NCBI GenBank assembly: GCA_017302655.1
Contig: JAFLDE010000040.1
Location: 1-35,421 of the forward strand
Direction: 5' to 3'
DNA length: 35,421 nt
DNA from: Burkholderiales bacterium
GTDB taxonomy: Bacteria > Pseudomonadota > Gammaproteobacteria > Burkholderiales > Burkholderiaceae_C
Made by a program: the position numbers and the translations under genes. This document shows, piece by piece, positions 1 to 35,421 of the stretch. The notes under the pieces were generated by a model that had not been told where the DNA came from, did not search any database, and worked only from the letters and a program-made list of their open reading frames with translations. The first letter of the stretch is position 1. The number at the start of each line of letters is the position of its first letter.

Positions 1-442
1 CGCGCTGGCTGGCCGCCTCGGCCTGCGCGCGCAGCCAGTCGGCCTGGGCGGCCTCGGCTGCGGATCGATCCTGCGCCAGCCGCGCTTCCAGCTCCGGACT
101 GCTGACGCGCCCCAGCACCTGGCCTTCCTGCACGGTGTCGCCCGCCTGCACCTGCCACAGCACGCTGCCGGTAGCCGGCGCCACCAGGGTGAGGCTGGCA
201 CCGGCCACCACACGGCCCTCGGCCGAGATGTCGCGCACCAGCGGGGCTACGCTGACAGCGGCGATGGTGAGGCGCTGCGCGTCCACTTGTGGCGTGCCCC
301 AATGACGCAGGCCGCGCAGGCCGAGCAGCAGCAGGGCGATCATGGCCAGTGCTGCCAGCGCCATCAGCAGGCGAGGCCGGAACTTGGAAGCCGGCGCCAG
401 CGTGCGATCCTGGCCGGCCGTGGTGGGGAAAGGGGCGTTCAT
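1..442 (-). CDS. HlyD/MacA-type efflux periplasmic adaptor subunit (N-terminal part, runs off window)
   Basis: This open frame reads leftward from an ATG at 442 and leaves the window without a stop, so only about 147 residues are seen. It starts MNAPFPTTAG, has one membrane anchor at about residues 23-45 (LLMALAALAMIALLLLGLRG), and then a biotinyl-lipoyl-like segment (EGRVVAGASLTLVAPATGSV, QAGDTVQEGQVLGRV) leading into an Ala/Gln-rich stretch that looks like the start of the alpha-hairpin. This is the order seen in adaptor proteins that link an inner-membrane ABC or RND pump to an outer-membrane channel. The export pump genes should lie beyond position 1. A sigma-54-type promoter and a palindrome lie just upstream and suggest activator-controlled expression, as in adaptor-ABC-FtsX operons paired with NtrC-type regulators. 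The predicted transcript start is only about 2 nt before the ATG, and no Shine-Dalgarno sequence is correctly spaced. The family call is firm; the substrate is unknown. Confidence 0.85.
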   Translation of the reverse strand, partial: MNAPFPTTAGQDRTLAPASKFRPRLLMALAALAMIALLLLGLRGLRHWGTPQVDAQRLTIAAVSVAPLVRDISAEGRVVAGASLTLVAPATGSVLWQVQAGDTVQEGQVLGRVSSPELEARLAQDRSAAEAAQADWLRAQAEAASQR

Positions 443-455
443 GCCCCTGAGTACC

Positions 456-470
456 GCAAGCTGCGTGCCA
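456..470 (-). promoter_or_regulatory. sigma-54 (RpoN) promoter for the efflux adaptor gene
   Basis: On the minus strand the sequence reads TGGCACG-CAGC-TTGC, an exact match to the -24/-12 consensus TGGCACG-N4-TTGC. With the C of TTGC as -12, transcription would start near 444, two bases before the ATG at 442. Promoters of this class need an enhancer-binding activator, and a palindrome sits about 66 bp upstream of the predicted start. Confidence 0.72.
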
Positions 471-503
471 GCGGGACTGCCCAGTGAGAGAAGGGGCGGG
501 AGG

Positions 504-526
504 CTGTCCGCGGACAGTGAGCGGAC
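504..526. promoter_or_regulatory. Palindromic operator upstream of the sigma-54 promoter
   Basis: Positions 504-517 form a perfect 14-bp palindrome, CTGTCCG/CGGACAG. A second, overlapping dyad pairs GTCCGC (506-511) with GCGGAC (521-526). The site lies just downstream of the neighbouring oxidoreductase stop codon and is centred about -66 to -72 from the predicted sigma-54 start. This fits an NtrC-family activator site. That role is inferred from position and symmetry only. Confidence 0.5.
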
Positions 527-529
527 GGT

Positions 530-3500
530 TCAGGCCGCCACGGCCTGCGCCTGCTTCGCCGTGTAGCGCCCGAGCATCTCGCCCCATTGCTTGCGCACGG
601 CGGCCACGTTCGCCTCCTTCACCGGCCCGTAGCCGCGGATGCGTTCGGGCAGGCGGGCCAGCTGTACGGCCAGCTCCAGGCGTTCGGCGTCCAGGCTGGC
701 GAGGAGCTGGTCGATCAGGGCCTCGTAGTCGCGCACCAACTGGCGCTCCATCCGTCGCTCCGCCGTGTAGCCGAACACGTCGAGGGCACTGCCGCGAAGG
801 CCCTTCAGCCCGGCGAGCACGCGCATCGCCTTCCACATCCAGGCGCCGAAGATGATCTTTTTCGGCCGCCCTCCCTCTGGGGCGCGCGCCAGCAGCGGCG
901 GGGCGAGGTGGAACTTGATCTCGTCCCAGCGTTCGAATTGGTGCTTCAGTGCGGCTTCAAAACTGCCGTCGGTGTAGAGGCGGGCGACCTCGTACTCGTC
1001 CTTGATGGCCAGCAGCTTGGCGTAGTAGCGCGCCACGGCCTGCGTGAGGCGCTGGCTGCCCAGCGGGCTTTCGGCGGCGCGCACCTTCTCCACCAGGGCG
1101 CGGTAACGCTGAGCGAGGGCCTCGTTCTGGTAGCTGGCCAAGAACTTCGCGCGGCGGCTGATGAGGCCTTGATCGCCGTCCAATTGATCGCGCTGCAGGA
1201 AGAGTTGCACCTTGGCCTCGCCGCCCAGCCTGGCCAGGGCCTCGGGCGCGCCGAAGGCCAAGCGGCCGAGCGCGAACGCGGTCTTGTTGGCGGTCACCGC
1301 GACACCGTTGAGCTCGATGGCGCGCATCAGGGCCGCGTGGCTGACGGGCACGAGCCCCGCCTGCCAGCAGGCGCCGAGCATGAGGATGTTGCTGGGCAGG
1401 GTGTCGCCGAGAAGTCGCTGGGCAATGCCCTGCGCGTCCAGCGTGCGCAGCTGGCCATTGGGGCCGACGGCGAAGCGCATCTTCTCCAGCAACTCGCTGG
1501 CGTGCAGGGTCGCATCCGGATTGCGCACGAAGGCGGCCGTGGGCAGCTCGTGCGTGTTGGCCAGGATGACGGTGCGGCCGGGCTTGACGGTGTGCAGCGC
1601 GTCCGTGCTGGCGCCCACCACCAGATCGCAGGCCAGCAGCACGTCGGCCTGCTGGGTGTCGATGCGGACCTGGTTGAGCAGGTCCGGCGTGGGTGCCACG
1701 CGCACGAAGCTGAGCACCGCGCCGCCTTTCTGCGCGAAGCCCATGAAGTCGAGCACCGAGGCGCTCTTGCCCTCCAGGTGCGCGGCCATGGTGATGAGCG
1801 CGCCCACCGTGACCACGCCGGTGCCGCCGACGCCGGTGACGAGCAGATCGAAGGGGCCGGTCCAGGACCAGGCGGCAGGCTCGGTCAGCAGGGCCAGCTC
1901 GCGCGCCACATCCGCCTCGCTGAACTTTGCGCCCTGCTGCTTCTTCAGCACCGCGCCCTCCACGCTCACGAAGCTCGGGCAGAAGCCGTTCACGCAAGAG
2001 AAGTCCTTGTTGCAGCTGCTTTGCTCGATGGCGCGCTTGCGGCCGAAGTCGGTCTCCACCGGGATCACCGACAGGCAGTTGCTCTGTTCGCCACAGTCGC
2101 CGCAGCCTTCGCAGACCTGCTCGTTGATGAAGATGCGGCGCGGCGGGTCGGGGAAGTAGGGTTGGCCCCCCACGTCGCCAGCGGCTCCTGCCCCCCCGAG
2201 GGGGGCGCCGCCCTTGCTTGGGGCGGCCCGGCGCGCGGGCGGGTTCTTCTTGCGGCGGCGGCGCTTCTCGGCGGCGCAGGTCTGGTCGTAGATGAGCGCG
2301 GTGACGCCCTGGATGCCACGCAGCTCACGCTGCACCTCCATGAGCTCGCTGCGGTCGTGGAAGGTCGTTCCCGGCGGGAAGAGGGCGCGGTGCTCGTCGT
2401 ACTTGCCGATCTCGTCCGACACGATGGCCAGGCGCTTCACGCCCTCGGCTTCCACCTGGCGGGCGATCTGCGGCACCGAGGTGGAGCCGTCCACCGGCTG
2501 GCCGCCGGTCATGGCCACGGCGTCGTTGTAGAGGATCTTGTAGGTGATGTTGGCCTTGGCGGCGATGGCCTGGCGGATGGCCAGATAGCCCGAGTGGTAG
2601 TAGGTGCCGTCGCCCAGGTTCTGGAACACATGGGGAGCGTCGCTGAAGAGGCTGCCGGCCGCCCAGTCCACGCCCTCGGCGCCCATCTGCACGAGGCCGC
2701 TGGTGGAACGCTCCATCCAGTTGGCCATGAAGTGGCAGCCGATGCCGGCCAGTGCCCGCGAGCCCTCGGGCAGCTTGGTGCTGGTGTTGTGCGGGCAGCC
2801 GGAGCAGAAGTAGGGCAGGCGGCGAGTGGCGTCGGCCGCGTTGCTGAGCACGGCGGGCGCGGTGAAGTCGACCACCAGGTGGCGGCGATCGAGTGCCGGA
2901 TTCAGGCGCGAGAACCATTCGGCGACGACGGCCATGATGCGGCTCGGGCGCAGCTCGCCCAGCTCACTCAGCAGGGTCTGGCCATGCTCGTCGGTCTTGC
3001 CCACCACGCGGGGGCGCTGGAAGGCGGGTTGATGGAAGAGCATGTCCTTGATCTGGCGCTCCACCACCGGGGCCTTCTCCTCGATGACCAGCAGGTCGGT
3101 GAGGCCGGCAGCGAACTCAAGGATGCGCGTGGGCTCCAGCGGGTACACCAAGCCGACCTTGTAGACGCGCACGCCGGCAGCGGCCAGGGCGTTGGGGTCG
3201 AGGTCGAGTCGTCGCAGCACTTCCATGAAGTCGAAATGCGCTTTGCCTACGGTGACGATGCCCAAGGTGGCGGCGGGGCTGCTGACGATGTGCTTGTCCA
3301 CCGAATTGAGCTTGGCGAAGGCGCGCACCGCGGCCAGCTTGTGCTGCAGGCGGCTTTCCAGGTCCAGCGAGGGCAGGTCGACGAGGCGGATGTGCAGGTC
3401 CACCGGCGGCACATGGTCGATGGGGTGCTCGAAGTCCAGCGGCACGGTGTCCAGATCCACCGTCATGCCGCTCTCGACCACCTCGCTGATGGCCTTGAAG

Positions 3501-4096
3501 GCCACCCAGTTGCCGCTGAAGCGGCTGAGCGCCCAGCCGTAAAGGCCGAACTCCAGGTACTCGGCCACGTTGCCCGGGTGCAGCACCGGCATGTGCCAAG
3601 CCTGGCAGGCCAGATCGCTCTGGTGCGGCATGGAACTGGAAACGCAGCCATGGTCGTCCCCGCAGACGACGAGCACGCCGCCCTTGGGGCTGGAGCCGTA
3701 GACGTTGCCATGCTTGAGCGCGTCGCCGCTGCGGTCCACGCCGGGGCCTTTGCCGTACCACATGCCGAACACGCCGTCGACGCGGCGCTCGGCGTCCAGC
3801 GCCACGCGCTGCGTGCCCAGCACCGCAGTGGCGGCCAGGTCTTCGTTGATGGCGGGCAGGAAGCGCACCTCGGCGGCGTCGAGGAACTTCTTCGCTTTCC
3901 ACAGCTGCTGGTCCACCATGCCCAGGGGCGAGCCGCGGTAGCCGCTCACGAAACCCGCCGTGCGCAGGCCAACCTGGGCATCGCGCGCCTTCTGCATGAG
4001 CAGCAGGCGCACCAGCGCCTGCGTGCCGGTCAGAAAGACGGTGCCGCTGCCGGCGGCCAGGTTGTCGCTCAGCTGGTAGCTGCGAAGCGTTGCCAT
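530..4096 (-). CDS. Indolepyruvate ferredoxin oxidoreductase, fused alpha/beta subunits
   Basis: A 1188-residue single-chain 2-oxoacid oxidoreductase that decarboxylates aryl pyruvates such as indolepyruvate to acyl-CoA with TPP and Fe-S clusters. The first half is IorA-like: an N-terminal pyrimidine-binding part (SGTVFLTGTQALVRLL; YRGSPLGMVDQ), a CSGCPHNTST motif, and a TPP-binding core near residue 495 (GDGTYYHSG followed by NDAVAMTGGQ). A ferredoxin-like cluster region follows near 657 (CEGCGDCGEQSNC, then CNKDFSCVNGFC). The IorB-like domain begins near 750 (VTGVGGTGVVTVGA). I chose the ATG at 4096 because GGAG lies 6 nt upstream; an upstream start at 4186 would add 30 residues unlike the family. 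The region at about residues 617-647, just before the Fe-S motif, is a Pro/Gly/Ala-rich insertion encoded by a GC-rich repeat (see separate entry). The frame remains open throughout. The gene is divergent from cheZ. Confidence 0.93.
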   Translation of the reverse strand: MATLRSYQLSDNLAAGSGTVFLTGTQALVRLLLMQKARDAQVGLRTAGFVSGYRGSPLGMVDQQLWKAKKFLDAAEVRFLPAINEDLAATAVLGTQRVALDAERRVDGVFGMWYGKGPGVDRSGDALKHGNVYGSSPKGGVLVVCGDDHGCVSSSMPHQSDLACQAWHMPVLHPGNVAEYLEFGLYGWALSRFSGNWVAFKAISEVVESGMTVDLDTVPLDFEHPIDHVPPVDLHIRLVDLPSLDLESRLQHKLAAVRAFAKLNSVDKHIVSSPAATLGIVTVGKAHFDFMEVLRRLDLDPNALAAAGVRVYKVGLVYPLEPTRILEFAAGLTDLLVIEEKAPVVERQIKDMLFHQPAFQRPRVVGKTDEHGQTLLSELGELRPSRIMAVVAEWFSRLNPALDRRHLVVDFTAPAVLSNAADATRRLPYFCSGCPHNTSTKLPEGSRALAGIGCHFMANWMERSTSGLVQMGAEGVDWAAGSLFSDAPHVFQNLGDGTYYHSGYLAIRQAIAAKANITYKILYNDAVAMTGGQPVDGSTSVPQIARQVEAEGVKRLAIVSDEIGKYDEHRALFPPGTTFHDRSELMEVQRELRGIQGVTALIYDQTCAAEKRRRRKKNPPARRAAPSKGGAPLGGAGAAGDVGGQPYFPDPPRRIFINEQVCEGCGDCGEQSNCLSVIPVETDFGRKRAIEQSSCNKDFSCVNGFCPSFVSVEGAVLKKQQGAKFSEADVARELALLTEPAAWSWTGPFDLLVTGVGGTGVVTVGALITMAAHLEGKSASVLDFMGFAQKGGAVLSFVRVAPTPDLLNQVRIDTQQADVLLACDLVVGASTDALHTVKPGRTVILANTHELPTAAFVRNPDATLHASELLEKMRFAVGPNGQLRTLDAQGIAQRLLGDTLPSNILMLGACWQAGLVPVSHAALMRAIELNGVAVTANKTAFALGRLAFGAPEALARLGGEAKVQLFLQRDQLDGDQGLISRRAKFLASYQNEALAQRYRALVEKVRAAESPLGSQRLTQAVARYYAKLLAIKDEYEVARLYTDGSFEAALKHQFERWDEIKFHLAPPLLARAPEGGRPKKIIFGAWMWKAMRVLAGLKGLRGSALDVFGYTAERRMERQLVRDYEALIDQLLASLDAERLELAVQLARLPERIRGYGPVKEANVAAVRKQWGEMLGRYTAKQAQAVAA
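2163..2232. repeat. GC-rich palindromic repeat inserted in frame in the oxidoreductase gene
   Basis: The block contains a C7-GA-G6 hairpin core near 2191-2205, followed by GCGCCGCCCTTGCTTGGGGC, and is bordered by a GGCCCCCC run. Its composition resembles intergenic REP-like elements I associate with Burkholderiales genomes (from memory, not a search). Inside the coding frame it adds about 25-30 low-complexity residues (ARRAAPSKGGAPLGGAGAAG and neighbours) between an RRRRKK stretch and FPDPPRRIF, where relatives, as I recall them, have a short linker. Confidence 0.6.
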
Positions 4097-4224
4097 CGAG
4101 ATCTCCGCGATTCGTTGGGCAGACCGGCACCTCGTGAGCACCGGCCTGTCGAAAGGTGCGGGATTGTGGCTAGCATCCGTGCCCAAATGCAGCGCCCGCG
4201 CCGCGAGGCGCCAGGGAGACCTCG

Positions 4225-4719
4225 ATGGCCACCGACCCGATCCCGCTGAGCGAAGAAGCCCTGACCGCCGTCGAGCACGCGGTGCATGAGCTTCCCGACG
4301 CCTGCGAGCGCCTTCGCTACGTCAAGGAGATGACCGAGAAGGCCGCGAACAAGGTGTTCGCTTTGGTCGAGGCCATTCAAGCCCATGCCGAGCAAATGGA
4401 CCTGCAGTCGCAGGCCTTGGCCGACGCCGGTCTCTCTGCGGAAGCCGTGAGCTTGCTGCGCCAACAAGCTGAACAGCAGCGCGCCTGGGCCACCGAGTTG
4501 CTGATGTCGCAGGACTTCCAGGACCTCAGCGGCCAGGTCATCAACAAGGTGCTGACCTTGCTCACCAGCGTGGAGAAACCCCTGGAGCATGTGCTGCAGC
4601 ACGCGGGCACACAGGCACAGGACCACACCCAGGTGGGCGAACTGGCCGGCGTGCAGACGCCCGACAAGGCGCTCAAGCAAGACGACGTGGACGACCTGCT
4701 GGCTTCACTGGGCTTCTGA
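4225..4719 (+). CDS. cheZ: CheZ protein phosphatase
   Basis: A 164-residue, mostly helical protein that should dephosphorylate CheY-P and so end chemotaxis signalling to the flagellar motor. The signature QDFQDLSGQVINKVL is present at about residues 96-110; D100 and Q104 align with the E. coli pair Asp143/Gln147 that acts in catalysis. The extreme C-terminus, QDDVDDLLASLGF, matches the CheY-binding tail. The protein is shorter than E. coli CheZ (214 residues), chiefly in the N-terminal hairpin and linker. The ATG at 4225 follows GGGAG with good spacing. No other che or flagellar gene lies nearby: the upstream neighbour is a divergent metabolic enzyme and the downstream one a TonB receptor. 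No clear flagellar sigma-28 promoter was seen in 4097-4224. Confidence 0.88.
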   Translation: MATDPIPLSEEALTAVEHAVHELPDACERLRYVKEMTEKAANKVFALVEAIQAHAEQMDLQSQALADAGLSAEAVSLLRQQAEQQRAWATELLMSQDFQDLSGQVINKVLTLLTSVEKPLEHVLQHAGTQAQDHTQVGELAGVQTPDKALKQDDVDDLLASLGF

Positions 4720-4898
4720 AGCCCGTGTTTCGGCCGGAATCGGTCGGCCTGAGCTTGCTTGGCGGGTCGACGCTCCCGACCGATCGGTCAACGCTGCGTG
4801 GACACCACAAACTGTTGCAGAAACGCCGCTTTCTCCCCAGCAAGCACTTCAGACGCGCCACCTGTCATGCGTGCGCCACGGGCGCGCACCCACAATCA

Positions 4899-4916
4899 GC
4901 GTCACATTTTTGACGC
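4899..4916. promoter_or_regulatory. Dyad overlapping a -35-like element ahead of the TonB receptor gene
   Basis: Perfect 6-bp arms GCGTCA (4899-4904) and TGACGC (4911-4916) flank a 6-bp AT-rich spacer. TTGACG at 4910-4915 could be a -35 box, but the -10 at the right distance (CGATGT, 4933-4938) is poor. The dyad lies in the 272-bp gap 4720-4991 and could be an operator or activator site. The same gap also holds a 9-bp inverted repeat at 4739-4747/4776-4784. Confidence 0.35.
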
Positions 4917-4991
4917 ATTGGTCAACGTTCGTCGATGTCACGGGTCATCGTCGGGCGCTGGCCGTTCTTTGTTTTTTCCTTGGAGCCCTGC

Positions 4992-7900
4992 ATGAAGTCC
5001 TACGGATCCTTGTTCCCCCGCACCGCTCTGGCGGTCGCCGTTGCCCTGGTGGCTGCCGCGCCGGCGATGGCGCAGAACACCACCGCCGCGATCGGCGGCC
5101 GGGTCAGCTCGCCTGATGGCAAGCCGGTGGCGGGCGCCACCGTGGTGGTCGTGCACCGCGAGTCGGGCTCGACCAACACCCTGACCACCGATGCCGACGG
5201 TCGCTACAACGCCCGTGGCCTGCGCGCCGGCGGCCCGTACACCATCACGGTGAGCAAGGGTGGCGAGCGCTCGGTGACCGACGACGTCTACCTGGTGCTG
5301 GCCGAGACCACCGCAGTTGATCTGCGCCTGGGCGCCGCCGGCCAGCAACTGGAGCAGGTGGTCGTCACCGCCAGCGCCACCGGCAACAAGTTCAGCGCCA
5401 CCACCATGGGCGCCGGCACGCAGATCGGCCGCTCGCAGCTCGACGCCTTTGCGTCGATCCAGCGCAATCTGCAGGACTATGTGCGCAACGACCCGCGCAT
5501 CGCGCAGACCGACAAGGACCGCGGCGAGATCTCGGCCGCCGGCCAGAACACCCGCTACAACGCGATCACCATCGACGGCGTCCGCACCAACGACACCTTC
5601 GGCCTGGAGGCCAACAACCTGCCGACCATCAAGCAGCCGATCTCGATCGACGCGATCCAGGCGGTGCAGGTCAGCCTGTCGAACTACGACGTCACGCAGC
5701 AGGGTTACACCGGCGCCAGCATCAACGCGGTGACCAAGTCGGGCACCAACGAGTTCAAGGGCAGCGTCTACGGCGTCTACCGCGACTCGAACATGGCCGG
5801 CGACCGCTACAACCGCCAGAACGGCACCTACAACGCACCGCCGCCGTCCAAGGACACCACCTTCGGTGTCGCCGTGGGTGGCCCGATCCTCAAGGATCGT
5901 CTGTTCTTCTTCGCGAACTACGAGAAGTTCGAGACGCCGCGCAACGCACCGACCTTCGGTCCGCAGGGCGGCAGCCTGATCAACTCCAGCATCACGCCGG
6001 CGATGATCACCGCGGCGCAGAACGCCGCGCGCAACACCTACCAGATGGAGATCGGCAACCCCTGGGCGCCGAGCAAGGTGCTGACCACCGTCGAGGACCT
6101 GATGGTCAAGCTCGACTGGAACATCAGCGAGAACCATCGCGCCAATGTCCGCTACTCGAAGACCGAGCAGTCGGACCCGATCTTCCCGTTCAACTCGAAC
6201 AACGGCATCTCGCTGGATTCGCACTTCTACACCACGGTGAAGACGCTGGAGACCAAGGTCGCCCAGCTGTTCTCGGACTGGACCGAGGACTTCTCGACCG
6301 AGGTCAAGATCAGCCAGCGCGACTACTCGTCGATCCACAACAACAACTCCAACCTGCCGCAGATCAGCCTGGTCTGGACGAATGCCGCCGAGACCACCAA
6401 CCTGGCCACGCTGCGCTTCGGTCAGGAGGAGTCGCGCCACTTCAACAGCCTGGAAACCAAGACCACCAATGGCTATGTGGCCGGTAACTGGTTCCTGGGT
6501 GATCACGAGCTGAAGTTCGGCCTCGATGTCGAGAAGAACGACATCTACAACGCGTTCCAGCGCGGCTCCAAGGGCATCTATCAGTTCCGCGGCGTTGATC
6601 CCGTGGCCGACTTCATCGCCGGCGTGCCCAATAGCTACTCGGTCTTGCTGCCTCTGTCGGGTCGCACCCTGGCCGACGGTGCCGCCAGCTTCGGCCTGAA
6701 CAACCTCGGCCTGTTCCTGCAGGACACCTGGACCTTCAGCGACAAGCTGACGCTGACTGCCGGTGTCCGTGTCGACCGCATGGGCGTGGATGGGCGTCCG
6801 ATCCGCAACGACACCGCCAGCACCACCTTCGGCTACGACAACAGCTACACGATGGACGGCGAGACCCTGGTGCAGCCGCGCTTCGGTTTCAATTACGCCT
6901 TCGACGCCGTCAACAAGCGCAAGTCGCAGCTGCGCGGCGGCTTCGGTCTGTTCCAGGGTTCCGCTGCCAATGTCTGGCTGACCAATCCGTTCCAGAACAC
7001 CGGCGTGGCCCTGTACAACCCGAGTTGTGCAGAGAACACCACCAACCTCTGCCCGGCCGATCTGCGCTTCACCAAGGACACCGCCAACCAGCCGGACATC
7101 ACCGGCGTGGTGCCGGCCTTCGCGGTCGACTTCGTGTCGCCCAAGGCCAAGCAGCCGGCGGTGTGGAAGATGAACCTGGCCTGGGATGCCGAACTGCCGG
7201 TCGCCGGCCTGCTCTTCGGCGCCGAGTGGCTGCACACCAAGGTCAAGGATTCGCTGTTCTACAAGCATCTGAACCTCGGTGCGCCGACCGGGAAGTCGCC
7301 GGATGGCCGCGATGTGTACTGGAATGCCAACGGCCAGGACAGTGACTGCTGGACCGGCGGCGCCAACCCCGCCAACCCGCGGCCGGCAGGTTGTGCTGGC
7401 TCGAGCTCGACCCGTGCCAACCAGAATCGCGGCTTCACCAATGTGCTGCTGCTGGACCGCACCGGCAAGGGCGGCGGCAATGCCATGACGCTGTCGCTGT
7501 CGCAGCGCCCGATGCCGGGCCTGGACTGGTCGATCGCCTACACCCGCACCTCGGCTAAGGAAGTCAGCCCACTGACCTCCTCGACCTCGAACTCGGGCTG
7601 GCTGAACCGCGCCGTGTACAACCAGAACGAGGACGTCGCGGCGAACTCGAACTACCTGATCCGCGATCGCGTCAACGCGTCGATGAGCTTCAGCCGTGCC
7701 TTCATCGGCAAGTACAAGACCACCTTCGGCGTGGTTTACGAAGGTCGCGAGGGCAAGCCCTATAGCTGGGTCTTCGTCAACGACATGAACGGCGATGGCG
7801 TGACCGCCAACGACCTGCTGTACATCCCCAAGGACAGCAGCGAAGTGGTGTTCACCGGCGCGACGGTCAACGGCCGTACGCCTGAGCAGCGCTTCTGGGA

Positions 7901-8285
7901 CATCGTCGATGCCAACCCCGAGCTGCGCAAGAGCAAGGGCAAGGTGGTCTCGCGCAACGGTTCGTTTGCCAAGTTCACCAACAGCTTCGACCTGCGCCTG
8001 AGCCAGGAAGTGCCGAGCCTGTTCACCGGCCACAAGGGCGTGGTGTCGCTGGACATCCTGAACTTCGGCAACATGCTGAACAAGCGCTGGGGCCGCATCG
8101 ACGAGATCGGCTTCCCGTCGACGCGTCGCTTCGTGAACTACAACGGTGTCACCGCCGACGGCAAGATGGTCTACAACCTGATCGCGCCGACGGCCACCAC
8201 GGCGATCCCCGACGACTTCGTGACGCGCCAGACGCGTGGCGAGTCGCAGTGGGCGGTGCAGGTGACCGCACGCTACGAGTTCTAA
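4992..8285 (+). CDS. TonB-dependent receptor, Oar-like, with N-terminal carboxypeptidase-regulatory domain
   Basis: A 1097-residue outer-membrane receptor. The signal peptide MKSYGSLFPRTALAVAVALV ends at APAMA-QN. An Ig-like carboxypeptidase-regulatory domain follows at about residues 30-110 (GGRVSSPDGKPVAGATVVVV). Next come a TonB-box-like segment (LEQVVVTAS), a plug domain with YNAITIDGVRTND and GASINAVTKSGTNEFKGSVY, and a long beta-barrel. The chain ends in ...AVQVTARYEF, with the terminal Phe of the BAM recognition signal. The ATG at 4992 is preceded by GGAG at 6 nt and opens directly on the signal peptide; an upstream ATG at 4935 would place 19 residues before it. Oar-like receptors import large or unknown ligands with energy from TonB-ExbBD; no ligand can be named here. 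No sugar-degradation genes or regulator lie next to it. A strong terminator follows. Confidence 0.93.
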   Translation: MKSYGSLFPRTALAVAVALVAAAPAMAQNTTAAIGGRVSSPDGKPVAGATVVVVHRESGSTNTLTTDADGRYNARGLRAGGPYTITVSKGGERSVTDDVYLVLAETTAVDLRLGAAGQQLEQVVVTASATGNKFSATTMGAGTQIGRSQLDAFASIQRNLQDYVRNDPRIAQTDKDRGEISAAGQNTRYNAITIDGVRTNDTFGLEANNLPTIKQPISIDAIQAVQVSLSNYDVTQQGYTGASINAVTKSGTNEFKGSVYGVYRDSNMAGDRYNRQNGTYNAPPPSKDTTFGVAVGGPILKDRLFFFANYEKFETPRNAPTFGPQGGSLINSSITPAMITAAQNAARNTYQMEIGNPWAPSKVLTTVEDLMVKLDWNISENHRANVRYSKTEQSDPIFPFNSNNGISLDSHFYTTVKTLETKVAQLFSDWTEDFSTEVKISQRDYSSIHNNNSNLPQISLVWTNAAETTNLATLRFGQEESRHFNSLETKTTNGYVAGNWFLGDHELKFGLDVEKNDIYNAFQRGSKGIYQFRGVDPVADFIAGVPNSYSVLLPLSGRTLADGAASFGLNNLGLFLQDTWTFSDKLTLTAGVRVDRMGVDGRPIRNDTASTTFGYDNSYTMDGETLVQPRFGFNYAFDAVNKRKSQLRGGFGLFQGSAANVWLTNPFQNTGVALYNPSCAENTTNLCPADLRFTKDTANQPDITGVVPAFAVDFVSPKAKQPAVWKMNLAWDAELPVAGLLFGAEWLHTKVKDSLFYKHLNLGAPTGKSPDGRDVYWNANGQDSDCWTGGANPANPRPAGCAGSSSTRANQNRGFTNVLLLDRTGKGGGNAMTLSLSQRPMPGLDWSIAYTRTSAKEVSPLTSSTSNSGWLNRAVYNQNEDVAANSNYLIRDRVNASMSFSRAFIGKYKTTFGVVYEGREGKPYSWVFVNDMNGDGVTANDLLYIPKDSSEVVFTGATVNGRTPEQRFWDIVDANPELRKSKGKVVSRNGSFAKFTNSFDLRLSQEVPSLFTGHKGVVSLDILNFGNMLNKRWGRIDEIGFPSTRRFVNYNGVTADGKMVYNLIAPTATTAIPDDFVTRQTRGESQWAVQVTARYEF

Positions 8286-8305
8286 GACCGCAGCGTCTGG
8301 AACTG

Positions 8306-8331
8306 AAAGGCCCGCCTCGGCGGGCCTTTTT
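8306..8331 (+). terminator. Rho-independent terminator after the TonB receptor gene
   Basis: An 11-bp perfect stem (AAAGGCCCGCC at 8306-8316 with GGCGGGCCTTT at 8319-8329) closes a very short loop and runs into a T tract. It lies between the convergent receptor and yggS genes. The T tract on the minus strand is only three bases, so it mainly serves the plus strand. Confidence 0.92.
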
Positions 8332-8340
8332 CATGGCCGC

Positions 8341-9000
8341 TCAGCGGCGTGCGCCAAAGACGGCGGTGCCGATGCGCAGCCAGGTGGCTCCAGCCGCCAC
8401 CGCCGCCTCCAGGTCCTCGCTCATGCCCATGCTGAGCTGGTCCATGCCGGGCTGCAGCAGAGCGGCAAGCCGCCGATGGACCGAGGCATCGCTGCCCGGC
8501 GCCGGGATGTGCATCAGCCCGCGCAGGTGCAGCCGCGGCAGCTGGGCGATCTCGCCGGCCAGCGCCGGCAACGCCTCCGGGGCGATGCCGCTCTTGCTCG
8601 CCTCGCCGCTGGTGTTGACCTGCAGGCAGATCTGCAGAGGCGGCCGGTCGGCGGGGCGCTGCTCGGACAGGCGTCGCGCCAGCTTCAGGCTGTCGACGCT
8701 GTGCACCCAGTCGAAGTGCTCGGCGACCAGCCGCGTCTTGTTGCTCTGCAGCGGGCCGATGAAGTGCCACACCAGCTGCGAGCGCAGATCGGCCAGTTGC
8801 TCCAACTTGGCGAGCGCCTCCTGCACATAGTTCTCGCCGAAGTGCCGCTCGCCCAGGCCTGCGGCTTCGCGGATGGCGCTGGCCGGCTGCGTCTTGCTCA
8901 CGCAGACGAGCTGCAGACTGGATGGATCTCGCCGGGCGCTTTGGCAGGCTGCCTGCATTCGGGCATGCACGGCATGCAGACGGGTTTCGAGCATCGACAT
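8341..9000 (-). CDS. yggS: YggS/PLPBP family pyridoxal 5'-phosphate homeostasis protein
   Basis: A 219-residue cytoplasmic PLP-binding protein that buffers PLP and affects amino-acid and vitamin B6 balance; the family has no known enzyme activity. The PLP lysine lies in LVCVSKTQP, followed by FGENYVQEALAKL, WHFIGPLQSNKTR, LQVNTSGEASKSG, LRGLMHIP and the C-terminal LSMGMSEDLEAAVAAGATWLRIGTAVFG, which binds the phosphate. The start is uncertain between ATG at 9000 (MSMLETRL) and 8994 (MLETRL); a start at 9039 is less likely because it runs to within 2 bp of the divergent pilT start. The yggS-pilT divergent arrangement is common in betaproteobacteria, and only 41 bp separate the two starts. Confidence 0.93.
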   Translation of the reverse strand: MSMLETRLHAVHARMQAACQSARRDPSSLQLVCVSKTQPASAIREAAGLGERHFGENYVQEALAKLEQLADLRSQLVWHFIGPLQSNKTRLVAEHFDWVHSVDSLKLARRLSEQRPADRPPLQICLQVNTSGEASKSGIAPEALPALAGEIAQLPRLHLRGLMHIPAPGSDASVHRRLAALLQPGMDQLSMGMSEDLEAAVAAGATWLRIGTAVFGARR

Positions 9001-9041
9001 AATGGCCCGAAGCCTAGCCTGCGCCGTGCGCACCCCCATCC

Positions 9042-10070
<1,029 letters not shown>

Positions 10071-10085
<15 letters not shown>

Positions 10086-10159
10086 AGCCGGGGAAGTTGA
10101 CGCATGCGCGCCCCTGGGCGCGCATCGGCAAAATTTCCCGCCTCACCGTCAGGTGAGGC
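10071..10159 (+). other. Three consecutive hairpins spanning the pilT stop codon and the pilT-pilU spacer
   Basis: Hairpin 1 has a 13-bp perfect stem (10071-10083 with 10086-10098) and contains the pilT TGA at its tip. Hairpin 2 has a 10-bp perfect stem (10104-10113 with 10116-10125). Hairpin 3 has an 8-bp stem (10140-10147 with 10152-10159). None is followed by a T tract, so they are not standard terminators. They fit an RNA-processing or stability element that sets different pilT and pilU levels; this role is inferred. Confidence 0.65.
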
Positions 10160-10181
10160 ATGGCGCGACAAAGGACACAGA

Positions 10182-11315
10182 GTGGAACGCGACCAGGCCA
10201 GTAAATTCATCAACGACCTGCTGCGGCTGATGGTCAGCCGCAAGGGCTCCGACCTCTTCCTGACCGCCGATTTCCCGCCCGCCATCAAGGTGGACGGCAA
10301 GATCACCAAGGTGAGCCCGCAGCCGCTGACCGGCCAGCACACCATCGCGCTGGCGCGTTCGATCATGAACGACAAGCAGACGGCCGAGTTCGAGAAGACC
10401 AAGGAGTGCAACTTCGCCATCTCGCCGCAGGGAATCGGCCGCTTCCGTGCCAACGCCTTCATCCAGCAGGGCAGCGTGGGCCTGGTGCTGCGCACCATCC
10501 CGGCCACCCTGCCGACGGTGGCCACCATGGACCTGCCGCCCATCCTGAGCGAGCTGGTGATGACCAAGCGCGGGCTGATCATTCTGGTGGGGGGGACTGG
10601 TAGCGGCAAGAGCACGTCGCTGGCGGCCATGATCGACCACCGCAACGAGACCAGCTACGGGCACATCATCACCATCGAGGACCCGGTGGAGTTCGTGCAT
10701 CCGCACAAGAACTGCATCGTCACGCAGCGCGAGGTCGGCATCGACACCGAGGGCTGGGACATGGCGCTGAAGAACACGCTGCGCCAGGCGCCGGATGTGA
10801 TCCTCATGGGCGAGATCCGTGACCGCGAGACCATGGACCACGCCGTGGCCTTCGCCGAGACCGGCCACTTGTGCATGGCCACCCTGCATGCCAACAGCGC
10901 CAACCAGGCGCTGGACCGCATCATCAACTTCTTCCCCGAGGAACGGCGCCAGCAGCTGCTGATGGACCTGTCGCTGAACCTCAAGGCCCTGGTCAGCCAG
11001 CGCCTGCTGCCGCGCCGCGAGGGCAAGGGCCGCGTGGCGGCGGTGGAGATCATGATCAACACGCCGCTGATCTCCGAGCTGGTCTTCAAGGGCGAGGTGG
11101 GCGAGATCAAGGATGTGATGAAGCGCTCTCGCGAGCTTGGCATGCAAACCTTCGACCAAGCGCTGTTCGACCTCTTCGAAGCGGGCAAGGTGACCTACGA
11201 GGACGCGCTGCGCAATGCCGACTCGGTCAACGACCTGCGCCTGAACATCAAGCTCAACAGCCAGCGCATGCGTGCCAACCCCTCCGAGGGCACCGAACAC
11301 CTGACGATCGTTTGA
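10182..11315 (+). CDS. pilU: PilT/PilU family type IV pilus ATPase PilU
   Basis: A 377-residue PilT paralogue that works with PilT to strengthen pilus retraction. Walker A is GGTGSGKST (residues 137-145, K143), with the Asp box IEDPVEFVHPHKNCIVTQREVG, Walker B DVILMGEIRDRETM and His box GHLCMATLHANSANQALDRI. It lacks the AIRNLIRE signature and has the C-terminal extension typical of PilU (SQRMRANPSEGTEHLTIV). I chose the GTG at 10182 because AAAGGACA lies at proper distance and the protein then begins ERDQASKFINDLL as expected; a longer frame from ATG 10104 would begin inside a hairpin with unrelated residues. It lies 96 bp after pilT and 7 bp before the next gene. Confidence 0.95.
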   Translation: MERDQASKFINDLLRLMVSRKGSDLFLTADFPPAIKVDGKITKVSPQPLTGQHTIALARSIMNDKQTAEFEKTKECNFAISPQGIGRFRANAFIQQGSVGLVLRTIPATLPTVATMDLPPILSELVMTKRGLIILVGGTGSGKSTSLAAMIDHRNETSYGHIITIEDPVEFVHPHKNCIVTQREVGIDTEGWDMALKNTLRQAPDVILMGEIRDRETMDHAVAFAETGHLCMATLHANSANQALDRIINFFPEERRQQLLMDLSLNLKALVSQRLLPRREGKGRVAAVEIMINTPLISELVFKGEVGEIKDVMKRSRELGMQTFDQALFDLFEAGKVTYEDALRNADSVNDLRLNIKLNSQRMRANPSEGTEHLTIV

Positions 11316-11322
11316 GGAGCCC

Positions 11323-12177
11323 ATGAAGACCGCCTTCATCGGATTGGGTGCCATGGGCGCCCCTATGGCCGGACACCTGCTCGCGAAGGGCCACGAGGTG
11401 ACCGTGTTCAATCGCAGCCCGGCCAAGGCCGAGGCCTGGGTGGCCGCGCATCCGGGCGGCGCGATGGCCACGGACATGGCCGACGCGGTGCGCGGTGCGC
11501 AGGGCGTGCTGCTGTGCGTGGGCAACGACGACGACGTGCGCGCCACCGTGCAGGCAGCGCTGCCTGCGCTGGCTGCCGGCAGCTTCATCGCCGACCACAC
11601 CACCACCTCGGCCGAGTTGGCCCGGGAGATGGCTGCGCTGTGCGCCGCACAGGGCGTGGCGTTCATTGACGCGCCGGTGTCCGGCGGCGAGGTGGGCGCG
11701 CAAAAGGGTCAGCTCACCGTGATGTGCGGGGCCGATGCGGCCGCTTTCGCCATTGCCGAGCCGGTGCTGCGCAGTTACGCCAAGGCGGTCACCCTGCTTG
11801 GCCCGAGCGGCAGCGGCCAGTTGGCCAAGATGGTCAACCAGATCTGCATCGCCGGCCTCGTGCAGGGTTTGTCGGAGGCGCTGGCCTTTGGCGAGCGCGC
11901 TGGCCTGGACATGCCCCAGGTGCTGGAGGTGATCAGCAAGGGCGCGGCGCAGAGCTGGCAGATGGAGCAGCGCGGCCCGACCATGCTGCGCAACGAATTC
12001 AACTTCGGCTTCGCCGTGGACTGGATGCGCAAGGATCTCGGCCTGGTGCTCGACGAAGCACGCCGCAACGGCGCGCGTGTGCCCGTGACCGCCCTGGTCG
12101 ATCAGTTCTACGCCGACGTGCAGGCCATGGGAGGGCGGCGATGGGACACCAGCAGCCTGATCAAGCGCTTGCGCTGA
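11323..12177 (+). CDS. NAD(P)-dependent beta-hydroxyacid dehydrogenase (3-hydroxyisobutyrate dehydrogenase/GarR family)
   Basis: A 284-residue cytosolic dehydrogenase of the family that interconverts 3-hydroxyisobutyrate, tartronate semialdehyde/glycerate, glyoxylate or succinic semialdehyde. The N-terminal Rossmann motif is GLGAMGAPM (residues 7-15), the substrate-binding motif is FIDAPVSGGEVGAQKGQLTV (115-133), and K169 in GQLAKMVNQ is the catalytic lysine. The ATG at 11323 is preceded by GAGGAG, which overlaps the pilU stop, so it is probably cotranscribed with pilT-pilU. The metabolic role is not fixed by the neighbours: no valine or glyoxylate pathway genes are present. The exact substrate is unknown. 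Confidence 0.88.
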   Translation: MKTAFIGLGAMGAPMAGHLLAKGHEVTVFNRSPAKAEAWVAAHPGGAMATDMADAVRGAQGVLLCVGNDDDVRATVQAALPALAAGSFIADHTTTSAELAREMAALCAAQGVAFIDAPVSGGEVGAQKGQLTVMCGADAAAFAIAEPVLRSYAKAVTLLGPSGSGQLAKMVNQICIAGLVQGLSEALAFGERAGLDMPQVLEVISKGAAQSWQMEQRGPTMLRNEFNFGFAVDWMRKDLGLVLDEARRNGARVPVTALVDQFYADVQAMGGRRWDTSSLIKRLR

Positions 12178-12698
12178 TTCGTTTCTGGTTCGAGGAGCTC
12201 CGGCCCGCCGACTGGTGGCGCAAGGATGCGCAGTTGGATGCGCTGCTCCGCGAACGCTTCGGTGCGCTGCATGCGCAGGCCGCGGCTGGCGAGTGCTGGC
12301 CTTGGCGCGCCACGGCCGACGGCCGCCTGGCTGAAGTGCTGCTGCTGGACCAGTTCTCGCGCAACCTGTTCCGCGACACACCGCAGGCCTTCGCGCAGGA
12401 CGGCATGGCGCTGGCCCTGGCGCAGGAGGCGGTGGCCGGCGGACACGACAAGGCCCTGCCGGCCGAGCGGCGCGCCTTCCTCTACATGCCCTACATGCAC
12501 AGCGAGTCCCGGCGCGTGCACGAGGAGGCGCTGCGCCTGTTCAGCCACCCGGAGCTCGCCTTCAACCTCGACTTCGAGCGGCGGCATCTGGCCATCATCG
12601 AGCGCTTCGGCCGCTACCCGCATCGCAATGCCATCCTGGGCCGGGTGTCCACGGCCGAGGAACGGGAGTTCCTGAAACAGCCGGGATCCAGCTTCTAG
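12141..12698 (+). CDS. DUF924 family protein
   Basis: A 185-residue soluble helical protein of the DUF924 family (TPR-like fold; no agreed function). Family hallmarks are FWFEE near the N-terminus, WWRKD, LAEVLLLDQFSRNLFRDTPQAFAQD, RAFLYMPYMHSES, and RFGRYPHRNAILGRVSTAEE at the end. The ATG at 12141 has GGGAGGG upstream and makes the gene overlap the dehydrogenase by 37 nt, which points to translational coupling. A longer upward extension of this frame inside the dehydrogenase is a shadow. Its TAG stop (12696-12698) overlaps the TAG of the convergent dolP-like gene in a shared CTAG. Confidence 0.88.
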   Translation: MGHQQPDQALALIRFWFEELRPADWWRKDAQLDALLRERFGALHAQAAAGECWPWRATADGRLAEVLLLDQFSRNLFRDTPQAFAQDGMALALAQEAVAGGHDKALPAERRAFLYMPYMHSESRRVHEEALRLFSHPELAFNLDFERRHLAIIERFGRYPHRNAILGRVSTAEEREFLKQPGSSF

Positions 12699-13327
12699 CG
12701 TGACTGCTCGGCGGTCGGCGTGCGCGGGTGCCGGCGCGCCAGCTCTTCTTCGCTGATCAGCTCCATCAGCCGCACCACCTTGGTGACCTTGGGAATGCCG
12801 CGAATCAGCTCGCTGGCCACATGCGCCTCGCGCTCGGTGACGCGGCCCATCAGGTAGACCTCGCCGCGCTCCACCACCACGGTGAAGGCGTTGGACTGCA
12901 GCGCGCGGCTGTCGATCAGCGTGGCCTTGATCTTGCCGGCCAGCACCACGTCGTTGGCGCGCGAGGTCAGGGAGCTGAGGAAACCCACCTGCAGTTCGTT
13001 GTGCACGCGGCTCACGTTCTCCACCTGCGCCACCACGCGTTCAGCCTCCGCCTTGTCGGCCTCGTTGCGCGTCTCGCCACTCAGCAGCACCACGCGGTTG
13101 TAGGCCTGCACATTGATGTTGACGCGATCCCCTAGCGCTTCACGCAGGCGGGCAGCGGCCTTCACCTCGATGCCCTGGTCTTCGAGCTGCGTGCCGGCGG
13201 TGCGGCGGTCGGTGGCCACCAGGGCACTGCCCACCACCGCGCCGCCCACCACGAGGGGGGCGCAGCCGGACAGCAGGCTCAACGAGAGGAGAAGGGCGGC
13301 GCCAAGCGCGGGGCGGTTCATCGGCAT
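12695..13327 (-). CDS. BON-domain lipoprotein, DolP/YraP-like
   Basis: A 210-residue predicted outer-membrane lipoprotein. The signal peptide ends in the lipobox LLSGC (Cys22 counted from the ATG at 13327). Two BON domains follow: one around VKAAARLREALGDRVNINVQ to NVSRVHNELQVG, the second around VLAGKIKATLIDSRALQSNAFT to IPKVTKVVRLMELI. E. coli DolP (YraP) has this architecture and maintains outer-membrane integrity at division sites and BAM function. The gene order yraN-diaA-dolP beside rsmI matches the E. coli yra locus and supports orthology. The start at 13327 lies 1 nt past the diaA-like stop (TGACATG), so translation is probably coupled; a second ATG at 13321 would also retain the signal peptide. 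The charged tail EEELARRHPRTPTAEQSR has no known role. Confidence 0.88.
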   Translation of the reverse strand: MPMNRPALGAALLLSLSLLSGCAPLVVGGAVVGSALVATDRRTAGTQLEDQGIEVKAAARLREALGDRVNINVQAYNRVVLLSGETRNEADKAEAERVVAQVENVSRVHNELQVGFLSSLTSRANDVVLAGKIKATLIDSRALQSNAFTVVVERGEVYLMGRVTEREAHVASELIRGIPKVTKVVRLMELISEEELARRHPRTPTAEQSR

Positions 13328-13328
13328 G

Positions 13329-13895
13329 TCATTCCAATCCAAGGAGTTGAGCGTCCAGGGCATCGCACAGCGCCAGCAGCGCCACGCGCATCAGGGTCAG
13401 GCGCCGCACCAACCGTGGTGCGGGCAGGGGCACGAACACGTCGGTGTCGGAGAGCAGTCGGCGCAGGGCCTCGTGCTCGGCTGGCGCCAGCGCGAGGACC
13501 GCCATGTCCTGCGCGTGCGCCGCCTGAATCAGCTCCGCAGGCGCGGGCGACTGGCCCTCGGCGTCCAGCCAGAGCAACAGATCTCCGGGGTGGCCGAGGC
13601 TCAGGACCTGGCGGCTGAAGGCTTCCGTGCCATGCAGCGCGCCCACGTGCGAGTTCAACACCAGAGCGGCCAGACCGGGGCGCTCGTGTTCCAGGCGGCC
13701 CAGCAGCCACCCACCCAACTGTTGCGCCTCGCGGGCCGCCAGGCCGTGACCGGCCACCATGAGGCGTGAACCGGCCGTGACGCTGTTGAGCATCAGCTGC
13801 GCGGCGGTGGCCAAGGGCTTGGAGAGGGACTCGGCGGACTGGTAAAGCAAGTCCGCGCTTTCGAAGAACTGCTGCTGCAGCCGGGCTTCCAACAT
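13329..13895 (-). CDS. DiaA-like SIS-domain protein (degenerate sugar-phosphate site)
   Basis: A 188-residue protein with the layout of the SIS family. It aligns by eye with DiaA, the DnaA-binding initiation regulator, in the N-terminal helix (QQQFFESADLLYQSAESL), in HERPGLAALVLNS, in the SRQVLSLGHPGDLLLWL core and in length. The phosphosugar-binding elements are poorly kept: the usual GNGTSA loop reads AGHGLAAREAQ, the STRGNS-type Ser/Thr loop reads DAEGQSPAP, and the usual EMH helix region reads RRLTLMRVALLALCD. The place between yraN and dolP supports a DiaA relative. Whether it binds DnaA cannot be judged here. No strong Shine-Dalgarno sequence precedes the ATG at 13895. Confidence 0.75.
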   Translation of the reverse strand: MLEARLQQQFFESADLLYQSAESLSKPLATAAQLMLNSVTAGSRLMVAGHGLAAREAQQLGGWLLGRLEHERPGLAALVLNSHVGALHGTEAFSRQVLSLGHPGDLLLWLDAEGQSPAPAELIQAAHAQDMAVLALAPAEHEALRRLLSDTDVFVPLPAPRLVRRLTLMRVALLALCDALDAQLLGLE

Positions 13896-13946
13896 GTCAG
13901 AAGTGCAAGGCTGCCGGCGAGGCGAGAGGCTGGGTCATGACCGGGA

Positions 13947-14318
13947 TTATCCCGAGTCGAAGGCGCCCTTCAGCCAGCTGAGCCGGTCGCCGTCGATGGC
14001 CACCACGTCGAAGCGGCAGTGCGGTGGGCTGGCAAAGCGCAGCAGGTAGTGCTGAGCCGCGTGCACCAAGCGGCGGCGCTTGGCGGCGTCGATGCTGGCC
14101 GCCGCGCCCCCATGCGCGGTGCCGGCGCGCCAGCGCACTTCGACGAAGACCAGGGTGCCATCGGGCTCGCGCAGGACGAGGTCGATCTCGCCGGCCGGCC
14201 GGCGCGGCCCGCCGCCGATGCGATAGTTCCGTTCGACCAGCTTCAGGCCCTGCTTGCGCAGGTGCTGGAGCGCCCTTTCCTCGCCTTCTTCGCCGCGGCT
14301 CCGCAGCCAGCCGAACAT
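13947..14318 (-). CDS. yraN: YraN/UPF0102 family endonuclease-like protein
   Basis: A 123-residue member of UPF0102, which has a restriction-endonuclease-like fold. The catalytic-type pattern is present: an N-terminal Glu-rich helix (GEEGEERALQHLRKQGLKLVERNYR), GEIDLV (residues 43-48) and VFVEVR (57-62), where many relatives have EVK. Its cellular role is not established. I chose the ATG at 14318, which has AGAAGG 9 nt upstream; a GTG at 14327 would sit directly on that Shine-Dalgarno sequence. The ATG overlaps the divergent rsmI ATG in a shared CATG (14316-14319). Confidence 0.87.
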   Translation of the reverse strand: MFGWLRSRGEEGEERALQHLRKQGLKLVERNYRIGGGPRRPAGEIDLVLREPDGTLVFVEVRWRAGTAHGGAAASIDAAKRRRLVHAAQHYLLRFASPPHCRFDVVAIDGDRLSWLKGAFDSG

Positions 14319-15222
14319 GTCCGCCACCCTTCTTGCCGCTGCCGCCGAGGCAGCGGGTCACCAGCAGTATCCCGCTGGCTGCCTCTACGTCGTGGCCACG
14401 CCCATCGGTAACCTGGCCGACCTGAGCCTGCGCGCCTTGCATGTGCTGCAGCTCGTGGACGCCGTGGCTTGCGAGGACACGCGCGTCAGCGGCCAGCTGC
14501 TGCGCCACTTCGGTCTGCACAAGCCGCTGCTGGCGGTGCACGAGCACAACGAGCGCGAAGCGGCGGGCGGTGTGGTGTCGCGCCTGCTGGCCGGTGAGCG
14601 CGTGGCCTTGGTGAGCGACGCCGGCACGCCGGCCATCAGCGACCCCGGCGCCCGCCTCGTGGCCGCGGTGCAGCAGGCCGGTTTGCGTTGCATGCCGGTG
14701 GCCGGCGCCAGCGCGGTGGCGGCGGCGCTGTCGGTCGCCGGCGACACGAAGGCGCAGGGCTTCCGCTTCCTCGGCTTCCTGCCCGTGAAGGGCGAGGCTC
14801 GCAAGCAGGCGCTGCAGGGGCTCGTGGGCCAGGCCCAGACGCAGGTGCTCTACGAGGCGCCGCACCGCGTGGAGGCCCTGCTGGACGAACTGGCGTTGCT
14901 CGCGCCGACCCAGCCGCTCACCATGGCGCGCGAGCTGAGCAAGCAGTTCGAGCAAGTGCTGACCCTGCCGGTGGCGAGTTGGCCCGCCCAGGCCAGCGAG
15001 ATGGCACGGCAGGGCCAGCTGCGCGGCGAGTTCGCTTGGCTGCTGCACGCCGCGCCGCCCGTGGCCGACGAAGGCATTGGCCCCGCCGCCGAACGCCTGC
15101 TGGCAGCGCTCTTGCCGCACCTGCCGCTCAAGCAGGCAGCGGCCCTGGTGGCCGAGCACTGCGGCGCCGCGCGCAACGCCGTGTACGCGCGGGCGCTGGA
15201 GATGAAGCAGCAGGCCGACTGA
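14317..15222 (+). CDS. rsmI: 16S rRNA (cytidine(1402)-2'-O)-methyltransferase RsmI
   Basis: A 301-residue SAM-dependent methyltransferase that 2'-O-methylates C1402 in the decoding centre of 16S rRNA. Tetrapyrrole-methylase-type motifs are clear: LYVVATPIGNLADLSLRAL, ACEDTRVSGQLLRHFG, LVSDAGTPAISDPGARLV, PVAGASAVAAALSVAG, FRFLGFLP, and LYEAPHRVEALLDEL with MARELSKQFEQ. The ATG at 14317 gives the usual N-terminus ahead of YPAGCLYVVATPIG; an upstream ATG at 14254 would run through yraN. No Shine-Dalgarno sequence is evident. The gene diverges from yraN with overlapping start codons, so each promoter must lie in or over the other's coding region. Its stop forms half of a small palindrome with the facing stop codon of the next gene. 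Confidence 0.95.
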   Translation: MSATLLAAAAEAAGHQQYPAGCLYVVATPIGNLADLSLRALHVLQLVDAVACEDTRVSGQLLRHFGLHKPLLAVHEHNEREAAGGVVSRLLAGERVALVSDAGTPAISDPGARLVAAVQQAGLRCMPVAGASAVAAALSVAGDTKAQGFRFLGFLPVKGEARKQALQGLVGQAQTQVLYEAPHRVEALLDELALLAPTQPLTMARELSKQFEQVLTLPVASWPAQASEMARQGQLRGEFAWLLHAAPPVADEGIGPAAERLLAALLPHLPLKQAAALVAEHCGAARNAVYARALEMKQQAD

Positions 15223-15235
15223 GCGGGGCTCAGTT
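15217..15235. other. Palindrome formed by facing stop codons of rsmI and the small secreted-protein gene
   Basis: ACTGAGC (15218-15224) pairs with GCTCAGT (15228-15234) around a GGG loop. The left arm holds the rsmI TGA (15220-15222) and the right arm holds the minus-strand TGA (15230-15232). There is no T tract on either side, so termination here would be weak. Confidence 0.5.
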
Positions 15236-15538
15236 GCCGCGGCTGTTGTGCTTCTTGCGCGCAATGGTGCGGCTGGCATGGTCCTGCGCCGCATGCAAGC
15301 CGGCCCGCTCGCGCCGGGTCACCACGCCGTCGGCCTTGGCGCGGTCCTCGGCGCCCTGCACGCGATCCTGCTGGCGCTCCAGGCGCGCGGCCTCGCTGGC
15401 GCTGAGCGAGCCGCTGGCCACGCCCTGGTCGATGCGGCGTTCCTGATTGTTTTGGCGCTGATCGACGCGCGGCGTCTGGGTTTGGGCTTGCGCGCCGAGG
15501 CACAGGGCGCTGAGGAGGAGGGCGGTGAGGGCTTTCAT
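15230..15538 (-). CDS. Small secreted protein of unknown function, Gln/Arg-rich
   Basis: A 102-residue protein with a clear signal peptide (MKALTALLLSALCLGAQA, cleavage before QTQT). The mature part is highly charged and helical: VDQRQNNQERRIDQGVASG, SLSASEAARLERQQDRVQGA, ADGVVTRRERAGLHAAQDHA, and the tail ARKKHNSRGN. Similar short periplasmic proteins with QGVASG-type motifs and an EF-hand-like ADG-VVTRRE segment are common hypothetical proteins in betaproteobacteria (recalled, not searched). GGAG lies 6 nt before the ATG at 15538. The gene is divergent from tldD with 125 bp between. No function can be assigned. Confidence 0.8.
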   Translation of the reverse strand: MKALTALLLSALCLGAQAQTQTPRVDQRQNNQERRIDQGVASGSLSASEAARLERQQDRVQGAEDRAKADGVVTRRERAGLHAAQDHASRTIARKKHNSRGN

Positions 15539-15612
15539 GAGTGCTCCGGTTGAGTGGGCCCGGGATGGGGCCCGTCCACAACGTTCAGGCAGGGCTGCCG
15601 AGCACCGGCGCT

Positions 15613-15630
15613 TGCAAAGCATCTGCAAAG
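15613..15630. repeat. Short tandem direct repeat TGCAAAG-N4-TGCAAAG in the secreted-protein/tldD divergent gap
   Basis: Two identical TGCAAAG copies start at 15613 and 15624, 11 bp apart, one helical turn. This spacing is typical of OmpR-family response-regulator half-sites. No convincing sigma-70 promoter could be placed with it. The regulatory role is speculative. Confidence 0.3.
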
Positions 15631-15663
15631 ATTGGTGAAGAGGCGGGCGCGCACAATGCCGCC

Positions 15664-17121
15664 ATGAATGCTCCCGACTCCATGCTTGCCGCCCTCGGCG
15701 CGGCGCAGGCCCAGTTGCTCACCCCGTTTGGTCTCGATGAGGCGGCGCTGGCCCGGGCCCTGGCGTTGATCACCGCGCACAGAGTGGACGACGCCGATCT
15801 CTACTTCCAGACCACGCGCGCCGAAGGCTGGAGCCTGGAGGAAGGCATCGTCAAGAGCGGCAGCTTCAGCATCGACCAAGGCGTGGGCGTGCGCGCCGTG
15901 GTGGGCGAGAAGACGGCCTTCGCCTACTCCGATTCGCTCTCCGAATCGGCCCTGAACGACTGCGCCACCACCGTGCGCACCATCGCCGCGGCCGGGCAGA
16001 GCAAGCGCTTCCAGGTGCGCCCGCGCCGTGCCACGGGCCTGCAGCTCTATGGAGGTGACGACCCGATCGCCAGCCTGGGAAGCAGCGAGAAGGTGGCGCT
16101 GCTGGAGAAGGTGGAGAAACTCGCCCGCGCCAAGGACCCGGCCGTGGTCCAAGTGATGGCCGGTGTGGCCGCTGAGCACGAACTGGTGCTGATTGCCCGC
16201 GCCGACGGCCTGATGGCCGCGGACGTGCGCCCGCTGGTGCGCCTCTCCGTCACGGTCATTGCCGAGCGCAACGGCCGCCGCGAAGTGGGCTCCAGCGGCG
16301 GCGGCGGGCGTTTCGGCCTGGGCTATTTCAGCGACGAGCTGGTGCAGCGCTACGTGGACCAGGCGGTGAGTGCCGCGCTCACCAACCTGGACAGCCGCCC
16401 GGCGCCGGCCGGCGAGATGACGGTGGTGCTCGGCCCCGGCTGGCCGGGCGTGCTGCTGCACGAGGCCGTGGGCCATGGTCTGGAGGGCGACTTCAACCGC
16501 AAGGGCTCATCCACCTTCGCCGGCCGCCTGGGCCAGCGCGTGGCCGCGCCGGGCGTGACCGTGCTGGACGACGGCACCCTTCCCGACCGCCGCGGCAGCC
16601 TGAACATCGACGACGAGGGCCACGCCACTCAGCGCAACGTGCTCATCGAAGACGGCATCCTGGTCAACTACATCCAGGACGCGATGAACGCCCGCCTGAT
16701 GCGCCGCGCCGCCACCGGCAATGGCCGCCGCGAGAGCTACGCCCATGTGCCCATGCCGCGCATGACCAACACCTACATGCTGGCCGGCCAGCACGATCCG
16801 GCCGAGATCATCGCCAGCATCGACCGCGGCCTGTACGCCACCAATTTCGGCGGCGGCCAGGTGGACATCACCAGCGGCAAATTCGTCTTCAGCGCCAGCG
16901 AGGCCTGGTGGGTGGAGAAGGGCAAGCTGCTCTACCCGGTGAAGGGCGCCACCATCATCGGCAGCGGACCGGAGAGCCTGCAGCGCGTGAGCATGATCGG
17001 CCGCGACCTCGAACTGGACAGCGGCGTGGGCGTGTGCGGCAAGGAAGGGCAGAGCGTGCCCGTCGGTGTCGGGCAACCCACCCTTCGCATCGACGGTCTG
17101 ACGGTCGGCGGCACGGCCTGA
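15664..17121 (+). CDS. tldD: Metalloprotease TldD
   Basis: A 485-residue subunit of the TldD/TldE (PmbA) zinc protease, which degrades unfolded peptides and matures modified peptides. The HExxxH zinc motif is HEAVGH at residues 266-271, within GVLLHEAVGHGLEGDFNRKGSS. Other family segments are ADLYFQTTRAEGWSLEEGIVKSG, GVGVRAVVGEKTAFAYSDS, ILVNYIQDAMNARLMRRAATGNGRRE and the C-terminal GVGVCGKEGQSVPVGVGQPTLRI. The ATG at 15664 is the first in frame with family similarity, but no Shine-Dalgarno sequence is evident. tldE (pmbA) is not in the window. The gene ends 13 bp before the aroG leader peptide. Confidence 0.95.
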   Translation: MNAPDSMLAALGAAQAQLLTPFGLDEAALARALALITAHRVDDADLYFQTTRAEGWSLEEGIVKSGSFSIDQGVGVRAVVGEKTAFAYSDSLSESALNDCATTVRTIAAAGQSKRFQVRPRRATGLQLYGGDDPIASLGSSEKVALLEKVEKLARAKDPAVVQVMAGVAAEHELVLIARADGLMAADVRPLVRLSVTVIAERNGRREVGSSGGGGRFGLGYFSDELVQRYVDQAVSAALTNLDSRPAPAGEMTVVLGPGWPGVLLHEAVGHGLEGDFNRKGSSTFAGRLGQRVAAPGVTVLDDGTLPDRRGSLNIDDEGHATQRNVLIEDGILVNYIQDAMNARLMRRAATGNGRRESYAHVPMPRMTNTYMLAGQHDPAEIIASIDRGLYATNFGGGQVDITSGKFVFSASEAWWVEKGKLLYPVKGATIIGSGPESLQRVSMIGRDLELDSGVGVCGKEGQSVPVGVGQPTLRIDGLTVGGTA

Positions 17122-17127
17122 TACATT
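17098..17127 (+). promoter_or_regulatory. Possible sigma-70 promoter for the Phe leader and aroG
   Basis: CTGACG (17098-17103) resembles a -35 box, and TACATT (17122-17127) a -10 box, 18 bp apart. Each matches the consensus at four of six positions. Initiation would fall near 17134, so the leader peptide ATG at 17135 would be almost leaderless. Cotranscription from tldD is an alternative. Confidence 0.3.
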
Positions 17128-17134
17128 GCCCACC

Positions 17135-17197
17135 ATGTCCCGCGCCGTGTTTTTTCGCTTTTGGTTCTTTCCCCGCCCCGGCGGTGGAGAGTTCTAG
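17135..17197 (+). CDS. Phenylalanine-rich leader peptide of the aroG attenuator
   Basis: A 20-codon frame running from ATG at 17135 to TAG at 17195-17197. It encodes MSRAV, then FFRFWFF, then PRPGGGEF. Six of 20 residues are Phe, and five of these lie in seven consecutive codons (17150-17170), with one Trp codon between them. This is the composition of Phe attenuation leaders such as E. coli pheL. The stop codon lies 31 nt before a strong terminator, and the gene next downstream makes DAHP, the first step toward Phe. Ribosome stalling at the Phe codons would leave 17177-17185 free to form an antiterminator; completing the peptide would cover it. No Shine-Dalgarno sequence is visible. It is too short for routine gene callers. 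Confidence 0.82.
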   Translation: MSRAVFFRFWFFPRPGGGEF

Positions 17198-17260
17198 GCG
17201 CACGCGCTAGACCCTGAACTCCTCAAGACCGCCGGGCCCAACAGCCCGGCGGTTTTTTTT
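17177..17260 (+). promoter_or_regulatory. Transcription attenuator (antiterminator/terminator) controlling aroG
   Basis: Terminator: ACCGCCGGGC (17228-17237) pairs perfectly with GCCCGGCGGT (17244-17253) around the loop CCAACA, followed by eight T residues (17253-17260). Antiterminator: CCCGGCGGT (17177-17185), inside the leader peptide frame, is exactly complementary to ACCGCCGGG (17228-17236), the terminator's 5' arm. A nested helix GAGTTC (17189-17194)/GAACTC (17216-17221) brings the antiterminator arms together. The two structures exclude each other. A ribosome at the leader stop codon would mask the antiterminator arm and allow termination; one stalled on Phe codons would not. Confidence 0.85.
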
Positions 17261-17291
17261 CGCCTGCCTTCGCACCTTCAGAAAGACCGTG

Positions 17292-18374
17292 ATGAGCCCG
17301 CTCTACGCCCCCGACGACCGCACCAGCCGCACCGACGATCAACGCATCGCCGACGTCACCCCGCTGCCGCCACCCGAGCACCTGATCCGCTTCTTCCCGA
17401 TCAAGGGCACGCCGATGGAGAAGCTGGTGCTGGAGACGCGCAGCAGCATCCGCGACATCCTGGCAGGCAAGGACGAGCGGGTGCTGGTGATCGTCGGGCC
17501 GTGCTCGATCCACGACCCGAACGCAGCGATCGAGTACGCGCGCCGGCTCAAGCCCTTGCGCGACCAATACCGGGATCGCCTGGAGATCGTGATGCGCGTC
17601 TACTTCGAAAAGCCGCGCACCACGGTGGGCTGGAAGGGGCTGATCAACGACCCCTACCTGGACGAGAGCTTCCGCATCGACGAGGGCCTGCGCATCGCCC
17701 GCCAGCTGCTGCTGGAGATCAACCGCTTGGGCGTGCCAGCCGGCAGCGAGTTCCTGGACACCATCAGCCCGCAGTACATCGGCGACCTGATCGCCTGGGG
17801 GGCGATCGGCGCGCGTACCACGGAAAGCCAGGTGCACCGCGAGCTGAGCTCGGGCCTGTCGGCACCGATCGGCTTCAAGAACGGCACCGATGGCAACCTG
17901 AAGATTGCCGCCGACGCCATCCAGGCCGCCGCGCGCCCTCACCATTTCTTGTCCGTCCACAAGAACGGCCAGGTGGCCATCGTGCAGACCAAGGGCAACA
18001 AGGACTGCCACGTCATCCTGCGCGGCGGCAAGAGCCCCAACTACGACGAGACCAGCGTGGACGCCGCCTGCGACGAGTTGGCCGCCAACAAGCTGCCGCA
18101 GCGCCTGATGGTGGACTGCAGCCACGCCAACAGCAGCAAGCAGCACGAGCGCCAGCTGGTGGTGGCCGAAGAGCTGTGCCGGCAGTGGAAAGCGGGCCGC
18201 CGCAACGTGTTCGGCGTGATGGTCGAGAGCCACCTGATTGGCGGCGCGCAGAAGTTCAGCCCCGGCAAGGACGACCCGGCCAAGCTGGCCTACGGCCAGA
18301 GCATCACCGATGCCTGCATCGACTGGGCGCAGACCGAGCAGTTGCTGGCGATGCTGGCCGACGCCCAGCGCTGA
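17292..18374 (+). CDS. aroG: 3-deoxy-7-phosphoheptulonate (DAHP) synthase, class I AroG type
   Basis: A 360-residue enzyme that condenses phosphoenolpyruvate and erythrose 4-phosphate into DAHP, the first step of the shikimate pathway. Class I motifs are present: VLVIVGPCSIHDPNAAIEYA, MRVYFEKPRTTVGWKGLINDP, GVPAGSEFLDTISPQYIGDLIAWGAIGARTTESQVHRE, PIGFKNGTDGN, and the metal-site segments MVDCSHANSSK and GVMVESHLIGG. The ATG at 17292 gives MSPLYAPDD; a GTG directly upstream at 17289 is an alternative. Only a weak GAAAGA lies before it. The Phe-rich leader and terminator upstream indicate control by Phe-tRNA charging, and the enzyme would be expected to be the Phe-sensitive isozyme (inferred). 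The stop codon abuts the facing stop codon of the M3 peptidase gene with no spacer. Confidence 0.95.
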   Translation: MSPLYAPDDRTSRTDDQRIADVTPLPPPEHLIRFFPIKGTPMEKLVLETRSSIRDILAGKDERVLVIVGPCSIHDPNAAIEYARRLKPLRDQYRDRLEIVMRVYFEKPRTTVGWKGLINDPYLDESFRIDEGLRIARQLLLEINRLGVPAGSEFLDTISPQYIGDLIAWGAIGARTTESQVHRELSSGLSAPIGFKNGTDGNLKIAADAIQAAARPHHFLSVHKNGQVAIVQTKGNKDCHVILRGGKSPNYDETSVDAACDELAANKLPQRLMVDCSHANSSKQHERQLVVAEELCRQWKAGRRNVFGVMVESHLIGGAQKFSPGKDDPAKLAYGQSITDACIDWAQTEQLLAMLADAQR

Positions 18375-20252
18375 TTACTTCGCGGCGAGCAGCTTTTCCA
18401 TCTCGTCCACGATGGCGTCCATGCGGCGGATGACCGCCTGGTAAGGCGCCGGGCTGTTCATGTCCAGGCCAGCGGCCTTCAGTGCCTCCACAGGCGGCCG
18501 GCTGCCGCCGCCACGCAGCACGTTCAGGTAGGTGTCGCGGGTTTGTGTGTCGCCGCTGGCGATGCGGTCGGCGAAGAACTGCGCCGCGGCCATCGAGGTG
18601 GCGTACTGGTAGACGTAGAAGGCACGGTAGAAGTGCGGGATGAAGGCCCACTCCTGGCAGTACTGGGGGTCGATCTTCATCACGCCTTGGGCGTCGCCGT
18701 GGTAGTCCTTCAGCAGGCCGCAGTAGATCTCGGTCATGCGCTTGCCGCTCATGGCTTCGCCGGCCTGCACGGCGTCGTGCGTGCGCAGCTCGAACTCGGC
18801 AAACATGGTTTGGCGGTAGTAGGTGCCGCGCAGGCGCTCCAGCTCCTGGCCCAGCAGGTAGAGCCTCTCTTCCTTGCTGGTCGCCTTGCCCAGCATGTGT
18901 TTGGACAGCAGCACCTCGTTGGTGATGGCGGCGATCTCGGCGAGGAATAGCGGGTAGTTCGAGCTCTCGTAGGGCTGGGTCTGGTTGGCCAGCAGGGTGT
19001 GCATGCCATGCCCCCACTCGTGCACCAGCGTGGAGACGGATTCGTAGTTGTCCTGGTGGTTCAGGAACACCAGCGGCGAGAGGCCATAGACGCCGGTCTG
19101 GTAAGCGCCGCCACTCTTGCCCTCGGCCGGCAGCACGTGCATGGTGCGCTCACCGAGCAGGCGCTTCAGTTCCGCCTGGTAGGGGGCGCCCAGCGGGGCG
19201 GCCGCTGCCACCGCAAGTTGTTTGGCGTCTTCGAACGGGTACTTGCGGCCCAGCTTCACCAGCGCCGGATAGATGTCGTAGTAGTGCAGGTCGGGCAACT
19301 GCAGCATCTGTTGCCGCAGCTTGAAGGCGCGGTGCAGCGTGGGCAGGCCCTTGCGGGTTTCGGCCACGAGGGTACGGTAGACGGTCTCGGGCACTTCGTC
19401 GGCCGCCAGCGTGGAGGCCACCGCACTGGGGTGCTTGCGCAGGCGCGCCATCACCACGTTGTCTTGCACGCTGGCGCCCAGGGTGGTGCCGAAGGTGTTC
19501 TCGAACTGGCCGAGTTGGCTGAAGAAGGTGTCGAAGACCTGTTTGCGCACGGCGCGATCCGGGTGCTGACGCCAGCGGCCGTAGCTGGTGTCATCGATCT
19601 TCTCTTCCTTGCCATCGATCTTGATCGAAGGCCAGCGGATGTCGGCATCCACCAGCAGGGTGCGAGCCTGGCCCGTGGCGCCGCGCACCGGGGCCAGGGC
19701 GGCTGCCACGGCCTCGGCTTCGGCGGTCAGGGTGTGCGGCTTCAGGCGCATCACATGGCGCAGGCGCGTGGCGTGCTTGGCCAAGCCAGGCTCGGCCTTC
19801 TGAAAGGCGGCCAATTTCTGGGCGCCCAGGCCCTGGATCTCAGGATCCAGCCAAGCCAAGGCGGCGCCGTACTCGCCGTACAGGCTCATGACCAGCCCCA
19901 GGCGTTCCTGGTTGCGGCGGTCGCGGTTGTCGGTGCTTTGCAGCGAATAGGCGTAGGTGCCCAGGCGGTCGAGCTGCAGATTGGCGGCGCTGATGCGGTC
20001 CAGGGCCTGGCGCAGGGCGGCCGGACTGCGGCCCAGGCTGCCCTTGAGTGCGGCGAGCTTGGGGATCTCGGCGCGCAAGGCCTCGCGGGCCTGGGTCCAG
20101 GCGGCGTCGTCGGCATAGAGCGGGCGCAGGTCCCAGGCCAGCGGGTCGGCATTCTGGGCGCTCTGCGCACTGGCTGGCAGGCTGGCGCTGGCCATCACTG
20201 CGCCTAGGGCGGCGGCCAGCAAGGTGGCCAGCAGGGTGGGTTGGGTCTTCAT
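18375..20252 (-). CDS. Secreted M3B-family oligoendopeptidase (PepF-like)
   Basis: A 625-residue zinc metallopeptidase. It has a signal peptide (MKTQPTLLATLLAAALGAVM followed by ASASLPASA-QS), so it acts in the periplasm or outside, unlike the cytosolic PepF of lactic bacteria. The catalytic motif HEWGH is at residues 411-415, in VSTLVHEWGHGMHTLLANQ, with the third ligand expected in LAEIAAITNE about 25 residues later. Other M3B segments are WDLRPLYADDAAW, TYAYSLQSTDNRD, IPHFYRAFYVYQYATS and NVLRGGGSRPP. I chose the ATG at 20252 for the signal peptide; an upstream extension to 20474 crosses the htpG start. No strong Shine-Dalgarno sequence is seen. The function is cleavage of short peptides; substrates are unknown. 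It is divergent from htpG. Confidence 0.9.
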   Translation of the reverse strand: MKTQPTLLATLLAAALGAVMASASLPASAQSAQNADPLAWDLRPLYADDAAWTQAREALRAEIPKLAALKGSLGRSPAALRQALDRISAANLQLDRLGTYAYSLQSTDNRDRRNQERLGLVMSLYGEYGAALAWLDPEIQGLGAQKLAAFQKAEPGLAKHATRLRHVMRLKPHTLTAEAEAVAAALAPVRGATGQARTLLVDADIRWPSIKIDGKEEKIDDTSYGRWRQHPDRAVRKQVFDTFFSQLGQFENTFGTTLGASVQDNVVMARLRKHPSAVASTLAADEVPETVYRTLVAETRKGLPTLHRAFKLRQQMLQLPDLHYYDIYPALVKLGRKYPFEDAKQLAVAAAAPLGAPYQAELKRLLGERTMHVLPAEGKSGGAYQTGVYGLSPLVFLNHQDNYESVSTLVHEWGHGMHTLLANQTQPYESSNYPLFLAEIAAITNEVLLSKHMLGKATSKEERLYLLGQELERLRGTYYRQTMFAEFELRTHDAVQAGEAMSGKRMTEIYCGLLKDYHGDAQGVMKIDPQYCQEWAFIPHFYRAFYVYQYATSMAAAQFFADRIASGDTQTRDTYLNVLRGGGSRPPVEALKAAGLDMNSPAPYQAVIRRMDAIVDEMEKLLAAK

Positions 20253-20343
20253 GGCGGACGCTCGGACGAAAAGGGGCGCATGCTGCCAGCAGCGGCGGGC
20301 CGTCCGGAAAGTCAGTGCGGGAGAACCCGCAACAATCCGCCCC

Positions 20344-20372
20344 CTTGAAGCCGGCGCAGCCTGCCCCCAGAT
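20344..20372 (+). promoter_or_regulatory. Heat-shock sigma-32 (RpoH) promoter for htpG
   Basis: CTTGAAG (20344-20350) and CCCCAGAT (20365-20372) are separated by 14 bp. The sigma-32 consensus is CTTGAAA, 11-16 bp, CCCCATNT, so only the last base of the first box and one fixed base of the second differ. Transcription would start near 20379, giving a 5' leader of about 33 nt. Confidence 0.78.
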
Positions 20373-20411
20373 CGCCGCCACGGTGATCTTTTTCCTCCTC
20401 TTTGACAGCCC

Positions 20412-22292
20412 ATGAGCAAGCACACCCACGCCTTCCAGGCCGAAGTCAAGCAGATCCTGCATCTCGTCACGCACAGCCTGTACTCGAACAAGGAGATCTT
20501 CCTGCGCGAACTGGTGTCAAACGCCAGTGATGCCTGCGACAAGCTGCGCTTCGAAGCGCTGGACAAGGCCGAACTGTTCGAGGACGCGCCCGAGTTGCGC
20601 ATCCAGTTGCTGGTGGACAAGGTGGCGCGCACGCTGACCATCCGCGACAACGGCATCGGCATGAGCGCCGACGAGGCGATTGCCCACCTGGGCACCATCG
20701 CCAAGAGCGGCACGCGCGACTTCATGGCCCAGCTTGGCGAAGACAAGAAGGGCGACGCCAACCTGATCGGTCAGTTCGGCGTGGGCTTCTATTCGGGCTA
20801 CATCGTGGCCGACCGCATCACCGTGGAGACCCGTCGCGCGGGGCTGCCGGCCGACCAAGGCGTGCGCTGGACCAGCGAGGGCACGGGCGAATTCGATGTC
20901 GAGACCATCGAGAAGGCCGCGCGCGGCACCGACGTCATCCTGCATCTGCGCGAGGGCGAGGACGAATTCCTGCAAGCCTGGAAGCTGCGTTCCATCGTCA
21001 GCAAGTACAGCGACCACATCAGCCTGCCCATCCAGCTGAAGAAGGAAAGCTGGGACGCCGAGAAGAGCGAGTATGTGGCCAGCGAGGACTGGGAGACCGC
21101 CAACAAGGCCAGCGCGCTGTGGACGCGCGCCAAGAGCGAGATCACTCCCGAGCAGTACGAGGAGTTCTACAAGACCCTCAGTCACGACAGCGCCGCGCCG
21201 CTGGCGCACACGCACAACCGCGTGGAAGGGCGCAGCGAGTACACGCAGCTGCTCTACATCCCGGCCAAGGCGCCCTTCGACCTGTGGAACCGTGACAAGA
21301 AGCCGGGCGTCAAGCTCTACGTGAAGCGCGTGTTCATCATGGACGACGCGCAGGAGCTGCTGCCGAACTACCTGCGCTTTGTGCGCGGGGTGATTGACTC
21401 GGCCGACCTGCCCCTGAACGTGAGCCGCGAGCTGCTGCAGGAAAGCCGCGACGTGAAGGCCATTCGCGAGGGCAGCACGAAGAAGGTGCTGTCCATGCTG
21501 GAGCAGCTGGCCGAAAGCAGCGAGGACGCTGACAAGGCGAAGTACGCCGGCTTCTGGAAGGAGTTCGGCGCGGTGCTCAAGGAGGGCATGGGCGAAGACT
21601 TCGCCAACCAGGAGCGCCTGGCCAAGTTGCTGCGCTTTGCCTCCACCCACGCCACCGAGGGGGTCAGCCTGACCGACTACCTGTCGCGCATGAAGGAGGG
21701 GCAGGAGCACATCTACTTCATCACCGCCGACAGCCTGGCCGCCGCGCAGAGCAGCCCGCAGCTCGAAGTCTTCCGCAAGAAGGGCATCGAAGTGTTGCTC
21801 ATGACGGATCGCGTCGACGAGTGGATGCTGAGCTATCTGCACGAGTTCGAGGGCAAGACCCTGCAGTCGGTGGCCAAGGGCGCTGTGGACCTGGGCAAGC
21901 TGCAGGACGAGGCCGAGAAGAAGGCGGCCGAGGAAGCCGCCGAGGCCTTCAAGCCGGTGCTGGAACGGCTGAAAGAGTCGCTGAAGGACCGCGCCAAGGA
22001 TGTGCGCGTGACCACGCGTCTGGTGGATTCGCCAGCCTGCATCGTGGTCGAGGAAGGCGACATGAGCGCCCACCTGGCGCGCCTGCTCAAGCAGGCCGGC
22101 CAGAACGCGCCCGATGCCCAGCCCACGCTGGAAGTAAACCCTGAGCATGCGCTGGTCAAGGCCCTGGGCGATCACCCGAAGTTCGACGAGCTGGCCCAGG
22201 TGCTGTTCGACCAGGCGCTGCTGGCCGAGGGCGGGCAGCTGGCAGATCCGGCCGCCTATGTGCGCCGGGTCAACGCGCTGCTGGTGGGCTAA
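20412..22292 (+). CDS. htpG: Molecular chaperone HtpG (Hsp90)
   Basis: A 626-residue ATP-dependent chaperone. The GHKL ATP-binding domain is clear: [49 protein letters not shown], and [14 protein letters not shown]. The middle domain carries [20 protein letters not shown] and [19 protein letters not shown] with the catalytic-loop Arg, followed by a C-terminal dimerisation region. Length matches the family. The ATG at 20412 begins the expected [18 protein letters not shown]. No Shine-Dalgarno sequence is present; the leader instead holds CCTCCTC. A sigma-32-type promoter lies upstream. The gene converges on srkA with a 3-bp gap. Confidence 0.97.
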
Positions 22293-22295
22293 GGC

Positions 22296-23345
22296 TCAGC
22301 TGAAGCCGTCGCCGTCGAAGTCCTTGTAGTCGCCGTCGTCCCAGGCGGGCGGCGGCGCCTCCAGGTTGTCGGCCATCGCTTCCAGTTGCTCGGCCAGCTT
22401 GGCCGTCTGGTCCATCCAGTAGTTCGGCGTGCCGAACCAGGGGAAGGCCAAGGGGAAGGCCGGGTCGCCCCAGCGCTTGGCCAGCCAGCCGCTGTGGTGA
22501 ATCATGCGCAGGGTGCGCAGGGGTTCGATCAGGCGCAGCTCGCGGCGGTCGAAGGGCAGCACCTGCTCGTAGCCGTCGAGCAGGCAGGCCAGTTGCCCGC
22601 GCGCCTGCGTGGCGTCCCCTGACAGCAGCATCCACAGGTCCTGCACTGCAGGACCGGTGACGGCATCGTCGAGGTCGACGAAATGCATGGCGCCATCCGG
22701 CACACAAAGCAGGTTGCCAGGGTGGCAGTCGCCGTGGATGCGCTGCAGGCGCAGGTCGGGCATGGTGTCGATAGCGGCCTGCACGGCCATCAGGCAGCGG
22801 TCGACGACATCCAGCCAGCGCTCGGCCAGATTGGCGGGCAACTCGCCGCTGGCCATCACCTGAGCCCGCGCGGCGTCGCCGGGCGCACGGCTCGCCCATC
22901 GAGTGCGGGCTTCAAAGCTTCGTTCTCGGCCGACGCGGTGCAAGCTTGCCAGGAAACGGCCCAGGCGCTCCAGCACCTCTGGGTCCTCCAGCTCGGGCGC
23001 CCGCCCGCCCTTTCGCGGCGCCACTGCAAAGTACAGGCCGCCATGGCGACCCAGCGTGGGCGGCTCGCCCAGCGCGTCGCCCTGCAGGGCCAGGGGGGCA
23101 GCGAGCGGCACCTCGGCAGCGTCCAGGTCGAGCGCGAAGCGGTGCTCTTCCAGCAGCTGCGCCTCGCTCCAGCGGCCGGGCCTGTAGAACTTGGCAACCA
23201 CGGCGCCGCCATCCTCTAGATGCACCAGGAAGACGCGGTTTTCGTAGGAGTTGAGTTGCAGCAGGCGTCCGTCGCCTCGCAGACCGGCGGCGTCCAGCGC
23301 GTCCAGCACACGGTCGGGGTGAAGCTGGGCGTAATCGAGATTCAC
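22296..23345 (-). CDS. srkA: Stress response kinase SrkA/RdoA (YihE)
   Basis: A 349-residue cytosolic Ser/Thr kinase of the aminoglycoside-phosphotransferase-like fold, known in E. coli to counter toxin-mediated stress death. Features are LNSYENRVFLVHLEDGG and VVAKFYRPGRW (nucleotide lysine), EHRFALDLDAAEVPLAAPL, the catalytic IHGDCHPGNLL and the metal-binding FVDLDDAVTGP, then a C-terminal Trp-rich part (WLAKRWGDPAFPLAFPWFG). An acidic tail, DDGDYKDFDGDGFS, ends the protein. The start is GTG at 23345; it overlaps the TGA of the upstream GNAT gene (GTGA), so the two are translationally coupled. It converges on htpG, another stress gene. Confidence 0.92.
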   Translation of the reverse strand: MNLDYAQLHPDRVLDALDAAGLRGDGRLLQLNSYENRVFLVHLEDGGAVVAKFYRPGRWSEAQLLEEHRFALDLDAAEVPLAAPLALQGDALGEPPTLGRHGGLYFAVAPRKGGRAPELEDPEVLERLGRFLASLHRVGRERSFEARTRWASRAPGDAARAQVMASGELPANLAERWLDVVDRCLMAVQAAIDTMPDLRLQRIHGDCHPGNLLCVPDGAMHFVDLDDAVTGPAVQDLWMLLSGDATQARGQLACLLDGYEQVLPFDRRELRLIEPLRTLRMIHHSGWLAKRWGDPAFPLAFPWFGTPNYWMDQTAKLAEQLEAMADNLEAPPPAWDDGDYKDFDGDGFS

Positions 23346-24040
23346 GAGGTGGGCGGCGGGTCGGTGGGCGGGGCGGCATCATCGCCGCCGTCGGCCAGCC
23401 AATCCTTCACCTCCGTCTGCACTGAATCGACGAAGTCCCGCACCTGCTTGGCCTGCAGCTTGAGCCGGAAATCGAGTTCGCCCAGTTGCGTCTGCATCGC
23501 CTCTTCGGCATGGCTGAGCCAGCTGTCGTCGGGCAGATGCAGCCGCGAAGTCACGCTACCGGCTTCCTGGCTTTCACGCCAGGCGCCGGCCCGCTCGGCG
23601 ATGTGGAGCATGGCCGCGTTCTCGCTGAGCGCATGGATGAGCAAGTAGCTGATCTGCCGGTTGCGGGCGTGCAGGCAGCTGAGTTGGAACAGGCGGCTGC
23701 CCAGACCCCGGCCGCGATAGCGATCCAGCACCGAGACGCCGAACTCGGCGGTGTCCTGCCATTCCGTGTTTCCAGGTCGCGGGTAGGCGAGGTGGGCCAT
23801 GGCAATCAAATCGAGGCGCCGGTTGAAGACGCCAAAAAGCTCGTCGAGGTCGAAATTCAGCGTCGACGCGTAGCGGGTGATCTGCGTGTCGCCGATGGCG
23901 TGCCCGAAGCGCAGGTAGCGGTCGGATGGGGTGAGCGCGAGCAGGTGCTCGGTGATGCGGGATCGGTGGCGGCGGCCAAGCTGGCGGATCGGCACCCAGT
24001 TGCCAAGCCAGGCCAGCGCGCTGCCACCGGGCGTGTTCAT
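23342..24040 (-). CDS. GNAT family N-acetyltransferase
   Basis: A 232-residue single-domain acetyltransferase. The acetyl-CoA-binding motif A is visible in FGVSVLDRYRGRGLGSRLF, followed by a helix and LLIHALSENAAMLHIAERAG. The N-terminal half includes ITEHLLALTPSDRYLRFGHA, a pattern I associate with acetyltransferases of the Pat-like or AcuA-like type in betaproteobacteria. The C-terminus extends about 60 residues past the fold as a charged helix ending in a Pro/Asp-rich tail (DDAAPPTDPPPTS). The ATG at 24040 follows GGGA at 6 nt; earlier in-frame starts cross into the rplM promoter. It overlaps srkA by 4 nt. The acetylated substrate is unknown. Confidence 0.82.
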   Translation of the reverse strand: MNTPGGSALAWLGNWVPIRQLGRRHRSRITEHLLALTPSDRYLRFGHAIGDTQITRYASTLNFDLDELFGVFNRRLDLIAMAHLAYPRPGNTEWQDTAEFGVSVLDRYRGRGLGSRLFQLSCLHARNRQISYLLIHALSENAAMLHIAERAGAWRESQEAGSVTSRLHLPDDSWLSHAEEAMQTQLGELDFRLKLQAKQVRDFVDSVQTEVKDWLADGGDDAAPPTDPPPTS

Positions 24041-24085
24041 GTGCAGTCCCGCACGCCCGGCAGCATCGGGCTGCGGGAACTTCGG

Positions 24086-24091
24086 TATACT
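24086..24091 (+). promoter_or_regulatory. -10 element (TATACT) of the rplM-rpsI promoter
   Basis: TATACT matches the sigma-70 -10 consensus at five of six positions and is followed by a GC-rich CGCCGGC segment, as at growth-rate-controlled ribosomal promoters. The -35 region is weak. Transcription would start near 24098, leaving a leader of about 112 nt before rplM. Confidence 0.6.
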
Positions 24092-24097
24092 CGCCGG

Positions 24098-24209
24098 CTT
24101 TTCCGCGTGTCCATCAGGGCTTGGGTGCGTGGGGCCAATCCAGAGAGCCTGCAATTTACAAGCGGGACCGACGAGGCGGCGGTAACAAGCCCATTTTTAG
24201 AGAACTCTC
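24098..24209 (+). promoter_or_regulatory. Structured 5' leader of rplM-rpsI
   Basis: GGGCTTG (24117-24123) and CAAGCCC (24186-24192) are exact complements that close a 62-nt apical region, followed by ATTTTTAG and then the start region, where GAGA and TCTC can also pair next to the ATG. The E. coli rplM leader is a known target for L13 autoregulation. A similar function here is inferred from the position and the helix only. Confidence 0.45.
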
Positions 24210-24638
24210 ATGAAGACCTTCAGCGCCAAGCCGGCCGAAGTGACGCACGAGTGGTTTGTGATTGACGCCACCGACAAGGTGCTCGGACGTGTTGCCAGCG
24301 AAGTGGCACTCCGACTGCGCGGCAAGCACAAGGCCATTTACACGCCTCACGTGGATACCGGCGACTTCATCGTCGTCGTCAACGCCGACAAGATCCGTGT
24401 CACCGGCACCAAGGCCGACGACAAGATCTATTACCGTCACAGCGGTTTCCCCGGCGGCATCTACGCCACCAAGTTCAAGGACATGCAGGCCAAGCACCCC
24501 GGCCGCGCCTTGGAGAAGGCCGTCAAGGGCATGCTGCCCAAGGGCCCTTTGGGCTATGCCATGGTCAAGAAGCTGAAGGTCTATGCCGGCGCGTCCCACC
24601 CGCACGCCGCGCAGCAGCCCAAGGCGCTGGAAATCTAA
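24210..24638 (+). CDS. rplM: 50S ribosomal protein L13
   Basis: A 142-residue ribosomal protein, an early assembler of the 50S subunit. It starts [20 protein letters not shown] and contains the family signature region [80 protein letters not shown], and [18 protein letters not shown]. Length is normal. It is first in an operon with rpsI, 9 bp downstream, and has a long leader. Confidence 0.98.
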
Positions 24639-24647
24639 GGACGCACG

Positions 24648-25040
24648 ATGATCGGTAACTGGAATTACGGCACCGGCCGTCGCAAATCCTCGGTGGCCCG
24701 TGTCTTCATCAAGAAGGGCACCGGCAAGATCGAGATCAACGGTCGCACCATCGAGCAGTTCTTCGGCCGCCAGACCTCCATCATGGTCGCCCGTCAAGCC
24801 CTGGTGCTGACCGGCAACGCCGAGGCCTTCGACGTGAAGGTGAACGTGCACGGTGGCGGTGAGTCGGGCCAGGCTGGCGCGATTCGCTTGGGTGTGACCC
24901 GCGCGCTGATCGACTACGACGCAGCCCTGAAGCCGCAACTGAGCGCCGCTGGCTTCGTGACCCGTGACGCCCGTGAAGTCGAGCGTAAGAAGGTCGGTCT
25001 GCACGGCGCCCGCCGTCGGAAGCAGTTCAGCAAGCGCTAA
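24648..25040 (+). CDS. rpsI: 30S ribosomal protein S9
   Basis: A 130-residue ribosomal protein whose C-terminal tail contacts P-site tRNA. It shows [59 protein letters not shown] and the conserved basic end [17 protein letters not shown] with the terminal Lys-Arg. AAGGACG precedes the ATG at 24648. It is cotranscribed with rplM and followed by an intrinsic terminator. Confidence 0.98.
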
Positions 25041-25071
25041 GCCCACCTGGCAGCGTTTGTCTTCGGACAAG

Positions 25072-25099
25072 AAGGCCGCAGTTCCCCTGCGGCCTTTTT
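25072..25099 (+). terminator. Rho-independent terminator of the rplM-rpsI operon
   Basis: AAGGCCGCA (25072-25080) pairs with TGCGGCCTT (25088-25096) around a 7-nt loop and ends in five T residues. It separates the ribosomal operon from erpA, which then needs its own promoter; GATAAT at 25110-25115 is a -10 candidate with no good -35. Confidence 0.9.
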
Positions 25100-25139
25100 C
25101 ATTGGCCTGGATAATCCAAGCCTCTGTAGGAGTGAACCC

Positions 25140-25499
25140 ATGAATGCCGTTGCCGAAACCCTGTCCATGCCCGCACCCCTGGTCTTCACTGACAGTGCGG
25201 CTGCCAAGGTCGCCGAGTTGGTGGCCGAGGAAGGCAACCCCGAACTCAAGCTGCGCGTCTTCGTGCAAGGCGGCGGATGCAGTGGGTTCCAGTACGGCTT
25301 CACCTTCGACGAGGTGGCCAACGACGACGACACGCAGATGACCAAGAACGGCGTCACCCTGCTGATCGATGCGATGAGCCTGCAATACCTCACCGGCGCC
25401 GAGATCGACTACAAGGACGACCTCCAAGGCGCCCAGTTCGTCATCAAGAACCCGAACGCCCAGACGACCTGCGGTTGCGGGTCGAGTTTCTCGGTTTAG
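25140..25499 (+). CDS. erpA: Iron-sulfur cluster insertion protein ErpA
   Basis: A 119-residue A-type carrier that passes Fe-S clusters to apoproteins such as IspG/IspH and respiratory enzymes. The three ligand cysteines are C47 in [13 protein letters not shown] and C111/C113 in [11 protein letters not shown] at the C-terminus. TAGGAG lies 8 nt before the ATG at 25140. The gene stands alone between the ribosomal terminator and anmK. Its TAG (25497-25499) overlaps the facing anmK TAA (25498-25496). Confidence 0.96.
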
Positions 25500-26587
25500 G
25501 CCGGGTACAGCGCCCCGAGGCGCCGCAGGCCAGCGGCGCCCGTCACCTCGGGCAGATTGCCCGGTAGCGCCTGCACAAAGCGCTGCGCGAGCCAGGCGAA
25601 GGCCGCAGCTTCGACCTGCAGCGGCGGGAGCCCGCGCACGTCGCTGCTGAGCAGAGTGCAGGCCGGAAGCAGGCGCTCAAGGCGCCGCAACAGATCGCTG
25701 TTGTACGCGCCACCGCCGCACACGATGAGCTCGCTGGCTGCGGGCATATGAGCGATCAGCGCTTCGGCAACCGTTCGGGCGCTGAACTCGGACAGGGTCG
25801 CTTGCACGTCAACGGCCGACAGGCCCCGCCTTAGCCGCGCCTCCAGCCAAGGCGCATCAAACAAATCGCGACCCGTGGACTTCGGCGGCGGCAGCGCCAA
25901 CCAGGGCTCAGACAGAAGCCTGTCCAGCAAATCCGGCAGCATCTGACCCTGTGCGGCCCAAGCGCCGCCGGCGTCATAACTGGCGCCCTGGCAGCGCTGG
26001 TACCACAGGTCCAGCAGGACATTGCCCGGCCCGGTGTCAAAGCCACGCGTGACGCCTTTCGAAGGGAGCAGACTCAGGTTCGCCATGCCGCCCAGGTTGA
26101 GCACCGCCACATCGGCACCTGCTCGGCCGAACTGGGCGCGGTGGAATGCCGGAACGAGCGGCGCACCCTGCCCGCCTGCAGCCACGTCGCGGCTGCGCAG
26201 GTCGGCCACGACATCCAGGCCGCAGCGCTCCGCAAGGCGGGCGCCATTCAGCAATTGCAGGGTGTAGCCCAGCTCCGGGCGGTGGCGCACGGTCTGACCA
26301 TGCGCACCCACCACCTTCGCGCCTCGTGGAAGCGCAGCCACCGCCTCGGCGTAGAGGTCTGCCAGGGCGTTGCTGGCCAAGGCGGCGCGGTGCAGTTCGT
26401 TCTCTCCGCCTGGGCGATTCAGCGCCAGCAACTCGGCACGAAGCGCATCCGGCATGGGCAGAGCGACATGGGCCAGAACCTCGGCGCGGCCGCCTGCGTC
26501 GAAGCGAGCGAGCACGCCATCCACGCCGTCCAGCGAGGTGCCGGACATCAGCCCGATGGCGAGCTCGCCGGGCGGGAATTCGCTCAA
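25496..26587 (-). CDS. anmK: Anhydro-N-acetylmuramic acid kinase
   Basis: A 363-residue kinase that cleaves and phosphorylates 1,6-anhydro-MurNAc to MurNAc-6-phosphate in peptidoglycan recycling. Hallmarks are [16 protein letters not shown] near the N-terminus, [80 protein letters not shown] and [19 protein letters not shown]. The only suitable start is TTG at 26587, overlapping the TGA of the upstream M23 peptidase gene (TTGA); the first ATG at 26548 would cut away the start of the ATP-binding motif. No Shine-Dalgarno sequence is clear, so expression probably depends on coupling to the M23 gene. Both act on cell wall material. Confidence 0.94.
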
Positions 26588-27960
26588 TGCAGGCCGGTCA
26601 CGCCGGCATCCAGAGAGGATGCGACACGCAGCGAGACCTTCACGTCCTCTGCCTGGGCGCGGAAGCCCGGGAGCGAGGCCGCCGGCAGACGCACCGCCTC
26701 AGAGGCCTTGGCCAGTTGACGCGGGTCGCGGTGCACGCCGCCCACCCGGAACTCAAAGTGGAGGTGCGGACCGGTGGCCCAGCCGGTGGCGCCGACGAGG
26801 CCAACGCGTTGCCCCTGTTCGACCCGCTGGCCTTTACGCACATCGACACGGCTCAAGTGGGCGTACACCGTTTCCTTGCCGCCGCTGTGGCGCACGATGA
26901 CCATGTTGCCGTAGCCGCCTTGCCAGCCTGCAAAGTCGACCACGCCATCACCCACGATGCGCACGGGCGTGCCCTTGGGCGCCGCGTAATCGATGCCCTT
27001 GTGCTGGCGCATGCGCTGCAGGATGGGGTGGAAGCGCATGGCAAAGCCGCTGGACACGCGTGAGAACTCCATGGGGCTGGCCAGGAAGGCCCGGCGCTTG
27101 CTTTGGCCGTCCATCCCGAAGTAGCCGCCTCGGCCGACATGTTCGTCCTGGTACCAGACCGCTTGATGCGCGCGGCCAGCATTCACGAATTCGGCGGCCA
27201 GCAGGCGCCCGCTTGCCCAGGGTGCCGCTTCGCCATCGGCCGTCAGCGTCTCGAACACCAGGGAAAAACGATCGCCCTTGCGCAGCTCGCGGTGGAAGTC
27301 GACGTCGGCGGCGAACATGTCAGCCAGCTGCGAGGCCACGGCATCCGGGACGTTGGCGTCATCGGTCGCCGCAAAAAGCGTGCTCGAGATGCTGCCACTG
27401 GCCAGACGCACTTGGCTTTCGTAGCGGCCCAGTTCCAGCCGGCTTTCCAGCGCGCGGTTGCTGGTTCGTTCGACCACCAGGCGATTGAAGAAGCGGCCTG
27501 CTAGGTGCTCGCCCTCAGCCGGGTAGCGTGCCACCAGGCGCTCCACGCGGCCGGACAAGTCGGCCTCCACCGTGACTCGCTTTCCGGCGCGGCCCTGAAG
27601 CAGGCGACGCGCGATGGGGTCGCTGCGCAGAAAGGTTGCAAAGGCAGGGTCGAACGCGCCCATGCGACTGAGCAAAGAGTCTGCGCTGTCCCCGGAGCGG
27701 GTGGCGTCGTTGCGCTGCAAGCCCAGCGGATGCTCGGCCAGCGCAGCAAGCTGCGCGTCCAGTTCGGGAACTTGCAGGGCCTGCACCACCTGGCGCTGGG
27801 GCAGAGCCTCCGCGCCAGGAACGAGCGGGGCGATACCGAACGCCGTCACGGCCAATCCACCCACCGCTGTGAGCAAGCTGCCCATCAGCGTCCGCGGGTG
27901 GCTGGCGACGAAGCGTTCGAGGGGGCCAAACACCAGCCCCAATCGAGTCCAGAAATTCAT
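26584..27960 (-). CDS. M23 family (LytM) peptidoglycan endopeptidase, MepM-like
   Basis: A 458-residue inner-membrane-anchored murein hydrolase. A membrane segment lies at about residues 25-48 (LMGSLLTAVGGLAVTAFGIA), followed by a long periplasmic part (GRVERLVARYPAEGEHLAGR; FAADVDFHRELRKGDRFSLVF, an OapA-like region) and the C-terminal LytM domain with HKGIDYAAPKGTPV (HxxxD) and GPHLHFEFRV (HxH), the zinc site. It would cut stem-peptide cross-links to allow wall growth. The start at ATG 27960 gives MNFWTRLGL; no strong Shine-Dalgarno sequence is seen. It overlaps anmK by 4 nt, linking wall cleavage with recycling, and is divergent from tyrS, an arrangement common in Burkholderiales. Confidence 0.92.
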   Translation of the reverse strand: MNFWTRLGLVFGPLERFVASHPRTLMGSLLTAVGGLAVTAFGIAPLVPGAEALPQRQVVQALQVPELDAQLAALAEHPLGLQRNDATRSGDSADSLLSRMGAFDPAFATFLRSDPIARRLLQGRAGKRVTVEADLSGRVERLVARYPAEGEHLAGRFFNRLVVERTSNRALESRLELGRYESQVRLASGSISSTLFAATDDANVPDAVASQLADMFAADVDFHRELRKGDRFSLVFETLTADGEAAPWASGRLLAAEFVNAGRAHQAVWYQDEHVGRGGYFGMDGQSKRRAFLASPMEFSRVSSGFAMRFHPILQRMRQHKGIDYAAPKGTPVRIVGDGVVDFAGWQGGYGNMVIVRHSGGKETVYAHLSRVDVRKGQRVEQGQRVGLVGATGWATGPHLHFEFRVGGVHRDPRQLAKASEAVRLPAASLPGFRAQAEDVKVSLRVASSLDAGVTGLH

Positions 27961-28107
27961 GCCAATCAATCGACGGCCGGCGCACAGGTGCGACGGCGGA
28001 GGTCTCGGGGTGGCCCTCTTTCCAGAGAGCAGCGTGTGGGGCAAGAACGCAGAGCCTGGGCGCCTGCTCGACTGGGTAGACCCAGGAGCGCGGACAGGCC
28101 TCTCACC

Positions 28108-28113
28108 TAGAAT
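28108..28113 (+). promoter_or_regulatory. Possible -10 element (TAGAAT) for tyrS
   Basis: TAGAAT in the context ACCTAGAATGC matches the -10 consensus at five of six positions, about 105 bp before the tyrS start. No good -35 is found 16-18 bp upstream. The 258-bp gap 27961-28218 holds nothing else recognised, and no amino-acid-responsive leader was seen. Confidence 0.35.
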
Positions 28114-28218
28114 GCTTCCCGCCTGACGGGACGCGAGGCTGTCAATTCTACCGACACCCGCCACAGGTCCCGTTCGGGGATGTCCCGGGCTTGGCGATCC
28201 CCTGGAGAACCCTTGCCG

Positions 28219-29445
28219 ATGTCCGCCGAACGCCCCGAATTTCCCGTCACCGATGCCGTGCGAGCCGCTTTGGCGGTCACGCTGCGCGGCGTGCAAGAGT
28301 TGCTTCCGCAAGCGGAGTGGGAGCGCAAACTGGCTCGATCAGCGGCGAACGGACAGCCATTGCGCATCAAACTGGGCCTGGATCCCACGGCGCCGGACAT
28401 CCACCTGGGCCACACGGTGGTGCTGAACAAGATGCGCCAGCTTCAAGACTTGGGGCATCAGGTCATTTTCTTGATCGGCGACTTCACCAGCTTGATTGGC
28501 GATCCGTCGGGCCGCAACAGCACGCGGCCAGCCCTCACGCCGGAGCAGATCAAGGCCAACGCCGAAACCTACTACCGACAGGCCAGCTTGGTGCTGGACC
28601 CGGCGCGCACCGAGATTCGCTACAACTCCGAATGGAGCGAGCCGCTGGGGGCGGCCGGCTTGATCCAACTCTCGGCCAAGTACACCGTGGCGCGCATGCT
28701 GGAGCGCGACGATTTCACCAAGCGCTTCCAGAGTCAGACGCCAATCTCGGTGCACGAGTTCCTCTACCCGCTGATGCAAGGCTACGACTCGGTGGCGCTG
28801 AAGAGCGACCTGGAACTGGGCGGCACGGACCAGAAGTTCAACCTGCTGATGGGGCGTCACCTGCAGCAGGAATACGGCCAGGAGCCGCAGTGCATCCTGA
28901 CCATGCCGCTGCTCGAAGGCCTGGACGGCGTCGAGAAGATGAGCAAGAGCAAGAACAACTACATCGGCATCACCGAGCCGGCCAACACCATGTTCGCCAA
29001 GGTGCTGTCGATCTCGGACACGCTCATGTGGCGCTGGTTCGAACTGCTCAGCTTCGAGTCGATGGAACGCATCGGCCAGCGCCGTGCGGAGGTCGAGGCC
29101 GGCGCCAACCCCAAGGAGGCCAAGGTGGCGTTGGCGACCGAGATCACCGCCCGCTTCCACGGCAAGGCGGCGGCCGAGGCAGCCCTGCAGGACTTCGAGC
29201 TGCGCGCCCGCGGTGGCATCCCGGACGACATCCCGTCCATCACGCTCAGCGGCGAGATGGGCATTGGCGCCTTGCTCAAGGCGGCCGGCCTGGTGGCTTC
29301 AGGCAGCGAGGGTCTGCGTCTGGTCGAGGGCGGTGGTGTGCGCATCGACGGCACGGTGATCAGTGACAAGGCCCTTCGCGTGCAGCCCGGCACCTTCGTG
29401 CTGCAGGTGGGCAAGCGCAAGTTCGCGCGCGTCACGCTGTCGTGA
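28219..29445 (+). CDS. tyrS: Tyrosine-tRNA ligase
   Basis: A 408-residue class I aminoacyl-tRNA synthetase charging tRNA-Tyr. The HIGH motif is HLGH at residues 62-65 (APDIHLGHTVVLNKM), and KMSKS is at 240-244 (GVEKMSKSKNNYIG). The sequence IGDFTSLIGDPSGRN and the GYDSVALKSDLELGGTDQKFNLL pattern put it in the TyrRS group common in proteobacteria. A C-terminal S4 RNA-binding domain covers about the last 65 residues (LLKAAGLVASGSEGLRLVEG onward). The ATG at 28219 has GGAGAA 9 nt upstream; an in-frame start at 28180 would add 13 residues before the Shine-Dalgarno sequence. Confidence 0.97.
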   Translation: MSAERPEFPVTDAVRAALAVTLRGVQELLPQAEWERKLARSAANGQPLRIKLGLDPTAPDIHLGHTVVLNKMRQLQDLGHQVIFLIGDFTSLIGDPSGRNSTRPALTPEQIKANAETYYRQASLVLDPARTEIRYNSEWSEPLGAAGLIQLSAKYTVARMLERDDFTKRFQSQTPISVHEFLYPLMQGYDSVALKSDLELGGTDQKFNLLMGRHLQQEYGQEPQCILTMPLLEGLDGVEKMSKSKNNYIGITEPANTMFAKVLSISDTLMWRWFELLSFESMERIGQRRAEVEAGANPKEAKVALATEITARFHGKAAAEAALQDFELRARGGIPDDIPSITLSGEMGIGALLKAAGLVASGSEGLRLVEGGGVRIDGTVISDKALRVQPGTFVLQVGKRKFARVTLS

Positions 29446-29726
29446 AGCCCCCCGCCCCGCTGCCACGCGGTGCCACCTGGCATGCCCGCTGGCTGCTGCC
29501 GCTGCTGGCGCTGCTGGTGGCCCTGCTCTTCCCGTGGAGCGACGCCAAGTCGCCCTTGCTCGATAGGGCGCAGCTGCAGCAGGCGGTGAACCAGTGGCGC
29601 GCCTGGCAGGCGCAGATCCAACGCGCTCGCGAGGCCAAGGCGCGCCGTGAAATGGACACGGCGCCGTCCGCAGACGGCGCCGTGTCGGTGCGCATCGTGC
29701 CGGCCAGCCACCCGGCCAGCCGATGA
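29442..29726 (+). CDS. Small membrane protein of unknown function coupled to tyrS
   Basis: A 94-residue protein starting at GTG 29442, overlapping the tyrS TGA (GTGA), so probably translationally coupled. One membrane segment is visible at about residues 17-32 (WLLPLLALLVALLFPW), followed by a charged helical region (LDRAQLQQAVNQWRAWQAQI, QRAREAKARRE) and a Ser/Ala-rich tail. No family was recognised. The tail is encoded by a perfect 14-bp inverted repeat. In related genomes, as I recall, tyrS is often followed by dtd; that gene is absent here. The GTG start and lack of known relatives leave some doubt that it is expressed. Confidence 0.6.
   Translation: MKPPAPLPRGATWHARWLLPLLALLVALLFPWSDAKSPLLDRAQLQQAVNQWRAWQAQIQRAREAKARREMDTAPSADGAVSVRIVPASHPASR
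29655..29686. repeat. Perfect 14-bp inverted repeat near the end of the small membrane-protein gene
   Basis: GACACGGCGCCGTC (29655-29668) and its exact complement (29673-29686) flank a CGCA loop. The arms are GC-rich and contain the GGCGCC palindrome. No T tract follows, so this is not a standard terminator. It lies 40 bp before the stop of the tyrS transcription unit and could act as an RNA 3'-stabilising hairpin or a protein site. Confidence 0.6.
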
Positions 29727-29727
29727 A

Positions 29728-30516
29728 TCAGGCGCGGCGGCGGCGCGCCAGGAAGCCGACGGCGCCCAGGCCGGCCAGCATCAACGCGTAGGTGCCCGGT
29801 TCCGGCACAGCGGTCACGGACAGGCTGAAGTTGTCGATCGCCAGGCCGTGGTCGTTGCCCGTGTCATTGGCATCGAACCAGCGCAGCCACAAGGTCTGAC
29901 CGGCTTGCCAGTCCAGTGCAATCGTGCCGCCGATGCTGGCGACCAAGCCAGTGGTGTTGCCGTCGATCGCGCCTGCAGTGCCCGTCGCCACCGGGCCAGT
30001 GAAGTTGAAGCCCGTGGCGGTCCAAGTGGTCACGGCCGCGGCCGTAGCGCCAAAGCCGTATTCCAGCACCAGCGAGTGCGCGGCGGTGTTGCCGCCATTG
30101 CGCCACTGCTCGCCGTCGTAGCGCAGGGTGAAGCTGTCGAACGCGACATTGCTGCCGTTGGACAGGCCCAGCAGATACCAGAAGTTGCCGCCCGACGTGG
30201 CATTGCCGGAGCCCAAAGAGCCGAGCGCGCGGTCGGCGCCACCGCTCGCCCCGTAGCTGTAGACACCACCGGCGGTTCCCGTGCCGTGATTGACAGCGGC
30301 CAAGCCGGCGACCGCACTGGCACCGGCGAACACGGCGCCAGCCGGATTGCGGTACAGCTCCCAACCAGGAATGGTGCTGTCGTTGTTCCAACCGGTGGTG
30401 GTCAGGTTGTCGAACGTGGCGCCATAGGTGCTGGCTGGTGAGCCGAGCACGACAACGGCTTGGGCGCCAGCACTGGCGAGCAGGGCGGTGGCGAGGGCGA
30501 TGGAACGGATCTTCAT
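29728..30516 (-). CDS. PEP-CTERM sorting domain protein with beta-sandwich domain
   Basis: A 262-residue exported protein. The signal peptide is MKIRSIALATALLASAGAQA, and the C-terminus has a full PEP-CTERM anchor: VPEPGTYALMLAGLGAVGFLARRRRA (VPEP motif, membrane helix, Arg cluster). The core is Gly/Ala/Thr-rich and looks like a jelly-roll (STIPGWELYRNP, SGGADRALGSLGSGN, LRYDGEQWRNGGNTAAHSLV, LAIDNFSLSV); I recall such a domain beside or fused to extracellular exonuclease/phosphatase domains. Exosortase would cleave the anchor and release or attach the protein to the surface; no exosortase gene lies in the window. GAGGA lies 9 nt before the ATG at 30516. It follows the nuclease gene by 22 bp, so the two form an operon. 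Confidence 0.88.
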   Translation of the reverse strand: MKIRSIALATALLASAGAQAVVVLGSPASTYGATFDNLTTTGWNNDSTIPGWELYRNPAGAVFAGASAVAGLAAVNHGTGTAGGVYSYGASGGADRALGSLGSGNATSGGNFWYLLGLSNGSNVAFDSFTLRYDGEQWRNGGNTAAHSLVLEYGFGATAAAVTTWTATGFNFTGPVATGTAGAIDGNTTGLVASIGGTIALDWQAGQTLWLRWFDANDTGNDHGLAIDNFSLSVTAVPEPGTYALMLAGLGAVGFLARRRRA

Positions 30517-30538
30517 GGTCGAGGTCCTCGTGGTGAGA

Positions 30539-32476
30539 TCAGGCGGCCTTGCGGCGACGCAGGGAAAGCAGGCCCAGGCCGGCGAGCATCAGCAGGACGG
30601 TTTGGGGTTCGGGAATGGCGGCGAGATTCAGCGTCATCAGCAGCGGGTCGTGGTCGGAGACCTGCGTGCGGAACTCGCTATTGGCGTGCACGATGTCCAA
30701 CGAGGCCGCACCCAGCAGGCTGGCCGAGACGAACATGTGGTCGAGCGCCTGGGCGTTGCCTTGGTAGTTGTAGGTGTAGCGCTCGCCAGGAGCCAGGGTG
30801 TCCACCATGTTGGTCAGGCCGGCCGCGTAGAGCGGTTGCAGGCTGCTGGCGAACTGGAAGTCGTTCAGGTCGCCGGTCACGATGATGTTGGCGTTCGGCT
30901 TGATCGCTAGGATGCCTTGCACGAAGGCTGCCACCGCCTGCGCCTGGGCCAGGCGCTGGGTCTCCGAGTCGTTCACCGGCGGCTGGTTGGGGCCGAACAG
31001 CGGCTGGTCGCCGCCCTTGCTGTTGAAGTGGTTGCTGACGACGATGATCTGCTGGCCACCGACGTTCATGTCCATCACCAGCGGCTTGCGGCTGCTGCCG
31101 AAGGCGGCGTTGGTCGGGTCGATGCGACCGGCCAGGCAGGCGAAGCTGGCGGCACCGCACTGCAGTTCGATCTGGCCGTCGCCCCCGAGCACCGCGCTGA
31201 CCGCGTCCAGCGCGCCGCCTGTCTGCTTGCCGGCGTCGAAGCTGACCACGCTCTTGTCGTACAGAAAGGCCTGACGGATGTTGCCGCCGGTCTGCCCGCC
31301 ATCGGTGTTGTTGACCGGGTTGATGGTCAGGAAGCCGTAGTCCTTGCCGGTGGTGGCCTTGATCTCGTCGGTGAGCCGGGTCAGCGTGACGTCGGCAGCC
31401 ACCACGCCGTTGTTGGTGCTGCCGTTGTTGTCCTGGATCTCCTGCAGCGCGAGCACCTCGGGCATCTGCAGGTTCACGCGCATCTGGCCGACGACCTCGC
31501 TGATGCGGGCTGCCGAGGCATTGCCGCCGAGGTTCTCCACGTTGTAGGTGGCGAAGCCCAGGTGGCCGGCTGCACGCGGGGCTGCCACCTCGGCCACCAG
31601 CGGGCTGGCGGTCACGGTGGGGGTGCTGGTGAGCAGCAGGCGGTAGTTGTTGAAGCTGTAATCGATGACGCCGGCGATGCCGTCGATCTGCGCCCCCACG
31701 TTCACCGTCGGTGCGGTCACGCCCATGGTGCTGGTCAAGCGGTTGTCGATGGCGATGCGGTGGCCGTTGAACTGGCCGGAGGCCAGCACCACGCCGCCGC
31801 GGGGCGACATGACACCAGTGCCCAACTGACCGCGGCTGACCACGAAGGTGTCGCCGTTGTAGTCGCCGGTCAGCGTCGGGCTGGTGGAGACGGCTGAGGC
31901 CATGCTCACGCGCATGCCTTCGAGCGACTCGTAGAAGTCCATCGCGTACAGGCCTGGCTGCAGGGTGTAGCCGGCATGCGTTTCCACGTTGCCGACGTTC
32001 GGTGCGATGGCATTGGGAATGATGCTGCCCACCGCACCGATGACGCGCGCGGCCGGCAGGGAATTGCCCAGCGAGTTCACCACCACCGAGCCCGAATTGG
32101 CCGCCACGGCGGAGATCTCGGTCAGCGTCAAGTTGTTGGCGTCGCTGCCGGGGCGGAACTCCAGCAGGCGACCGCCGACGGTCACATCGGCGCCCACAGC
32201 GGGCTTGGTGCCGCCGGAACCCACAAAGATGTAAATCGCGTCCGAGGTCAGCGGGTTGCTGTCGCCGTCGTCCTGGATCCAGAAGCCGTTGTTATCGCGC
32301 GCGGTGACGATGCCTCGGATGCCCGTGGCCATCTGGTTCTCGAACGCCGACTTGTGCGAGGTGCCCTGGAGCACACCAATCTTGACGTTGGACACCTGGG
32401 CCTGAGCCCAGCCGCTGAAGAGCAGCGCCGTGAGCGCAGCGAGACGCATGGGAGCGCCGGAAAGGATGCGGTGCAT
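30539..32476 (-). CDS. Extracellular endonuclease/exonuclease/phosphatase family nuclease with PEP-CTERM anchor
   Basis: A 645-residue exported nuclease. After a signal sequence (ends GWAQA-QV) comes an OB-fold-like domain (GIRGIVTARDNNGFWIQDDG, GADVTVGGRLLEF), as in ExeM/YhcR-type extracellular nucleases. The EEP catalytic domain follows: FATYNVENLGG, VLALQEIQDNNG (metal Glu), VVSNHFNSKGGDQ, IIVTGDLNDFQ and the terminal SDHDPLLMTL with the catalytic His/Asp. It ends with a PEP-CTERM anchor (IPEPQTVLLMLAGLGLLSLRRRKAA). The expected role is degradation of extracellular DNA or nucleotides at or near the cell surface, for nutrients or matrix remodelling. The start is uncertain: ATG 32476 or ATG 32449 both keep the signal peptide, and neither has a clear Shine-Dalgarno sequence. 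It is first in a two-gene operon. Confidence 0.88.
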   Translation of the reverse strand: MHRILSGAPMRLAALTALLFSGWAQAQVSNVKIGVLQGTSHKSAFENQMATGIRGIVTARDNNGFWIQDDGDSNPLTSDAIYIFVGSGGTKPAVGADVTVGGRLLEFRPGSDANNLTLTEISAVAANSGSVVVNSLGNSLPAARVIGAVGSIIPNAIAPNVGNVETHAGYTLQPGLYAMDFYESLEGMRVSMASAVSTSPTLTGDYNGDTFVVSRGQLGTGVMSPRGGVVLASGQFNGHRIAIDNRLTSTMGVTAPTVNVGAQIDGIAGVIDYSFNNYRLLLTSTPTVTASPLVAEVAAPRAAGHLGFATYNVENLGGNASAARISEVVGQMRVNLQMPEVLALQEIQDNNGSTNNGVVAADVTLTRLTDEIKATTGKDYGFLTINPVNNTDGGQTGGNIRQAFLYDKSVVSFDAGKQTGGALDAVSAVLGGDGQIELQCGAASFACLAGRIDPTNAAFGSSRKPLVMDMNVGGQQIIVVSNHFNSKGGDQPLFGPNQPPVNDSETQRLAQAQAVAAFVQGILAIKPNANIIVTGDLNDFQFASSLQPLYAAGLTNMVDTLAPGERYTYNYQGNAQALDHMFVSASLLGAASLDIVHANSEFRTQVSDHDPLLMTLNLAAIPEPQTVLLMLAGLGLLSLRRRKAA

Positions 32477-32579
32477 GGAGGAAGAGGGGAATGCGAACAC
32501 GAAGGCGCGACTCTGCCGGAGCTTCGTGACAACCCGTAGCGGGTAAGCGCGAGTTGGACTGGTGTCGCGCGTCTAAACA

Positions 32580-32598
32580 CCCCCTTCATCTGAGGGGG
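32580..32598 (-). terminator. Hairpin after the 5'-nucleotidase gene (weak terminator or repeat)
   Basis: CCCCCT (32580-32585) pairs with AGGGGG (32593-32598) around a 7-nt loop. On the minus strand the hairpin follows the nucleotidase stop by 15 bp and is followed by TGTTTAG, a poor T tract. Its G/C-run character recalls the repeat within the oxidoreductase gene, so it may be a repeat remnant. Confidence 0.45.
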
Positions 32599-32612
32599 GC
32601 GCTAGCCTTTCT

Positions 32613-33518
32613 TCAGCGCAGTGCGTTCGCCACGCCGCTGGCCACGTGGCCAGCGGGCACATGCGGGGCCGCGTTGTGCACGTGACCGAGTTGGTCGTCG
32701 AAGAAGAAGTCGGGCTCGAACTCGCGCAGGAACTCGCCCTTGGCCAGGCCGCCGAGGAACATCGCTTCGTCCACTTCGATGTTCCAACTCATCAAGGTGC
32801 GCACCGCCCGTTCGTGGGCGGGTGCGCTGCGTGCCGTCACCAAAGCGGTGCGCACGCGCATGCCGCCGGGGCGGTCGCCCTGTTCGCGCAGCGCGTGCAG
32901 TGCCGCCAGCAGGGGCTTGAAGGGGCCGGGTGGCAGGGGTTCGTGCACGCGGTGCTGCTCGTGAGCCTGGAAGGCGGCCAGGCCGTCGCGCTGGAACACC
33001 TGCTCGGCCTCGTCGCTGAACAGCACGGCGTCGCCATCGAAGGCGATGCGCAACTCGTCCGGGTGGGCGTCGCTGGCCTGTGCGGTGGCCGGGAAGACAC
33101 GCGCGGCCGGCACGCCGGCGGCCAAGGCCTCGCGCACATCGGCCTCATTGGCGCTCAGGAAGAGCTGCGCGTGCAGCGGCTTCAGGTAGCGCCAGGGTTC
33201 ACGGCCGCGCGTGAACACACCGCGCAGGATGGGCAGGCCGAGTTGCTCGGCCGAGCGGTAGACGCGCAGCCCCGAGATCGGATCGTTGCGGCTCAGGACC
33301 ACCACTTCCACGCGTTGGCGGTCCTGGTTGAAGGCCATCAGCTTCTTCACCAGTGAAAACGCAATGCCTGGCTTGGCGGCCTGCTGCAGGCGCTCCTGCT
33401 GCAAGGCCATGTAGGCGCGGTCGTCGGCGGCTTCGAAGAGTTGGTTCTCCTCCTCGAAGTCGAAGAGCGCGCGCGAGGAAATCGCGACGACCAGGCAGTC
33501 GGCCAGGGAGGCGGGCAT
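32613..33518 (-). CDS. 5'-nucleotidase (cytosolic NT5C1-like family)
   Basis: A 301-residue cytosolic enzyme of the bacterial 5'-nucleotidase family related to animal cN-I, which dephosphorylates nucleoside monophosphates. Family segments are LVVAISSRALFDFEEENQLF at the N-terminus, AFSLVKKLMAFNQ, EVVVLSRNDPISGLRVYRSA, ILRGVFTRGREPWRYLKPLH, RIAFDGDAVLFSDEAEQVF (HAD-like FDGD acidic motif), ALVTARSAPAHERAVRTL and EAMFLGGLAKGEFLREFEPD. The ATG at 33518 overlaps the stop of the upstream DUF1415 gene by one base (TAATG), a sign of coupled translation. It is the last gene of a unit with DUF1415 and the M20 amidohydrolase. Which nucleotide it prefers cannot be read from the sequence. Confidence 0.9.
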   Translation of the reverse strand: MPASLADCLVVAISSRALFDFEEENQLFEAADDRAYMALQQERLQQAAKPGIAFSLVKKLMAFNQDRQRVEVVVLSRNDPISGLRVYRSAEQLGLPILRGVFTRGREPWRYLKPLHAQLFLSANEADVREALAAGVPAARVFPATAQASDAHPDELRIAFDGDAVLFSDEAEQVFQRDGLAAFQAHEQHRVHEPLPPGPFKPLLAALHALREQGDRPGGMRVRTALVTARSAPAHERAVRTLMSWNIEVDEAMFLGGLAKGEFLREFEPDFFFDDQLGHVHNAAPHVPAGHVASGVANALR

Positions 33519-34060
33519 TACTTCTTGAGCCCCAGGGCCAGCCAGCCCCCGATGCCGAGCCGTTGCAAAGTCTCGATATTGGCCTCGAAGATGCGCTCGG
33601 CCTCGGGGAAGGCCTCGACGGCGCGGTCGATGCTGCTCTCGCGCAGCAGGTGCAGCGTGGGGTAGGGCGAACGGTTGCTGTAGTTGGTGATGTCGTCGGC
33701 CTTCGTGCCCTCGAACTGGTACTGCGGGTGAAAGCTCGCCACCTGCAACTCGCCGGCCAGCCCCAGTTCCTCCACCAAGGCGTCGGCGGCATCCAGGAAG
33801 TCGTTGTAGTCCAGGAAGTCGGTGAGCACCTGCGGGTGGATGAGCAGGGTGGTTTCCACCTGCTCCGGGTCTGCGTCGTGCAGGGCGTTCAACTCGCGGC
33901 CCAGGTCGTAGATCAGCGCCTCGACCGTGTCGGCCCGGCTGACCACGTAACGCAGCTTGCCCTGCACCTGCACCGCCTTTGCGAAGGGGCAGAGGTTGAG
34001 CCCGATCACCGCCTGATCGACCCAATGCCGCGTGTCGGCAAGAACTTGTGCGTCATCCAT
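33518..34060 (-). CDS. DUF1415 family protein
   Basis: A 180-residue soluble protein of the DUF1415 family, function unknown. Recognisable family stretches are HWVDQAVIGLNLCPFAKAVQ near the N-terminus, TTLLIHPQVLTDFLDYNDFL, VASFHPQYQFEGTKADDITN, YSNRSPYPTLHLLRESSIDR and the end LGIGGWLALGLKK. Conserved Cys, His and Asp residues (CPFAK; SFHPQYQF; DDITNYSNRSPYPTLH) suggest an enzyme or metal site, but none is proven. Its ATG at 34060 overlaps the M20 gene end by 8 nt, and its stop overlaps the nucleotidase start, placing it in a tightly coupled trio. Confidence 0.9.
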   Translation of the reverse strand: MDDAQVLADTRHWVDQAVIGLNLCPFAKAVQVQGKLRYVVSRADTVEALIYDLGRELNALHDADPEQVETTLLIHPQVLTDFLDYNDFLDAADALVEELGLAGELQVASFHPQYQFEGTKADDITNYSNRSPYPTLHLLRESSIDRAVEAFPEAERIFEANIETLQRLGIGGWLALGLKK

Positions 34061-35234
34061 TCAGGTAGCGCTCCGCCAGTTGCACCCACATGGTGCCGCC
34101 CACCGGAATGAGGGCGTCGTTGAAGTCGTAGCTCGGGTTGTGCAGGGTGCAGGGGCCGGCACCGGCCAGCTCCGGCCGGTGCGCGCCGTCGCCATTGCCG
34201 ATGAGGAAGTAGCAACCCGGCTTCTCCAGCAGGTAGTAGCTGAAGTCCTCGGCACCCATGGTCGGCTCGAAGTGGCTGACCTTGGCGCCCATCTCGGTCA
34301 GCGCCTGGCGCACGAAGTCCGTCTCCGCTACATGGTTCACCGTCGGCGGGTAGTTGCGGTGGAACTCGAAGTCCACCGCCAGTTCGAAAGCCGCGGCCAA
34401 GCCTTGGCTGAGTTCGCGCATGCGCTGCTCGATCAGGTCCAGCACCGGCAGCGTGAAGGTGCGCACCGTACCCTGCAGCTCCACGCTCTCCGGGATCACA
34501 TTGGTCGCCTCGCCAGCGTGGATCATGGTCACCGAGATGACCCCGGTGTCGATGGGCCGCATCGTGCGCGTGAGGATGGTCTGGAAGGCCTGCACCAGCT
34601 GGCAGGCCACCGGCACCGGGTCGCGGCCCAGGTGCGGCATGGCGCCATGTGCGCCCTTGCCCTTGAGCACGATGCGGAACTCGTTGCTGCTGGCGAACAC
34701 CGGTCCCGGCGCCAGCGCGAACTCGCCCGCCGCCAGGCCCGGCCAGTTGTGCGCGCCGAAGATGGCGTCCATCGGGCAGCGCTCGAACAGACCGTCCTTG
34801 ATCATCTCGCGCGCCCCGCCGCCGCCCTCTTCGGCCGGTTGGAAGACCAGGTAGACCGTGCCGTCGAAATTGCGGTAGCGGCTGAAGTGCCGGGCCGCGG
34901 CCAGCAGCATGGCGGTGTGGCCGTCGTGGCCGCAGGCGTGCATGCGGCCGGGGTAGCTGCTGGCGTGGGCGAAGCGGTTGACTTCGGTCATCGGCAGCGC
35001 GTCAATGTCGGCACGCAGACCCACCGCCCGCGGGCTGTTGCCGTTTTGCACCACGCCCACCACGCCGGTCTTGCCCAGGCCGCGAATGACCGGAATGCCC
35101 CAGCCCTGCAGCAGCGAGGCGATCAGGTCGCTGGTGCGCTGCTCGTTGAAGCACAGCTCGGGATGGCGGTGGATGTCGCGCCGGATGGCGCTGAGTTCCT
35201 CGCCAGCGGCGAGCAGGTCGTCAAACAGTTTCAT
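34053..35234 (-). CDS. M20 family amidohydrolase (hippurate hydrolase/aminoacylase-like)
   Basis: A 393-residue cytosolic metallohydrolase of the M20D group that hydrolyses N-acyl amino acids or related amides. Metal-site motifs are RDIHRHPELCFNEQRTSDLI, RMHACGHDGHTAMLLAAARH, VFQPAEEGGGGAREMI, GAHNWPGLAAGEF, and MGAEDFSYYLLEKPGCYFLIGNG near the C-terminus. The dimerisation domain is in the middle (GKGAHGAMPHLGRDPVPVAC). The ATG at 35234 gives the usual MKLFDDLLAAGEELSAIRRD start; upstream ATGs at 35258 and 35291 would enter the acnB fragment. The ATG overlaps a TGA in another frame (ATGA, 35234-35231), which looks like the relic stop of a former upstream neighbour. The substrate is unknown. 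Confidence 0.92.
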   Translation of the reverse strand: MKLFDDLLAAGEELSAIRRDIHRHPELCFNEQRTSDLIASLLQGWGIPVIRGLGKTGVVGVVQNGNSPRAVGLRADIDALPMTEVNRFAHASSYPGRMHACGHDGHTAMLLAAARHFSRYRNFDGTVYLVFQPAEEGGGGAREMIKDGLFERCPMDAIFGAHNWPGLAAGEFALAPGPVFASSNEFRIVLKGKGAHGAMPHLGRDPVPVACQLVQAFQTILTRTMRPIDTGVISVTMIHAGEATNVIPESVELQGTVRTFTLPVLDLIEQRMRELSQGLAAAFELAVDFEFHRNYPPTVNHVAETDFVRQALTEMGAKVSHFEPTMGAEDFSYYLLEKPGCYFLIGNGDGAHRPELAGAGPCTLHNPSYDFNDALIPVGGTMWVQLAERYLNG

Positions 35235-35247
35235 GCGTTGGTCTCGC

Positions 35248-35421
35248 TCACAGTCCATTGCAGGCAGCCGGCCGCCTGGAGCACGCTCCACGCCTCCGGC
35301 CCATCAGCGCGCAGACGGCGGCGAGTTCGGCCGAGCCGAGATAGACGTTGGTGTCGATGCCGAGACGGTTCGGGAAGTTGCGCGTCGAGGTCGACATCGC
35401 CGTGCTGCCCTTGCGGATCTG
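35248..35421 (-). pseudogene. acnB: Aconitate hydratase B C-terminal region, truncated at its 3' end (5' end outside window)
   Basis: The frame entering from the right edge encodes QIRKGSTAMSTSTRNFPNRL, then GIDTNVYLGSAELAAVCALMGR. This closely matches the C-terminal part of AcnB, the TCA-cycle aconitase, where the (S/T)MSTSTRNFPNRLG stretch binds substrate. In AcnB the chain continues from this point with an IPT..EY segment and a further 40 or so residues. Here it changes near 35295 to unrelated RRGACSRRPAACNGL and stops at TGA (35250-35248). Loss of the C-terminal tail suggests a deletion or recombination joint, or an assembly error. The bulk of the gene lies outside the window, so whether the product is active cannot be judged. 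Confidence 0.7.

Follow-up and report, generated by a model that had tools for sequence, protein, structure and literature searches.

The window, which is the whole stretch of 35,421 nucleotides that was analysed, carries between tldD and a DAHP synthase gene a short reading frame rich in Phe codons, followed by a hairpin and a run of T residues. This raises the question of whether the arrangement controls the gene downstream. The first-pass annotation of the window had proposed a leader peptide and attenuator controlling aroG, and our analysis supports it: on the evidence of a conserved frame, conserved helices with compensatory changes and a conserved gene context, the element is very probably a ribosome-mediated transcription attenuator of aroG. 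The parts of the region are as follows, in coordinates of the window.

15541-17121: tldD, the upstream neighbour of the leader frame
17098-17103, + strand: putative weak -35-like hexamer CTGACG, matching four of six consensus bases, with an 18-nt spacer
17119-17127, + strand: extended -10-like box TGATACATT, the TGA of which is the tldD stop codon
17135-17197, + strand: leader peptide frame MSRAVFFRFWFFPRPGGGEF and stop codon, probably leaderless, without a Shine-Dalgarno motif
17150-17170, + strand: control codons FFRFWFF (five Phe, one Trp), read directly
17167-17176, + strand: segment 1, 5' arm of the predicted 1:2 hairpin, the 3' arm lying within 17181-17191
17177-17194, + strand: segment 2, 5' arm of the antiterminator (CCCGGCGGT then GAGAGTTC), inside the leader frame
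17216-17236, + strand: segment 3, 3' arm of the antiterminator (GAACTCCTC then ACCGCCGGG), the 3' part doubling as the 5' arm of the terminator
17228-17260, + strand: intrinsic terminator (segments 3:4), with a 10-bp stem, a 6-nt loop and a T run at 17253-17260
17289-18374, + strand: class I DAHP synthase gene ('aroG'), starting at GTG 17289 or ATG 17292

Direct reading gives a leader frame with its ATG at 17135-17137, 20 codons and a TAG at 17195-17197. Six of the codons are Phe codons and five of these fall within codons 6-12, which confirms the first-pass annotation to the base. Its other structural observations also hold. The 10-bp terminator stem with eight T residues (17228-17260) consists of ACCGCCGGGC and GCCCGGCGGT around the loop CCAACA, and the first T of the T run pairs with A17228. 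Within the leader frame, CCCGGCGGT (17177-17185) is the exact 9-nt complement of ACCGCCGGG (17228-17236), the 5' arm of the terminator, and the nested helix that had been described as joining the antiterminator arms is present, GAGAGTTC pairing with GAACTCCTC with one bulge and closing the antiterminator. The next gene is indeed a DAHP synthase gene (TIGR00034 (aroFGH), 527 bits against a cut-off of 173; PF00793, 1.4e-92). It scores 523 with the narrower 'AroG' model NF006723, under the cut-off of 568, and 'aroG' is therefore used here as a name of convenience.

Chance is an unlikely source of the combination of aromatic frame and terminator. Among 20,000 copies of the 170-nt spacer between tldD and aroG simulated with a first-order Markov model, at least six aromatic codons in seven were seen 11 times and a 10-bp stem with seven T residues once, and frame and stem were never seen together. 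The antiterminator folds alone at -28.5 kcal/mol and the terminator stretch at -25.0 kcal/mol; the fold of a 136-nt stretch (-58.8 kcal/mol, z -4.78) was equalled in none of 200 shuffles. A simple promoter and terminator scan of 17040-17310 reported neither, and a likely reason that the terminator was missed is that the pairs of its stem run into the T run. No family for the 20-amino-acid peptide was found in NCBIfam and Pfam. The 22 matches of a permissive Rfam search (E up to 10) all fell short of the gathering score, and none was to a family named for an amino acid leader.

Scripts and inspection by eye identified a short aromatic-rich frame with a terminator behind it at 63 of the best 80 DAHP synthase loci (more exist), where the gene neighbour is present by construction. 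Examples are the leaders of Polaromonas (L023, MTSAKFYFAYFWFSSATGGREIFA), Caballeronia (L072, MSAKFYFYFFWHLKPLADREG), a member of the Oxalobacteraceae (L057, MTRFFFTTYFYFSDSNLEAVE) and Xanthomonas (L077, MNANRSFYFWYYGFPMPLAEEGVRSP). The leaders of L008 and L012 were assigned by eye. No leader was seen at 16 of the 80 loci (L021, L026, L030, L033, L035, L038, L046, L049, L050, L055, L058, L060, L069, L074, L075 and L081), one of which, L033, has its upstream stretch cut off. L068 was counted neither with the 63 nor with the 16, and L045 and L068, which the terminator pattern did not fit, were omitted from later leader comparisons, L045 being kept in the tree.

Some of these loci are individually unusual. 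L012 (Comamonadaceae; leader ATG at 1299) has a leader in which His codons are interspersed with the aromatic ones (MRTTVRYHFWHFHIQHLTGAGVANA) and segment 2 is degenerate, with the terminator kept. In L059 (Candidatus Burkholderia humilis) the frame, from 1311, appears to be shifted after FYFYF and runs through the terminator region, possibly the result of decay in that genome. L068, from a metagenome-assembled genome labelled Anaerolineae, has a different aromatic frame (MSRYFSFFSWYGYFAAGQ...) and a different GC-rich hairpin before its DAHP synthase gene, perhaps an independent attenuator. The DAHP synthases of L068 and of L046, L049 and L050 (genomes of the same kind labelled Planctomycetota, Gemmataceae and Verrucomicrobiia, respectively) are 62-69% identical to that of the window, through either transfer or mis-binning.

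The leader is widespread in the order. A covariance model, R1, built from the window and 56 of the DAHP synthase loci, was run on 300 genomes of the order, including the window's own, and 111 of these had a match at E <= 0.001. There were 77 full-length matches at E <= 7e-6, one per genome and distributed over 14 families, and a DAHP synthase gene lies directly downstream of every one of the 77, some of which are near-copies of model members (L113, for example, shares its DAHP synthase with L027). The aromatic frame was recognised by script in 75 of the strong matches and the terminator pattern in 73, L145 and L169 being those of the 75 leaders that fall outside the pattern; one of the two matches lacking a script-recognised frame (L159) has a weak frame by eye, and the other is L166. 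The 13 weaker or partial matches that were examined had no DAHP synthase gene in the stretch covered. On 274 genomes of the class, R1 gave six matches at E <= 1e-5, of which three are from the window's family, two are from family f63, lie before aroG and group with Xanthomonas and Stenotrophomonas, and the sixth is partial and without aroG. Both large searches ran stricter filters, and 77 of 300 is therefore a lower bound.

The pairing segments show compensatory changes among these relatives. Three of the 67 leaders examined (L012, L013 and L065) lack an exact GGCGG segment 2 and were left out of the segment-2, switch, arm-permutation and spacing counts; in the other 64 the GGCGG core is always in frame. 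At the base adjoining the core, segments 2:3:4 read C:G:C in 32 leaders, T:A:T in 14 and A:T:A in two, a three-way compensatory set in 48 of the 64, with a G-U pair in 2:3 in five and no standard 2:3 pair in 11. Across 57 sequences, 97.5% of the cells in terminator pairs are paired, the covariation was reached by none of 500 shuffles, and 22 cells, in three of the nine stem pairs, are changed on both sides against a shuffled mean of 4.7. In the antiterminator pairs, for which the alignment misplaces some rows, 79.0% of cells are paired, the covariation was again reached by none of 500 shuffles, and 16 cells are changed on both sides against 7.6 when shuffled. Only two 2:3 pairs have changes on both sides, a number not above that in shuffles (482/500), and neither the 2:3 nor the 3:4 helix has further pair types above shuffles.

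In tests that, like the shuffles, ignore relatedness, the native arms beat 2000 of 2000 permutations for the outer 2:3, the inner 2:3 and the 3:4 helix. Within lineages, the native inner 2:3 pairing of the Burkholderiaceae (-5.3) is worse than that with arms of other lineages (-8.1), and the native outer 2:3 pairing of the Oxalobacteraceae gains almost nothing. L059, with its shifted frame, was left out of these permutations, the switch model and the spacing and codon count. The first-pass annotation had suggested a search for the frame and helices across relatives, and in our data the frame, the terminator and the alternative helix recur with compensatory changes in many families. Reading and comparing the sequences establishes the frame with its aromatic codons, the alternative helices and the covariation of these, and the gene context; we infer the start site, ribosome stalling, readthrough and the amino acids sensed.

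How a ribosome on the leader might switch between the helices was modelled by masking the RNA to 12 nt past the first base of the A-site codon, a distance that follows from toeprints, with the remainder paired up to where segment 3 ends. As all upstream RNA is masked in the model, events after ribosome release are outside its reach. In the window, a stall at the aromatic codons F6 to F11 gives a 2:3 probability of 1.00, which is 0.68 at F12 and 0.00 from P13 onward. Each of the 63 leaders modelled has one or more aromatic stalls at which the probability of 2:3 exceeds 0.5, and none exceeds this value at the stop codon; a Trp stall favours 2:3 in 51 of 51. Not all aromatic stalls work in the model, since the first one considered does so in 55 of 63 leaders and the last in 58. 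The distance from the start of the last aromatic codon to segment 2 is 8-14 nt in 119 of 137 leaders, a count in which the automatic choice of segment 2 is clearly spurious for L111 and L122. This narrow spacing and the modelled stalls together suggest that the aromatic run ends approximately where the ribosome starts to cover segment 2.

These results suggest the following mechanism. Transcription would start at the leader ATG or at most two bases before it, and the leader would probably be translated from a leaderless mRNA. If charged tRNA-Phe (in relatives also that of Tyr and Trp) were short, the first ribosome would stall in codons 6-12, disrupting segment 1 and freeing segment 2, and the 2:3 antiterminator would form and allow RNA polymerase to read into aroG. 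If aromatic amino acids were plentiful, the ribosome would pass the run and cover segment 2, the 3:4 terminator would form and transcription would end at 17260. The 1:2 hairpin of the window would probably keep segment 2 off segment 3 before the ribosome arrives or after it departs.

The role of this hairpin is open to an alternative reading, namely an attenuator without any 1:2 hairpin, in which the switch consists solely in the ribosome directly masking segment 2 as it finishes the peptide. The first-pass annotation had taken this position, and it was about half right: the modelled switch indicates that its idea of direct masking is sound, and masking explains that switch, but a 1:2 hairpin is contained in the minimum-energy fold of the window (-14.4 kcal/mol alone) and its arms pair better than most permutations. 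In the modelled leaders that were inspected, once the aromatic run ends the 2:3 helix is lost within about one codon in most lineages and after a few more codons in the Oxalobacteraceae, as masking alone would have it. The 1:2 arms of the Burkholderiaceae pair less well with one another than with those of other lineages, and without a ribosome the antiterminator is favoured in 31 of 63 leaders (the value for the window is 0.49), so that untranslated RNA may read through. On the other side, permuted arms were as good in only 2 of 2000 cases for the whole arms and 49 of 2000 without the core. Covariation points both ways. The UUCUC-GAGAG pairing of 1:2 is found in 84.9% of cells (as high in 2 of 500 shuffles) with a covariation of 0.287 (18 of 500), while a control slid by two columns gives 0.276 and has 15 cells changed on both sides against nine. 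We therefore treat an attenuator without the hairpin as a serious possibility, though one that we hold to be somewhat doubtful; on the models the 1:2 hairpin would be a helper of uneven strength across relatives.

The start of the leader also differs from those of the DAHP synthase genes. None of 67 leaders has a Shine-Dalgarno-like motif within 18 nt before the ATG, against 43 of 51 DAHP synthase starts in a more lenient count that allowed any candidate start (8 of 59 loci gave no start). In 44 of the 67, a hexamer resembling a -10 box stands 6-8 nt ahead of the leader ATG, often with TG in front; it is TACATT in 32, one of TACAGT, TAGAGT, TATATT, TAAATT or TAAAGT in 10, and TATCAA in two, from Xanthomonas and Stenotrophomonas. 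L087, whose leader repeats that of L002, was left out of these counts. With the usual spacing, such a box would set the transcription start at the ATG or no more than two bases upstream. Because there is no Shine-Dalgarno motif and a -10-like box stands near the ATG, the leader is probably translated from a leaderless mRNA, a feature on which the first-pass annotation is silent. In the window the tldD stop codon TGA doubles as the TGn of the extended -10-like box, and the -35 and -10 elements match only 8 of 12 consensus bases, under the promoter scan's threshold of 9. The leaders of the Burkholderiaceae and Oxalobacteraceae have no such -10 box, but an AT-rich box further upstream (by eye), and for this reason they probably have a short 5' stretch. 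In the available part of the source, the attenuator RNA of S. meliloti trpL (rnTrpL) is likewise described as beginning with the ATG of the leader frame and as leaderless (PMC7298713); the likeness is to a 5' end that is reported there and predicted here, and the S. meliloti leader differs in being a Trp leader, of trpE(G).

As the S. meliloti attenuator RNA that starts with the leader ATG is described in that same part as acting in trans (PMC7298713), the terminated leaderless RNA of about 125 nt, or its peptide, could by analogy also act in trans, like rnTrpL and peTrpL. Relatives differ in the frame and length of the C-terminal part of the peptide, which speaks against the peptide having a conserved function, and we judge such an activity improbable.

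The codons of the leader bear on which amino acids would be sensed, and here the family departs from the window. Phe is present in all 137 leaders compared, Tyr in 130 and Trp in 86, nearly all of them leaders that had been picked for their aromatic run. The window's is one of only seven leaders without Tyr and keeps one Trp; its relatives within the genus, L085 and L086, have Tyr at codon 6 where the window has Phe. The family is therefore not one of Phe codons only, a correction to the first-pass annotation. In 59 loci, TTT accounts for 170 of the 258 Phe codons of the leaders, compared with 64 of the 448 in their DAHP synthase genes. When close leaders are compared in pairs, which are non-independent, synonymous changes make up 471 of the 1462 codon differences in the aromatic run (32%, with 13% expected). 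The identity of the amino acid sensed we infer from such sequence features.

This pattern also bears on the reading of the element as a ligand-binding riboswitch (for Phe, for example) or a protein-bound leader with the peptide as a by-product. The RNA of segment 2 (GGCGG then GAGAGG) is kept across different reading frames, as such a leader might require, but the excess of synonymous changes in the aromatic run and its narrow spacing from segment 2 speak against it, and outside the run and the arms the alignment is variable, with no conserved compact aptamer apparent. The loop between segments 2 and 3 varies from 38 to 59 nt among relatives, and neither the window nor any of 20 of the best 80 loci had a match reaching gathering score among the 4227 families of Rfam release 15. 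We consider this reading very improbable. That the hairpin, a good intrinsic terminator directly behind tldD, simply ends the tldD transcript and that the Phe-rich frame is incidental is scarcely credible and was rejected, since in L085 and L086 the element is retained although what lies upstream differs (by eye), all 77 strong R1 matches precede a DAHP synthase gene, and relatives conserve both the aromatic frame and a second segment complementary to the terminator arm.

A ribosome-mediated attenuator of aroG has relatives among known systems. E. coli pheL-pheA and pheST each combine a Phe-rich leader peptide and an antiterminator that competes with a terminator, before a biosynthetic or a tRNA-charging gene. 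The element described here resembles them in the Phe-rich leader peptide, the alternative antiterminator and terminator and the biosynthetic gene downstream. It differs from them in that the gene is the entry to the shikimate pathway, the family has mixed aromatic codons, the core of segment 2 is wholly inside the leader frame and there is no Shine-Dalgarno motif. The pheL-pheA and pheST attenuators are both named in the part of PMC11802643 that was available. The gene context recurs in C. glutamicum aroR-aroF, in which, according to the passages available, a leader peptide with Phe-Tyr-Phe attenuates a DAHP synthase gene (PMC11802643, PMC4046766; Neshat et al. 2014) and transcription rises under Phe limitation and is unaffected by the availability of Tyr. 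As in our element, an aromatic leader peptide precedes a DAHP synthase gene; by these descriptions, the aromatic run is longer in our element than in aroR of this Actinobacterium and in relatives often includes Trp. In Acholeplasma, the uORFC-13-1 motif before aroF is a proposed attenuator of DAHP synthase (PMC8632094), similarly a candidate short Phe frame before an apparent terminator and a DAHP synthase gene, and the same excerpt cites an earlier attenuation hypothesis for E. coli aroF. As described there, uORFC-13-1 differs in having a ribosome-binding site and at least one Phe codon and is known from 24 sequences, of Acholeplasma and environmental origin.

Attenuation of aroG had first been regarded as unusual; on what these excerpts contain, C. 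glutamicum provides a precedent and Acholeplasma a proposal, and leader-peptide attenuation of a DAHP synthase gene is, as a kind, already known. The accompanying remark that its author knew of no description for this lineage agrees with our search, in so far as no aroG attenuator of Betaproteobacteria or Xanthomonas was found in the available text of the open-licence papers listed, a set that lies apart from the classic attenuator surveys (Vitreschak et al. 2004, Panina et al. 2001, Merino and Yanofsky 2005). The portions available of PMC2965389 and PMC5343134 mention no betaproteobacterial aroG attenuator, and those of PMC1262725 and PMC3890552 concern Actinobacteria. As far as we have searched, what is new is a widespread leader family with mixed aromatic codons and a probable leaderless start. 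For a large bacterial group it offers a concrete and conserved way of controlling the enzyme with which the shikimate pathway begins. Its natural variants (Phe-rich, Phe-Tyr-Trp and one with His codons) form a series in which to ask which uncharged tRNA is sensed, and its apparent leaderless start raises the question of how initiation is timed relative to RNA polymerase in attenuation.

The distribution of the leader over DAHP synthase copies may reflect its history. In each of six genomes of the window's genus the leader stands before one DAHP synthase gene; a leader at the second gene was looked for by eye in the 250 nt upstream and was seen in none of the six. Of 26 genomes chosen from the two R1 searches, 13 carry two class I copies and the other 13 a single copy, and in all 26 an R1 match lies before exactly one copy, the one most like that of the window, although a second leader that has diverged might escape R1. 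A quick tree of 166 DAHP synthases (without L033, L055, L068 and L166) places the genes that carry a leader in two subfamilies that are well apart; the second copy in the window's genus, which has no leader, sits with leader-bearing genes from other families. Such a pattern is consistent with an old leader retained by one copy per genome; transfer of the leader between DAHP synthase copies is an alternative history. We speculate, with a confidence that falls a little short of even, that the element is an ancient, leaderless, pan-aromatic attenuator of Betaproteobacteria as well as of Xanthomonas and related bacteria, sited at the entry step of aromatic biosynthesis and attached to one DAHP synthase gene per genome whatever its subfamily, in which a single leader would integrate the charging of tRNA-Phe, tRNA-Tyr and often tRNA-Trp, and which lineages would retune by codon swaps; the leader of the window, for instance, lacks Tyr codons, of which its genus relatives carry at least one.

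Two further arrangements were observed. In Polynucleobacter (L021, L026 and L030) aroG lies close behind the upstream gene with no leader seen, and the gene groups with leader-bearing relatives, an apparent loss of the leader. At G255:C1:3050130-3052290, two class I DAHP synthase genes stand in tandem behind a single leader match.
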